Source: Acidobacteriota bacterium
Lineage (GTDB): Bacteria; Acidobacteriota; Thermoanaerobaculia; Multivoradales; Multivoraceae
Length of the DNA stretch: 64,000 bases
Assembly: GCA_003388555.1 (NCBI GenBank)
Contig: QQVD01000004.1
Location: 84,069-148,068, forward strand
Reading direction: 5' to 3'
Of the stretch, positions 1-64,000 are shown one piece after another. The position numbers were made by a program, and so were the translations under genes. The notes below the pieces were generated by a model, which worked only from the letters and a program-made list of their open reading frames with translations, searched no databases and had not been told where the DNA came from. Every line of letters starts with the position of its first letter. Within the stretch, counting starts at the first letter, position 1.

Positions 1-186
1 CGAGTCCTCCCGGGTCGGCTCGAGCAGTTCGATGCGGGTGCCCCCGACCGGCAGCATGGCGACGCGCACGCCCTCCTCGGCGACCTCCTCGATGGCCGCG
101 ACCTCGAGACCGAGATCCTCCCAGAAACGCCGCGCCTCTTCGATCGAGTGCACCGCGATCCCGATGTGATCCACCCCTGCGATCAT
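1..186 (-). CDS. mce: methylmalonyl-CoA epimerase, N-terminal part (gene runs off the window)
   Basis: This gene is absent from the ORF track because its 3' end lies beyond base 1. Sixty-two codons are visible, beginning MIAGVDHIGIAVHSIEEARR and continuing through RIELLEP. This is the first half of a glyoxalase/VOC-fold protein of the methylmalonyl-CoA epimerase type. The HIGIAV histidine and the glutamate in IELLEP match metal-ligand positions of the family. The enzyme interconverts the R and S forms of methylmalonyl-CoA in propionate and odd-chain metabolism. The ATG is preceded by a strong AGGAGG ribosome site. It follows meaB, a partner in the same pathway, after about 100 bases. Whether the missing C-terminal half is intact cannot be judged. 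Confidence 0.85.
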   Translation of the reverse strand, partial: MIAGVDHIGIAVHSIEEARRFWEDLGLEVAAIEEVAEEGVRVAMLPVGGTRIELLEPTREDS

Positions 187-221
187 CGAATCCCTCCTTC
201 GTGCTGCGAGATCTCAGGATC

Positions 222-257
222 TCAGTGCTGCCAAGAGCATCAGTGCTGCCAAGAGCG
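222..257. repeat. 18-bp tandem repeat, two copies, between mce and meaB
   Basis: The unit TCAGTGCTGCCAAGAGCA occurs twice head to tail with one mismatch in the last base. It is framed by two copies of GTGCTGCGAGA at 201-211 and 260-270. The array fills most of the meaB-mce spacer and has no evident coding role. Confidence 0.85.
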
Positions 258-287
258 CAGTGCTGCGAGACGCCGTTCCGCGCCACG

Positions 288-1274
288 CTATCGCTTCTGA
301 TCGCTGGCGGCGCCGCCGTCGGCCGTCTTCCGGCCGTGCAGCAACGCAGCGGTGATCCGACGGGCTGCGGCATAGGGGTCCTCGCCGGCCTCCACCGCTT
401 CGTCCAGCTCTCCCTGAGCCGATTCGTCGCGCCGCATCATCGCTGCGATCTCCTCCACCACCAGCGCCTCGACCCGTACCCGCAGCTGCTCCCTGCGACG
501 CAGCGTGAACGTTCCACTCTCGCGCAGCCAATCGTGATGTCGCGCCAGCGCCGCCAGCACCTCGTCGATCCCCTCGCCGCGGTGCGCCACGGTCATGACG
601 ATCTCCGGCCGCCGCTGGTCTCGAGGTCCCATGTCGAGCATCGTCTCGAGGTCGCGGCGGGTGCGCTCGGCGCCTTCGAGGTCGGACTTGTTGATCACGA
701 ACAGGTCGGCGACCTCGAGAACCCCGGCCTTGATCGCCTGGATGTCGTCGCCGAGCCCGGGCAGGGTGACCACCGCCACCGTGTCGACCGCGCCGATCAC
801 GTCGACCTCGTCCTGCCCGACCCCGACGGTCTCGACCAGGACCCAGTCGAAGCCGGCACCGTCGAGCAGCGCCACCGCGTCCCGCGTCGCCCCGGCCAGA
901 CCGCCCATCGCACCACGGGTCGCCATCGAGCGGATGTAGACCCCCGGGTCGGTGTAGTGGCGATGCATGCGCACCCGGTCGCCGAGGATCGCGCCGCCCG
1001 AGTAAGGGCTGGTGGGATCGACGGCGAGCACCGCCACCTCGAGGCCGGTTTCGCGCAACGAACCGATCAGCCGGTCGACCAGGGTGCTCTTGCCGGCCCC
1101 CGGGGGGCCGGTGATGCCGACCCGCCGGGCACGCCCCCCGCCGACCGCCCTCAGCAGCTCCCCGCGGCCCGGATCGCGGCTCTCCAGAGCGCTGAGCGCG
1201 CGACCGAGTGCGCGCGGATCGCGCTGCAGCACGCGCTCGACAGGGGGGAGCCGATCCGTCGCCGAAGCGGTCAC
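288..1274 (-). CDS. meaB: methylmalonyl-CoA mutase-associated GTPase MeaB
   Basis: MeaB is a P-loop GTPase of the SIMIBI class that protects and reloads the adenosylcobalamin cofactor of methylmalonyl-CoA mutase. The Walker A motif GPPGAGKST lies near residue 55, and the NKSD guanine-specificity motif is present. Length is 328 residues, normal for the family. The ORF track starts 44 codons earlier, but those codons lie inside the upstream gene and are Arg-rich. The GTG at 1274 overlaps the TGA of the SpoIID gene (GTGA) and has a GGGGAG site in front, so translational coupling is likely. The mutase subunits themselves are not in this window. The only pathway neighbour is the epimerase downstream. 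Confidence 0.93.
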   Translation of the reverse strand: MTASATDRLPPVERVLQRDPRALGRALSALESRDPGRGELLRAVGGGRARRVGITGPPGAGKSTLVDRLIGSLRETGLEVAVLAVDPTSPYSGGAILGDRVRMHRHYTDPGVYIRSMATRGAMGGLAGATRDAVALLDGAGFDWVLVETVGVGQDEVDVIGAVDTVAVVTLPGLGDDIQAIKAGVLEVADLFVINKSDLEGAERTRRDLETMLDMGPRDQRRPEIVMTVAHRGEGIDEVLAALARHHDWLRESGTFTLRRREQLRVRVEALVVEEIAAMMRRDESAQGELDEAVEAGEDPYAAARRITAALLHGRKTADGGAASDQKR

Positions 1275-3577
1275 TGCCCGCTCTCCCCGCCGGCGCCGGT
1301 GACACTCGGCGCCAGCACGGCGACGCGGGCGCCCTCGTAGTAGTGGGTGAGGATCTGTCGGTAGTCGTGGCCGTAGCGCGCCATGCCGACGGCGCCGACC
1401 TGGCACATGCCGACCCCGTGTCCCCAGCCGCGCCCCTGGAACAGGTAGCCCCCACGGTCATCGAGCCGCTGCATCGAGAAGAGGGTATCGGGGAGATCGA
1501 GCGTCCAGCGAATGGCCAGCCCCTCCAACGCCACCGCTCTACCCGATCTGTCGACGAGGCGCAGCTCGACGACGCGGCCGGAGCGCCCGCGCCGCATCAC
1601 GTCGATGGTGGCGAGGTCGAAGCCGGGAATCCGCTCGGCCACCTGACCACGCAGCTGTTCGAGGCTGCGGAAACGGCTCCAGGTGCCTCGATCTTCGAGC
1701 TCGGGCTCGGCGCGCCAGGGACCCGGCGCCAGCGCGGCGACCAGCCTGCCGGAGCGAACGAAGAGCAGCAGACGGTCGCCGGGAACCACTCGGGTCGACG
1801 CCACCGCCGCCGTCGCACCGCCCTCGCCGGCGGCGAAGAGCAGCAGGTCGTCGGACCGCTCGAGCTCGACCGTCCGCCACACCCGCTCCGAGGCTGCCGA
1901 GTCGCGGCCGTCTTCGGCTTCCGGCGCCGGTCCCGGAGTCAACGTCGCGGTGCGCGCCCGCAACGCGCCCGGCGGCAGCGCCAAGTGCTGCGCCTCGAGG
2001 ACCTCGAGGGCGCCGGTCCGTCGCGCCAGGGCCACGACCAGCCTGGCGCTCGTCACTTCGTCGAGCCGCGAGCCGTGCCCCGCGACTGCCGCCTCCGGCG
2101 CCCCTTCGAGGCCTGCGGTCTCTTCGATCAGGGCGTCGACGAGAGAGACCGCCGGCAACTCGAGGAGCTGGCGCTCCAGCACCAGGTCGAACTGGTCGCC
2201 GATCCACCGGCCGAGGCGCTCGATGCCGTCAGTGGCGCCCTCCGCGGCGGGCCGCGCAGGATCGTCGATCCAGGGAGCCTCGGGGAGCCGCACCGTCCGC
2301 GCCAGGGCCCTGAGATCCTCGATCAGCACCGGCAGCGTCTGCGCCGTGGAGACCGCCGGCGACCGGGCACCGAGCGCCGCCGCGAGGCCGAGCGCGAGGC
2401 CGACCCCGTCCGGCGCCGCGCCCGCCAGCCGGTGCGCGCCTCCCTCGATGCACGGCACGCCGACGAGGTGCAGCCCGTGCCGCTCCGGGAAGACCTGGTC
2501 GACGTCCTCGGTGTGACCGCCGCAGGTCGCGGTGTAGAGCGTCTCGGCGAGCTGGTCGCTGCGCCACAGCACCTCGCCTCGGGTCTCGGCGATCGCCCTA
2601 TCGGTCAGCGGATGCTCGGCGGAGCGGCCGCCATAGACCTGGCAGCGTGGAGTGGCGCAGAGATCGAACCCCTCGCCGGCGAATCCCCCGAGCTGGCTCA
2701 GGGTGTAGGTCCGCGCCGCGATCGCCTGCGCCTTCAGCGCCTCGAGATGCGGGTAGCTCTCCGGCCCCAGCTCCCGTGGCACGACCCCGCGCAGGTACTC
2801 CTCGAGATCGAGTTCGTTGATCAGGTTGATCCGACCGCGCTCGTTGAGGAAGAGCAGCAGGCGCCCGCGGTAGCGAACGCCGTCGACGTCGGCGCCCGAG
2901 GGGTGATCGATCTGCAGCCAAGGTCCGGGGAGCTGGCGCCGCTCTCCGGCGATCTCCAGGTCGAAGCTGCCGACGCCACCGGCGCTCGCCTCGCTGAACA
3001 CCCAGGTGCCCTGCATGCCGCGCAGCGTCAGCCCGTCGCGCAGCCGCTCGGCGGGGTCGCGGCGGGAGAAGGCACCGACCCGTACCCGGAAGAGGCCGGT
3101 CTGGGCGTCGAAGACTACCGATCCCACAACCTCGGTGCCGAGGGCCGCGGAGAGCTCTCCCGCCAGGTCGGCGGCGAGCGACCTCGCCTGACCCTCGTCG
3201 CGCAGCGCCGCAACCTGCACCCGGTAGGTGCGCGCGGCGGCGCCTCCCAGCGCCGGGCGCACGATCGCCGCCGCGTCGAGACGCAGCGGATCGCCCGCGG
3301 ACGGTCGCAGCACCGTGTCGCAGCAGCCGATCCGCCACTGCTCCAGGTCGCTGCGCAGTCCGACGCGAACGACGCCGGGGGCCGCCGCCACCGACTCGGC
3401 GGCGCCACCGGCAGCCGTCCGGTGGCCGGCGAAGGCGCCGCCGGCGAGAGCGAGCAGCAGGACCGCGGGGACCGAGAGCAGGACGATGGGCAGTGGGCCG
3501 GGGCCGTGGTGCCGGCGGCGGACGCTGCCGGGCCGCCCCGACGCTGGGTGCCGGTGTCGGGTGGCGGTTTCGCCCAT
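1271..3577 (-). CDS. SpoIID/LytB-domain protein with SPOR domain and split catalytic domain
   Basis: A 768-residue envelope protein. It has a membrane anchor near residues 29-50 and a SPOR-like peptidoglycan-binding segment (YRVQVAALRDEG to VRVGAF, roughly 115-195). The first part of a SpoIID domain follows (YLRGVVPRELGPESYP, AQAIAARTYTL, CGGHTEDVDQVF). The closing SpoIID signature GRGWGHGVGMCQVGAVGMA appears only near residue 720. A stretch of roughly 240 residues with no recognised motif separates the two parts. SpoIID proteins are lytic transglycosylases or amidase activators acting on stem-less glycan. No sporulation genes are nearby, so a role in wall remodelling is more likely. The ATG at 3577 follows a GAGG site and lies 10 bases after the preceding stop. 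The upstream extension in the ORF track overlaps the neighbour. Confidence 0.85.
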   Translation of the reverse strand: MGETATRHRHPASGRPGSVRRRHHGPGPLPIVLLSVPAVLLLALAGGAFAGHRTAAGGAAESVAAAPGVVRVGLRSDLEQWRIGCCDTVLRPSAGDPLRLDAAAIVRPALGGAAARTYRVQVAALRDEGQARSLAADLAGELSAALGTEVVGSVVFDAQTGLFRVRVGAFSRRDPAERLRDGLTLRGMQGTWVFSEASAGGVGSFDLEIAGERRQLPGPWLQIDHPSGADVDGVRYRGRLLLFLNERGRINLINELDLEEYLRGVVPRELGPESYPHLEALKAQAIAARTYTLSQLGGFAGEGFDLCATPRCQVYGGRSAEHPLTDRAIAETRGEVLWRSDQLAETLYTATCGGHTEDVDQVFPERHGLHLVGVPCIEGGAHRLAGAAPDGVGLALGLAAALGARSPAVSTAQTLPVLIEDLRALARTVRLPEAPWIDDPARPAAEGATDGIERLGRWIGDQFDLVLERQLLELPAVSLVDALIEETAGLEGAPEAAVAGHGSRLDEVTSARLVVALARRTGALEVLEAQHLALPPGALRARTATLTPGPAPEAEDGRDSAASERVWRTVELERSDDLLLFAAGEGGATAAVASTRVVPGDRLLLFVRSGRLVAALAPGPWRAEPELEDRGTWSRFRSLEQLRGQVAERIPGFDLATIDVMRRGRSGRVVELRLVDRSGRAVALEGLAIRWTLDLPDTLFSMQRLDDRGGYLFQGRGWGHGVGMCQVGAVGMARYGHDYRQILTHYYEGARVAVLAPSVTGAGGESGQ

Positions 3578-3587
3578 GCGCCGGTCC

Positions 3588-4412
3588 TCAGGTGCGCAGC
3601 TGGTGCATGCGGATCTCACGGCGGTAGTCGCGCACGCTGTCGAGAAGCACCGGACGCGCCATCTCGAAGAGGCGGCTGAGCAGCGGCGCGCCGATGCGCT
3701 GTTCGAGAGTCACCGCGATCGCCGCGTCGTCCGGCGGGTCCGCGGCACGGTCGAGGCTGCGCTGAGGTCGCGCAGACGGAGCCTCGAGCGCGAAGTTGGT
3801 GGTGAACAGGGTCGGCAGGCGCCGCGCGTAGCGGGTATTGACGATCAGATAGAGCAGATCGCGGACGAACGGCGTCGGCTTCTGCGCTCCGAGCTCGTCG
3901 AGCACCAGGACGTCGACGCTGCCGAGTGGATCGAGCAGCTGGCGCCGCGACTCCTCGCTCGTCGGGTCGAACGAGACCTGCATGCGATGCACCAGGGTGG
4001 TGAAGTCGACGAACCGGCCCGGCAGTCCGAAGCGACGCACCAGCTCGCGCAGGACAGCCACCGCGAGGTGGGTCTTGCCGACCCCGACGCGACCGACGAA
4101 GAGCAGACCGGACTGGCAGAAGGTGCCATCGCTGGCGAGGAAACCCTCGACGTACGACTGACAGGTCGCTCGCGCCCTGACCAGCTCTTCGCCGGCGACG
4201 CCGCCGTCGGCGACCAGGAAGTTCTCGAGCGTGCACTGCCGGTAGCGCTCGGGGATCCCGGTCTCTTCGAGCAGGCGCTCGCCTCGTTGCCTTCCACGGC
4301 AGTCACAGGGCCGGGCGGAGCCGCTGTCGAGACCGTCGTCCGGGGCCCTCGACACGATCCAGCCGCGGTCGCGACAGACGGTACAACGGTAGCGCGCCGG
4401 GGCATCGAGCAT
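3588..4412 (-). CDS. DnaC/IstB-like ATP-binding protein, probable helicase loader
   Basis: A 274-residue AAA+ protein. The N-terminus carries a likely zinc site (CTVCRDRG, then CDCRGRQ), as in DnaC/DnaI-type loaders. Walker A is GRVGVGKTHLA near residue 105, Walker B is VLVLDELG, and sensor residues follow in LFTTNF. The family loads the replicative helicase DnaB. IS21 IstB proteins share this ATPase core, but there is no IstA transposase or terminal repeat here, and the Cys-rich N-terminus argues for a chromosomal loader. It sits between hspR and the SpoIID gene on the same strand with short spacers, so it may be co-transcribed. The ATG has no clear ribosome site. Confidence 0.75.
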   Translation of the reverse strand: MLDAPARYRCTVCRDRGWIVSRAPDDGLDSGSARPCDCRGRQRGERLLEETGIPERYRQCTLENFLVADGGVAGEELVRARATCQSYVEGFLASDGTFCQSGLLFVGRVGVGKTHLAVAVLRELVRRFGLPGRFVDFTTLVHRMQVSFDPTSEESRRQLLDPLGSVDVLVLDELGAQKPTPFVRDLLYLIVNTRYARRLPTLFTTNFALEAPSARPQRSLDRAADPPDDAAIAVTLEQRIGAPLLSRLFEMARPVLLDSVRDYRREIRMHQLRT

Positions 4413-4471
4413 CGCGCGATGCTACCAGGGGTGGCGCCGCGAGGATGCCCTTCCGCAGTCGCTGCGACGGC

Positions 4472-4876
4472 TCAGGACTCGTCGCTCTCGGAATCGTCCG
4501 ACAGCGGCACCAGCGGGCCGCGGGTGATGCGCACCAGGGCGTGGGTGTGCTGCACGGTGGCCGTCACCGACCGGTTCCGCATCGCCTCGACCGCCCGATC
4601 CCTTTCAGCCTTCAGACGCTCGAGCTCGTCCTGGAGCCGCAGGATCACCTCGACTCCGGCCAGGTTGACCCCCATGTCGCGAGTCAGGGTGAGGATCGCC
4701 TCGAGCCGCTTGAGCGACGGCTCGTCGTACAGCCTGGTGTTGCCCTTGCTGCGTGGCGGATCGAGCAGACCCTCTCGCTCGTACAGACGCAGGGTCTGGG
4801 GGTGGATGTCGTAGCGCTCGGCCACGGCGCTGATCATGATCGTGCCGCCGCGCCGGTTGTCGCCTCGGGTGGCCAT
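4472..4876 (-). CDS. hspR: HspR-type MerR-family heat-shock repressor
   Basis: A 134-residue MerR-family regulator. The helix-turn-helix and wing (MISAVAERYDIHPQTLRLYEREGLL, then GNTRLYDE) closely match HspR of actinobacteria and relatives. A coiled coil follows (LQDELERLKAERDRAVEAM). HspR binds HAIR inverted repeats in front of chaperone operons and uses DnaK as co-repressor. It lies 84 bases downstream of dnaK on the same strand, which fits that feedback loop. ATG 4876 is preceded by GAGGAG. An internal ATG before ISAVAE is a possible alternative start. The usual grpE and dnaJ are absent between dnaK and hspR. Confidence 0.88.
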   Translation of the reverse strand: MATRGDNRRGGTIMISAVAERYDIHPQTLRLYEREGLLDPPRSKGNTRLYDEPSLKRLEAILTLTRDMGVNLAGVEVILRLQDELERLKAERDRAVEAMRNRSVTATVQHTHALVRITRGPLVPLSDDSESDES

Positions 4877-4960
4877 CGCTTCACTCCTCGCCGAAGGCTA
4901 CCGCGACCCGCGCCCCGCCGGGCCTGGACTGCCGGCGCGGGACACGGGTCGCGGATCGGC

Positions 4961-6868
<1,908 letters not shown>

Positions 6869-7310
6869 CTGTTCTCCTTGGATTCCGGGTCGATTCGAGA
6901 ATCGGTGAGGACTCGGGCCCTTTGGGGTGGTGCGGCCCGTGGCAACGAGGCGCGACCTGGTGGACTCCGTCCGGGGTTGTTTCGTGGTCTTGTGCCGATC
7001 TCCCCGTCGCCGGCCCTGACGCCGGACCCGAGTCCGCCGTCGGCGCGCGGTGACGGGAGTACCGACCGCCATCCGACCTGCGTGTGGACCTCGTGGCCGG
7101 CGCCGCGCGCTGGCCGTCTCGGAGCAGCGACTCCCTGGTCGCTGGCTGGCCCACCGGATCTCCGCCAGATTCCCTGGACCGCAGCCGCGGTCCCAGAGGA
7201 GGCCGATCGATCCGGCCGAAGGTTAGATGCTTAGCGAACTACAGTCAAGTCCGCCATCGCATGGATATTACAGTCTTCGACTAAGGTTTATTCCGCCGCG
7301 GCCACATCGC
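6869..7310. other. 442-bp intergenic region upstream of dnaK
   Basis: There is no convincing gene here. The part next to dnaK (6869-7200) is GC-rich and featureless. The distal part (7220-7290) is the most AT-rich stretch nearby and holds a candidate promoter reading into dnaK plus small dyads such as AGTC-GAA-GACT. No clear Rho-independent terminator is seen for the DUF4388 gene that ends at 7311. Confidence 0.6.
7220..7248 (-). promoter_or_regulatory. candidate dnaK promoter with imperfect HAIR-like dyad
   Basis: Read on the minus strand: TTGACT, a 17-base spacer, then TAACCT. The -35 box lies inside CTTGACT, which matches six of seven bases of the HAIR half-site CTTGAGT. After six bases comes CGCTAAG, a poor match to ACTCAAG. 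The position 350 bases from the dnaK start is distant, and the -10 is weak. Confidence 0.35.
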
Positions 7311-9119
7311 TCAGTCGAGCAGCACGACCGGCGCACTCCCGGGGCGTGCGTCGGGCTGGACGTACTTCGGATTGAGCAGGAAGTCGTCGACCACGGAGGC
7401 TGTCGCCGGCGGCAGCGGGGTGGAGATCTCGGCCTCGGACCCGGCCTCGAGCCGATAGCCCGAGCCCTCGAGCTGGTAGGCGACCCGACGGCCGTCGGCG
7501 GTCTGGAGGTCCTCCTCCGAGCACAGGTCGAGATCGACCAGGACCTCGAGATCGTCCGGGTACGTCCCGTAGACGAGGTGGTACGTGCGCAGCGCCTGGG
7601 CCAGCTTGGCGGTCGTCCGCCCCCAGGCCACCCTGCCTGCGATCTCTCCGAGCTCGCCCGTCTCGGAGACGCCGGGGACCGGTTGCAGCGAGCTGGATTC
7701 ACCAGCGACATGGCGGACCAGGAGCGCCAGCAGCAGCAACGCCAGGAAGCGCACCCCCCAGAGGTTGATCAGCCCCGCGAGGTGCTGGCCTTCGGCCGAC
7801 GCGCCGGGGTCGCCAGAGGGTGCGTAGGGGTCGTCCGCCGGGCCGTAGTCGTCGTCGGCCACGTCGTCCTGCACCAGCTCGCCCTCGACCACCAGCGGCC
7901 CGGATCCGAAGGTCGACCCCAGGTCGAGATCCGACCCTCCGCGGAGCAGCTCCTCGAGCGGCTCGTCGTCCAGCGGACCGTCGTCGAGGAGCGCTGGCGA
8001 GGCCTCCCTGGTGATCTCGACGTCGAGCGGACGTTTCGGCAGCTCGACCGCCAGCGGTCCGGCATCGAGGTCCGGTGGGGCCTCGAGCAGAGAGCCCAGC
8101 TGCCCGTCGTCGCCCAGCGACAGGAGCGAGTCCGCCGGCTCCTCGTCCGAGGCCGCGTCCACCGGGGCCGACTCCGGTGGTGACATCGGTACGGCGGACG
8201 GCTGCTCGTCGTCGAGCGGCTCGGCACGAACGCCGGACTCGGGCGTCTTCGCCGCGTCTCTGGCCACCGCCGGCGCCACCGGGGCGCTCTGCTTGGCCTG
8301 CGGACGGCGCCCGCGCGCACGGCCCTCACCGCTGAACTGGCGCTGCAGCAGACCGACGTAGGCGAGGTAGTGCAGCGCGAAACGAACCTGCCAGCCCTGC
8401 CTCGCGCCGTTCGGGATGAGCTCGCGGGTGCGGGTGCCCGAGCGCACGCGACGCATCACCTCGAGCTCCAGAGGCGTCAACAGGTGCACCTTCAGATCGT
8501 GATCGAAAGAGTCCTTGGAGGTGCGCTGGCGGAAACGTCCCTCGGCGTCGTCCGCCACCGTGTAGCCGCAGTCGAAGTCGGGCTCCAACGCGCCGAGAGG
8601 ACCGGCGACCCCCAGCTCCTCCACCGAGCGCAGCAGCAGCTCGCCGACGGTGAGGGGAACGACGCCGGACTGGAACGGGCTCTCGCCCCCCTCGACCCAC
8701 TGCAGCACGCCCTCCTGCCAGCGCAGCAGCTGCAGGCTGTGACGCAGTATCTGTTCGCGCACGCAGTCGAGTACCACGTGGCGCTCGAGCTTGCCGGCGG
8801 CGATCAGGGACTCCGAGATCAGCTGAGCATCGTCGCCGCGGGCCCGGGCGATCTCTCGGAAGGCCTCGGGCGCCAGCAGCCCACGCTGGGCGAGCACGTC
8901 CGAGAGCACCTCTTCCATGGTGCGGTTCATCGCATCGGCGGCGACGATGTCTCCCTTGCGGAAGGTGAGCGAAACCAGGTCGTCCTCGCCCTGCACCGCG
9001 AGCAGCCCGCTGGCATCGCTGCCGCCGAGGGAACGCAGGATCAGCACCAGTTGCGTCGGATCGACCGACTGCTCGAAGCTGGCGACGCTCAGCGGTGCGG
9101 GGACTTCGTGCGGGCTCAT
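7311..9119 (-). CDS. DUF4388-domain protein with C-terminal membrane anchor
   Basis: A 602-residue protein. The N-terminal ~250 residues resemble DUF4388 (PatA N-terminal type): SGLLAVQGEDDLVSLTFRKGDIVAAD, then a helical tail with ILRHSLQLLRWQEG. A long acidic, Pro-rich low-complexity region follows (LDDGPLDDEPLEELL). One membrane segment (FLALLLLALLVRHV) comes next, and then a ~100-residue globular end containing AQALRTYHLVYGTYPDDLEVLV, which resembles pseudopilin-like domains. DUF4388 proteins are commonly linked to signalling and gliding or pili regulation, but function here is unknown. ATG 9119 has GAGGT ahead and lies 5 bases from the end of the TPR gene, so the two are almost certainly co-translated. 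The ORF track start is within that neighbour. Confidence 0.75.
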   Translation of the reverse strand: MSPHEVPAPLSVASFEQSVDPTQLVLILRSLGGSDASGLLAVQGEDDLVSLTFRKGDIVAADAMNRTMEEVLSDVLAQRGLLAPEAFREIARARGDDAQLISESLIAAGKLERHVVLDCVREQILRHSLQLLRWQEGVLQWVEGGESPFQSGVVPLTVGELLLRSVEELGVAGPLGALEPDFDCGYTVADDAEGRFRQRTSKDSFDHDLKVHLLTPLELEVMRRVRSGTRTRELIPNGARQGWQVRFALHYLAYVGLLQRQFSGEGRARGRRPQAKQSAPVAPAVARDAAKTPESGVRAEPLDDEQPSAVPMSPPESAPVDAASDEEPADSLLSLGDDGQLGSLLEAPPDLDAGPLAVELPKRPLDVEITREASPALLDDGPLDDEPLEELLRGGSDLDLGSTFGSGPLVVEGELVQDDVADDDYGPADDPYAPSGDPGASAEGQHLAGLINLWGVRFLALLLLALLVRHVAGESSSLQPVPGVSETGELGEIAGRVAWGRTTAKLAQALRTYHLVYGTYPDDLEVLVDLDLCSEEDLQTADGRRVAYQLEGSGYRLEAGSEAEISTPLPPATASVVDDFLLNPKYVQPDARPGSAPVVLLD

Positions 9120-9123
9120 CGGC

Positions 9124-10983
9124 TCAACCTCGCCGCCACCAGCCGAAGGCCAGGAATCCGACCGCACCGAGCAGTGCCGTCCACTGGACCAGGGGGTAGA
9201 CCGGCTGCTGCGCGATCGGCAGAGGGAGCAGTTGCAGCCGTGACGCCATCGCCGCGAGCAGCAGCGCCACCGGCACGAACAGCTCCAGGAACGCCCGCCA
9301 GCCGTCGCCGGAATCCACCGCCACCGCACCGGGCACCAGGCGTCTCGCGGCGCGTTCGATCCACAGCTCCCGGCCGGCGACCGGTTCACGACGCATTCCG
9401 ATACGGCCGGCGCGCAGCCATCGCACCAGCGGGCCGAGCAGGATGACCAGCAACGCGACGCCGAGCGGACGCTGCAGCGCCGTCCAGGCATCCGCGGCAT
9501 CGAGACGGTCGGCGGAGCGCCCGCTCAGCTCGGCCCGGATCTCCGGCCCACGCTCGAGGCCGCCCCACACGCCGACGAAGGGCACGTCTTCGTCGCTCCA
9601 GCGGGCAAAGCTCTCCGGGTCGGCGCTGCGGCCCGCATCGCGGGCGCGCGTGGCACTGCGGAACTCGAGCAGCTCGTCGTAGCTGGCGGCGAGGTTGTAC
9701 TGCGCCGCGGCGGCGCTGCCGCCCTCCTCTGCCGCGTCCTGCAGGAAGCGGATCGCAGGCACGTACTCGCCGCGCACCAGGTGGAAGAGACCGAGGTTGT
9801 TCAGTGCCGGGCCGTTGTTCGATTCGGCGTCGACGACCGCGGCGTAGAGCGGCCGCGCCACGTCGTCCTGTCCGAGGCGCTGGTGCACGTCGGCGGTGAG
9901 GTGGCGCACCGCGACGCTCGCCGGCAGTGCGCGCGACAGCTCGGCGAGCTGTTCGAAGAAGGTCCCCCGCAGGGCGCCGCGCTCGATGTCTTCGATCACC
10001 GCCAGCGCGGGATCGGTCTCGTCGGCCAGGCTGGCGTGGCCGAGCAGCACGACGGCCGGGAGCACGGTCAGCGAGACCACGGCGAGGCAGATCACCGAGC
10101 GCACGCTGAAGGTCGCGTAGCCCCAGAGCAGGATCGCCCACAGCAGCGACAACCAGAGCCATCCGGCCGGCAGCAGAGCCGGCCAGGCAAGCAGGGCGAT
10201 GCCGAGCAGTCCGGCTGCCGCCGCCGGCAGGAAGGAACCGCTGGCGATGCGCAGGTCGCGCAGCAGCACTGAGCCCTTCATCGCCATCAGCAGGGCCAGG
10301 AAGAGGACACCGGTGACCTGGAGAGCGGCCGCGACCCAGGCCATCAGGTTGCGCCAGACCGTCGGGCGAGCGCCCTCGTCGAACAGCAAGGATCCGAAGC
10401 CACCCAGCGCCGCCCACGACGCAGCGAGTGGCCGACCGCCCTCGGCGTAGACCCGCGACCGCGCGAAGCCGAGGGCGCGGTTCGAAGGATCGAAGCGCTG
10501 CGCCGAAGCGAGCGCCCTCGCGGCGCGGTCGTGTGAATCGCTACGCGCCGCCTCGACCGCGCGCTGCATCGCGACCGCGGCGAGATCGGGCATGCGCTGG
10601 AAGCCGAGCTCGGACGCCGTGCGGATCAGGTCCTCCTCGGCGGCGATCATCTGCTCGGAGTCACCCTGGAGCAGCGAGCTGTTCCACAGCAGCCACTGAT
10701 CCTGCAGACGCGACAGCGCCTGCTGCACCGAGGGGTTCAGGCGCAGCGGCTGCCCCGTGGACGCCTCTCCCTGACCGGCGGCGTCTACCGCGGCGCCGGA
10801 GAGCCAGGCGAGGAGTAGCAGCGCCGACGCACGCAGGCAGGGTCGTCGGCGACTCGACGGCCGCGTCCGGGCCGGACCGGCGGCCGACGCGCCGCCGCCT
10901 GGTCCTCCGGCTCTCCCGGCCGCTCCGCGCCCTTCGTGCACTGCCGGCTCACCCCACGGGGATCCGCGGCCGCACCGCCGCAC
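9124..10983 (-). CDS. membrane protein with tetratricopeptide-like repeats
   Basis: About 619 residues. A signal peptide or anchor near residue 50 (LRASALLLLAWLSGAAV) leads to a helical, TPR-like exported region (LNPSVQQALSRLQDQW). Several membrane spans follow (AALQVTGVLFLALLMAM, FLPAAAAGLLGIALLAWPALL, LWLSLLWAILLWGYATF, ICLAVVSLTVLPAVVLL). A second TPR block (NNGPALNNLGLFHLVRGEY) and two more C-terminal membrane segments complete it. No enzymatic motif was seen. It sits between the DUF1844 and DUF4388 genes on one strand. The exact start is uncertain: the first start at 10983 lies 30 bases after the DUF1844 stop, and a GTG 14 codons later is an alternative. I recognise no specific family beyond TPR. 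Confidence 0.7.
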   Translation of the reverse strand: MRRCGRGSPWGEPAVHEGRGAAGRAGGPGGGASAAGPARTRPSSRRRPCLRASALLLLAWLSGAAVDAAGQGEASTGQPLRLNPSVQQALSRLQDQWLLWNSSLLQGDSEQMIAAEEDLIRTASELGFQRMPDLAAVAMQRAVEAARSDSHDRAARALASAQRFDPSNRALGFARSRVYAEGGRPLAASWAALGGFGSLLFDEGARPTVWRNLMAWVAAALQVTGVLFLALLMAMKGSVLLRDLRIASGSFLPAAAAGLLGIALLAWPALLPAGWLWLSLLWAILLWGYATFSVRSVICLAVVSLTVLPAVVLLGHASLADETDPALAVIEDIERGALRGTFFEQLAELSRALPASVAVRHLTADVHQRLGQDDVARPLYAAVVDAESNNGPALNNLGLFHLVRGEYVPAIRFLQDAAEEGGSAAAAQYNLAASYDELLEFRSATRARDAGRSADPESFARWSDEDVPFVGVWGGLERGPEIRAELSGRSADRLDAADAWTALQRPLGVALLVILLGPLVRWLRAGRIGMRREPVAGRELWIERAARRLVPGAVAVDSGDGWRAFLELFVPVALLLAAMASRLQLLPLPIAQQPVYPLVQWTALLGAVGFLAFGWWRRG

Positions 10984-11013
10984 CGGGCGGCACCGGGTGC
11001 TGCCGGGTGGTGC

Positions 11014-11517
11014 TCACCGCCCGCCCTTCTTCTTCTGCACGTAGCGCATGCGCAGGCGGTAGAGGATCTCGCCGAGCACCGACTCCTCCTCGGGGTCGAG
11101 GTTGCCGGCGGTCTTCTCCTGCAGCACGGCCAGCAGGTCGATGTAGACCCTGGCCCGCTCGAGATCCTCCACCGATTCGCCGTCCGGCATCTTCGCGTCA
11201 CCGAGGAAGAGGGTCGCCGGCTCGACCAACGAGCCGACGATCTCGAGGAACTGGGCCGCCGGGTGCCGCGACTCGCCCGTGTCGACCTGCGGCCGACCGC
11301 CCGGCGTGGGCTGTGAGGCCCCGGCGGTGGCTCCGCTGGCCGCGGGCCGGGCGGCGCCCGCCCTGGCGGTCTCGGCATCTGGCCGAGCCTCGTCCCGCAG
11401 CGGAGTCGCCGGCCGCGGCGGCGCCTCCGGCTCGTCGGAATCGTCGCCGGGATCGTAGCCCTCGCGCAGCTCGCCGTCCTCGGTGAACATGCGTCGATCG
11501 GTAACCTTGATGCTCAT
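11014..11517 (-). CDS. DUF1844-domain protein
   Basis: A 167-residue soluble protein. The N-terminus (MSIKVTDRRMFTEDGELR) and the C-terminal helical half (VGSLVEPATLFLG, ARVYIDLLAVLQEKTAGNLD, EILYRLRMRYV) are the two conserved parts of DUF1844. An Ala/Pro-rich acidic linker joins them. The function of the family is unknown. It is frequent in Acidobacteriota, Deltaproteobacteria and Planctomycetes. ATG 11517 has GGAG at normal spacing. It leads a minus-strand unit with the TPR and DUF4388 genes and is divergent from mazG. Confidence 0.85.
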   Translation of the reverse strand: MSIKVTDRRMFTEDGELREGYDPGDDSDEPEAPPRPATPLRDEARPDAETARAGAARPAASGATAGASQPTPGGRPQVDTGESRHPAAQFLEIVGSLVEPATLFLGDAKMPDGESVEDLERARVYIDLLAVLQEKTAGNLDPEEESVLGEILYRLRMRYVQKKKGGR

Positions 11518-11696
11518 CTCGCGCTCCGCGCTGGTCGCCGGGCGCTCAGCCTAGACCCCGGCGTCGCCGGGACCTCCCGGCGCTGGCTCGATTGTAGTGG
11601 AGAGGGAGTACGCCCCGGCGGCCCGGAGGTACGATCCGCGTCGGAGCCACCTCGGCGACGCCCGCGGGGCCGCAACCCCAGCCACGGAGTGCGCAC

Positions 11697-12593
11697 ATGG
11701 GAACCAACGACGGCGCCTCGCGGCGGACCCGACAGCAGGCCGATGCCACCGATGCCGCCGATGCCGCCGATGCCACCGATGCCGACGGCGTCACGGGCGC
11801 CACGAGCGCGCTGTGCGACCTGGTCGCCAGACTACGCGGCGAGGGCGGCTGTCCGTGGGACCGCGCGCAGACGTTGGAGGACGTGCGCTCGTACCTGATC
11901 GAGGAAGCCCACGAGGCGGCGGCGGCGATCGACTCCGGCGACTGGGATCGGCTGCGGGAGGAGCTCGGCGACCTCCTCTTCCAGGTCGCCTTCGTCGCCC
12001 AGCTCGCGGCGGAGGCAGGCGCCTTCGACTTCGCCGAGGCGGCGCGCGCAGTGACCGACAAGATGATCGCCCGTCACCCGCACGTCTTCGACCAGCGGGA
12101 GCAGCGACTCGACAGCGCCGATCAGGTCGCCGCCGCCTGGGAGCGGCGCAAGCAGCGCGAGGGGCGCGGCCTGCTCGACGGCGTGCCCGACTCTCTACCG
12201 GCGCTGGTCGCCGCCTGGAGGATCGGCCAGAAGGCGGCAGGCGTCGGCTTCGACTGGAGCGGCCCGGGGCCGGTGCTCGAGAAGGTGCGCGAGGAGCTCG
12301 CCGAGCTCGAGGCCGAGATCGCCCTCGCCGAGGCCCTCGGCGACGAGCGAGCTGCGAGTGGGACCGGTCTCGAAGGGGAGATCGGCGATCTTCTGCAGGC
12401 GACGGCCAGCCTGGCCCGCCATCTCGGCATCGATCCCGAGCGCGCGTTGGCCCGTTCGAACCAGAAGTTCAGGCGTCGCTTCACGCGCATCGAGACGCAG
12501 CTCGGAGAACGGCTCGGCGAGCCGCCCGAGGACCTCGAGGCGAGGCAACGCGAGATGGAGGATCTCTGGCAGGCGGCGAAGCGGGAGAGCTGA
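11697..12593 (+). CDS. mazG: nucleoside triphosphate pyrophosphohydrolase MazG
   Basis: A 298-residue all-alpha NTP pyrophosphohydrolase that hydrolyses (d)NTPs to monophosphates, a house-cleaning role. The first MazG domain has GGCPWDRAQT, then EEAHEAAAAI and EELGDLLFQV with the metal-binding acidic residues. The second domain has EKVREELAELEAEIA and EGEIGDLLQA, and ends ARSNQKFRRRF. The N-terminal ~40 residues are not part of the fold and contain a 9-bp coding repeat giving alternating Ala-Asp-Ala/Thr. ATG 11697 follows CACGGAG. It is divergent from the DUF1844 gene, with polA converging from the other side. Confidence 0.92.
   Translation: MGTNDGASRRTRQQADATDAADAADATDADGVTGATSALCDLVARLRGEGGCPWDRAQTLEDVRSYLIEEAHEAAAAIDSGDWDRLREELGDLLFQVAFVAQLAAEAGAFDFAEAARAVTDKMIARHPHVFDQREQRLDSADQVAAAWERRKQREGRGLLDGVPDSLPALVAAWRIGQKAAGVGFDWSGPGPVLEKVREELAELEAEIALAEALGDERAASGTGLEGEIGDLLQATASLARHLGIDPERALARSNQKFRRRFTRIETQLGERLGEPPEDLEARQREMEDLWQAAKRES
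11742..11786 (+). repeat. 9-bp tandem repeat (five copies) inside mazG
   Basis: The unit GATGCC(A/G)CC is repeated five times, the last copy being GATGCCGAC. It encodes DAT-DAA-DAA-DAT-DAD in the disordered N-terminus. It stays in frame because the unit is a multiple of three. Confidence 0.9.
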
Positions 12594-12672
12594 CGGGCGA
12601 GGGACCAGCGGCGGCTCGGCCTCCGGTGGCGACGGCGACGAGGCGCGCCAAGATCCATCCGTTCTCCCCGCC

Positions 12673-12737
12673 AGCTCTCAGCGTCAGCTGTCGGCGCCAG
12701 CTCTCGGCGGCAGCTCTTGGCGTCAGCTCTTGGCGTC
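12673..12737. repeat. 13-bp tandem repeat, five copies, at the 3' end of polA
   Basis: In polA orientation the unit is GACGCCAAGAGCT. The first two copies are identical and the next three drift. The first copy encodes the last residues DAKS of PolA plus the stop, and the rest lies in the mazG-polA convergent spacer. The unit is not a multiple of three. The stop sits at the junction of copies one and two. Confidence 0.92.
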
Positions 12738-15425
12738 GTACCAGGTCTCGCCCCAGTCGAGATCGACCTTGAGGCGCACCGCCAGATCGGCCACCCCCTC
12801 CATCTCTTCGCGCACCGCGGCGGCGACGGGCTCGACCCGCTCGGCGGCGCACTCGATCACCAGCTCGTCGTGCACCGTCAGCAGCAGCTGCGCCGGCTCC
12901 TCGTCGGCGAGCAGACGGCGGCGGGTGGCGATCATCGCCAGCTTCAGCAGGTCGGCGGCGGTCCCCTGGATCGGGGCGTTGATCGCCATCCGCTTGGCGT
13001 TCTCGCGCACCATGCGGTTGCGTGAGCGCACGTCGGGCAGGAAGCGGCAGCGACCGAACAGGGTCTCCACCCAGCCGTGCTCCTCGGCATACTCGATGGT
13101 GCGTTCGTTGTAGGTGCGCACGCCGGGGAACTGCTCGAAGTAGGCGTCGATGAACTTCGCCGCTTCGCCGCGCTCGATACCGAGCCGCTGCGCCAGGCCG
13201 AACGCCGAGATGCCGTAGGCGATACCGAAGTTGATCATCTTCGCCGCCCGCCGCTGCTCGTCGCTGACCAGCTCGGGCGCCACACCGAAGACGCTCGCCG
13301 CGGTCGAGCGGTGGATGTCGGCGTCCTCCTCGAAGGCCCTGATGAGACCCTTCTCGTCAGCCATGTGCGCGAGCACGCGGAGCTCGATCTGGCTGTAGTC
13401 GGCGACCAGCAGCAACGAGTCGGGCGCGGCGCGGAACGCCTTGCGGATGCGCTGGCCCTCGCTGCTGCGCACCGGGATGTTCTGCAGGTTGGGGTTCGCC
13501 GAGGAGAGGCGCCCGGTCGCGGCGACCGCCTGCTGGTAGCGGGTGTGCAGCCGCCCGCTCGCGTCGACCAGCCCGGGCAGGGCGTCGACGTAGGTCGACT
13601 TGAGCTTGCTCGCCTCGCGGTAGGCGAGGATGCGCTCAGGCAGGTCGTAGCCGCGCGCCGCCAGCTCTTCGAGAGTCTCGGCACTGGTCGAGTAGCTCTT
13701 GGTCTTGCGGGTGCGCTTGAGCACCGGGTAGTCGAGCTTCTCGAACAGGATCTCGCCGAGCTGCGACGGAGAGTTGATGTTGAACTCCTCGCCGGCGATC
13801 CGGTAGATCTCCGCCTCGACCTCCTCGAGGTGCTGCTGCAGCTCCTCTGCCATCCGGTGCAGGAAGTCGACGTCGAGGGCGACTCCCGCCTCCTCCATCT
13901 GCACCAGCACCTCGATCAACGGCTCCTCGATGTTCTCGTAGACCTCCTGGGGCCGGCCCGCAGGAGCGTCGGCCGGTCCCAGGCACCGCTCCAGCTCGGG
14001 CTCGAGGACCGCTGCCAGCTCGGCGGCGAAGCCGACCCGCTCGGTGGCCAGGCGCAGGAGCGGCTCGTGGCCGGTCATCGGCGCCTCGTCACCGTCCCAG
14101 CCGACGTCCGCCAGCTGCATCGGCTTGACGTGCAGGCGGTCGAAGACGACCTCGGCGAGACCGTAGGAGCGAGCGCCCGAGGGCAGCAGATAGGCGAGCA
14201 GCATCACGTCGACAAGCCGCGCCCTGACCGCTCCATCGAAGCCGCCGCGCAGCGCCAGACGCACCACCTCCTTGAGGTCGTGGCCCACCAGCACGCGTTC
14301 GGTGTCCGCCAACCACGAGGCGAGCGAGGCCAGCGCAGCCTGGCGCACGCCGTGGCGACGGAAGTCGGCGAACACCGCGGCCGCCGGATCGCCCTCCCCG
14401 CCGTCGGCAGACCGCACCGCGACGCCGGTGGGATCGCCATCGCGCCCGATCGGCGCCAGCACGATGCGGCGCCCGAGACCGGCAGCGAGCCGGTTCCACT
14501 CCCCTGCGTCGGCGCAGTCGGTCGCCGGCTCCCACTGACGCTCGGGAATGCCCCGGCCCTCCCGTTGCAGCTCGTCGACCAGCGAGCTGAACTCGAGCTC
14601 CTTGTACAGCTCGAGCAACGCTTCCCAGTCGGGCTCCTCGAGCACCAGGCTCTCGGGGTCGAGATCGACTTCGACGTCAGTGTCGATGGTCACCAGCTTG
14701 CGCGACAGGAGCGCCTGCTCGCGATGCTCCTGCAGGCCCTCCCGGTAGCTCTTGCGCTTCAGATCGGGAGCCGCCTCGAGCAGCGCGTCCAGCGAGCCGT
14801 GCTCGCGGATCAGGTTCTTGGCGCCCTTCTCGCCGATCCCCGGCACACCCGGCACGTTGTCGACGCTGTCGCCCATCAGAGCGAGCACATCGACCACCTG
14901 GCCCGGCGGCACCCCGAAGTCGTCCTCCACCGCCGCGGCGTCGTAGAGCTTCTCGCGCCCGGTGTGCAGCATCGAGACGCCGTCGCCGACCAGCTGGAAG
15001 AGGTCCTTGTCGGCCGAGACCAGCACCACCTCGTCGCCGGCCGCGACCGCCTTACGAGCCAGGGTGCCGATGACATCGTCGGCCTCGAAGCCCTCGAGCT
15101 CGAGGATCGGGATGCGCAGCGCCTCGATCGCCCGGCGTACGTAGGGCATCTGCTGGCGCAGGTCGTCCGGCATCGGCGACCGGTTCGCCTTGTACTCGGC
15201 GTACTCCTCGCTGCGGAAGGTCTGTCGCGAGACGTCCAGGGCGATGCCGATCAGCTCCGGCTCCTCCTCGCGCAGCAGCTTGCGCATCATGTTGAGGAAG
15301 CCGTAGACGGCGTTGGTCGGTAGCCCCTTCGAGTTGGAGAGCCCGCGGATCGCGTAGAAGGCGCGGAAGATGGTCGAGTAGCCGTCGACGAGGAAGAGAC
15401 GACGACCCGCTTTCCGTTGTGCCAA
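12723..15425 (-). CDS. polA: DNA polymerase I
   Basis: A 900-residue family A polymerase for Okazaki fragment processing and repair. The N-terminal 5' nuclease (about 5-260) has FLVDGYSTIFRAFYAI, LELEGFEADDVIGTLA, LVSADKDLFQL and MGDSVDNVPGVPGIG. The middle domain (about 300-480) has the fold of the 3'-5' exonuclease but lacks its acidic residues. The polymerase domain carries DYSQIELRVLAHM (motif A), RRAAKMINFGIAYGIS (motif B) and LTVHDELVIE (motif C). I chose TTG 15425 because GAGGAG lies six bases upstream and the fold begins right after. The ORF track start adds 16 unlike residues. It is divergent from the FG-GAP gene. Confidence 0.95.
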   Translation of the reverse strand: MAQRKAGRRLFLVDGYSTIFRAFYAIRGLSNSKGLPTNAVYGFLNMMRKLLREEEPELIGIALDVSRQTFRSEEYAEYKANRSPMPDDLRQQMPYVRRAIEALRIPILELEGFEADDVIGTLARKAVAAGDEVVLVSADKDLFQLVGDGVSMLHTGREKLYDAAAVEDDFGVPPGQVVDVLALMGDSVDNVPGVPGIGEKGAKNLIREHGSLDALLEAAPDLKRKSYREGLQEHREQALLSRKLVTIDTDVEVDLDPESLVLEEPDWEALLELYKELEFSSLVDELQREGRGIPERQWEPATDCADAGEWNRLAAGLGRRIVLAPIGRDGDPTGVAVRSADGGEGDPAAAVFADFRRHGVRQAALASLASWLADTERVLVGHDLKEVVRLALRGGFDGAVRARLVDVMLLAYLLPSGARSYGLAEVVFDRLHVKPMQLADVGWDGDEAPMTGHEPLLRLATERVGFAAELAAVLEPELERCLGPADAPAGRPQEVYENIEEPLIEVLVQMEEAGVALDVDFLHRMAEELQQHLEEVEAEIYRIAGEEFNINSPSQLGEILFEKLDYPVLKRTRKTKSYSTSAETLEELAARGYDLPERILAYREASKLKSTYVDALPGLVDASGRLHTRYQQAVAATGRLSSANPNLQNIPVRSSEGQRIRKAFRAAPDSLLLVADYSQIELRVLAHMADEKGLIRAFEEDADIHRSTAASVFGVAPELVSDEQRRAAKMINFGIAYGISAFGLAQRLGIERGEAAKFIDAYFEQFPGVRTYNERTIEYAEEHGWVETLFGRCRFLPDVRSRNRMVRENAKRMAINAPIQGTAADLLKLAMIATRRRLLADEEPAQLLLTVHDELVIECAAERVEPVAAAVREEMEGVADLAVRLKVDLDWGETWYDAKS

Positions 15426-15625
15426 AACGTGCTCCTCGCGCTGCGCCCCCGGGCGGCGCCGGCAAGGTATCACGCAGCCTCGCCGCGGCGCCGCAGTCGG
15501 CGCAGACAGCGCCTATGCATACACTGAGAAGGCACCGCCGCGGCTGCGGTGGCCACCACGACCCGGCGGACCACCCGGCCGATCCCGAGGGCGGCAGTCG
15601 GCCGAGGCCACGAGGACGAACCACC

Positions 15626-18600
15626 ATGAGCCACCATCCCACCGCCGAGAATCTGCGCAGCGCGGCACCGCCGCGGCGGCGACCCGTCGCCGCGGCCTCC
15701 CCGCTCGTCGACACGGCCGCCATGCTGCTGGCGCTGACGCTCGCGCTGGCTCCTGCCGTGCGCTCACAGGGCGTTCCCGCCGAAGCCCTCGAGCTGCGCA
15801 ATCTCGGCATCGCCCAGCTCGAGAACGAGAAGCCGGAGGAAGCCGAAGAGACCTTCCGCCGGATCACCCGGCTGGTGCCGCGCGATCCTCTCGGGCCGGC
15901 CAATCTCGCCATCGCCCTGCACCGCCAGCAGCAGACCGAAGGCGCCCTGGCGATGATCACGGCGGCGCGCGAGCTGGCGCCCCGCCGCGCCGACCTGCTG
16001 ATGATCGAGTCGGAGATCCACGGCTGGGGCACGCTCGACACCGACAAGGCGCTGGCCTTGGCGCAGCAGGCGATGACGCTGGCGCCGACGGATCCCGAGG
16101 TCGTCTACGCCGTCTACCGCCAGGCCGAGGCGTCCCGCGACGAGGCGGCGCGAGCCATCGCCACGGAAGCGCTCGGTCAGCTGGCGCTGCTGCGCCCCGA
16201 CAATCTGGTGGTGCTGCTGCGCAGCGGCGTCGACGCGATCGAAAGCGGCGACCGACGGGCGGCGACCGCCGCCTGGCTCCGGGTGCGCGAGCTCCTCTGG
16301 CAGCCGCAGGAGCGGCTGCGCGACGTCGCCGAGCGCGAGATCGCCAAGGTCCTCGACGCGCTCGAGGAGAACCAGGTGGCGCAGGCGCGGGTGCCGGCGA
16401 TCCGGCTCGAGAACCTGATGAAGTCCACGCCCACCTACCGCTCGTCGTTGGTCGAGCTGTTCACCGACGTGCGCGGCCTGCCGGTGTGGAGGTTCGAGCG
16501 CGAGCCCGAGGGCACCTTCGGCGACGGCATCGCGGTCGCCTTCGAGGCCGCGGTGGTCGATCCGGCGCCTGCCGTCGGCCCCGGCCTGGTCGTCGCCGAC
16601 CTCGACGGCGACCAGGTACCGGATCTCGCGCGCCTGGTGCGCGGCGCGTCGGGCGGCACGCAGCTGGAGCTGCGGCTGAGCGGCCGCGAGGCGCCGATGC
16701 GGCTGCCCGCCGCCGGGTCGAGCACCGCCGCGCGCCTGCTGGCGGTCGATCTCGACAACTCCGGCACCCTCGAGCTGATTGCATACTCCGACGGTCCGGC
16801 GACCCTCTGGCAGGGCGGCGAGGCTGGCGCCCTGCGTGCTCCAGCCGGTGGCCTCGGCGTCGCCGGGCTGCCGATCGCCGCCCTGGCCGCCTTCGACTTC
16901 GACAGCGAAGGGGACCTCGACCTGGTCACGGCCCAGGGCGGCAAGCTCGTCTTCCTGCGCAACAACCTGCAGGAGGACCTGGTGCCGGTCGACCTCGAGA
17001 CGGTCGAGGCCGCCACCTTCCCGCAGCTCGGCACCCAGTTCCATGCCGGCCTGCGCGCCGTCGATCTCGACCGCGACGAAGACCAGGACCTCATCGCCTG
17101 GGGAGCCGGTGGCCTGCGCTGGCTCGACAACCTGCGCCAGGGCCAGTTCCGCGACCGCACCACGAACGGCGGGTTGTCGAACCTCGGCGCCGTCACCGTG
17201 GTGGCCACCGCCGACCTCAGCGGCGACGGTCTGCCGGACCTGGCGCTCGCCACCGGCGAGGGCCTGTTACTGCTCGAGAACCGCGGTGGCGGCTTCGCCG
17301 CGCCGTCGAGCCTGCCGACTCCGCCGAGCGTGCGTGGCCCGCTCGAGCAGGTCGTCGCCCTCGACGCCGACAACGACGGCAGGCTCGACCTGGCCACCTG
17401 CGGCGCCGCTGGCGTCACCGTGCTGCTGCAGCGCGACGATCGCTGGCAGGCAGCGGCGACCAGGGGTCTGCCGGCTGGGGCCTGCCGCGCCATCGACGCC
17501 GACGACCTCGACGGCGACGGCGACCTCGATCTCGTCGCCAGCGGCGCCGCCGGCCTGGTGCAGTTGACCAACCAGGGCGGCAACCGCAACGGCTGGCTGC
17601 GGGTGAGCCTGCGCGGCCTGACCAAGGGCAACGACAAGAACAACTTCTTCGGCCGCGGCGCCACCGTCGAGGTGCGCGCCGGCAGCGGCTACCAGTACCG
17701 CGAGGTCGATCGCCAGACCACCCACTTCGGTCTCGGCGGGCGGCGGCGCGCCGACAACCTGAGGGTGGTGTGGGCCAACGGGGTGCCGCAGAACCGCATC
17801 CACCCGCAGGGTGAGCAGACCATCGTCGAGGAGCAGCAGCTCAAGGGCAGCTGCCCCTTCCTCTACACCTGGAACGGCGAGCGCATCGAGTTCGTCACCG
17901 ACCTGCTGTGGAACGCGCCGCTCGGCATGCCGGTGGCGCCGGGGGTCTGGGCAGCCTCGGACCCGCGCGAGCTGGTGCGCATCGACGGCGCCGTGCCCCG
18001 CCCCACCGGGACGGGGTCCGGCGCCGAGATCGATCTGAGGATCACCGAGGAGTTGTGGGAGGCGGCGTACTTCGACCGCACGCGGCTGTGGGTCGTCGAC
18101 CATCCGGAAGGCACCGAGCTGACCAGCTCGCTGCGGGTTTTCGCCCGCATCCCCGAAGGCTTCCGCTTCGACGAGCCGCGGGTGATCCGTGCGCCGCGCC
18201 CGGTCGCGGCGGCCTGGGACGGCGACGGCCGCGAGGTCACGGCACGGGTCGCCGCGCGCGACGAGGTCTACGCCGACGGCTATCCGGTCGGCGACTACCA
18301 GGGGGTGACGCCGCTTCCCTGGGCGCTGACCTTCGACCTCGGCGAGGCCCCCGCCGCGCCGATCCGCCTCGTCCTCGACGGCTGGATCTTCCCGGCCGAC
18401 GCCAGCCTCAATCTCGCGGTGGCGCAGCGCAATGATCTCGGGCACCACCCGCTGACCGCCCTCGAGATGCTCACCGACGAGGGCTGGGCCACCCTGCTCG
18501 ATCCGATGGGCTTCCCTGCTGGCAAGACCAAGACCATGGTGGTCGACGTGCCGGAACTGCCGCCAGGCGTCTCCAAGCTGCGCGTCCGCACGTCGCGCTG

Positions 18601-19141
18601 GCTGCACTGGGACCGCATCGCCTGGACGCCGCTCGGGCGCCAAGTCGACGCTGAGGCCGTGGTCGTGGCGAGGCGAGCCCCGGACCGCGCCGAGCTCCGC
18701 TACCGCGGCTTCTCGCGCATGTACCGCGAGGCGCCGAACGCTCCTCATCGCTACCTCTACGACGAGGTGACGACCGACTCCCCCTGGCAGCCCGCAGGTG
18801 GCCGCTACACCGGCTACGGCGACGTCCTCGACCTTCTGACCGAAGTCGACGACCGGCTGGTCGTGATGGCGCCCGGCGACGAGATCGCACTCTCCTTCGC
18901 GGTCGGCGCACTGCCGGCACCGGCGGCCGGCATGCAGCGCACCTACTTGCTCGAGAGCTGGGGCTGGGACAAGGACTTCGACCGCAACACCTGGGAGGCG
19001 ACCAGCGCCCAGCCGCTGCCGTTCTCCGGCATGGACGGCTACCCGTTCTCGAGTCCGCGCCGCGAGAGTGCGGCGGAGCACGCCGAGCGCCACCGCCGGC
19101 TGACCCGCGCCGGTGTCGCCGAGAGCGGATCGGATCGCTGA
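15626..19141 (+). CDS. exported TPR / FG-GAP (VCBS) repeat protein with ASPIC/UnbV domain
   Basis: A 1171-residue exported protein. The signal peptide (MLLALTLALAPAVRSQG) is followed by TPR-like helices (LRNLGIAQLENEKPEEAEETF). At least seven VCBS/FG-GAP calcium-type loops follow (DLDGDQVPDL, DFDSEGDLDLV, DLDRDEDQDLI, DLSGDGLPDLAL, DADNDGRLDLA, DLDGDGDLDLV), giving a likely beta propeller. An ASPIC/UnbV segment (NNFFGRGATVEVRAGSGYQ, THFGLGGR) comes next, and then a ~400-residue C-terminal part I do not recognise. Proteins of this build are common in Acidobacteriota and Planctomycetes, and substrates are unknown. ATG 15626 has GAGGA ahead. The longer ORF track start reads antisense to the polA start. 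Confidence 0.82.
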   Translation: MSHHPTAENLRSAAPPRRRPVAAASPLVDTAAMLLALTLALAPAVRSQGVPAEALELRNLGIAQLENEKPEEAEETFRRITRLVPRDPLGPANLAIALHRQQQTEGALAMITAARELAPRRADLLMIESEIHGWGTLDTDKALALAQQAMTLAPTDPEVVYAVYRQAEASRDEAARAIATEALGQLALLRPDNLVVLLRSGVDAIESGDRRAATAAWLRVRELLWQPQERLRDVAEREIAKVLDALEENQVAQARVPAIRLENLMKSTPTYRSSLVELFTDVRGLPVWRFEREPEGTFGDGIAVAFEAAVVDPAPAVGPGLVVADLDGDQVPDLARLVRGASGGTQLELRLSGREAPMRLPAAGSSTAARLLAVDLDNSGTLELIAYSDGPATLWQGGEAGALRAPAGGLGVAGLPIAALAAFDFDSEGDLDLVTAQGGKLVFLRNNLQEDLVPVDLETVEAATFPQLGTQFHAGLRAVDLDRDEDQDLIAWGAGGLRWLDNLRQGQFRDRTTNGGLSNLGAVTVVATADLSGDGLPDLALATGEGLLLLENRGGGFAAPSSLPTPPSVRGPLEQVVALDADNDGRLDLATCGAAGVTVLLQRDDRWQAAATRGLPAGACRAIDADDLDGDGDLDLVASGAAGLVQLTNQGGNRNGWLRVSLRGLTKGNDKNNFFGRGATVEVRAGSGYQYREVDRQTTHFGLGGRRRADNLRVVWANGVPQNRIHPQGEQTIVEEQQLKGSCPFLYTWNGERIEFVTDLLWNAPLGMPVAPGVWAASDPRELVRIDGAVPRPTGTGSGAEIDLRITEELWEAAYFDRTRLWVVDHPEGTELTSSLRVFARIPEGFRFDEPRVIRAPRPVAAAWDGDGREVTARVAARDEVYADGYPVGDYQGVTPLPWALTFDLGEAPAAPIRLVLDGWIFPADASLNLAVAQRNDLGHHPLTALEMLTDEGWATLLDPMGFPAGKTKTMVVDVPELPPGVSKLRVRTSRWLHWDRIAWTPLGRQVDAEAVVVARRAPDRAELRYRGFSRMYREAPNAPHRYLYDEVTTDSPWQPAGGRYTGYGDVLDLLTEVDDRLVVMAPGDEIALSFAVGALPAPAAGMQRTYLLESWGWDKDFDRNTWEATSAQPLPFSGMDGYPFSSPRRESAAEHAERHRRLTRAGVAESGSDR

Positions 19142-19294
19142 GCCGCGGACCCCGGTCGACGTCTGCCGCCGCCGCGCAGTCTCCGCCCCGCGCCGGAGGC
19201 CTGGCGATCGCGCGTGGTAGATTGCGCCCACCTTCCCCGCTGGGTCGAAGACGACCCCACATCCCCTCGGAATCTCCCACAGCGAGGTGTCTGC

Positions 19295-20686
19295 ATGGCT
19301 GAACGAGGCTCGTTCGGGCGGCTCGGGTTCATCTTGGCAGCCGTCGGATCTGCCATCGGCCTGGGCAACATCTGGAAGTTCCCGTACATCACCTACGCCA
19401 ACGACGGCGGCAGCTTCGTCCTCGTCTACCTGATCGCGATCCTGTTGATCGGCGCCCCGATCATGTTCGCCGAGCTGGCGATCGGGCGGCGGACGCAGCT
19501 CAGCGCGGTGCCGGCCTTCCTGACCCTGGGCAAAGGCGGGCCCGGCGGCCGGGTGTGGGGCCTGGTCGGCGGCGTCGGCGTCGCGGCCGGGTTCGTCCTG
19601 CTCTCGTACTACGCGGTGATCGCCGGCTGGACGGTGTACTACTTCGGCCGCTGCCTCGCCTGGTCGCTGCGCGGCTACGACCTGGAGGGCCCCGAGCTAG
19701 GCCAGCTCTTCGGCAGCTTCCTCGCCGACGGCTCCTCGCAGGTGACCTTCCAGCTGATCTTCATGGCGCTGACCGTGGGCACCGTGCTGCTGGGCGTCAA
19801 GCAGGGCATCGAGCGGGTCACCCGCACCCTGATGCCGGTCCTCTTCCTGATCATGGTCATCATGGTGATCAGCTCGTTCTGGAGCCCGGGCTTCCCGGAG
19901 GCGATCCGCTTCCTGTTCACCCCCACCGAGATCACTCCGGACGGCCTGCTCGAGGCGGTCGGCCACTCGTTCTTCACCCTGTCCCTCGGCATGGGGGCGA
20001 TGATCACCTACGGCTCGTACGTCTCGAAGCAGCAGTCGCTGCCCCGCTCGGGCCTGCTGATCTGTCTGCTCGACACCGTGATCGCGCTGATGGCCTGCGT
20101 GATCATGTTCTCGATCATCTTCTCGGTGCCCGAGGCGGAGCGCGCCACGACGTTCTCCAAAAGCGCGACGATCCTCTTCACCACCCTGCCGCGGATGTTC
20201 TACGAGCTGCCGTTCGGCAGCATCCTGGCGCCGCTCTTCTATCTGCTGGTCTCGTTCGCGGCGCTCACCTCGACCATCTCGCTGCTCGAGGTGGCAGTGG
20301 CCTACGTCATCGACTCGTTCGGCTGGGCGCGGCGCAAGGCCGCGGTCGTCGTCGGACTGGGAGTGGCTGCTCTCGGCGTGCCGGCGGCGCTGTCGCTCGG
20401 CGCCTCGCAGGCGCTCTCCTCCTGGGCTCCGCTCGGTCCCCACGCGGCCGGAGTCTTCGGCGTCTTCGACTACACGGTCTCGAACTGGTTCCTGCCGGTC
20501 GGCGGACTGCTCACCGCGATCTTCGCTGGCTGGGTCCTGAAGCCTGAGATCTTCCGCAGCGAGCTCGAGGAGGGCCACGGGCCGTTCCGCCTCTTCCTCC
20601 TCACCCGGCTGCTGCTGCGTTTCGTCGCACCCGTGGCCATCCTGTGGATCCTCTGGGCGGTCATCGGCGGCCGCTCGTTCGCCTGA
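19295..20686 (+). CDS. sodium-dependent transporter, neurotransmitter:sodium symporter (SNF) family
   Basis: A 463-residue integral membrane protein of the LeuT/MhsT fold, which imports amino acids or similar solutes with sodium. The TM1 signature GFILAAVGSAIGLGNIWKFPYI contains the unwound sodium-site region. Further spans include FVLVYLIAILLIGAPIMFAELAIGRR and a TM6-like segment FFTLSLGMGAMITYGSYV. About eleven to twelve spans are visible, as in bacterial members. The ATG follows GAGGTG at good spacing. The ORF track adds 27 N-terminal residues that interrupt the homology. The substrate cannot be inferred from sequence alone. The SDR gene follows after 39 bases and may share the transcript. 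Confidence 0.9.
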   Translation: MAERGSFGRLGFILAAVGSAIGLGNIWKFPYITYANDGGSFVLVYLIAILLIGAPIMFAELAIGRRTQLSAVPAFLTLGKGGPGGRVWGLVGGVGVAAGFVLLSYYAVIAGWTVYYFGRCLAWSLRGYDLEGPELGQLFGSFLADGSSQVTFQLIFMALTVGTVLLGVKQGIERVTRTLMPVLFLIMVIMVISSFWSPGFPEAIRFLFTPTEITPDGLLEAVGHSFFTLSLGMGAMITYGSYVSKQQSLPRSGLLICLLDTVIALMACVIMFSIIFSVPEAERATTFSKSATILFTTLPRMFYELPFGSILAPLFYLLVSFAALTSTISLLEVAVAYVIDSFGWARRKAAVVVGLGVAALGVPAALSLGASQALSSWAPLGPHAAGVFGVFDYTVSNWFLPVGGLLTAIFAGWVLKPEIFRSELEEGHGPFRLFLLTRLLLRFVAPVAILWILWAVIGGRSFA

Positions 20687-20725
20687 TCCGTCGCCGACGG
20701 TTGCCGACTTCCGGGGAGGAGCGCG

Positions 20726-21568
20726 ATGCGCGTCGAAGGCAAGGTAGTCGTCGTCACCGGCGGCGGAAGCGGTATCGGTGAGGGGCTGGTGGAGCGGTTC
20801 GTCGCCGACGGCGCACGCCATGTCGTCGTGCTCGACCGCGACGGCGATCAGGCGCGCCGGGTCGCCGATCGGGTCGGCGCAAGGACCTCCGCCGCCGCCG
20901 TGGACGTCGCCGACGAAGACGCGGTGCGCGAGCTGGTAGCCGCCACCTCGCGCGACCACGGCCCGATCGACCTGTTCGTCTCCAATGCCGGCTACGTCAC
21001 CACCGGCGGCCTCGAGATCGACAACGCCGAGCTCCAGGGGATGTGGGAGGTGCACGTCCTGTCGCACCTGTACGCCGCCCGCGCGGTGCTGCCCTCGATG
21101 ATCGAGCGCGGCGGCGGCTACCTGCTGAACACCGCCTCCGCCGCCGGCCTGCTGACCCAGATCGGCTCGCTCGCCTACAGCGTCACCAAGCACGCCGCGG
21201 TGGCGCTCTCCGAGTGGCTGGCGATCACCCACCACCACCAGGGCATCCGCGTCTCGGTGCTGTGTCCGCAGGCGGTGGCGACGAACATCATCGGCAACAG
21301 TCCGACCCCGCGGCGCATGGACGGCCCGGGGGTCGCCTCGGGCGACGGTGTCCTGAGCAAGGAGGACGTCGCGCAGTGCGTCACCGAGGCGCTCGCCGAG
21401 GAGCGCTTCTGGGTGCTGCCCCACCCCGAGGTGGCGGAGTACGCCCGGCGCAAGGGCAGCGACATCGACCGCTGGCTCGCCGGCATGCGGCGCTTCCAGG
21501 AGCGGCTGTACGAAGGTCGCCCCCTGCCGGGAGACTGGCTGATCGGGCGCAGCGAAGGCGACGGCTGA
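20726..21568 (+). CDS. SDR family NAD(P)-dependent oxidoreductase
   Basis: A 280-residue classical short-chain dehydrogenase. The cofactor motif TGGGSGIG is at residues 12-19, and the acidic DRDGD after beta-2 suggests NAD or mixed preference. NAGYVTTGG, the catalytic serine region (LLNTASAAGLL) and YSVTK (Tyr and Lys) are all present. The substrate is unknown. GGGGAGGAG precedes the ATG. It lies just downstream of the symporter and converges with the subtilase gene. Confidence 0.88.
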   Translation: MRVEGKVVVVTGGGSGIGEGLVERFVADGARHVVVLDRDGDQARRVADRVGARTSAAAVDVADEDAVRELVAATSRDHGPIDLFVSNAGYVTTGGLEIDNAELQGMWEVHVLSHLYAARAVLPSMIERGGGYLLNTASAAGLLTQIGSLAYSVTKHAAVALSEWLAITHHHQGIRVSVLCPQAVATNIIGNSPTPRRMDGPGVASGDGVLSKEDVAQCVTEALAEERFWVLPHPEVAEYARRKGSDIDRWLAGMRRFQERLYEGRPLPGDWLIGRSEGDG

Positions 21569-21670
21569 GTCGGCTGCGGCCCGAGCGACGAGCGGCGTAC
21601 GGCTCCACGGTCCTGCCGTCCCGTCGCCCCGGCGGCATCGGCCGTCGCCGTGAAAGCGGCGAACGGAAGA

Positions 21671-21699
21671 GAGGCCGAGCCGCGACGCGACTCGGCCTC
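21671..21699. terminator. hairpin between convergent SDR and subtilase genes
   Basis: A perfect 9-bp stem, GAGGCCGAG and CTCGGCCTC, with an 11-base loop. No U-tract follows on either side beyond TCTTCC on the minus strand. The position between two convergent stops fits a bidirectional terminator. Confidence 0.55.
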
Positions 21700-21727
21700 C
21701 CCGGGGTCGATCCGCCGGCCGGACCGA

Positions 21728-24256
21728 CTACTGCGAGCAGATGCTGAGGTCGTCGATGCCGCCCTCGATCAGGTCGCCAGGCCCGGCGCCGTCCGAGACC
21801 TGGAGCCTCAACTTGACGTTCGAGCCCGCGGCGATCGAGCGCGTCGCCTCGGTCCACACTGCCTGGGTGCGGACGTCTCCGATCGAGACCAGCGGCGTGT
21901 AACTGGCGCCACCGTTGGTCGAGATCTCGAGCCGGAAGAAGTCGCCCGACGGGTCGTCGCCGGTGTCACGTTGGCCGTGGAAGTACCAGACCGACAGCTC
22001 CGAGGCCTCCGAGACGGGCCACGTGGGCGACTCCAGCACGCAGTTGCCGCCGTCCACGTCGGCGTTTCCGGCGCTGCTGTTGCTGGCGGTGTAGATCGCG
22101 TTGCCGGATCCGGTCGTGTGGTCGCCGCCGACCTGCGTCACCACGCCACCGTTGCTCTGCTGACTCGGCGTGCCGAGCACGTAGGCGCCGGTCGAACAGG
22201 TGCTCGAGCCGGAGTTGCTCCAGCCGCTGGCGCCGGATTCGAAGTCGTCGTCGAGCGAGCAGCCGCCGCCCCCACCGCCGCCGTCCTCGAAGATCCGTAC
22301 GTCGGTGAAGTTCGAGGTGTTGGTCTGCGACCCCGAGTCCTTGTCGTTGACGAAGACCAGCCGCATGTTGGAGCCGGTGTAGAAGTCGCCCACCGCGATG
22401 GTGAACGTCTGGGTGCCGCCGCCGTACTGCACCGCGTTCTGGATGCCTCCGCTCCAGTTCTGGGTGCCGTGGATCTGGAAGATCCGCTGGGCGTTGGTCA
22501 AGTTGTCGTCCTCGTCGAAGCCGATACCGTGGATCTCGCCCTGGGAGGTGCTCGAGAAGTCGAACTCGATCACCGTGTTGGCGGTGACCGTGAAGGTCTG
22601 CGTCGTGCGGCGCCAGCGGTTGCCGACCATCGCCAAGGTCGCGCCGCCGTCCTGCACGGTGACGCTGCCGTTCGAGGTGTCCTGGTTCGAGTAGGCGACG
22701 AGGGGCGTCGAAGAGAAGTCGATGCAGCCCTGGCAGGGACCGCCGCCGCCGCCACCACCGCCCACCTCGTCGACCGCGGCCTGGTGGTCGACGCGCGGCT
22801 TGGTCAGCCCGTTGCGCGCATCGGTGACCGGCACGCCGGTCGAAGTCAGCGCCGCGATCGCCGCGCTGCGGCTGAGACCGGAGTCCTCACCGAACAGCGT
22901 CGCGGTGATGCCGGCGGCGTAGGGAGTCGCCGAAGAGGTGCCGCCGAAGCACGATGTCGTGCCGCCACCGGCCGAGGCGGTGAAGGCGCAGTGCGAGGGT
23001 GCCAGCAGATCGAGGAAGGTGTCGCTGTTCGAGTAGCAGGTCACCTTGTCGGCGAACGTCGTCGAGTCGTTGCAGATGCCGAAGTTGGCGCCGCCGATGT
23101 TGGCGTCGTAGACCGCTCCGACACTCACCGCAGCGGGATGGCAGGCGGGTGAGGAGATTCCGTTCGAGGCGGCGCTGTTCCCGGAGGCGATGAGGGTCAC
23201 CATGCCGGCGTTCGAGGCCGCGTTGAGAGCGCTCGCCTCGGCGATGCCCGAACACGGGTTGGTGAAGGTCGAGGAGGTGCCGAGGCTCATCGAGATCACC
23301 TTGATGCCGTACGTGTTCCGGTTGGTCACCGCCCAGTCGATGGCGCCGGGGATGTCGCCGTCGAGGGCGTTCTGGCCGCAGATCGAGGCGCTCTGGATCT
23401 TGAGGAAGACGATCGTCGCGTCCGGAGCGGTGCCGACGACGCCGCCTCCGTTCCCCGCCGCCACGCCGGCGACCGAGGTGCCGTGGCTCTGCGCCGTGCA
23501 GTCGATGCGAGGGTCGTTGTCGTTGTCGGCGAAGTCACGGCCGCCGAGGATCTTGCTGTTGGGATACGCGCTCTGGCCCCCGAACGCCGGATGGTCGTGG
23601 TCGATGCCGTCGTCGATGATCGCGATCGTCACCCCGGCGCCGCGAGCGCCGGCGGCGTGCGCGAGATCGGTGTTGGTCAGCGGGAACGCCTGGGCGTCCT
23701 GCTTGTAGTAAACGGGCATCTTCTCGACGAAAGCCACTTCGTCGTGGGCGGCGAGGGCGACGACTCCCGCGGCGTCCGCGAGGGCCGAGAAACCGTAGAT
23801 GCTGCGGTAGCGGTTGAGCAGCGCGAAGCCCCCTGGCGCAGCGGCGCGCACCCCGGCGATCACCGCGGCCTGCTTCGCCTCGACGTTGGCGCGCAGCCTC
23901 TCCTCGAGAGCCGGCGAGGAGAAGGCTCGGGCGAGACTCGCCGCCTCTTCGACCGGTCGCAGAGAGACCACGATCCGGTAGGCGGGCAGCTCACCGTCCG
24001 CCTTCTCATCGCTCGCCGCGACGTCCGCTCGCAGGTCGGCGAGGAGATCCGGGGCGACCTTGGCGGCGACAGCCCGAACGTCGAGATCGGGTGGCTGCGC
24101 CGCCAGCGGTGCGGCGACCGTCCAGACCGTGACGAGCATGACGAACAACATGACGAGCAGGGTCGAGGTGGCCGACTGGCCCAGCCCAAGACCGACTCCG
24201 GAGCCGGGGCGGCACCGGCGGGACCCAGGAATCTGCGGGTTCGAGACTTCGGTCAC
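21728..24256 (-). CDS. secreted S8 family serine peptidase (subtilase) with two C-terminal domains
   Basis: An 842-residue secreted subtilisin. A long signal region (TSTLLVMLFVMLVTVWTVAAPLAAQ) precedes an I9-like propeptide. The catalytic domain has Asp in IAIIDDGIDHDHPAF, His in SHGTSVAGVAAG and Ser in GGTSSATPYAAG. A run of eight glycines links to a ~150-residue beta-rich domain (HGIGFDEDDNLTNAQRIFQI). A second Gly linker leads to a MAM/CUB-like C-terminal domain (DDFESGASGWSN to IDDLSICSQ). Such tails usually bind polymers or surfaces, and exact specificity is unknown. GTG 24256 is the likely start; GGAG lies upstream. A sigma-70-like promoter is seen about 155 bases upstream. Confidence 0.9.
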   Translation of the reverse strand: MTEVSNPQIPGSRRCRPGSGVGLGLGQSATSTLLVMLFVMLVTVWTVAAPLAAQPPDLDVRAVAAKVAPDLLADLRADVAASDEKADGELPAYRIVVSLRPVEEAASLARAFSSPALEERLRANVEAKQAAVIAGVRAAAPGGFALLNRYRSIYGFSALADAAGVVALAAHDEVAFVEKMPVYYKQDAQAFPLTNTDLAHAAGARGAGVTIAIIDDGIDHDHPAFGGQSAYPNSKILGGRDFADNDNDPRIDCTAQSHGTSVAGVAAGNGGGVVGTAPDATIVFLKIQSASICGQNALDGDIPGAIDWAVTNRNTYGIKVISMSLGTSSTFTNPCSGIAEASALNAASNAGMVTLIASGNSAASNGISSPACHPAAVSVGAVYDANIGGANFGICNDSTTFADKVTCYSNSDTFLDLLAPSHCAFTASAGGGTTSCFGGTSSATPYAAGITATLFGEDSGLSRSAAIAALTSTGVPVTDARNGLTKPRVDHQAAVDEVGGGGGGGGPCQGCIDFSSTPLVAYSNQDTSNGSVTVQDGGATLAMVGNRWRRTTQTFTVTANTVIEFDFSSTSQGEIHGIGFDEDDNLTNAQRIFQIHGTQNWSGGIQNAVQYGGGTQTFTIAVGDFYTGSNMRLVFVNDKDSGSQTNTSNFTDVRIFEDGGGGGGGCSLDDDFESGASGWSNSGSSTCSTGAYVLGTPSQQSNGGVVTQVGGDHTTGSGNAIYTASNSSAGNADVDGGNCVLESPTWPVSEASELSVWYFHGQRDTGDDPSGDFFRLEISTNGGASYTPLVSIGDVRTQAVWTEATRSIAAGSNVKLRLQVSDGAGPGDLIEGGIDDLSICSQ

Positions 24257-24410
24257 GTGCTCTCCTCCAATGTCCCGAGCCCTCGCGCGGCGCGGCGCGG
24301 GGCGAAGAGGGCGCGACGGACGAGTGCGCTCGTCTTCACCGGAACGCGGCGGCCGGCATTTCTTTTGAACCGGAGACCGCCCGCGAGCTCGACTTGTGAA
24401 CGATTGCGCG

Positions 24411-24439
24411 ATCCTAGCCGTCGCATGCCCTTATGTCGA
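24411..24439 (-). promoter_or_regulatory. sigma-70-type promoter for the subtilase gene
   Basis: On the minus strand: TCGACA, exactly 17 bases, then TAGGAT. It lies about 155 bases before the GTG start in the spacer behind the esterase gene. The same TAGGAT box is seen at the tRNA-Val promoter. Confidence 0.55.
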
Positions 24440-24540
24440 TGCGACGTTTATTTGGCCGCTTCCACGAGCTCCGCGGCACCGCGAGAGGGTGCCGTGGAAC
24501 CGTGCCTTCACGCCGCCGCACCCGCCGCTGCGGCACCGCC

Positions 24541-26226
24541 TCAGTCGCCGGCGACGGACCCGGAGACCGACTCGAGGGAGGTGCGCCGCAGCCTGTACCA
24601 GCGCTCGAGGAAGTCGAGGCGGGCTCGCAGCACCCCGCTGCGCACCACCGGCGCATCGCCCAGCACCAACCAGGAATCGCGCACCGCATCGTGCGCGGGC
24701 CAGCTCAGCGACTGCTCCTCGAGATCGCCGCCGTTGGGATCACCGGTCGCGGCGAGGCGCACCAGCAGCCCTCGCAGAGTCGCGCCCACCGCCCGCGCCT
24801 CGTCGTCGGCAGCGCCACTCAGAGGGGACGGGTTGCCGAAGAGCAGCCCTACCTCCACCGCGTGCGGCGCTCCCGGCACGCGCTCACGCAGCGACCGGGG
24901 GACGTAGGCGAAGTAGTAGAGGTAGGCCGGCGCGGACACCCGGGCCATGCCGCGCGCCACCGTACGGGCCGCCAACAGGTAGCGTGCGTCGCCGAAGATG
25001 CGACTGCCGCCGAGCTGCTCGGAGACCGCGAAGTCGTCGCGGTACAGAGCCCGCAGCTGCTCTCGATCCTCGGCGCTCCAGCTGGCGAGGTACTCCTCCG
25101 GCGAGCGGCCGGCCATCATCATCACCGCGCCGTCGTAGCTGTTGCCGCCGACGACCAGGGGCACGTCGTGCTGCCGACCGTGCTCGAACACCGCCGCCGG
25201 CTCGTCGGGCAGGGTCGCGCCATCGACGACCGGGAGGTGCAGCGACGGACCTGCCGCGGCGAGCGCCTCGGCGTCGAGTCGGCGTAGCGCCGCCGCGTCG
25301 GCGTCGGCGGCGGCTCCCGCCTGACGGAGGATCGCGGAGCCGAGCTCGAAGGCGTCGAGATCGAGCTCTCGGCCGGCGTCATCGGTGCGCGGCAGCGGCC
25401 AGGTGCCGTAGCCGCTCAGCGAGGCGGCGCGATGGAAGAGCCCGGCCGAGCGCGGGCTGGCCATCAACATCTGCACCGCCATCCCTCCGGCCGACTCACC
25501 GAAGATGGTCACCCGCTCGGGATCGCCGCCGAAAGCGGCGATGTGGCGGCGCACCCAGCGCAGCGCCTCCACCATGTCGAGCATGCCGAAGTTGGCGACT
25601 CCTGCCGCAGCTTCGGTCAATCTGGGGTCGGCGAGGAAGCCGAGCGCACCCAGCCGGTAGTTGAACGTCACCAGCACTACACCCTCTCGCACCAGGTGCG
25701 AGCCGTCGTAGATCGACGACGAACCGCTGCCGGTGCGCAGCCCACCGCCGTGGATCCAGACCATCACGGGCCGGCTGCCGGACGGTGCGCTGGTCCACAG
25801 GTTGAGGGTCAGGCAGTCCTCACTGGTCCGCAGCGAGGCGGCGGCCCGCGACGTCGACGGCTGCGGGCAGGCGGCACCGAAGCGGGACGCGTCCATGCGC
25901 TCGCCCCGCTGCGACGGGACCAGGTCCAACGGTTGCGGCGGGCGCCAGCGCAGCTCACCGATCGGCGGCGCGGCATAGGGGATGCCGCGCAGCACGATGA
26001 CGTCGCCGACCTCTTCGCCGATCAGCGTGCCGAGCGGGCCGGCGTCGATCTCGACCGGAGAAGCCGCCGTCGCGGACTGCGCCGCGGCAGGCGGACGCGG
26101 TCCCGCGGCGGGCGCCAGGACCGCTAGGAGGAGGAGTGCGAACTGCCGCGCCGGCTTCAGGCGACGGCGCGGGCTCGAGGAGAGGGTCGCGAGGAGTCGC
26201 GGCTCAGAGGCTGCGCTTCTTGCCAC
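24541..26226 (-). CDS. secreted carboxylesterase type B
   Basis: About 561 residues. After a signal peptide (ARQFALLLLAVLAPAAG) comes the carboxylesterase B core: RGIPYAAPPIGELRWRPP, EDCLTLNLW, WIHGGGL oxyanion loop, the nucleophile in GESAGG, and the histidine in GAPHAVEVGLLFG. The acid-residue region reads GGNSYDGAVM, so the usual Glu appears as Asp. The family hydrolyses carboxylic esters; the substrate is unknown. The start is uncertain. No ATG is close; GTG 26226 overlaps the end of the RRM gene by 23 bases, and a CTG at 26160 would give a shorter, classical signal peptide. The ORF track start lies deep in the RRM gene. Confidence 0.85.
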   Translation of the reverse strand: MARSAASEPRLLATLSSSPRRRLKPARQFALLLLAVLAPAAGPRPPAAAQSATAASPVEIDAGPLGTLIGEEVGDVIVLRGIPYAAPPIGELRWRPPQPLDLVPSQRGERMDASRFGAACPQPSTSRAAASLRTSEDCLTLNLWTSAPSGSRPVMVWIHGGGLRTGSGSSSIYDGSHLVREGVVLVTFNYRLGALGFLADPRLTEAAAGVANFGMLDMVEALRWVRRHIAAFGGDPERVTIFGESAGGMAVQMLMASPRSAGLFHRAASLSGYGTWPLPRTDDAGRELDLDAFELGSAILRQAGAAADADAAALRRLDAEALAAAGPSLHLPVVDGATLPDEPAAVFEHGRQHDVPLVVGGNSYDGAVMMMAGRSPEEYLASWSAEDREQLRALYRDDFAVSEQLGGSRIFGDARYLLAARTVARGMARVSAPAYLYYFAYVPRSLRERVPGAPHAVEVGLLFGNPSPLSGAADDEARAVGATLRGLLVRLAATGDPNGGDLEEQSLSWPAHDAVRDSWLVLGDAPVVRSGVLRARLDFLERWYRLRRTSLESVSGSVAGD

Positions 26227-26719
26227 GTGCGTTGCGGCGGCTGCCCTTGGGCCGGGACGGTCGATCCGACGGCCCGTAGAATCCGCCGTCACCGCCCTGC
26301 GGGGGTCCTCCACCCTGGAAACGTGGCGGGCGGGGAGCGCGGGGCGGGCGGTCCGCCGCCTCGTTGACGCGCAGGGCGCGGCCGCCGAGCTCGTGGCCGT
26401 CGAACTTCTCCACCGCCTCCTTGGCGTCGGCCGGATCGGCATACTCGACGAAGCCGAATCCGCGCGGCTTGCCGGTGGCGCGATCGAGCGGCAGGAAGAC
26501 GTCCACCAGCTCCCCGACCTCGGAGAAGAGCTCCGACAGCTCGTCGCGGGTGGTTTGGAAGTTCAGGTTTCCAACGAACAGCTTGGCTCCGATGATGCCC
26601 TCCCGCTCCGCCGCGTAGGGCGAAGCCGATGCACGAGCGAGCGATCCAGTTCGCTGCTCGCCACCACCAGTGTATCCGAGCAGGAGTCGGCTCCGGCCTG
26701 GCCACGACCAAGCGGGCAC
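26204..26719 (-). CDS. RNA-binding protein with one RRM domain; start uncertain
   Basis: The recognisable RRM begins AKLFVGNLNFQTT (RNP2) at about 26587 and includes RGFGFVEYADP (RNP1). A Gly/Pro/Arg-rich tail ending RRNARGKKRSL follows. Bacterial RRM proteins of this size bind RNA, often under cold stress. They normally start within a few residues of RNP2. Here no ATG, GTG or TTG lies in frame near that point. The only standard start after the hrpB stop is GTG 26719, which adds ~40 unlike residues and has no ribosome site. Alternatively, translation begins at ATC 26596, preceded by GGAGCGGGAGG. I list the GTG. It lies 34 bases after hrpB and may be co-transcribed. Confidence 0.75.
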   Translation of the reverse strand: MPAWSWPGRSRLLLGYTGGGEQRTGSLARASASPYAAEREGIIGAKLFVGNLNFQTTRDELSELFSEVGELVDVFLPLDRATGKPRGFGFVEYADPADAKEAVEKFDGHELGGRALRVNEAADRPPRAPRPPRFQGGGPPQGGDGGFYGPSDRPSRPKGSRRNARGKKRSL

Positions 26720-26753
26720 GGAGATCGCGGTCGATCCGCCGGCTCCTCGGCGC

Positions 26754-29372
26754 TCATCGCCGGGTCGGATTCTCATCCGGAGGCTCGACCGGCCAGTGGT
26801 GCTTCGGATAGCGCCCCGCGAGCTCCCTGCGGACTTCGCCGTAGGTGCGCTCCCAGAACCCGGCCAGGTCGTCGGTGATCTGTTGCGGACGGCCGTTGGG
26901 GGCCAGCAGGTGCAGCAGCACCGGTACCTCGCCGCCGGCGAGCCGCGGTGTCTGTCTCCATCCGAAGAGATCCTGGATGCGGGCCGCGAGCACCGGCGGA
27001 CCGTCCGCATCGTAGGTCAGCGGCGCGGAGCGGCCCGAAGGCAGCTCCAGGCGCACCGGCGCCAGCCGATCGAGCGCCTGCAGCTGGTCGTGGCGCCAGG
27101 CGCCGCGCACCAGATCGAGCAGCGGCGCTCGGCGTACCTCGTCGAGCGACCGCCTGCCGACGACGGCGGCGGCCAGCACCTCGTGGCGAGCCGACTCGTC
27201 GAATCTCGGCAGTCCAAGATCGGCGCGTACGCTCGCGAGCCACGCCGCGCGGGCGAGGAAGCCGGCCAGCGGCTCGCGTTCGAAGGCGACGGCGCACTCA
27301 GGATCCTCGAGGGCGGCGCGGAGCAGGGCCGCCTCCGCCGCGCTGGCATCCTCCACCGCGCGCGGCTCCTCGCCGAGCACCAGGCCGCGGTACCTGCGCC
27401 GCCGCCAGGCCCGGACGCGGCCGCTGGAGGCGTCGACCTCGATTTCGTCCCGCTCCTCGAGTGACTCCTCGGGAAGCCAGTCCTCCTCGATCGCCGACGC
27501 GAGGTGGAGCCGCGCATCGGGAGCCGCACCCTGGACCTCCAGCGCCACCAGGAGCTCGCAGTCACGCACCCGGCTGCCTGCGACCACGAGCCCCAGGCCT
27601 CCGACCATCAGGGCGCGGGTGGCAGCAGCGTGCGGACCGCCCTGCCCCTGGGGCCCAGCGGTTCGCCGCCGCGCGACGCGGTCGGGGTAGGCCGCGATCA
27701 GAGCCCGCCCGAGGGCTTCGCGATCCTCCTCCTGGAGCGCGCCCGCCGGCAGGCTGAGCGGCCTTCGCGGCAGCGGGGTGCGGCGAGCCCGGGCCCGGGG
27801 ATCTCCTGCACGATCGCCGTAGCTGGATGGGGCCGCGAGGGCCCGCGTCACCATCTCCGCGGTGCGCAGGACCTGGCGCCCTCGTCCACCGTCCGCCTGC
27901 CGCCTTCCCTGCTCACGCGCCAGGCGCTGCATCCGATCCTCGAGGTCGCAGCGCAGAGGCGCCAGCGCCGCGATCTCCTCAAAGCGCCGTGGCGGTATCA
28001 GGTCGCGCTCGGCGAGCAGCGCCGCGGCGAGGGCACAGACCTCGGCGGCACCGTGCCGCGCGCCTTCGATCGCCAGGCGCGCCAGGCGCGGCGGCATCGG
28101 CATCGCGGCGATGCGTCGCCCGAGCTCGCTGATCGAGCCGCCCTGCAGCGCCCCGAGCAGCTCGAGCAGCTGGCGCGCCGCGGCGATGCGACCGGCGGCC
28201 GGCGGCTGCAGCCAGGGGAGGTCTTCCGGTCTCTCTCCCAGCGCCAGGCAATGAAGCACCGCCGCGGCCAGGTCCACCCGCTCGATCTCGGGCGACGGCT
28301 GGCGTGGTCGGCCGGCCTGCTCCGACTCGGTCCACAGCCGCAGGCAGAGGCCGGGCCCGAGACGGCCGGCGCGACCCGCCCTCTGGTCGGCGGAGGCGTG
28401 GCTGATCGGCTCGATGCGAAGACGGTCGAGGCCACGGCCGGCATCGAACCGGGCGATGCGGTGCAGGCCGCTGTCGACCACCGCACAGACACCCTCCACC
28501 GTCACCGAGCTCTCGGCGACGTTGGTCGCCAGCACGACGCGGCGCGAAGGGCCTCGCAGCGCCGCATCCTGGTCGGCCAGGGGCGCGGCGCCGTAGAGCT
28601 CACGCACGGGGACGTCGACGCTCTCCTCGAGCAGCGCCCGGGTGCGGCGGATCTCCCCCACCCCGGGTAGGAAGCAGAGCACCGCCGCGGGCCCGTCATC
28701 GCCACGACGGCGCTGCGCGATGTCGGCCAGCAGGGAGCGGACCCCCGCCGCGGCCCGCTGCCAGACCGCGCGCTCGTCCGGTCGCGCCAGGTAGCGAATC
28801 TCCACCGGATGCTCGCGGCCGCCGCTGCGCAGCACTTCGGCGCCGAGATGCCTCGCGATCGGTTCGCTCTCGAGAGTGGCCGAGAGCACCGCGATCACCA
28901 GGTCGTCGCGCAGCTCCCGGCGTAGGTGCACGGCGAGGGCGAAGAGCAGATCGCAGTCCACTGAGCGTTCGTGGAACTCGTCGAACACGATCGCCTGCCA
29001 GTCGGAGAGCAGGGGATCGTGCAGCATCCACTGCAGCAGCACCCCCGGGGTGACGAAGACGACCCGGCTGGCGTCGGTCCAACGACGCTCGTGCCGCACC
29101 TGATGGCCGACGCCGCGCTCGCCGAGCACCGCAGCGGTCTCGGCGGCGACGCGCACTGCCGCTGAGCGCGCCGCCACCCGGCGTGGCTCGACCACCACCA
29201 CCCGGCCGCCGGTCGCCAGCGCCAGCGCCAGCGCCGGAGGCACCCGCGTCGTCTTGCCCGAGCCGGGCGGCGCCTCGAGGACCAGACAGCGTCGTGCCCG
29301 CGCCGCCTCTGCGACCCGTGGCAGCAGCTCGTCGACGGGGAGCGGCCGCGGCTCGGCCCGCGGAGTGCTCAC
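26754..29372 (-). CDS. hrpB: ATP-dependent helicase HrpB
   Basis: An 872-residue DEAH/RHA-type helicase. Motif I is EAPPGSGKTTRVP near residue 38, motif Ia is VVVEPRRVAARS, motif II is DEFH in VFDEFHERS, motif III is LSATLES, and motif VI includes QRAGRAGRLGPG. The HrpB-specific C-terminus ends with the family's typical tail (RPQQITDDLAGFWERTY, RYPKHHWP). Length is in the usual range. The start is GTG 29372 without a clear ribosome site. The cellular role of bacterial HrpB is poorly defined. The RRM gene follows immediately, an RNA-related pairing of possible significance. Confidence 0.93.
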   Translation of the reverse strand: MSTPRAEPRPLPVDELLPRVAEAARARRCLVLEAPPGSGKTTRVPPALALALATGGRVVVVEPRRVAARSAAVRVAAETAAVLGERGVGHQVRHERRWTDASRVVFVTPGVLLQWMLHDPLLSDWQAIVFDEFHERSVDCDLLFALAVHLRRELRDDLVIAVLSATLESEPIARHLGAEVLRSGGREHPVEIRYLARPDERAVWQRAAAGVRSLLADIAQRRRGDDGPAAVLCFLPGVGEIRRTRALLEESVDVPVRELYGAAPLADQDAALRGPSRRVVLATNVAESSVTVEGVCAVVDSGLHRIARFDAGRGLDRLRIEPISHASADQRAGRAGRLGPGLCLRLWTESEQAGRPRQPSPEIERVDLAAAVLHCLALGERPEDLPWLQPPAAGRIAAARQLLELLGALQGGSISELGRRIAAMPMPPRLARLAIEGARHGAAEVCALAAALLAERDLIPPRRFEEIAALAPLRCDLEDRMQRLAREQGRRQADGGRGRQVLRTAEMVTRALAAPSSYGDRAGDPRARARRTPLPRRPLSLPAGALQEEDREALGRALIAAYPDRVARRRTAGPQGQGGPHAAATRALMVGGLGLVVAGSRVRDCELLVALEVQGAAPDARLHLASAIEEDWLPEESLEERDEIEVDASSGRVRAWRRRRYRGLVLGEEPRAVEDASAAEAALLRAALEDPECAVAFEREPLAGFLARAAWLASVRADLGLPRFDESARHEVLAAAVVGRRSLDEVRRAPLLDLVRGAWRHDQLQALDRLAPVRLELPSGRSAPLTYDADGPPVLAARIQDLFGWRQTPRLAGGEVPVLLHLLAPNGRPQQITDDLAGFWERTYGEVRRELAGRYPKHHWPVEPPDENPTRR

Positions 29373-29479
29373 GCCGCGACCGACGCCGGGGCCTCAGCGC
29401 CGAAGACACCGGCCGCGCCGCGGCGCCTCAACCCTACGCCCGCATGCACAGCGCCGCCGCTGGCGATCCCGACGCGGTC

Positions 29480-30754
29480 TCAGGGATTCTGGACGTGGAA
29501 GGTGATCTCGCCGATCGTCGTGCGGCTGCCGAAGATGTCGGTGACCACGGCCAGCGCGGTGTGGAAGCCGTTCGACAGCGTACGCGTGTCGAATGCCAGC
29601 TGCCACTCGGGATTCGCCGAATCGGGGAAGCTCGGATACTGGCTGGTGATGGCCGGACGTGGGAAGCCGTAGGTGGCGAGGCCGGCGTTGTCGCCGTCGA
29701 TGTACACCCGCACGCTCTGCACCGGCTCGCGGTCGAGCGCCCAGCCGGAGATCTGGATGATCCCCGAGTCGCGGAACGACTCGTTGTCGATCGCTCCGAT
29801 GGCCGGCTGGTTGACGGTGAACTCGTCGCACTCGAAGTTGACGTTGAGGGTGGCGATGTTCTCGAACTGGGTGTCGAGATCGTTGGCGCGCACGGTCAAC
29901 ACGTGCTGACCCTCGGCGTAGCCGAAGTCGATCAACGCGCCGACGTCGAGTACGAAGCGGAAACCGGCGTTGGGGGCGTCGCGCACACCCGGGAACTCGG
30001 TCTCGAGGCCCAGGATCGGCAGGCCGTAGCAGTTGCTCCAGGCGCCGGTGATCAACGAGTTGCGGCAGTTCAGACGGGAATTGGCGATGATCGCGCCGTC
30101 GACCATCAGCTCGACCCAGCCGATGCCGTGGTCGTTGGTCTCCACGCCGACGTCCAGGGCCCAACCCTGGACCACGCTGTAGATCCGGTCGGAGTCGGTG
30201 ATGTCGCAGGTCCCGTAGAGGGTGGCGCTCTGGTCGGGGAAGGTGATCGTGCCGAACGGGCGGAGGTTGTGGCTGTTGTTCTGGAAGAAGAACACGATGG
30301 TGTTGAGCTGACGCACCTCGCCGGTGTTGGAGATCGCCCTTGCGGTGACCTCGTGCTCGCCGTTGACGAACGACGTGGTGTTCAGGTTGTAGAACCAGCC
30401 CGAGAACGCAGCGCCGGGGAAGGTCGGGAAGAAGGCCGCCACGTCGGCACGCTGGCGGCCGTACTCGGCGGCGCCGATGACGCGTCCGTCGACCACCACG
30501 TCGACCCGCGCGATGCCGTCGTCGTCGAGCGCCCAACCGACCAGGGGCACGATACCTCCGACGCCCAGCACTCCGCCGTCGAGGTTGCCGTCGACGAAGC
30601 CGAAGGGCTCGCCGAGGGTCGCCGCGACCGGCTCGGCCTCACACGGCCCGCCGTCGGAGACGCCCACGATGTTGGCGTTGGCGACCGAAGCCGTCAGCAC
30701 GAGGCCCAGCGAAAGGAGGCCCAGGAAGAAGAGGAAGGTGGGAGTCTGGCGCAT
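29480..30754 (-). CDS. secreted protein of three GWALD-type Ig-like repeats
   Basis: A 424-residue secreted protein with a clear signal peptide (FLFFLGLLSLGLVLTASVANA). Three units of roughly 100-130 residues share a plan: GWALD, a strand with VDG, a stretch like FPxFPxSxxxxF, and a strand like GxHxLTVRA. The first (GWALDDDGIARVDVVVDG) and third (GWALDREPVQSVRVYIDG) are closest. The middle one is longer and carries extra cysteines (CRNSLI, NCYGLP). This looks like a bacterial Ig-like fold found in many Acidobacteriota secreted proteins. No catalytic motif was seen; a surface or matrix role is inferred. ATG 30754 is preceded by AGAGGTGA. Confidence 0.78.
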   Translation of the reverse strand: MRQTPTFLFFLGLLSLGLVLTASVANANIVGVSDGGPCEAEPVAATLGEPFGFVDGNLDGGVLGVGGIVPLVGWALDDDGIARVDVVVDGRVIGAAEYGRQRADVAAFFPTFPGAAFSGWFYNLNTTSFVNGEHEVTARAISNTGEVRQLNTIVFFFQNNSHNLRPFGTITFPDQSATLYGTCDITDSDRIYSVVQGWALDVGVETNDHGIGWVELMVDGAIIANSRLNCRNSLITGAWSNCYGLPILGLETEFPGVRDAPNAGFRFVLDVGALIDFGYAEGQHVLTVRANDLDTQFENIATLNVNFECDEFTVNQPAIGAIDNESFRDSGIIQISGWALDREPVQSVRVYIDGDNAGLATYGFPRPAITSQYPSFPDSANPEWQLAFDTRTLSNGFHTALAVVTDIFGSRTTIGEITFHVQNP

Positions 30755-30917
30755 CTCGGATCACCTCTCGGCCCATCGATCTGGGCGCTGCTTGCATGGT
30801 GGTCGGCGGATCGGCTTCCAGCGGATCTTCCCAGTGGTACAGATGTCGTACTGAGCGAATCTGGGCGCCGGAACCGCACGCGGCGTCCCACGCGGGGACG
30901 CACACGCACGGTGATGG

Positions 30918-30940
30918 AGACTGCTGATCCATAGCAGTCT
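30918..30940. promoter_or_regulatory. 8-bp inverted repeat overlapping the -10 box (candidate operator)
   Basis: AGACTGCT, seven bases, AGCAGTCT: a perfect dyad. The upstream arm in gene orientation contains most of the -10 box TAGACT, so a bound protein or transcript hairpin would affect initiation of the GWALD-repeat gene. Confidence 0.5.
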
Positions 30941-30965
30941 AGGCATAAACAAAGCGACCCGTCAA
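30936..30965 (-). promoter_or_regulatory. sigma-70-type promoter for the GWALD-repeat gene
   Basis: On the minus strand: TTGACG, 18 bases, TAGACT, about 180 bases before the ATG. It is located in an AT-richer patch just after the sigma factor gene. Confidence 0.55.
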
Positions 30966-31014
30966 CCGTTTTTCGGTCGGCAGCCTTGCCAGTAACTGAC
31001 TGCACGCTCTGCGT

Positions 31015-31845
31015 TTAGCGTCCGGCAGGCTGCCTCGGGACCCGCTCCGGGACGATCGCGCCGAGGCGCACTCCGTGATCGCGTTCGATCCTCCGCTTGG
31101 TGCGGTGAACCAGCGCGTGCACCGCGCTGGGGGACATCCCGAACGACCTGGCGACCTCGGCCGCGCCGTGCCTACCGAGGACCATGCGCCGGAACACCTC
31201 GCGATTGCGTGCCGGGTGGGTGGTGTCGAGCGTCGCCTCGTCGCACAGGCCCGCCAGCTGGTGCAGCGCCTCGCGCAGCAGGTAGGTGCGCTCGGGATCG
31301 GCGCGCTCGGCGACCTCGCCGGCACAGCCCTCCGCCGGCAGCTGGAACCGCTCCCGGTGTGCGGCCTCGCGGCGGCTGCGACTGCGCGACCGGCGCACCT
31401 GGTCGAGCACCAGCCGAGCGACGATACGGCGAAGGAAGGCGAGCAGCTGGCCGTCGTTGGCGAAGCGGCTGCGATGCAGCACCCGGCGATCGTCGGCCAG
31501 GAGGCGCAGATAGAGATCCTGCACGACGTCCTCCGGCTCCACGACGACTCCCTCGTCGCGCACCTTCCGGCACAGGACCACGGCGTAACCGAAGACCGTG
31601 CGGTGCACCTTCTCGACCAGCTCGGACCAGGCGGCGCCACCGCCCACCGCGCAGGCGCGCCAGTGCCGCACCAGCTCGAAGCTCGGCCTCCGGCAGGGAG
31701 AGTGCGAGCGCGAGCTGGACGGCGGTCGCCCTACTCCGCGGGATCGTTCGTCGGCCTGGTCGCGGTGCGGCTCGGACCGGCACGCCGGCGACGGCGTGGC
31801 GCCTGCGCTCGAACGGCTTCGGAATCGGCTGGGGGAACAGGACAT
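31015..31845 (-). CDS. ECF-type RNA polymerase sigma factor with N-terminal extension
   Basis: A 276-residue sigma-70 family protein. The first ~60 residues are Arg/Ser/Pro-rich and not conserved. Region 2 follows (FGYAVVLCRKVRDEG, then EPEDVVQDLYLRLLADD), with the acidic EPED that normally contacts core polymerase. Region 4 ends the protein (RHGAAEVARSFGMSPSAVHALVHRTKRRIERD). No anti-sigma factor or zinc anti-sigma motif is adjacent, so the regulatory input is unknown. ATG 31845 has AAGGAG at ideal spacing. It is divergent from the sulfatase-like gene and reads toward the GWALD-repeat gene, whose own promoter lies just downstream. Confidence 0.82.
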   Translation of the reverse strand: MSCSPSRFRSRSSAGATPSPACRSEPHRDQADERSRGVGRPPSSSRSHSPCRRPSFELVRHWRACAVGGGAAWSELVEKVHRTVFGYAVVLCRKVRDEGVVVEPEDVVQDLYLRLLADDRRVLHRSRFANDGQLLAFLRRIVARLVLDQVRRSRSRSRREAAHRERFQLPAEGCAGEVAERADPERTYLLREALHQLAGLCDEATLDTTHPARNREVFRRMVLGRHGAAEVARSFGMSPSAVHALVHRTKRRIERDHGVRLGAIVPERVPRQPAGR

Positions 31846-32116
31846 GGCTTCTCCTTCGCATCGGAGAGGCCACGGAGGGACGGTGGACGGCCGCCCGCAG
31901 TCTTCGCTTCCTCACCCCTCAACGCGATCGGAGACCGAAGCGGACATCTCGGCCGGACGCCCCCGGGCTCTCAGCGGGCCGCGACCGCCCCGCAGTGCCG
32001 CTACACTGCCCGCCGGCGCTCCGATCGCGCCGTGCCCGACCTCTCGTCCACCTTAGCCCCCAACGCCGCGCTCCGGGAGCAGGGACCGCCGGCGCCGACC
32101 AGCTCTCCAGACGACG

Positions 32117-33646
32117 ATGACGACCGCTCCGACTCTCGTACCAGGGCCCGCCCCTGAGCCACCGACACCGACTCGCACGGCCGCACCGCGGCGTCGATCG
32201 GCCCGATGCCGGCTGGCGAGGCCGCTCTGCGCCCTGATCCCGGTCCTCCTGATCCTGCCCTCCGTGGTGCTGGTCACGGCCTGCGACGGCGCCACCTCGG
32301 AGCAGGAGCCCCGGGCCGGCGAGAGCGTCGATCTCGCCGGGAGCCTCGCCGGCTACAACCTCCTGTTGATCACCATCGACACCCTGCGGGCCGATCGTCT
32401 GGGCTCCTTCGGCCATCCCGATCCTGGCCAGAGCCCCCGCATCGACGCTCTCGCAGCGAGCGGTACCCGCTTCCTCGAGGCGAGCGCCCCTCGTGGCCTC
32501 ACCTGGCCCTCGCTCGCCACCGTGCTCACCGGCCAGTACCCGAGCAGCCACGGCCTGATCCAGAACGGCTACAGCTTCGCCGACGACCAGCGCACGTTGC
32601 CCCATCGCCTGCAGGATGCCGGCTACCAGACCGCCGCGGTGTTGAGCAACATGTGCCAGGCGAACCACCGCGGCTGGGATCTGCTGGAGTGCGCCGGCGG
32701 AGTCGACGCGCGGGTCGAGCGCAAGGCGCTGGCCTGGATCGACCAGCTCGATCCCCAGCGCCCCTTCTTCCTCTGGGCGCACTACTTCGGGGCCCACGGG
32801 CCGTACTACAACGGTGGCGATCGGGCGGCGCGGATCGATCCAGGCTACGAGGGCGTGGTCGAGGCGAAGAAGCACGTCCTGAACCGGATCATGACCGACC
32901 AGATCCCGCTCGACGCCGCCGACCAGCGTCATCTCGACGCGCTGTACGACGCCGCCGTGCAGGGCACCGACGAGCTGGTCGGGAGGCTGCTCGACGGGCT
33001 CGCCTCACGCGGCGCGCTCGAACGCACGGCGATCGTGCTGCTCGCCGACCACGGCGAGGATCTCTACGACCACCACGGGTACATCTACCACGCCTGCTCG
33101 CCGTACCAGAGCGGTCTGCACGTGCCCCTGCTCTTCGTGCTGCCGCCGGCGCTCGGACTCGCGGCGCCGACGGGAGGAGCCGTGGCGCAGCCGGTCGAGC
33201 TCACCGACGTACTGCCGACCCTGGCATCGCTGTTCGCCCTGCCGCTCGAGGGGGAGTGCATCGACGGCACCTCACTGGTCCCCTATCTCGAGCGTCCCGA
33301 GCGCGGCGGGGAGGGCAAGGCGGCGCTCAGCGAGTACGGCAGCGAGCGCATCGCGACGGTGCGTCAGGGACGCTGGAAGCTCATCGTCAATCCCGACGAG
33401 CACCGCCCCATCTGCCTCCCGGGCGCCCCCGAGGATCTCTATCCGATCGCTGCCACGGAGCTCTACGACCTCGTCGAGGACCCCGCCGAGCTGAACGACC
33501 TCAGCGGCGAGCAGCCGTCTCAGGTCCGCCGGCTGACCAGGCTGCTGGCGGAGCGGGAAGCCGCCAAGTGCGGCGGTGACGGTGGCGTCCAGGAGCTCCC
33601 GGAGGAACTGCGCAGGGAGCTCGAGGCGCTGGGCTACGTGAACTGA
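32117..33646 (+). CDS. sulfatase-like lipoprotein of the alkaline phosphatase superfamily
   Basis: A 509-residue protein. The N-terminal hydrophobic segment ends in VLVTAC, a lipobox, so it is probably a lipoprotein. The metal-binding start LLLITIDTLRADRLGSFGHP and the later LLADHGEDLYDHHGYIYH are typical of the sulfatase fold. At the nucleophile position the sequence is LTWPSLATVLTG. The Cys/Ser of the formylglycine motif (CxPxR) is replaced by Thr, which favours a phosphate-ester or transferase-type enzyme over a true sulfatase. The C-terminus ends EALGYVN, typical of this subgroup. A short tandem repeat begins at the stop codon. Confidence 0.82.
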   Translation: MTTAPTLVPGPAPEPPTPTRTAAPRRRSARCRLARPLCALIPVLLILPSVVLVTACDGATSEQEPRAGESVDLAGSLAGYNLLLITIDTLRADRLGSFGHPDPGQSPRIDALAASGTRFLEASAPRGLTWPSLATVLTGQYPSSHGLIQNGYSFADDQRTLPHRLQDAGYQTAAVLSNMCQANHRGWDLLECAGGVDARVERKALAWIDQLDPQRPFFLWAHYFGAHGPYYNGGDRAARIDPGYEGVVEAKKHVLNRIMTDQIPLDAADQRHLDALYDAAVQGTDELVGRLLDGLASRGALERTAIVLLADHGEDLYDHHGYIYHACSPYQSGLHVPLLFVLPPALGLAAPTGGAVAQPVELTDVLPTLASLFALPLEGECIDGTSLVPYLERPERGGEGKAALSEYGSERIATVRQGRWKLIVNPDEHRPICLPGAPEDLYPIAATELYDLVEDPAELNDLSGEQPSQVRRLTRLLAEREAAKCGGDGGVQELPEELRRELEALGYVN

Positions 33647-33667
33647 CCGAACTGACCGAACTGACCG
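33641..33667. repeat. 9-bp tandem repeat, three copies, at the stop of the sulfatase-like gene
   Basis: AACTGACCG is repeated exactly three times. The first copy supplies the last Asn codon and the TGA stop; the other two are in the spacer and place two further TGA codons in the same frame. Confidence 0.92.
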
Positions 33668-33879
33668 GTGCCGCCGTGGGGCACCAGAGACCGCACGGAT
33701 CGACCTTCGTCGGCTCGCGAAGCCGCAGCACGACGCACCCAGGCCCCCGAGCGAGGGACCGGTTCCCGGACCGCGCTCTGGCGACCGACCGCCAGCGTCT
33801 CGGAGCGCACCCCCTCGAACGGACCGGGTGGCGACGGGTCGGCGGAGCGCTGACGGCTACGGCCGCAGCGTCCGCAGAC

Positions 33880-34035
33880 TCAGCGCATCTTCTCTTCGAC
33901 GAACTCGACGTGCTTGCGCACCCTCGGGTCGTACTTCTTGAGCCGCAGCTTCTCGGTCGAGAGCTTCTTGTTCTTCGTCGTGGTGTAGAAGTAGCCGGTG
34001 CCGGCACTGGAGACGAGCTTGATCTTGTCGCGCAT
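33880..34035 (-). CDS. rpmG: 50S ribosomal protein L33
   Basis: A 51-residue small ribosomal protein: [24 protein letters not shown] and a C-terminus with [17 protein letters not shown]. It lacks the CxxC pairs of zinc-type L33, so it is the zinc-independent form. ATG 34035 follows GGAG at seven bases. The ORF track adds 29 upstream residues of no homology. It lies downstream of tRNA-Val and tRNA-Asp on the same strand and probably shares their promoter. Confidence 0.95.
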
Positions 34036-34175
34036 CTTGAGACTCCGCTGGACCTGAGAGGGGACGCGAGGACTGGGAGCTGGCGGCGCGTCGGGGCGGC
34101 CGCTCGGGTGCCCGGTGAGCACCGTTTCTCCTGCTGTCCCGCCGCGGCGGGACCTCCTCGTTCGAGGCTCTCGAG

Positions 34176-34252
34176 TGGCGGGGCCGACGGGACTCGAACC
34201 CGCGACCTCCGGCGTGACAGGCCGGCATTCTAACCAGCTGAACTACGACCCC
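34176..34252 (-). tRNA. tRNA-Asp (GTC)
   Basis: 77 bases including encoded CCA. The acceptor GGGGTCG pairs with CGGCCCC with one G-U pair. The D arm is AGTTCAGCTGGTTAGAAT, the anticodon loop CTGTCAC reads GTC, and the T arm contains GGGTTCGAGTCCC. Confidence 0.96.
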
Positions 34253-34306
34253 GTTTCGAGAGCCGACGGCGTGAGCTCCGGTTCCAGACACCCCTCGCAC
34301 CGCGGC

Positions 34307-34383
34307 TGGTGGGAGGTGAGGGACTCGAACCCGCGACCCCCTGCGTGTAAGGCAGGTGCTCTAACCAACTGAGCTAACCTCCC
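34307..34383 (-). tRNA. tRNA-Val (TAC)
   Basis: 77 bases including encoded CCA. The acceptor GGGAGGT pairs with ACCTCCC. The D arm is TAGCTCAGTTGGTTAGAGC, the anticodon loop CTTACAC reads TAC, and the T arm is GGGTTCGAGTCCC. It lies first in the tRNA-Val, tRNA-Asp, rpmG order. Confidence 0.96.
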
Positions 34384-34854
34384 TCGCGGCCGACCGCGCG
34401 CACGGGCATGAACGGCCGCCGCAGGAGGGCGGATCCTAAGCGAAGCAGGCGAGGCGAGTCAACGCTGACCGCGGCCGCGAAAGCCCGATGACCCGGCGCC
34501 GCGGCAGCCGGATGGCGCCAGGCGCCGTCGCCGTCGACACGGTGTGTCACAATCGGGCCCGTCATCGGCGGCGGCCGGCGCGACGGTGCGCTCACCCGGT
34601 TCGAGCGACCTCGTCGTCCCTACGAACCCAGGGCCGCGTCCGTGGCTCGACGCCGCCAGCAGCCGCAGGCCTGTGCGAAACCACTGCCGGGAAGGCGGGT
34701 CTCTCGCACGGCCAGCCCGCGGCGCCGCGCCAGATCGGCGGCCAGCGCTCGGCCTCGACGCGCCCGACGGACCCCGGTGCCAGCCCGGCCTGTGAAGCCG
34801 GGAAGGCCGGCCGCCAACGACGACCCACCAACCGCGAAAGGACACTCAGACCAG
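34384..34854. other. 471-bp divergent intergenic region between tRNA-Val and sodA
   Basis: The left end holds the tRNA promoter. The remainder is GC-rich and contains a short dyad, GACAC-GGT-GTGTC, near 34540, followed by CACAAT, a possible weak -10 for sodA without a matching -35. No credible ORF was found; those in the track here lack ribosome sites and homology. Confidence 0.6.
34433..34462 (-). promoter_or_regulatory. sigma-70-type promoter of the tRNA-Val/tRNA-Asp/rpmG unit
   Basis: On the minus strand: TTGACT, 18 bases, TAGGAT, ending about 50 bases before the tRNA-Val 5' end. This is the best promoter match in the window. Confidence 0.75.
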
Positions 34855-35451
34855 ATGCACGAAGTCCCAGCCCTTCCGTACTCATTCGACGCCCTCGAAC
34901 CGCACATCGACGCCCGGACGATGGAGATCCATCACGACAAGCACCACGCTGCCTACGTCTCCAAGCTGAACGAGGCGCTCGACGGGCATGCCGACCTCCA
35001 GGCACTTCCCGTCGAGGAGCTGCTGCGCAAGATCGACAGCGTGCCGGAGAAGATCCGTGGCGCCGTACGCAACCATGGAGGCGGGCACGCCAACCACTCT
35101 CTGTTCTGGGAGATCATGGGGCCCGGAGGAGGGGGCGAGCCGAAGGGCGCCCTCGCCGACGCGATCGACAGCGCCTTCGGCTCCTTCTCCGACTTCAAGG
35201 AGAAGTTCCAGGCCGCAGCGGCGGGCCAGTTCGGTTCCGGATGGGGGTGGCTGGTCAAGGGTGACGGAGGCCTCGAGATCCTCGCCCGGCCCAACCAGGA
35301 CTCGCCCCTGATGGAGGGCAAGACACCGCTCCTCGGCGTCGACGTCTGGGAGCATGCCTACTATCTGAACTACCAGAACCGGCGACCGGACTATCTGAAA
35401 GCGTTCTGGAACGTGGTCGACTGGGACGCGGTGGCCAAGCGCTTCGCCTGA
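34855..35451 (+). CDS. sodA: superoxide dismutase (Fe/Mn family)
   Basis: A 198-residue superoxide dismutase. Metal ligands are visible as His in [12 protein letters not shown], His in [10 protein letters not shown], and Asp/His in [11 protein letters not shown]. The [11 protein letters not shown] and PNQDSPLM segments are more like Mn-type than Fe-type enzymes, but metal choice cannot be settled by reading alone. No signal peptide is present, so it is cytoplasmic. The ORF track start 71 codons upstream is unrelated sequence; ATG 34855 begins [18 protein letters not shown], the normal N-terminus. A strong terminator follows. Confidence 0.95.
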
Positions 35452-35507
35452 TCCGGGACGACTGCCGCCTGCGTCCGTCGTCGTCGGGCTCCCACCCGCC
35501 CTTCTCG

Positions 35508-35545
35508 AGCCCCACCGCCGCCGCGGCGCGTGGGGCTTTCTCTTT
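35508..35545 (+). terminator. Rho-independent terminator of sodA
   Basis: The stem AGCCCCA/TGGGGCT is extended inside by CGCCG/CGGCG and followed by TTTCTCTTT. It lies 57 bases after the sodA stop and is the clearest terminator in the window. Confidence 0.85.
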
Positions 35546-35748
35546 CCTGGACGGTCCTTGCTCTGCTCCGACTCCAGGACCTCCTCCGCCACCGGGATCT
35601 GCACCGGACCGGCCAGTGGATCGGGGGCCTCCACAGGAGGTACGCACGCTGCCGGCACCGATTAGAGGCCGCGACCACTGCCAGCGGACGAACAAGGGGA
35701 ACACCGCAACGTGCGGATATTCCTACACTTGCCCGAACAAGCTCAGAA

Positions 35749-35760
35749 CGTGTGCACACG
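35749..35760. promoter_or_regulatory. 12-bp perfect palindrome upstream of the ArsR gene
   Basis: CGTGTGCACACG is self-complementary over 12 bases and sits in the AT-rich patch about 190 bases before the ArsR ATG. It is a candidate operator; the bound protein is unknown. Confidence 0.4.
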
Positions 35761-35948
35761 ATGCTCGCGAAAGGGAGCTTTTTCAACTTTCATTCAATAT
35801 CCGTGGCGCTAGAGTCTGCCTCGAGCCTCGGCAGCCGGTCTCGTCGGCACCGACCCCCCGGCACGCCGCTGGCTCTCTCCTGCCATCCACTGCTTCGTTC
35901 CTTTCGGGGTCCCCCCGCGCCTCCAACGAGAAAGGGTTGCAACGTCCA

Positions 35949-36257
35949 ATGGCACAAGACAGCTCGCGCTCGAACCGGCAGATGACAAAGGTCTTCAAGG
36001 CGCTGTCGGACAACACCCGGCAGCAGATCCTCAGCCTGCTCGAAGAACGGCAGCGCAACGTCGGAGAGATCGTCGGCGAGTTCGCGCTCTCGCAGCCGAC
36101 GATCTCGCGGCACCTCTCGGTGCTCAAGGAAGCCGATCTGGTGATCGACGAGCGCCGCGGACAGAACGTCGTCTACAGCCTCAACAACGAGACCCTCAAC
36201 GGGTCCATGCAGCGTTTCTTCGGACAGTTCAGCGCCTGCCAGGCGTCGCTGCGCTGA
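35949..36257 (+). CDS. ArsR-family winged-helix transcriptional regulator
   Basis: 102 residues with the ArsR fold: KVFKALSDNTRQQILSLLEE, recognition helix ALSQPTISRHLSVLKEADLV, and a wing with RRGQNVVYSLN. The classical arsenic-site ELCVC is absent; the only cysteine is near the C-terminus, so this is not obviously a metal sensor. ATG 35949 was chosen at the start of the homologous part. ATG 35982 (MTKVFKAL) is an alternative. Target genes are unknown; it stands alone between sodA and a tRNA gene. Confidence 0.85.
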   Translation: MAQDSSRSNRQMTKVFKALSDNTRQQILSLLEERQRNVGEIVGEFALSQPTISRHLSVLKEADLVIDERRGQNVVYSLNNETLNGSMQRFFGQFSACQASLR

Positions 36258-36413
36258 TCGCGCTGCGGCGCGACATCACGGCACGGTCGACTCGCTGCCC
36301 GGCCGGTCATCGGTTGTGGCCACCGCCGGGCGGTCGGCGCCGTGTGAGCCGCGCGCCCGTGCCTCCACGGCCGAACGGCGACCGTCGCGCTACCGCCCGC
36401 GGGCAACGCCCGT

Positions 36414-36443
36414 TGACCTCGCGGCGCGGCGTCGCTTAGGGTT
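36414..36443 (+). promoter_or_regulatory. sigma-70-type promoter for tRNA-CAT
   Basis: TTGACC, 18 bases, TAGGGT, ending about 63 bases before the tRNA. Spacing and -10 class are similar to the tRNA-Val promoter. Confidence 0.55.
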
Positions 36444-36506
36444 GCTGCTTGCCCGCTGCGCACCGCGCGAGTCCGCTCGTGCTGCGGGCGCGCCGGTCAG
36501 ATCTCC

Positions 36507-36583
36507 GGCGGTGTAGCTCAGTTGGTTAGAGCAAGCGGCTCATATCCGCTGTGTCAGGGGTTCAAGTCCCTTCACCGCCACCA
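36507..36583 (+). tRNA. tRNA with CAT anticodon, probably elongator tRNA-Met
   Basis: 77 bases with encoded CCA. The acceptor GGCGGTG pairs with CACCGCC. The D arm is TAGCTCAGTTGGTTAGAGC, the anticodon stem AGCGG/CCGCT surrounds the loop CTCATAT, and the T arm contains GTTCAAGTCC. The paired G1-C72 excludes an initiator. CAT can also mark tRNA-Ile2, which is lysidine-modified by TilS, and tilS is the next gene. The acceptor stem is Met-like, so elongator Met is favoured but not certain. Confidence 0.9.
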
Positions 36584-36742
36584 AGTTCCCGGGCGAACCG
36601 GCCGCTGCCGCCTCTCGTGACCTGACGTGCAAACCCGACCTCGCCCGCTCGGGTCCGGCACGCCGCGATCACCCACAGGTCGACCCTGACCCGGGGAAGA
36701 GCTATCGCGGCCCCATCGAACCGACCGCCGAGCTCCTCGCCC

Positions 36743-38608
36743 GTGCCACACTCGCCGGCTCCGGCGGACGCGGCGCTCCGGGCGATCGACAGGCTGCTCA
36801 CCGCGTACCCGCCGCCCTACGTCGTCGCCTTCTCGGGCGGTCGTGACTCGCTGGCGCTGCTCCTCCTGCTGCGCCGGGCGCTCGGCGCGGACGCCGGTGG
36901 CACCCAGACGGGCAGGGGCTCGGGACAGGGCGCCACGGGCTCGGCCCTGCCACTGATCGCCGCCCACCTGGATCATGGCCTCGATGCTGGATCCGCCGCG
37001 CGTGCGACGCACTGCGCCGCGGTCGCCGAGCAACTCCGGATCATCTACGCGAGCGCGCGCGTGTGCCCACCTGCACGCGTCCCCGAGGGCATCGAGGCGT
37101 GGGCACGGAACGAGCGCTACCGGTTCCTGGAGCAGGTCCGGAGAGACCACGATGCGGCCTGGGTGCTCACTGCGCACCACGCCGACGATCAGGTCGACAC
37201 CCTGCTGATGCGCATCCTCGCCGGAACCCGGATCTGGGGACTCGCGGGCATCCGGCCCCGCTCAGGTCGCGTCCTACGGCCCCTGCTCGCGGTGTCGAGG
37301 AGCGCACTGCACGGGACGTTCGACCACGGGGCGTTCGACCACGGGGCGTTCGACGCGGCAGCGGACGGACCGCCGCACGGAACAGTGGAGGGAGCAGTGG
37401 ACGAAGCACCGGACGAAGCACCGGACGAAGCACCGGACAGGGCGCGGGACAGGCGCTCGCAGCACGGGCCGGCAGCGCCTCGGTCGGCCTCCCCGGTCGC
37501 GCCGGTCGCACCGGTCGTGGCGATCGAGGATCCGGGCAACAGCGATCCGAGGCGGCTGCGCAACTTCGTGCGTCGGCACCTCAAGCCGCACCTGGAGCGG
37601 GAGCAGGGCGACCTCCAGGGTCGGGTCCTGCGTCTCGCCGATGCTGCCAGAGCGCTCGACGAGCTCGAGTTCACGGTTGCCGAAGCCGCCTTGCTCGAGG
37701 CGACGACGCAGGGGGTCGCGCTGCGCCTCGCGGCCTGGGACCGGAGCCGGCAGGGATCCAACCGCCCGAGCGACGCGCCTTCCTGCGGCGAGGATCGCTC
37801 CCGCGCCCGCCTCGAATTCGGGCTGCATCTGCTGCACCGTCGAAGTGGCGCGGCGCCCTACCGCGGCAGCGCCTTCGGCGAGCTGTGGCGACAGCTGCAC
37901 CGCCAGGGTCGGGTACGGGTCGACATCGGCGGCCATCGGCGATGGTCGAGCCGGACCCGAGACGGCGAACGCCTGCTCGAGATCGTCGGCGGCGAGCCGT
38001 CTTCGCAACCGATCGCACCCTCCTTTGCGTATACTTTCCCGATTCCCGGAGGCCTCTGGATTCCGGAGATCGGCGTCGCGGTGCGGGTACGGCGAGTGAC
38101 CTGCGGAGCGAGCAGCCCCGCGGCGGCGGGCGCTGCCGGCGCGACCGCCACGGACGATGGCGGCGGGAGAGGTCACGGCGCGTCTTCGCGGCGAGGCCCG
38201 CACCCGTCTCAGGTCGTCCATCTGCCAGACGGCGCGGCGAGTCTCGAGATCCGTACCCGCCGCCCAGGAGATCGTCTCCTCCGCCGACCCGACTCGAAGC
38301 CGAAGAAACTCAAGGACGCGCTGTCAAGAACGCAGATCCCCACCGCGCTTCGCGACCGACTGCCGCTACTGGTGTACCGGGGACAGGTCGTCGACCTGCT
38401 CGCGACCGGCGAGTGGATCGTCGAGACCTCTACCCTGCGGTATGCCGCGGGGGATCGGGGTGCGGACGCTCCCGCCCACTTCTCACCCTGGCGGATCGAG
38501 GTCGCAGCCGCGCCTCGCGTCGACCTCGGCTCCCGGTCGCGGGAGCTCCGTGGGAACGTCGGCGAGGAATCCGGCTCCGCGACGCCCTGTTGCCGAGCGA
38601 GCCGGTAG
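36743..38608 (+). CDS. tilS: tRNA(Ile)-lysidine synthase TilS, with long insertions
   Basis: TilS modifies C34 of tRNA-Ile2 to lysidine so it reads AUA. The N-terminal PP-loop is VAFSGGRDSLALL, with AAHLDHGLDAGSA and LTAHHADDQVDTLLMRILAG following. The C-terminal domain has LEIRTRRPGDRLLRRPDSKPKKLKDAL. At 621 residues it is well above the family's usual 430-480. The excess lies in a Gly/Gln-rich loop after the PP-loop, a repeat-containing segment (FDHGAFDHG, DEAPDEAPDEAPD) near residues 190-250, and a linker near 460. The start is GTG 36743 without a clear ribosome site. It lies 160 bases after a CAT tRNA and before ftsH, a tilS-ftsH order common in bacteria. Confidence 0.9.
   Translation: MPHSPAPADAALRAIDRLLTAYPPPYVVAFSGGRDSLALLLLLRRALGADAGGTQTGRGSGQGATGSALPLIAAHLDHGLDAGSAARATHCAAVAEQLRIIYASARVCPPARVPEGIEAWARNERYRFLEQVRRDHDAAWVLTAHHADDQVDTLLMRILAGTRIWGLAGIRPRSGRVLRPLLAVSRSALHGTFDHGAFDHGAFDAAADGPPHGTVEGAVDEAPDEAPDEAPDRARDRRSQHGPAAPRSASPVAPVAPVVAIEDPGNSDPRRLRNFVRRHLKPHLEREQGDLQGRVLRLADAARALDELEFTVAEAALLEATTQGVALRLAAWDRSRQGSNRPSDAPSCGEDRSRARLEFGLHLLHRRSGAAPYRGSAFGELWRQLHRQGRVRVDIGGHRRWSSRTRDGERLLEIVGGEPSSQPIAPSFAYTFPIPGGLWIPEIGVAVRVRRVTCGASSPAAAGAAGATATDDGGGRGHGASSRRGPHPSQVVHLPDGAASLEIRTRRPGDRLLRRPDSKPKKLKDALSRTQIPTALRDRLPLLVYRGQVVDLLATGEWIVETSTLRYAAGDRGADAPAHFSPWRIEVAAAPRVDLGSRSRELRGNVGEESGSATPCCRASR
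37317..37354 (+). repeat. 15-bp tandem repeat inside tilS
   Basis: CGTTCGACCACGGGG occurs twice, followed by a third partial copy. It encodes F-D-H-G-A repeats in a TilS insertion and stays in frame. Confidence 0.88.
37401..37436 (+). repeat. 12-bp tandem repeat, three copies, inside tilS
   Basis: ACGAAGCACCGG occurs three times without change and encodes repeated Asp-Glu-Ala-Pro. The identical copies suggest recent expansion. Confidence 0.92.
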
Positions 38609-38777
38609 GCTCGTGGGGGTCGGTCGCCGGAAACGGCGCCGTGACCGATCCCTCTCAAACCTCCGCGTCACACTCCCGGCACGCGGTCCGATCCTGCGGG
38701 GAAGTCTCCGGACTGGCCACGCACCGCAACCGTGAGTCCCGCCTGCAGCCACCGCGGCTCGGGCCGAGGTACAGAAC

Positions 38778-40919
<2,142 letters not shown>

Positions 40920-40993
40920 CATCGCCGCGTGGTCGAGACCGGGAGATCATCCGCAGGCACACGGGCGCGCGGTAGAGCGGAGAGGGGCAGGGC

Positions 40994-41812
40994 ATGAGCC
41001 TGGCTCCCCTCTGGGACGTGCTCACCTGGCGCGACGCGATCGACCTGCTGGCGGTCAGCTTCCTGGTCTACAACCTGCTGCTCTTCATCCGCGGCACCCG
41101 GGCGGTGCAGGTGCTGCTCGGCATCCTGGTGCTCGGCGGCGTCGCCTACCTGGCGCGCTTCCTCGAGCTGCGCACCCTCGAGCAGCTGATGACGGGGTTC
41201 TTCCTGGTGGTGCTCCCGGTGGCGATCATCGTCCTGTTCCAGAACCAGATCCGCCGCGCGCTGGTGAACTTCGGGCGCAATCCCCTGATCGGCTTCACCA
41301 CCCAGGGCCACAGCGAGGAGATCTTCACCGAGCTGGTCAACGCCGCGACCACGATGTCCAAGCGCCGCATCGGCGGGCTCGTCGTCATCGAGCGGGTCGA
41401 CGGTCTGCGTGACTACGTGGAGAACGGCATCGTGCTCGACGCCAAGATCTCCTTCGACCTGCTGATCACCATCTTCAACCCGTCGACACCGCTGCACGAC
41501 GGCGCGGTGATCGTCGAGCAGGGGCGGATCGCCGCCGCCGCCTGCTTCATGCCTCTGTCCTCGAACCCCGAGCTGTCGACCCGGCTCGGAACCCGCCACC
41601 GCGCCGCTCTCGGCATCAGCGAGGAGACCGACGCGATGGCGATCGTGATCTCGGAGGAGACCGGAGCCATCTCGGTCGCCGTCGAGGGCCGACTGACCCA
41701 GAACCTCGACGCCAAGAAGCTCGGCGATCGGCTGCACCAGCATCTGGTGGTGGAGATGCGCGGCTCGGCCCGGCGTACCCCCAAGGCCGACGTCGCCACC
41801 GTCGACGCCTGA
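40994..41812 (+). CDS. cdaA: diadenylate cyclase CdaA (c-di-AMP synthase)
   Basis: 272 residues. Three N-terminal membrane helices (IDLLAVSFLVYNLLLFI, LLGILVLGGVAYLA, TGFFLVVLPVAIIVLF) precede a DAC domain with the catalytic DGA in LHDGAVIV and RHR in LGTRHRAALGISE. It makes c-di-AMP from two ATP. This is the membrane CdaA type, normally encoded with cdaR and glmM as it is here. ATG 40994 lies 74 bases after ftsH and 16 bases before cdaR. Confidence 0.95.
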   Translation: MSLAPLWDVLTWRDAIDLLAVSFLVYNLLLFIRGTRAVQVLLGILVLGGVAYLARFLELRTLEQLMTGFFLVVLPVAIIVLFQNQIRRALVNFGRNPLIGFTTQGHSEEIFTELVNAATTMSKRRIGGLVVIERVDGLRDYVENGIVLDAKISFDLLITIFNPSTPLHDGAVIVEQGRIAAAACFMPLSSNPELSTRLGTRHRAALGISEETDAMAIVISEETGAISVAVEGRLTQNLDAKKLGDRLHQHLVVEMRGSARRTPKADVATVDA

Positions 41813-41828
41813 GGCCGGGATCCGATTC

Positions 41829-42557
41829 ATGCCGCTGCGCCCCACCCCCGCCGCGATCGAGAACCGCTGGGTCCTGCGTTGCGCCGCCTTCCTGATCGCG
41901 ACCTCGCTGTGGCTCTTCGTGTCGCTGCTGCCGCGTCTGCAGGTGCAGGCGGAACCTCGCGCAGAGCTGGCGATCGACGCCACCGTCGCCTACGAGAATC
42001 CGCGTCCCGACGACCTGATGATCCTCAATCGTGGTCACGAGATCAGCGTACTGGTGCGCGGGCGCGAGTCGCTGGTGCAGGGGCTCGACACCGGCGAGGT
42101 CGACATCCGCGTCCCGTTTCCACGCCAGTTCACCGCCAACGAGCCGATCGACGTGCAGCTCAGCCCCGAGCTGGTCAAGCTGCCCGAGGGCCTCGAAGCG
42201 GTGTCGGTGACGCCCAACGTGATCACCCTGCTGATCGACGAGAAGGAGAGCGTCAAGCTGCCGGTGCGGGTGGTCTTCACCGGCGAGCCCGCCGCGGGGC
42301 TCACCCGCCTCGACGTGCAGTCGGTCGTCGAGCCGCCCGAGGTGACGGTACAGGGGCCGAAGCACCAGCTGCAGTCGCTCGCCGAGGTGACCACCGCACC
42401 GGTGAACCTCGACGGCCGGGCGGTGCAGTTCTCCGAGCGGGTCGAGGTGCGGGTCGAAGGTACCGCAACACGGGTGCTCAACCCCAGCCTGGTCAAGGTG
42501 ACGGTCTACTTCGGGGCGGTCGACGACCTCACGGTCGCCGGCACGGGGGGACGATGA
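41829..42557 (+). CDS. cdaR: YbbR-like protein CdaR, regulator of CdaA
   Basis: 242 residues with one N-terminal membrane helix (RCAAFLIATSLWLFVSLL) and an extracytoplasmic part built of YbbR repeats. The repeats show alternating strands such as VDIRVPFP, VSVTPNVITLLIDEKESVKLPVRVVF and VEPPEVTVQGPKHQLQSLAEV. CdaR proteins bind and tune CdaA. The stop overlaps the glmM start as ATGA, so the pair is translationally coupled. About two YbbR repeats are visible, shorter than the Bacillus protein. Confidence 0.88.
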   Translation: MPLRPTPAAIENRWVLRCAAFLIATSLWLFVSLLPRLQVQAEPRAELAIDATVAYENPRPDDLMILNRGHEISVLVRGRESLVQGLDTGEVDIRVPFPRQFTANEPIDVQLSPELVKLPEGLEAVSVTPNVITLLIDEKESVKLPVRVVFTGEPAAGLTRLDVQSVVEPPEVTVQGPKHQLQSLAEVTTAPVNLDGRAVQFSERVEVRVEGTATRVLNPSLVKVTVYFGAVDDLTVAGTGGR

Positions 42558-43969
42558 GCTCGGCGCCCGGCACGAAGCTGTTCGGCACCGACGGGATGCG
42601 CGGGACCTTCGGCGAACCACCGCTCGATGCCGCCACCGTGAGGCGCCTGGCCCATGCACTCGCCGACCAGCTGGTCTCCGCCGACGGTGCGGAAGTCGAC
42701 GTCGTGATCGGAGGCGACACGCGAACCAGCACGCCGCAGATCTGCCAGTGGATCGCCGACGCGCTCGGCGAGCGACGGGTGCGTGTGCTCGACCTCGGGG
42801 TGGCGCCCACCCCCGCCGTCGCCCATCTGGTGCCGCGGCTCGGCGCCGCCGCCGGTGTCGTCGTGTCGGCGAGCCACAATCCCCCCGCCGACAACGGCAT
42901 CAAGATCTTCGGCGCCGACGGTTTCAAGCTGTCGCCAGCGCAGGAGGAGGCCCTGACCCGCGCCGTCGCCGGCGATGCCCACGGCCAGGGCCGGGCGGCG
43001 TCGGAAGGCCGGTCTCACGCTCCGCCGCGCGAGCGGCGGGTGGTCGACCGCGAGCCGGTCGGGCGCTATCTGGAGAGCCTGCTCGGCAGCGTCGGCGAGC
43101 AGCGCCTCGACGGGCTCCGCATCGTGCTCGACAGCGGCCACGGCGCTGCGGCGGGCCTCGCAGCCGAGCTCTTCCGCCAGCTCGGCGCCAGCGTGCACGC
43201 CCTGCACGACCAGCCCGACGGCAGCCGGATCAACGTCGGCTGCGGCTCGACCGCGCCGGAGGTGGTGGCCCGTGCCGTGGCCGAGGCCGGCGACCTCGGC
43301 TTCGCCTTCGACGGCGACGCCGACCGGGTCATCGTCTGCGACTCCCGCGGTGTGGTGCACGACGGAGACGCCGTGCTCTACGTGTGGGCCGCCTGGCTCG
43401 CCTCGCGCGGCGAGCTGCCCGGGCCGGCGATCGTCGCCACCTCGATGAGCAATCTCGGGCTCGAGCGAGCGCTCGCCCGCCACGGCGTCGCGGTGGTGCG
43501 CTGCGACGTCGGCGACCGTGCGGTGGTCGAGACCCTGCGGCGCGAGCGGCTACGTCTCGGCGGCGAGCAGTCGGGGCACCTGGTGGACCTCGAGCTCGCC
43601 ACCACCGGGGACGGCATCCTGTCGGCGCTGCAGATCGCCGCGATCGTCGCCCGCAGCGGCGTCGCGCTCGAGGAGCTGGCGCGACCTCTCGAACGCTACC
43701 CTCAGGTGCTGCGCAGCATCCCCGTGCACAGCAGGCCGCCCTTCGAATCGCTTCCCGAAGTACAGTCCGTCGTCGCAGACATCGAGCGCCGGCTCGCCGG
43801 CGACGGTCGCCTCGTTCTGCGCTACAGCGGCACCGAGAGGGTCGCTCGCATCATGATCGAGGGCCCCGATCACGACCAGGTCGACGCCCTGGCCAGCCGT
43901 CTCGGCGAGACTCTGGCCCGGGCGATCGGCGCCCCGCGAGAGGAGGTCCCCCATGGCTCCGTCCGCTGA
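42554..43969 (+). CDS. glmM: phosphoglucosamine mutase GlmM
   Basis: 471 residues. It starts KLFGTDGMRGTFGE, has the phosphoserine loop GVVVSASHNPPADNGIK, the metal loop AFDGDADRVIVCD, the sugar loop GGEQSGH, and the phosphate-binding RYSGTERVARIMIEG. The enzyme converts glucosamine-6-phosphate to glucosamine-1-phosphate for peptidoglycan and LPS. CdaA complexes with GlmM in other bacteria, which fits the operon. The ORF track start lies far upstream in cdaR; ATG 42554 overlaps the cdaR stop. A ~25-residue insert (AHGQGRAASEGRSHAPP) accounts for the extra length. Confidence 0.95.
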   Translation: MSSAPGTKLFGTDGMRGTFGEPPLDAATVRRLAHALADQLVSADGAEVDVVIGGDTRTSTPQICQWIADALGERRVRVLDLGVAPTPAVAHLVPRLGAAAGVVVSASHNPPADNGIKIFGADGFKLSPAQEEALTRAVAGDAHGQGRAASEGRSHAPPRERRVVDREPVGRYLESLLGSVGEQRLDGLRIVLDSGHGAAAGLAAELFRQLGASVHALHDQPDGSRINVGCGSTAPEVVARAVAEAGDLGFAFDGDADRVIVCDSRGVVHDGDAVLYVWAAWLASRGELPGPAIVATSMSNLGLERALARHGVAVVRCDVGDRAVVETLRRERLRLGGEQSGHLVDLELATTGDGILSALQIAAIVARSGVALEELARPLERYPQVLRSIPVHSRPPFESLPEVQSVVADIERRLAGDGRLVLRYSGTERVARIMIEGPDHDQVDALASRLGETLARAIGAPREEVPHGSVR

Positions 43970-44717
43970 CTCCGGCGCCGCCGCCAAGGCCGCGGCGCGT
44001 TCGGTCCAGCTGTCCGTCAACGTCGACCACGTCGCCACCCTGCGCCAGGCGCGCCGGGCCGACTATCCCGACCCGGTCGACGCCGCCCGCATCGCCGAGA
44101 GTGCGGGCGCCAGCGGCATCACCGTGCACCTGCGCGAGGACCGCCGCCACATCCAGGACCACGATCTCGCCGCCCTGGCGGAAGCGGTGCGCGGCAAGCT
44201 CAACCTGGAGATCGCCGGCACCGTGGCGATGCTCGAGATCGCCGAGCGCCACCGGCCGGGCCAGGTCACCCTGGTGCCCGAGCGGCCCGACGAGATCACC
44301 ACCGAGGGCGGACTCGACCTGGTGCGCCATTCGAGACGCGTGCAGCGCGCCGCGAACACGCTCGCCGAATCCGGGATCGCGGTCTCCATCTTCCTCGACC
44401 CCGAGGAGGCCCAGGTCGACTGCGCCGTGCAGATGGAGAACATCGCCGGCATCGAGATCAACACCGATCACTACACGCGCGCCGAGCGGCCCGAGGGCGA
44501 GCTCGAGGAGATCCGCCGCGCCGCGGCGCGCGCCGCCGAAGCGGGGATCTCCGTCTACGCCGGGCACGGCCTGACCACGACGAACGTCGGTGCGGTCGCC
44601 GCGGTGCCCCAGATCGAGGAGCTCAACATCGGTCACTCGATCGTCTCGCGCGCCGTGCTGGTCGGCTTCGAAGCCGCGGTCAAGGAGATGCTCGAGGCGA
44701 TCCGTAGAGCGTCCTGA
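43953..44717 (+). CDS. pdxJ: pyridoxine 5'-phosphate synthase PdxJ
   Basis: 254 residues with the TIM-barrel motifs of PdxJ: LSVNVDHVATLRQARR, GITVHLREDRRHIQDHD, TLVPERPDEITTEGG, and GHGLTTTNV with the C-terminal ELNIGHSIVSRAVL. It condenses 1-deoxyxylulose 5-phosphate with aminoacetone phosphate to make PNP in the DXP-dependent B6 pathway. A perfect AGGAGG precedes ATG 43953, and the gene overlaps the end of glmM by 17 bases. The N-terminal ~16 residues are extra. Confidence 0.96.
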   Translation: MAPSADSGAAAKAAARSVQLSVNVDHVATLRQARRADYPDPVDAARIAESAGASGITVHLREDRRHIQDHDLAALAEAVRGKLNLEIAGTVAMLEIAERHRPGQVTLVPERPDEITTEGGLDLVRHSRRVQRAANTLAESGIAVSIFLDPEEAQVDCAVQMENIAGIEINTDHYTRAERPEGELEEIRRAAARAAEAGISVYAGHGLTTTNVGAVAAVPQIEELNIGHSIVSRAVLVGFEAAVKEMLEAIRRAS

Positions 44718-44727
44718 CCCGTCGCGG

Positions 44728-44757
44728 TCCGTCAACCCTCAGTTCCGTCAACCCTCA
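44728..44757. repeat. tandem repeat, two copies (period 16), just after pdxJ
   Basis: TCCGTCAACCCTCA occurs twice, separated by GT, 11 bases after the pdxJ stop. No hairpin is formed. Confidence 0.85.
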
Positions 44758-44839
44758 CAGGGCGCGACGCGACCAGACGACCGCGGTTCCGTCCCGACGT
44801 GGACCGGTCGCCGCCCGGACGACGAGTCGCACTGCCGTC

Positions 44840-46813
44840 ATGACCTCCCGACCGCCCGATCCGGAACCCGACGCCGCCGCGAGCCGGCGACGGCGCGAGC
44901 ACGCTGGCCTCCACGAGAGGGAGCTCACGGGACGCAGGCTGGTGCGCGAGACGTACGTCGAGCTCGAACGGCGGTGCCGCGAGCGGGGCGCGTTGCTGGC
45001 CAGACGGGAGTTGGCCGTGTCGGTGGCACGCCTGGTGACGATGGCGGCCCTGCTGCTCATCCTGTGGATGTCTGTGCAGTCGCAGCTGCTGCCGCTGTGG
45101 GCGGTGCTGCTGCCCGTCGCCGGATTCCTGGTCCTGCTGCCGATGCACGAACGGCTGCTGCGTCGGCGCGACCGGGCTCGCCGCGCGGCGCTCTTCTACC
45201 GCGAGGGCATCGCCCGGCTCGACGGCACCTGGGCGGGCGGCGGCCGACCCGGCACCGGCCACCTCGCCGCCGCGGAGGGCCACCTCTACGCGACCGACCT
45301 CGATCTCTTCGGTCGGGGCTCGCTCTTCGAGCTGCTCTGCCGCGCCCGCACCGAGATCGGCGAGCGCACGCTGGCCGGCTGGCTCCTCGCTCCGGCGAGC
45401 TGCGACGAGATCGACGCCCGGCAGCGCGCCGTGGTGGAGCTCGCCGCCCTGGGCGAGCTGCGCGAGCGGATCGCCACCCTGGGCGCAGAGCTCGGTGAGC
45501 GACCCGGATCGGACGGCATCGCCGCCTGGGCGGCCCGGCCCGCGGTGCTCAGGCGGCACCGGGCGCCGCGCGCGATCGCCGCCGCCCTCGCGACAGCCAA
45601 CGTCACGGCGGCTCTCTACTGGTGGCCGATGGGAGCCGGGCCCGCGCCACTACTCGCGCTGCTCACCGCCCAGCTTCTCGGCTTCGCCCTGCTACGCCGC
45701 CGCCTGCAACGGCTCACCCACGGCGTCGAGCGCAGCGCCCGCCACCTCGACGACCTCTGCTCGCTGCTGCGGCTGCTCGAAGGCTCCGAGTTCACCTCGT
45801 CGTGGCTGCAGGCCCGACGCTCACGGTTGGCGAGCCGCCCCGAGGCGGAGGGCGGCAGCGTACCCGGAGCCCGAGCTACGCAGCGCTCCCGGGCTTCACA
45901 GCGCATCGGCGAGCTGCGCCGACTGGTCGAGCTGCATGACGCGATGCGCAACCCCTTCTTCGCTCCTTTCGGTCTGCTGCTGCTCTGGGGCACCCAGACC
46001 GGTCTGGCGCTCGACGGCTGGCGCCAGGAACACGGCGGGAACATCGCCGATTGGCTCGCTGCCCTCGGCGAGATCGAGGCCGCCGCCTCGCTCGCCGCGT
46101 TCGCCCACGAGAACCCCACCTGGCCGATGCCGGAGATCCTCGCCAGCGACGCGTCCGTGCAGCTCGTGGCCCGCGATCTCGGCCACCCGCTGCTCGGCGC
46201 CGGCGCCGCCTGCGAGCTCAACGACGTCGCGCTCGGAAGGCCTCCGGCAGGCGAGGCCCAGGCGCTGGTGATCAGCGGCTCCAACATGTCGGGCAAGAGC
46301 ACCTTCCTACGCGCCTGCGGCAGCAATCTGGTGCTCGCACTCGCGGGCGCACCGGTTCGCGCCAGCTCGATGCGCTGCAGCCGACTGGCGATCGGCGCCT
46401 CGATCCAGGTCCTCGACTCGCTGCAGGAGGGCGCCTCCAAGTTCTACGCCGAGATCACCCGGCTGCGCCGCATCCTCGATCTCTGCGACGGCGAGGCGCC
46501 GGTCCTCTTCCTGCTCGACGAGATCCTGCACGGCACCAACTCGCACGATCGGCGCATCGGCGCCGAGGCCGTCGTACGGGCGCTGCTCGAGCGCGGCGCC
46601 ATCGGACTGGTGACCACGCACGACCTGGCGCTCGCTCGCATGGCCGAAGACGAGCAGCAGTCCGGAAGCGCCGGCGCGGCCGTACTGCGCAACAAGCACT
46701 TCGTCGACACTCTCGGCGGAGGCAGGATCACCTTCGACTACCGACTGCGCGAGGGAGTCGTCCAGCGCAGCAACGCCCTCGCCCTGATGCGCGAGGTCGG
46801 CCTCGACGTCTGA
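44840..46813 (+). CDS. membrane-associated MutS-family ATPase
   Basis: 657 residues. The C-terminal ATPase is MutS-like: ISGSNMSGKSTFLRACGSNLVLA (Walker A), FLLDEILHGTNSHDR (Walker B with signature) and TTHDLALA. Unlike MutS1/MutS2, there are two pairs of membrane segments (LVTMAALLLILWMSV with LLPLWAVLLPVAGFLVLL, and further spans near 255-300). The mismatch-recognition FxE motif, clamp and Smr domains are absent. Such membrane MutS-like proteins are widespread but uncharacterised, so a role in mismatch repair should not be assumed. It is 122 bases downstream of pdxJ, same strand. Confidence 0.85.
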   Translation: MTSRPPDPEPDAAASRRRREHAGLHERELTGRRLVRETYVELERRCRERGALLARRELAVSVARLVTMAALLLILWMSVQSQLLPLWAVLLPVAGFLVLLPMHERLLRRRDRARRAALFYREGIARLDGTWAGGGRPGTGHLAAAEGHLYATDLDLFGRGSLFELLCRARTEIGERTLAGWLLAPASCDEIDARQRAVVELAALGELRERIATLGAELGERPGSDGIAAWAARPAVLRRHRAPRAIAAALATANVTAALYWWPMGAGPAPLLALLTAQLLGFALLRRRLQRLTHGVERSARHLDDLCSLLRLLEGSEFTSSWLQARRSRLASRPEAEGGSVPGARATQRSRASQRIGELRRLVELHDAMRNPFFAPFGLLLLWGTQTGLALDGWRQEHGGNIADWLAALGEIEAAASLAAFAHENPTWPMPEILASDASVQLVARDLGHPLLGAGAACELNDVALGRPPAGEAQALVISGSNMSGKSTFLRACGSNLVLALAGAPVRASSMRCSRLAIGASIQVLDSLQEGASKFYAEITRLRRILDLCDGEAPVLFLLDEILHGTNSHDRRIGAEAVVRALLERGAIGLVTTHDLALARMAEDEQQSGSAGAAVLRNKHFVDTLGGGRITFDYRLREGVVQRSNALALMREVGLDV

Positions 46814-46872
46814 GCCGTTCGACCCGTCCAGCCGGCGCTGGATGCGGTCCTCCAACCGCAGGAGTCCTCGAC

Positions 46873-48207
46873 TTGCCCCAAACCAGGAGTACGGCGCCGT
46901 TTCGGCGAGCCTCGTCGCGACGAGGCCGCGCCTCCCTGCCCCGACCCACGACCGGCCTGGACGTCCTGACCGTCCCGCTGCTGGTTCTCGCCGTGCTCGC
47001 CTGCGCCGGTGAAGGCGCCCCACCGCAGGAGGACGCATCGCTCACCGGCGTCTGGCGCGCGGTGCTCGCCTCGCCCGGGGGCGAGCTGCCGTTCGGGCTC
47101 GAGATCCAGGACCGGGACGGTGCGCTCGGCGCCACGATCCACAACGCCGAAGAGGTGGTCGAGGTCGAGCGGGTGGAGCACCGAGGCGACGAGCTGCTGC
47201 TCGCCTTCGACGGTTACGACTCCGAGATCGTCGCCGGCCTGCAAGCCGACGGCAGCTTGCGCGGGCGTTGGCGCAAGACCGCCGCCAGCGGTGACTCGAC
47301 TCTCGACTTCTCCGCCGTGCGGGGAATCGAGCACCGGTTCACCGGTTCGCAGGAGGCTCCCGGCTGGAGCGTCGGTGGAGAGTGGGCGACGACCTTCGTC
47401 GACGAGGACGGGACCTTCCCTGCCCGCGGCCTCTTCGATCAGCAGGGCGACCGGGTGACCGGCACCTTCCGCACCACCACCGGCGACTACCGCTACCTCG
47501 AGGGGGAGATCGAGGGCGACGAGCTGCTGCTGTCGACCTTCGACGGTGCCCACGCCTTCCTCTTCCGCGCCCGGCGCGGCGAGGACGGGGTGTTGCGCGG
47601 CGACTTCTGGTCGCGCGACAGCTACCACGCCACCTTCGAAGCCACTCCGGCAGCGGAGGGCTCCGAGCTCCCGGACGCATGGCAGCAGGTCGGGCTCGCC
47701 AACCCGGACGGGCGCTTCACCTTCTCGTTCCCCGATCTCGACGGCGAGCTGGTCAGCAGCGAGGACGAGCGCTTCCGCGGTCGGGTGCTGCTGGTCGACG
47801 TGTTCGGTTCGTGGTGCCCCAACTGCAACGACTCCGCGCCACTGCTGGCCGAATGGCACCGCGAGTACGAGGGCCGCGGCCTCGAGGTCGTCGGGCTCGC
47901 CTTCGAGATGACCGGCGACGCCGAGCGTGATCGACGCTTCGTGCGCCGCTTCGGCGAGCGACACGGCATCGAGTACCCCCTCCTGCTCGCCGGGACCAGC
48001 GACAAGGAGGCCGCCGCGGAGCAGCTCCCCGACCTCGACGCGGTGCTCTCGTTCCCGACCAAGATCTTCGTCGACCGCAGCGGTCGGGTGCGGCGCATCC
48101 ACTCGGGCTTCGACGGTCCGAGCACGGGCGCCTCGCACGATCTTCTCGTCGCCGAGCTGCGCGCGACGATCGAGGAGCTCCTGGACGAGCCCGCGCCCGC
48201 CGACTGA
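46873..48207 (+). CDS. thioredoxin-fold (TlpA/ResA-like) lipoprotein
   Basis: 444 residues. The signal segment VPLLVLAVLACAGEG ends in a lipobox (VLAC), so the protein is probably lipid-anchored in the periplasm. The first ~260 residues are beta-rich with repeated GTFRTTTGDYRYLEGEI-like strands. The C-terminal ~170 residues are a TlpA-type thioredoxin with VFGSWCPNCND as the redox CxxC motif and the cis-proline in SFPTKIFVDRSG. It likely reduces or maintains disulfides in the envelope. TTG 46873 was chosen because GGAG lies eight bases upstream and the signal peptide follows. The ORF track start is inside the MutS-like gene. Confidence 0.82.
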   Translation: MPQTRSTAPFRRASSRRGRASLPRPTTGLDVLTVPLLVLAVLACAGEGAPPQEDASLTGVWRAVLASPGGELPFGLEIQDRDGALGATIHNAEEVVEVERVEHRGDELLLAFDGYDSEIVAGLQADGSLRGRWRKTAASGDSTLDFSAVRGIEHRFTGSQEAPGWSVGGEWATTFVDEDGTFPARGLFDQQGDRVTGTFRTTTGDYRYLEGEIEGDELLLSTFDGAHAFLFRARRGEDGVLRGDFWSRDSYHATFEATPAAEGSELPDAWQQVGLANPDGRFTFSFPDLDGELVSSEDERFRGRVLLVDVFGSWCPNCNDSAPLLAEWHREYEGRGLEVVGLAFEMTGDAERDRRFVRRFGERHGIEYPLLLAGTSDKEAAAEQLPDLDAVLSFPTKIFVDRSGRVRRIHSGFDGPSTGASHDLLVAELRATIEELLDEPAPAD

Positions 48208-48649
48208 CCCGACCGTGCGCCCGGCATCGCGGGCAGCGTCCCGCGAGCGCTCCGGCCGGCGAGGCCTGCGCGCCGGCCTGAGGGCTGGCGCCGCGCATCC
48301 GCGCGCCCAGGAGGACCAGGGGCACGATGGCGGCCAGGAAGACCAGGTGGTACCACACCGGCATCAGGCTCCAGGCGCTGGCCTGCACGCCGATCCCGGT
48401 GAGCAGCAGCAGCGCGCCGGTGATCAGCGCGACCCGCCGTGAGGCCCAGATCGACGCGGTGACCAGACCGGCGATCAGCGAACAGACGAAGCTCAGGCCG
48501 AGCACGCCGGCCAGGGCGCCGCCGTCGGTGATGGCTTCACCGGCCTGCGCCGCGGCGGCCAGCTCAGAGAAGAAGAGGGCGTTGCCGCCGAGCCAGAGTG
48601 CTGTCCAGACGGCGTAGCCGACGACGACGGCGAGGATCCTGCGTTTCAT
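47753..48649 (-). CDS. small multi-pass membrane protein; reading frame runs on into the opposite gene
   Basis: The supported part is residues 1 to about 122 (48286-48649). It starts MKRRILAVVVGYAVWTALWL, with four hydrophobic segments including LGLSFVCSLIAGLVTASIWA, VALITGALLLLTGIGV and YHLVFLAAIVPLVLLGA. A perfect AAGGAGG precedes the ATG. No stop follows where such small proteins normally end; the frame stays open to 47753 as an Arg-rich tail antisense to the thioredoxin-fold gene for 455 bases. The true end is unknown: a frameshift, lost stop or sequence error is possible. The gene is last in the ArsR/SRPBCC minus-strand unit. I do not recognise its family. Confidence 0.55.
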   Translation of the reverse strand: MKRRILAVVVGYAVWTALWLGGNALFFSELAAAAQAGEAITDGGALAGVLGLSFVCSLIAGLVTASIWASRRVALITGALLLLTGIGVQASAWSLMPVWYHLVFLAAIVPLVLLGARMRGASPQAGAQASPAGALAGRCPRCRAHGRVSRRARARPGAPRSSRAARRREDRARRPCSDRRSPSGCAAPDRCGRRRSWSGTRAPRRGRGAAPRRPPCRWSRRAGGGTRCRVARRSGARSVDHARRRRSSRRRARRPRGRGPRTRGAIRPAVARSRCSWGTTNRTRRPAAPDRGSARPRC

Positions 48650-48789
48650 GGGGTCTCCTCCTTGGGTGGCGAGAGGGTCTTCTCGTGGCAAGACAGGGGA
48701 ACGGTCAGCGGACTTCGGGCACCATGGGACGGTGGAGAGCTCCGCCGAGAGGGAGGATGGGTCGGCCCACTGCAGCGGCGTCGCGGCAC

Positions 48790-49359
48790 TCAGTCGATCG
48801 GCCAGTGCTCGCTGCGGCTGCGCTTCGGGGTCGCCGGTGCCATCAGGTCGAAGAACAGGTAGAGCAGGCGGATGCCGAAGGGTGCCCGGCCCGTCTCGAT
48901 CACCGATTTCAAGGTCGAGGTGATCATCTTGCCGCCCTGGACCATCTGCTTCGCAGTCTTCGTGCCCGCTGGGAGATCGCGGATCGTCAGGGTGAACAGG
49001 GTGCCTCCGGCCTGCTCCTCGAGGTCGTAGACCACCGTGCACTCTGGATCGTCGTAGGCGGTGAAACGGAAGGTGTGGGCGAACCGACGCGGTGGCTCGA
49101 ACTCGACGATCTCCCCGACCACGCCGGTGTAGCGCCCGTTCGCCGTGCGCATCGCCAGACGCGCTCCCGGCGCCAGGCGGTTGGCGTGCATGCGCGAGTT
49201 GAAGAAGGCGAGGATCGGCGCGTCGGTGCGGGTGATCTCGGCCCACACCGCCTCGATCGGTCCCGCGATGTGGACCCGGAACTTGGCGGTGGCGTCCCCC
49301 TCTGTGGCGGCGCCGCTCGGCTCCGCGTCGGCGCTCACCGCGGCGGTCGGTTCAGGCAT
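48790..49359 (-). CDS. SRPBCC (START/Bet v 1-like) domain protein
   Basis: 189 residues. After a ~22-residue Ala-rich lead the SRPBCC fold begins (KFRVHIAGPIEAVWAEI). It continues with FEPPRRFAHTFRFTAYDDPECTVVYDLEEQAGGTLFTLTI and ends with a long helix (VQGGKMITSTLKSVIETG). This resembles AHSA1-type ligand-binding proteins. These are very often co-encoded with ArsR-type regulators, as here: its ATG overlaps the regulator's end by 8 bases. The ligand is unknown. Confidence 0.85.
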   Translation of the reverse strand: MPEPTAAVSADAEPSGAATEGDATAKFRVHIAGPIEAVWAEITRTDAPILAFFNSRMHANRLAPGARLAMRTANGRYTGVVGEIVEFEPPRRFAHTFRFTAYDDPECTVVYDLEEQAGGTLFTLTIRDLPAGTKTAKQMVQGGKMITSTLKSVIETGRAPFGIRLLYLFFDLMAPATPKRSRSEHWPID

Positions 49360-49696
49360 GTTTCTTCTCCTCGGAGCGCCTCTCGACGCTCTCCTTGATG
49401 TCGGCCATGCGGCTGGCCCAGAAACCGCTCAGCTGGTTCGTCCAGCGGTCGTAGATCTGCTGGATCGGCATCGGGTTCATGTACAGACGTCGCTCGCGAC
49501 CCACCTTCTCGCTGAGCACGAGCTCCGCGTCCTCGAGCGTCGCGAGATGCTTCATCACCGCGATCCGGCTGATGTCGAAGTGCGAAGCGACCGCGCCGAC
49601 GATCATCCCGGGGCGACCGCTCAGCAGGTCGAGGACCCGGCGCCTGACCGGGTGAGCGAGCGCCGCGAAGGTGGCGTCGACCTGTTCGGGAGTCAT
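49352..49696 (-). CDS. ArsR-family helix-turn-helix regulator paired with an SRPBCC protein
   Basis: 114 residues: [22 protein letters not shown], recognition helix HFDISRIAVMKHLATLEDAELV, wing VGRERRLYMNPMPIQ, and a C-terminal helix WASRMADIKESVERR. It carries no cysteine metal site. In known ArsR/SRPBCC pairs the regulator represses its own operon. A perfect 18-bp inverted repeat lies 24 bases before its ATG in the putative promoter. Confidence 0.9.
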   Translation of the reverse strand: MTPEQVDATFAALAHPVRRRVLDLLSGRPGMIVGAVASHFDISRIAVMKHLATLEDAELVLSEKVGRERRLYMNPMPIQQIYDRWTNQLSGFWASRMADIKESVERRSEEKKHA

Positions 49697-49720
49697 CGGA
49701 GCTCACGCGTGTCGTTCATT

Positions 49721-49738
49721 GGTAACCCGATGGTTACC
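49721..49738. promoter_or_regulatory. operator-like inverted repeat before the ArsR/SRPBCC unit
   Basis: GGTAACC-CGAT-GGTTACC: perfect 7-bp arms around a 4-base centre. On the minus strand a TTGACG hexamer lies at 49753-49758, and the dyad occupies the -10 region about 16 bases away, as expected for an autorepressor site. Confidence 0.65.
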
Positions 49739-49821
49739 TTTTCTCGGACGCTCGTCAAGACCCTCCTTCCGAGGGGCGATCGGCGGCGGCTTCGCTCCTC
49801 CGGCTCGCGCGGCGGCTCGGG

Positions 49822-52365
49822 TCAGGCGGAAGTGGAGGTCAGCCGATCGACGTCGTCGGCAGCGGCGCGCAGTCTCTCGAGGCGGGCCCTGATCTGCAGC
49901 TCGCGGCGGTTGCCGGTGAGCTGGTCGCCAGCGAGGGCGGAATCGAGCAGCGCCACGACACGAGGCTCGCGCGGATCCCGGGAGTGCAGCAGCTCTGCCA
50001 GGCGACCGCGATGCTCGGCCCAGCGGCCACCGCGCAGGCCCGCTGCCTCGGCCATGGCGATCGACTGCTCGAGGTCCTCGACCGCCTCACCGATCTCGCC
50101 GAGGGCGACCCGGACCTCGGCCGCTCGCGCCAGAGCGAGTGCGAGCGACGCGGTGTCGCCCGAGCCGGCGCTGCGCACCAGCGACAGTCCGAGAGCGAGG
50201 CTCGTGCGAGCCGCCGCCGGCTCACCGACCCCCGCCTCGGCACGCGCGAGCATCAGGTAGCGGTGGCCGTTCTTGATCTCGCCGACGCCGAGCCTGTCGC
50301 TCACCGCGATGGCGTCGCGGTAGTGACGGCGGGCCTCCGCCCAGCGACCGAGCTCGAGGGCGTAGAAGCCACAGTTGTTGCGTGTCGCCGCCACCTGCTC
50401 GGTGGAGTCGTCGCGCAGCTCGAGCAACTCGAGAGCGCGCAGCGACAGCTCGTAGGCGCGTGCGAAGTCGGCCTCGGCCCAGGCGCACGAGGCGCTGTTG
50501 GAGAGAGCCCCGCTGACGTTGTCGACCAGACTGGAGTCGGCGAGCTCGCCGCTGGCGAGCAGACGCTCGCCGACCGTGAGCACCGGCTGCACCACCGCGA
50601 GGCCCTCGTCGCAGCGGTAGAGCGTGCGCAGCACGAACAGGTATTCGGCACGCGTCGCCAGCTCGAGGTCGAGCACATCCTCGGCCTCTGGGGTCCGGCC
50701 GTAGGCCTGCTCGAGCACCTCGAGGACGCCCGCGAACGCCTCCGCCGAGGCCTCCCAGTCGCCGTCGGTCTGCTCGGCGTGAGCGGCAACGCGCAGCACC
50801 CGAGCGCGATGGATGGCGCTGACGCCTTCGGCCTCCTCGAGATACTCCGTCACACGCTCGAGCAGCGCGCGCGCTGCCTCGTGCTGCTGCAGGTTCTGGT
50901 GCAGACCCAGGATGGTCACCGCGAAGCCCACCCGATCGTCCGGCAAGAGGGCGTCGTCGGCCCAGAGTCGGTCAGAGGCCGCCTCGAGCACCTCGACCAC
51001 TCGCACTTCGGGGCCGCGCGAGACCCTCTGGTCGATGTCGGCGCTGCGGAAGATGTCGAGCAGGAAGGCGTTGGTGCGGTCGGCGCGGTCGCGGGCACGC
51101 TCGCTGGAGACGGCCTCCCGCCGAGCGGTCGCGGCCTGCTGCACGGCCACCGCGGCGGTAGCGAGCAGCGCGACGGCGCCGATGACGCTCATCGCGGTCG
51201 CCACGGCGTGACGCTGCACGAACTTGCGCACCGCGTACAGCCGGCCGCCGTCGACGGCCGACACCGGGAGTCCGTCGAGCAGGTGACGCAGGTCGCGACT
51301 CAACTCTTCGACCGTCGCATAGCGGTCCGCTGCCGCCGGCTCGAGGCAGCGCAGCACCACAGCGTCCAGCTCGCGCGACGTGTCGCGGGGGAGCGACCCA
51401 GAACCGGCAAGCAGACGCGGTGCCGGAGCCGGCGGCCGCTGTCGCACCTGGGTGTCGAGGCAGGTCGCCGCGTCGGCGCCGATCTGCGGCAGCACGAACG
51501 GCATGCGGCCGGTGAGCAGCAGGTAGAGCAGCACGCCGAGCGAGTAGACGTCGCTGGCGACCCCGATGGCCCGCCCGGAGAGCTGCTCGGGGCTGGCGAA
51601 ACCGGGAGTGAAGCCGAGGACCTCGTCACCGCGATCCGGATCTCCTCGATCGGGCGCGCTCAGCGCCCGGGCGACACCGAAATCGAGCAGCTTGGGCACC
51701 CCGTCGTCGCGCACCAGGATGTTCGACGGCTTGAGGTCGCCGTGCACGAGGAGGGCGCGGTGCGCCGCCTGCACCGCGTCGCAGACCTCGAGGAAGAGGC
51801 GCACCTTGGAGCGCCAGTCGAGCCCGCGCTCCCTGCAGTGGCGGGTAATCGGCTGACCGTCGACGTACTCCAGCACCAGGTAGACGTCGCCGCGCGCCGT
51901 CGAGCCGCCGTCGAGAAGCGAGGCGATGTTGGGGTGGTCGAGGTCGGCGAGGATCTGACGCTCCTGGGCCAGTCGCTCGAGCAGCCGCTCGGACACCGTG
52001 GCGGAGCGGGCCAGCTTGATCGCTGCGGTGTGCTGGTAGTCGCCGCGCCGCTCGGCGAGGTAGACGGCCCCCATGCCTCCCTCGCCGATCAGCCGCACCA
52101 GCCGGTAGTTGCCCACCACCTCGCCCAGTCGCGCCCGCGCCTCGTCTTGCGCCGCCCCGGCGACCCGACGCAGCTCCTCGTCGAGGGCTGTGAACTCGCC
52201 GGCGAGCGTCGAGTCGCCGTCGGCCTCGGCGGCCAGCGCGAGCAGTCGGTCGTGGTCGGCGCCCGGCGCCCGGCGCTGTAGGTGGGCTGCGCGCTCGGGC
52301 TCTGCGAGATCGAGCAGCTCGAGCAGCAACCGCGGCTCGGATGGCGGTTGCGGCCTGTCGCTCAC
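49822..52365 (-). CDS. transmembrane Ser/Thr protein kinase with TPR sensor region
   Basis: 847 residues. The kinase domain (about 85-350) has the Gly loop LIGEGGMGAVYLAE, Lys in AAIKLARS, HGDLKPSNILV (HGD rather than HRD) and DFGVA, and then FASPEQLSG and SDVYSLGVLLYLLLTG. One membrane helix (AMSVIGAVALLATAAVAV, near 400) separates it from a C-terminal ~430-residue TPR-like region presumably outside the membrane. The start is GTG 52365. The ECF sigma gene ends 42 bases upstream on the same strand, suggesting an ECF/kinase operon in which the kinase phosphorylates the sigma factor. Confidence 0.92.
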   Translation of the reverse strand: MSDRPQPPSEPRLLLELLDLAEPERAAHLQRRAPGADHDRLLALAAEADGDSTLAGEFTALDEELRRVAGAAQDEARARLGEVVGNYRLVRLIGEGGMGAVYLAERRGDYQHTAAIKLARSATVSERLLERLAQERQILADLDHPNIASLLDGGSTARGDVYLVLEYVDGQPITRHCRERGLDWRSKVRLFLEVCDAVQAAHRALLVHGDLKPSNILVRDDGVPKLLDFGVARALSAPDRGDPDRGDEVLGFTPGFASPEQLSGRAIGVASDVYSLGVLLYLLLTGRMPFVLPQIGADAATCLDTQVRQRPPAPAPRLLAGSGSLPRDTSRELDAVVLRCLEPAAADRYATVEELSRDLRHLLDGLPVSAVDGGRLYAVRKFVQRHAVATAMSVIGAVALLATAAVAVQQAATARREAVSSERARDRADRTNAFLLDIFRSADIDQRVSRGPEVRVVEVLEAASDRLWADDALLPDDRVGFAVTILGLHQNLQQHEAARALLERVTEYLEEAEGVSAIHRARVLRVAAHAEQTDGDWEASAEAFAGVLEVLEQAYGRTPEAEDVLDLELATRAEYLFVLRTLYRCDEGLAVVQPVLTVGERLLASGELADSSLVDNVSGALSNSASCAWAEADFARAYELSLRALELLELRDDSTEQVAATRNNCGFYALELGRWAEARRHYRDAIAVSDRLGVGEIKNGHRYLMLARAEAGVGEPAAARTSLALGLSLVRSAGSGDTASLALALARAAEVRVALGEIGEAVEDLEQSIAMAEAAGLRGGRWAEHRGRLAELLHSRDPREPRVVALLDSALAGDQLTGNRRELQIRARLERLRAAADDVDRLTSTSA

Positions 52366-52407
52366 ACGTGCACCCTCGGGTCCTCTCGTCGGCGGTCTCC
52401 GCTGACG

Positions 52408-52992
52408 TCAGCCGATCTCCGGGCTCGGATCGTCCTCGCTGCGCAGCCGGTCCCTCAGCCATAGGCGGGCGGCCTGCCAGTAGCGCTTGACCGAACGCTC
52501 CGAGCGCCCCAGCAGCGGCGCGATCTCCTTGAGCTGCAGCCCGGCGAAGTAGTGCATGTCGAAGACCCGGGCCAGCAGCGGCTCGGTCGTCGCGAGCTGC
52601 TCGAGCGTCTCACCGACGATCCGCCACTGGTCGGCGTCGAGCTGCGAGGCCATCGCCTCGATCTCGAGGTCCACCTTCTCACCATCGCGCTTCTTGGCGC
52701 CCTTGCGCCGCGCTCGGTCGATGAGCACCTGACGCATGTAGCGCGACAGCACCGCGATCACGTGGCCGCGATCGTTGAACCCCATCGGCGAGATGTAGAG
52801 CTTGAGGAACGCCTCGTTGACCAGCTCGGTGGTCTCGAGCGTCGGACTGTAGGCCTCACCGCGCAGGAGGTAGCGGGCGATCGAGCGTAGCTCTCGATAG
52901 GCGCTCCGAAACTGCTCCTCGCGCTCGAAGATGTCGGGGTGGAACCAGCCCGGGTCGTACTGCTCGGGCAGGTTCTGTGCGTCGAGGTTCAC
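52408..52992 (-). CDS. ECF sigma factor of the TIGR02999/ECF43-like type, paired with a kinase
   Basis: 194 residues. Region 2 reads SPTLETTELVNEAFLKLY, then GHVIAVLSRYMRQVLIDRARRKGAKKR. Region 4 reads EPLLARVFDMHYFAGLQLKEIAPLLGRSERSVKRYWQAARLWLRDRL. The acidic DAED normally found before LVQE is replaced by ETTE. In the ECF43 protein EcfP of Vibrio, a threonine in this position is phosphorylated by its partner kinase to allow polymerase binding; applying that here is inference. GTG 52992 fits the family length. No anti-sigma gene is present. The ORF track extends through an unrelated shadow of the glycosyltransferase gene. Confidence 0.87.
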   Translation of the reverse strand: MNLDAQNLPEQYDPGWFHPDIFEREEQFRSAYRELRSIARYLLRGEAYSPTLETTELVNEAFLKLYISPMGFNDRGHVIAVLSRYMRQVLIDRARRKGAKKRDGEKVDLEIEAMASQLDADQWRIVGETLEQLATTEPLLARVFDMHYFAGLQLKEIAPLLGRSERSVKRYWQAARLWLRDRLRSEDDPSPEIG

Positions 52993-53274
52993 GGGCGATG
53001 CGATACGAAAAGAAACGGCGGCAGCGAGGAGCGGGCGCCGCACTGCGCACCGCCGGTCTCGCTCGCGGCATCCCGCAGCATAGCGGAGGGACCCGGGGGG
53101 TCGGCGGACGCCGACCGCCGACAGTGGTCCAGCACGAGCCGCGAGCGTGGATAGAGTCGACCCATCCTTCGACGCCCCTGTTTCCCTGCCGGCGCCAGTT
53201 CCCCGCCGGTTGGAGCCTCCGCAAGCGCCACTGTCGACTGCAGAGAGACGCCGGCGTCCGCAGCGAGCTCCCGC

Positions 53275-55023
53275 ATGGCGCACCCACCGTCGACCCAACC
53301 CGGCAACGACCCGGCGCAGCCCCGCGGATCCCGCCTGCGGCAGGCGGCGCCCTGGCTCCTGGCCGGCCTGCTGCTGCTGCTCGGCTTCCCCCAGCTCGAC
53401 CAGTACAACGTCACCTGGGACGAAGCCCTCGGCGACCTCTTCTTCGGCGAGCGCTATCTGAGCTGGTTCACCAGCTTCGATCCGGTCTACCTCGACTTCG
53501 ACGCCGATCCCTACCCCGAGGACCGCTCGCCGGACCTGCGCGCCTCGCCGTTCCGCACCCGGCCCTGGGAGTACTACCCGCTGATCAACGTGCTGGGCGC
53601 GGCTTCGACCGCGCTGCTGCACCGGAGCCTGGGGCTGCTCGACCCCTTCGACGCCTTCCACGCGGTGAACCTCGTCCTCGCCGCGCTCTTCGTCGTCTTC
53701 CTGTACCGCTTCGTCGAGCACCGCCGCGGCGCCGGTGAAGCGGTGCTCGCCGTGCTGCTGGTGTTCACCGCCCCGCGCGTCGTCGTGCACCTGCTGGCCA
53801 ACACCAAGGACTTCCCCGAGCTGGTGCTCTTCTCCGCCGCGGCGCTGGTCTTCGCGGCGGCGCTCGAGCGTGGCTCGCTGCGCTTCCTGCTGCTCGCCGC
53901 CGCACTGACCGGCGCGGCCCTGGCGACCAAGGCCAACGCCCTCTTCCTGGCGCCTGTGTTCCTGGTGGCCGTGCTCTGGACCAGGGCCTGGGTGCGCTTC
54001 GGTTGGAGACGTCTGCTGCTCGGCGCCGCCGCCGCGACGGCGATCGTGCTGGCGATCGCCTTCGCCGCCTGGCCCTACCTCTGGGCGGCGCCGATCGAAC
54101 GCGCCGCACTGCATCTGCAGTACATCTCGGGCCAGGTGGACCAGGTACGCCACGAGAGCCTGCTCTCGCCTCTCGGCGCCATAGCCTTCACGACGCCGCT
54201 GCCGTGGCTGCTGCTCTGCGTCGCCGGCCTGGTGCCGACGCTGCGCGGGGCGCTGCAGCGCCAGCCGCTCGATGTCGTGTTGCTGGCCTGGATCGCGGTG
54301 ACCGTCGGCCGCATGTACCTGCCAGGGGCGGTGAACTTCGACGGCGTCCGCCACTTCCTCGAGCTCTTCGTCGCCCTCGCCCTGGTCGCAGCGCGCGGCG
54401 CGCGCTGGATCGCCGAGGCCGTCGCGCAGCGTCTCGGCGACCGGGTGCGCGGCGGGACCAGGACCCACTTCGCAGTCATCGCACTGATCGCAGTGCTGGC
54501 GCACCTCGCCCCCACGGTGCGTCTGCACCCGCACCAGATCGCCTACTGGAACGCGCTCACCGGCGGCACCGACGGAGCCTTCGCCCGCGGTCTGCCCCAG
54601 GCCGGCGACTACTGGGGGCTGAGCTACCGCCAGGGTCTGCGCTGGCTGAACGAGAACGCCGAGCCCGCCTCGCGTCTCGGGGTGCCGATCGTCGAGCATG
54701 CGGTGCGGGTCACCGCGCCGACCCGGCTGCGCTCCGACATCCAGCTGCTCGATCTTTCGTCTCCCGGCTCGCCGCGCATCCCGCCCGAGTTCGTCGGTTA
54801 TCTGCTGCAGATGGCCGCCACCGAGCCACAGCGTCCGGTCTACGTCATGTTCGTGCGCCGCGACGACTGGACCAACCCGGTGATCGAGTTCTGCCGCAGC
54901 CAGCTCGAGCCGGTGCACGAGATCGTGGTCGACGGCGCCCGGATCCTCGAGATCCACCGTCTGCCGGTTCTCGACCTCGAGTCGGTGCGGCGACCGACCA
55001 CCGACAACGGCGCCCCGGGCTGA
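53275..55023 (+). CDS. membrane glycosyltransferase-like protein, GT-C/GT39 type
   Basis: 582 residues with about ten membrane segments. The first loop contains YNVTWDEALGDLFFGERY, the conserved acidic pair of GT-C (PMT/ArnT-like) enzymes. Helices include VNLVLAALFVVFLYRF, AAATAIVLAIAFAAWPYLWA and IAFTTPLPWLLLCVAGLV. A C-terminal soluble part follows. These enzymes transfer sugars from polyprenyl phosphate; donor and acceptor are unknown here. It is divergent from the ECF sigma gene. The ATG at 53275 has a weak ribosome site. Confidence 0.82.
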   Translation: MAHPPSTQPGNDPAQPRGSRLRQAAPWLLAGLLLLLGFPQLDQYNVTWDEALGDLFFGERYLSWFTSFDPVYLDFDADPYPEDRSPDLRASPFRTRPWEYYPLINVLGAASTALLHRSLGLLDPFDAFHAVNLVLAALFVVFLYRFVEHRRGAGEAVLAVLLVFTAPRVVVHLLANTKDFPELVLFSAAALVFAAALERGSLRFLLLAAALTGAALATKANALFLAPVFLVAVLWTRAWVRFGWRRLLLGAAAATAIVLAIAFAAWPYLWAAPIERAALHLQYISGQVDQVRHESLLSPLGAIAFTTPLPWLLLCVAGLVPTLRGALQRQPLDVVLLAWIAVTVGRMYLPGAVNFDGVRHFLELFVALALVAARGARWIAEAVAQRLGDRVRGGTRTHFAVIALIAVLAHLAPTVRLHPHQIAYWNALTGGTDGAFARGLPQAGDYWGLSYRQGLRWLNENAEPASRLGVPIVEHAVRVTAPTRLRSDIQLLDLSSPGSPRIPPEFVGYLLQMAATEPQRPVYVMFVRRDDWTNPVIEFCRSQLEPVHEIVVDGARILEIHRLPVLDLESVRRPTTDNGAPG

Positions 55024-55178
55024 CGGCGCGGCAGAGGACTCGCGACGAGGCCGGGGCCGTCAGAAGTCACGACGGCACCGGCGCCGGCCGGGCGGCGCGC
55101 GGCGGTACGGCCCTTGCACGAGCTCTCTCACCGACACGAAGCGCACCCCGCCAACGAGAGACGGGAGGGAAACCTGTC

Positions 55179-55985
55179 ATGACCAAGCGCAAAACGTTCC
55201 GCCAGCCGAGTACCGACCTGAAGCCCCACCCGCAGACGGGCGCCCCGCCGAGGCGACGCAAGCGGGTGCGGCCCGGCGCGGTCCTCGGCGCCTTCCTGCT
55301 CGCCATGCTGGTCGCCGCTACGCCGGCGCTGGCCGACGACAAGGACGGCTCTGGGCTCGATGCCCACGCCCGTATGCAGCACCTGCACGTGCTGCTGCAC
55401 GAAGGCCTCGGCCTGGTGCTCGACGGCGCCGATCTCGTGATGGTCGCAAACCTCGGCCTGGACCCATCGATGGACCGCAAGAGCTCCGAGCACGGCGACG
55501 CGGTGATGAAGGCCGGCCGCGAGCTGCTCGAAGCGGCGGGCGGCGCCATCGAGGGGATCGGTGAGTCCGGCTCCGAGCGCCTCGCCTACACCCGTGAGCT
55601 GCAGCGTGCCTTCGTCGCGGTCGCCGAGCATCTCGAGGGCATGCAGGCCCCGAAGCTGAGCCAAGAGAAAGATCTCGGCCTGCACCACATGCACCTGATG
55701 ACCCACCACGCGCTGCGCAGCGCCGCCACCGGCGCCAACCTGAACATGCTCGCCAGCGTCGACTCCTCCGGCGAGGTAGACGAGCTCTCCGATCGCCACG
55801 GCGAGTGGCTGCTGTCGAACGCCAAGAACACCATCGCACGGGTGCTCGAAGGCCCTTCGATGCAGCGCCTGCACGATGAGGGCGGCTACGACACGGAGCT
55901 GATGTCGCTGACCCACCAGCTCGCTCAGTCGGCCGACGAAGCCATCGAGCTGATGCTGCAGATGCCCGAGCGCGCGGAGATGTAG
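55179..55985 (+). CDS. exported protein of two tandem His/Met-containing repeats (unknown family)
   Basis: 268 residues. A basic N-terminus and signal peptide (AVLGAFLLAMLVAATPALA, likely cut before DD) precede two repeats with a period of 102 residues. Unit 1 starts HLHVLLHEGLGLVLDGADL (residue 68) and unit 2 HMHLMTHHALRSAATGANL (residue 170). They align without gaps for about 40 positions: HxHxxxH, L, GAxLxMxA, D, S and HG are shared. A second helix in each (LAYTRELQRAFVAVAEHL, LMSLTHQLAQSADEAIEL) keeps the period. It looks like a helical bundle with conserved histidines, possibly metal-binding. GGGAGG precedes ATG 55179. I recognise no named family. Confidence 0.75.
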   Translation: MTKRKTFRQPSTDLKPHPQTGAPPRRRKRVRPGAVLGAFLLAMLVAATPALADDKDGSGLDAHARMQHLHVLLHEGLGLVLDGADLVMVANLGLDPSMDRKSSEHGDAVMKAGRELLEAAGGAIEGIGESGSERLAYTRELQRAFVAVAEHLEGMQAPKLSQEKDLGLHHMHLMTHHALRSAATGANLNMLASVDSSGEVDELSDRHGEWLLSNAKNTIARVLEGPSMQRLHDEGGYDTELMSLTHQLAQSADEAIELMLQMPERAEM

Positions 55986-55994
55986 CAGCAGCAT

Positions 55995-56049
55995 CGGCGG
56001 CGGGGCTGCAGCCTCCGGCCCGCGCCGAAGTGGCCCGGCCCCGCCGCCG
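55995..56049. terminator. large inverted repeat between convergent genes
   Basis: A perfect 12-bp stem, CGGCGGCGGGGC and GCCCCGCCGCCG, with a 31-base loop between the His-rich protein gene and the VWA gene. No U-tract is present, so termination is plausible from position only. Confidence 0.45.
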
Positions 56050-56074
56050 GTGAGGAGCCGGGCCGGCGCGCCCG

Positions 56075-60391
<4,317 letters not shown>

Positions 60392-60451
60392 GCGCTGGCG
60401 GCCGTTGCGGCGACGGGCAAGGCGGCCCGGGCGCCGGCGCCCACCGCGTCG

Positions 60452-60473
60452 GGGCGCCGACACGTCGGCGCCC
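60452..60473. terminator. tight 10-bp hairpin after ligA
   Basis: GGGCGCCGAC-AC-GTCGGCGCCC, a perfect dyad 60 bases after the ligA stop. No U-tract follows. It may instead be a protein site upstream of the response regulator; TTAGAATCC 12 bases further on resembles a -10. Confidence 0.4.
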
Positions 60474-60601
60474 GTCCGCGCCAAGTTAGAATCCATGCTT
60501 TCGCGCGCGGCGCGCTGCGCGGCACCGCCCCCGCCGGTGACCCCGCGCCGCCCCCTCCCGCCTTCTTCTCCTTCCCGGTCACCGCTGCCCCACAGGCTCC
60601 G

Positions 60602-61990
<1,389 letters not shown>

Positions 61991-62046
61991 GCGCCAGTCC
62001 CCGGGCGCGCCGTACGGGCGAGAATGGGCTTCGATGAGGAGGAGAG

Positions 62047-62265
62047 ATGGAACTTCCGTGCGACGTGCTGCTGCACAACTCCCTGATCGGGCTCAAGGGC
62101 ACCGCCGGCACCCTGGTGCGCATCAACGAGGCCGGCTACTACGAGGTCGACCTGACCTTCGGCGACAAGACCCATCGGGTGATGCTGCCGATCGCCGACA
62201 CCGTCGTCATCGAGCGTGAGCCGCAGCCGGCGGGGATCGAGGCCGACTTCGAGATCGAGCGCTGA
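62047..62265 (+). CDS. small conserved-looking protein of 72 residues, unknown function
   Basis: The sequence MELPCDVLLHNSLIGLKGTA continues with GTLVRINEAGYYEVDLTFGDKTHRVMLPIADTVVI. The alternating pattern suggests a small SH3-like beta barrel, and the C-terminus is acidic. A strong GAGGAGGAGAG ribosome site precedes the ATG, which supports real translation. It lies 56 bases after the response regulator and 97 before the ABC exporter, same strand. No family recognised. Confidence 0.7.
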   Translation: MELPCDVLLHNSLIGLKGTAGTLVRINEAGYYEVDLTFGDKTHRVMLPIADTVVIEREPQPAGIEADFEIER

Positions 62266-62362
62266 GTCGCCGACCGCGCCGCATGCTGACGCCTGCGGCG
62301 CCATCGTCCCTGCGCCGACGCCATCGACGCCCCCAGACGCATCGTCCCCCGAGCCTGCGCCC

Positions 62363-64000
62363 ATGACGCGATCGACCGACGCCCCGGCCAGCCGCTCTCC
62401 GCGCGCCCTGGTCCCCTTCTTCTGGAACTACCTGCGCCGCTACCTGATCTGGGCTGCCGTCTGCGGCGTCGCCCTGGCGGCGTTCGCGGTGACCTCGGCG
62501 GGCATGATCGCGCTGACCCCGGTGCTGCTGCAGGAGGTCCTGCAGACCCGGCAGACGCCGTCGCTGTCGCTCGCGGCGATGACCGGGGGCCAACGCGCCG
62601 AGCCGGCCACCGAGGGTGAGCTTTCACCGCCGGACGATCCCGGCGAGGGAACCGCCGGTGGGCAGGACGAGGGCCTGGCCAGGGTCCGCGGACTCGGTGA
62701 GCGCATCCAGCAGGGCGTCAAAGGCTGGTTCGGCGACCTCTACCGCGACCTCGGCCTGCTGCTCGGTGTCTCGGAGGAGAACCGGCTGCTCAATCCCCTG
62801 TACTTCGCGCCGCTGCTCTTCGTCGTCGTCTTCGCCGGCCGATCGTTGGCGGCCTTCGTCAGCGGCTACTCCTTCCAGCGCATCGGCTTCGGCGTCACCA
62901 CCGACGTGCGCAACGACCTCTACGACGCGATCCTGCACCAGTCGATGCGCTTTCACGGCGACCACCCGAGCGGCGAGCTCTACAGCCGTGTGGTCAACGA
63001 CGTGTCGCGGATGCAGAACGCCGTCTCGGCGCGGCTGCTCGATCTCTTCCAGCAGTCGATCATGCTGGTCGTCTACCTCAGCGCCCTGTTCGTCATCCAC
63101 GCCCGGTTGGCGTTCATCTGCCTCGTCGTGACGCCGCTGATCATCCTGCCGATCGTGCGGTTCGGCAGAGGCATCTTCAAGACCTCGCACCGCAGCCAGG
63201 AGCGCATGGCCGATCTCTCGGCGCTGCTCACCGAGGGGATCCGCGGCAACCGGGTGGTCAAGGCGTTCGGCATGGAGCGCTTCGAGAGCCAGCGCTTCCG
63301 CAAGGCGACACGCGAGCACCTGCGGGTCAACCTGCGCGCCCAGGTGCTCGCGCACGCCTCGAGCCCGGTGATCGAGACGCTGGCCGCTGTCGGCGCCTGT
63401 TCGCTCATCGTCTTCGCCGGGCGCATGATCCGGCGCGGCGAGATCACCCCCGAGTTCTTCTTCACCTTCCTGCTCGCCCTGTTCATGCTCTACGACCCGA
63501 TCCGCAAGCTCAACAAGCTGAACCTCGTGGTGCAGGAGGCGCTCGCGGCGGCACACCGGGTCGCCGACCTGATGGCGATCCCGAACGAGATCGTCGACCG
63601 CCCGACCCATCCGCCGCTGCGCGAGGTCGAGCAGGGCATCCGCTTCCGCGGCGTCGACTTCAGCTACGGCAACCGACCGGTGCTCGAGGGCTTCGATCTC
63701 GACGTGGATGCCGGCGAGATGGTCGCCCTGGTCGGTGCGTCGGGAGCCGGCAAGTCGACCATCGTCAACCTCATCCCACGCTTCTTCGATCCCGACGCCG
63801 GCGTCATCGAGATCGACGGCGTCGACATCCGGGCGCTGCCGCTGGCCAACCTGCGCTCGCTGATCGGCGTCGTCACCCAGGAGACGGTGCTTTTCAACGA
63901 CACGGTGCGCAACAACATCGCCTACGGGCGCGAGGACCTGCCGCTCGAGCGGGTCCGCGAGGCGGCGGCGGCGGCCTACGCCGACGAGTTCGTCATGGAG
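62363..64000 (+). CDS. MsbA-like ABC exporter, N-terminal 546 residues (gene runs off the window)
   Basis: This gene is missing from the ORF track because it has no stop in the window. The frame opens at ATG 62363 (MTRSTDAPASRSPRALVPFF) and stays open to base 64000. The membrane domain has about six helices (LIWAAVCGVALAAFAV, FAPLLFVVVFAGRSLAAFV, IMLVVYLSALFVIHARLAF). A ~60-residue Pro/Glu/Gly-rich insert follows TM1. Coupling motifs and the ATPase domain come next, with Walker A VGASGAGKSTIVNL near residue 465 and the Q-loop GVVTQETVLFND. Walker B and the signature lie beyond the end. The organisation matches lipid A/lipid exporters, but substrate is inferred only. Confidence 0.9.
   Translation, partial: MTRSTDAPASRSPRALVPFFWNYLRRYLIWAAVCGVALAAFAVTSAGMIALTPVLLQEVLQTRQTPSLSLAAMTGGQRAEPATEGELSPPDDPGEGTAGGQDEGLARVRGLGERIQQGVKGWFGDLYRDLGLLLGVSEENRLLNPLYFAPLLFVVVFAGRSLAAFVSGYSFQRIGFGVTTDVRNDLYDAILHQSMRFHGDHPSGELYSRVVNDVSRMQNAVSARLLDLFQQSIMLVVYLSALFVIHARLAFICLVVTPLIILPIVRFGRGIFKTSHRSQERMADLSALLTEGIRGNRVVKAFGMERFESQRFRKATREHLRVNLRAQVLAHASSPVIETLAAVGACSLIVFAGRMIRRGEITPEFFFTFLLALFMLYDPIRKLNKLNLVVQEALAAAHRVADLMAIPNEIVDRPTHPPLREVEQGIRFRGVDFSYGNRPVLEGFDLDVDAGEMVALVGASGAGKSTIVNLIPRFFDPDAGVIEIDGVDIRALPLANLRSLIGVVTQETVLFNDTVRNNIAYGREDLPLERVREAAAAAYADEFVME

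Follow-up and report, generated by a model that had tools for sequence, protein, structure and literature searches.

The gene under study spans 55179..55985 on the forward strand (stop codon included) of the window, i.e., the 64,000-nucleotide stretch of DNA analysed here, and encodes a two-unit His/Met protein of 268 amino acids in an open frame without internal stops, with a ribosome-binding-like GGGAGG just 5' of the start at 55179. Read by eye, the N-terminus resembles a signal peptide (residues 1–52, TPALA/DD; 55179..55334, + strand), with a basic stretch, a hydrophobic core and an end at TPALA-DD, and the protein is presumably exported. Two units of three helices each follow on the same strand: unit 1 comprises residues 65–151 (55371..55631) and unit 2 residues 167–258 (55677..55952).

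The adjoining gene encodes a VWA protein (56078-58096, - strand; TIGR03436, acidobact_VWFA, above the cut-off), a match suggestive of an acidobacterial origin for the window, and on the same strand lie an ECF sigma factor of the PF07638 type (52411-53034) and, after it, a Ser/Thr kinase with a long C-terminal region (49825-52365), which together form a common acidobacterial pair. A PMT_2 glycosyltransferase and LigA complete the neighbours read, among which no copper gene was found. The preliminary description, made from the sequence without database searches, held that the neighbours give no function; the glycosyltransferase, VWA protein, sigma factor and LigA are silent on copper. Elsewhere, the genome has multicopper oxidases and no YtkA domain.

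The internal repeat and the family it belongs to

The protein had been described as a gapless tandem duplication with a period of 102 residues, and the self-comparison agrees: the repeat is gapless at offset 102, starting at H68/H170, and the best ungapped BLOSUM62 self-segment scores 73 at this offset (next-best offset, 27), against a maximum of 55 in 2000 shuffles. Aligning the two halves, a check suggested in that description, gave a gapped score of 78 vs. a shuffle maximum of 62. The clearly matching core (HxHxxxHxxL...HG) covers ~40 residues and the remainder of the period is weaker, such that 14/106 aligned positions are identical between the halves at offset 102. At the level of the family, units 1 and 2 match each other with E ~4e-32 (profile self-comparison).

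The earlier remark that no named family is known with this pattern also stands, as profile searches of Pfam, NCBIfam, PHROGs and PDB sequences yielded no family for it, the PDB profile search giving a chance match only. Weak matches to Pfam, NCBIfam and PHROG entries, among them Ribosomal_S6, DUF2138, Neurensin and phrog_19356, were dismissed, each involving one member or one half only. Membership in DUF305/CopM was likewise rejected: PF03713 matched neither the window protein (E<=10) nor any of 28 family members (E<=1). Direct searches for relatives were no more productive: the window sequence found no match in a protein search of genome contigs, plasmids, phages and viral contigs gave none, and searches with the single sequence in sets of 60, 149 and 396 genomes from the phylum returned weak matches only, all without the motif. 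A motif search of the phylum with 2 mismatches recovered, besides the gene itself, a few scattered matches—as many as the reversed control.

Because Pfam, NCBIfam, PDB, plasmids, phages and the 396 phylum genomes gave no relative, the residues common to both halves (H-x6-L-x5-G-x2-L-x-M-x10-D-x5-HG) were converted to a degenerate DNA pattern, which occurs twice in the window and in none of 100 shuffles. In slightly relaxed form it matched 77 stretches among 84,980 prokaryote genomes, ~30 of which code for clear relatives, several with the pattern twice, 106–110 codons apart. These relatives come from Nitrospirota (several groups, including Nitrospira), Desulfobulbaceae, other "Deltaproteobacteria" MAGs, Methylacidiphilaceae, Methylacidimicrobium and Nitrococcus, and they too have hydrophobic export-type N-termini, some lipoprotein-like (by eye). 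A unit profile built without the window protein matches its unit 1 at E 2.8e-12 and its unit 2 at E 4.4e-21 (Z=100000), which places it in this family; the full-length family profile, which includes the window protein, matches it at E 1.0e-76. Scanning 21 carrier genomes with the profile revealed further copies (<=4 matches per genome), while among 198 genomes sampled from one carrier's phylum only 4 had a family match. Within its own phylum the window protein is the sole copy seen, none of the 396 genomes sampled holding a relative even with the family profile. Judged from these sequence matches, the family is real, sparse and unnamed.

In Nitrospirota and Desulfobulbaceae, family members generally have two units, and a single unit is found in Methylacidiphilaceae and Nitrococcus. 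The repeat is thus no peculiarity of the window gene, as might have been read from the preliminary description, since the two-unit form is common to much of the family. A recent duplication confined to this gene was set aside: in a tree of units (weak support, long branches), each window unit groups with the like-numbered units of its relatives, and the duplication is therefore probably older than the gene.

Predicted structure and proposed ligands

AlphaFold2, run with 28 family sequences, gave confident models both for the mature window protein (pLDDT 89.5, pTM 0.88) and for an archetype, a Met-rich Nitrospirota member (pLDDT 91.9, pTM 0.89). In both, two three-helix units stand in tandem; the window protein is accordingly predicted to be all-helical, with six helices, in keeping with the helical protein expected earlier. 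For both models, PhoU structures turn up repeatedly near the top of the PDB fold matches (TM <=0.54 for the window protein, <=0.51 for the archetype), although no fold match of either has an E below 0.02. PhoU is likewise built of two tandem three-helix bundles, an arrangement present in the helix lists of both models, and one might picture the family as a periplasmic offshoot of the PhoU fold in which acidic metal clusters have been replaced by His and Met. We regard such descent as very improbable, as PhoU is cytoplasmic and binds metal through Asp/Glu, and a profile comparison (hhalign) with 11 PhoU proteins encoded by the same genomes gave a probability of 0.1%. With neither the window protein nor family members matched by PhoU (PF01895) in Pfam, kinship at the sequence level was not found, and the likeness is, as far as the models go, one of shape.

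Conservation was assessed over the 53 other units (i.e., the window protein left out). His occupies columns 4, 5, 7, 12, 42 and 83 of the unit in 42–45 of them and column 67 in 38/53, and Met occupies columns 16, 25, 29, 31, 46, 63 and 79 in 41–48, with the proviso that columns 7, 14, 20, 23, 25, 36, 42 and 43 are in the search pattern, where conservation is partly imposed, as it is not elsewhere. The conserved histidines on which the preliminary description had rested its case, and whose conservation it proposed to check in homologs, are thus kept across the family together with many Met positions. Its count of four per unit holds in part: the histidines at columns 5, 7 and 42 (H68/H70/H105 and H170/H172/H207) are kept in relatives, but H74/H176 is not a family ligand because its column, 11, is Asn in 45/53 other units. 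The family's further His falls one residue past this column, where unit 2 has H177 and unit 1 has Glu.

After the columns had been seen, we split these ligands into set A (columns 4, 5, 7, 12, 63, 67, 79 and 83) and set B (columns 16, 25, 29, 31, 42 and 46); from the helix register we infer that set A occupies one end of the unit, and set B its middle and the part towards the opposite end. Of the window protein's two units, unit 2 retains 8/8 set-A ligands in the family's letters (HHHH-M-H-M-H). These residues—H169, H170, H172, H177, M228, H232, M242 and H246 (55683..55916, + strand)—are the proposed metal ligands, and the helix register suggests that they cluster in space. Unit 1 retains H68, H70, M88 and H105, with 2/8 set-A ligands kept, and of set B both units keep 2/6. 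The completeness of set A in unit 2 compares with only 11/26 of the other conserved non-pattern columns kept there (P 0.007, or 0.03 to 0.05 at stricter thresholds, for sets chosen after seeing the columns). Overall Met content is ~6%, vs. roughly 14–20% in most two-unit relatives. The equal sites that the preliminary description envisaged in the two units are not found, as unit 1 is without 6/8 of the set-A ligands. Because unit 2 has 8/8 of set A and unit 1 2/8, and most other Mets are gone, the window protein probably has one site left, i.e., the putative metal site of unit 2.

In two genomes that also have a typical copy, divergent paralogues were observed in which the losses are reversed relative to the window protein: here it is unit 2 that lacks almost all of the set-A ligands.

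Such losses might also mean that the window copy is decaying or repurposed, its scaffold now serving structure or protein binding, with metal binding lost. The 2/8 and 2/6 tallies, the long branches in the unit tree, and the absence of copper neighbours and of YtkA from the genome are all compatible with this fate; indeed the lack of copper neighbours and YtkA, the loss of unit 1 and the loss of most set-B Mets are points against copper binding by the window protein. Yet unit 2 has its full set A in the family's own letters, and the gene has an intact frame with a start and a ribosome-binding-like stretch, its product being modelled with confidence, such that we consider decay or repurposing unlikely. 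A retained, metal-binding unit 2, even with no copper genes alongside, seems to us the better account of the window protein.

Copper genes around the relatives and a proposed function

Many relatives, by contrast with the window gene, have copper genes as neighbours. At 8/23 family loci (15 genomes) a YtkA-domain gene starts <1 kb downstream on the same strand, where 0.007 would be expected from the number of YtkA domains per genome; several of these genes are YtkA-multicopper-oxidase fusions. At four loci (L146, L147, L148 and L156) there is a multicopper oxidase with an N-terminal YtkA domain, a domain pairing that, to our knowledge, has not been named. YtkA-domain proteins have a part in CuA assembly in B. 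subtilis (PMC13344008). Genes for TolC-like, CusB-like and CusA/CzcA proteins (CusCBA) lie just upstream at L151 (TIGR00914 score 1217 vs. a cut-off of 701), and a PCu(A)C copper chaperone is encoded two genes downstream at L154. The preliminary description had suggested a metal- or heme-related site in an exported helical protein. Its first half gains from these data, as His and Met are kept and copper genes adjoin the relatives far above chance, consistent with a putative metal site; the heme reading is unsupported because the window protein has no CxxCH and the relatives' context is copper.

The single-unit members examined (Nitrococcus, Methylacidiphilaceae) have no copper neighbours, and TonB-dependent receptors or unrelated genes are found instead. 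Three such genes, from Nitrococcus and Methylacidiphilum, have TonB-dependent receptors close by (of siderophore type in Nitrococcus), and their products could have a role in metal uptake there.

Does the family then handle a metal other than copper? Ligands of this kind would be compatible with Ni, Zn or Ag as well; a MauG/CCP di-heme peroxidase is encoded near the L146 gene, with a homologue at L171; and the siderophore-type receptors beside the single-unit Nitrococcus genes could likewise be taken to indicate the handling of iron/heme or of some other metal (Ni, Zn, Co, Ag, Fe), with the adjoining multicopper oxidase as a ferroxidase-like partner. Set against this, CusCBA with its CusB-like adaptor, PCu(A)C and YtkA all indicate copper or silver, Cu(I)/Ag(I) are the ions preferred at Met-rich sites, and CxxCH is absent from the window protein and the relatives read. 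We consider another metal unlikely and favour copper.

Taken together, the reading we find reasonably likely is that of an unnamed, exported, all-helical family in which each intact unit is a putative Cu(I) site, and of which the window member has set A complete in unit 2 only. Each intact unit (~95 residues, three helices) would hold copper, mainly Cu(I), through its conserved His/Met cluster. The set-A site would be formed by HHxH and a further H where helix 1 begins, an M and an H in the segment joining helices 2 and 3, and an M and TH where helix 3 begins; a second, Met-rich site (set B) may lie around the middle of the unit and the helix 1–2 turn. The family would bind excess periplasmic copper and either buffer it or pass it to YtkA-domain proteins, the YtkA-multicopper oxidase, CusCBA or PCuAC. 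The window protein would be a divergent, Met-poor member, its unit 1 mainly structural, since its one complete site would be set A of unit 2.

Among known systems, CopM of Synechocystis would be the closest analogue of the putative copper-binding family. CopM (tandem DUF305, PF03713; PDB 5fej, 5ffa-5ffe) is exported, as the family presumably is, and like it helical, His-/Met-rich and made of two tandem units; Cu(I) binding has been shown for it, and, as with relatives of the window protein, it adjoins copper efflux genes, in its case of an RND system (PMC4335983). However, no family member matches PF03713, the family unit is a three-helix one with a different motif, and CopM and DUF305 structures are absent from the 50 best fold matches of the window and archetype models. 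The window's genome itself has three DUF305 matches, one of them belonging to a protein that combines two tandem DUF305 units with a long C-terminal part; CopM-like proteins are therefore apparently present there as well.

PcoE/SilE, CusF/SilF and CopK are small periplasmic proteins that use Met/His for Cu(I)/Ag(I) and are found with Cus or Pco systems; CusF and CopK have beta folds. Their sequences differ from those of the family, which is predicted to be helical and has no Pfam, NCBIfam or PDB sequence match. PcoE is also given as such a copper protein in PMC4335983. By analogy, the family may work as CopM, PcoE or CusF does, i.e., as a periplasmic His/Met copper binder. Csp copper storage proteins, which are Cu(I)-storing helical bundles (PMC9484137), have sites in Cys-lined four-helix bundles, whereas the family is almost without Cys. 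PhoU, the best-matching solved fold, shares the tandem three-helix architecture and no sequence kinship.

For the family as a whole, we give roughly even chances to a fuller description: a hitherto undescribed group of putative periplasmic copper buffers or chaperones, with one or two PhoU-shaped units lined with His and Met, working with the YtkA-multicopper oxidase in Nitrospirota and Desulfobulbaceae, occurring as single-unit versions in verrucomicrobial methanotrophs and Nitrococcus, and represented in the window by a minimal version with one site. As a divergent outlier, the window protein matters less on its own. Because Pfam and NCBIfam both lack the unit profile, its relatives go unannotated, and recognising the unit would name proteins in Nitrospirota, Desulfobulbaceae, Methylacidiphilaceae and Nitrococcus and provide testable partners (the YtkA-multicopper oxidase, CusCBA and PCuAC). 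If copper binding is true, two PhoU-shaped three-helix units lined with His/Met would constitute a new periplasmic copper scaffold.
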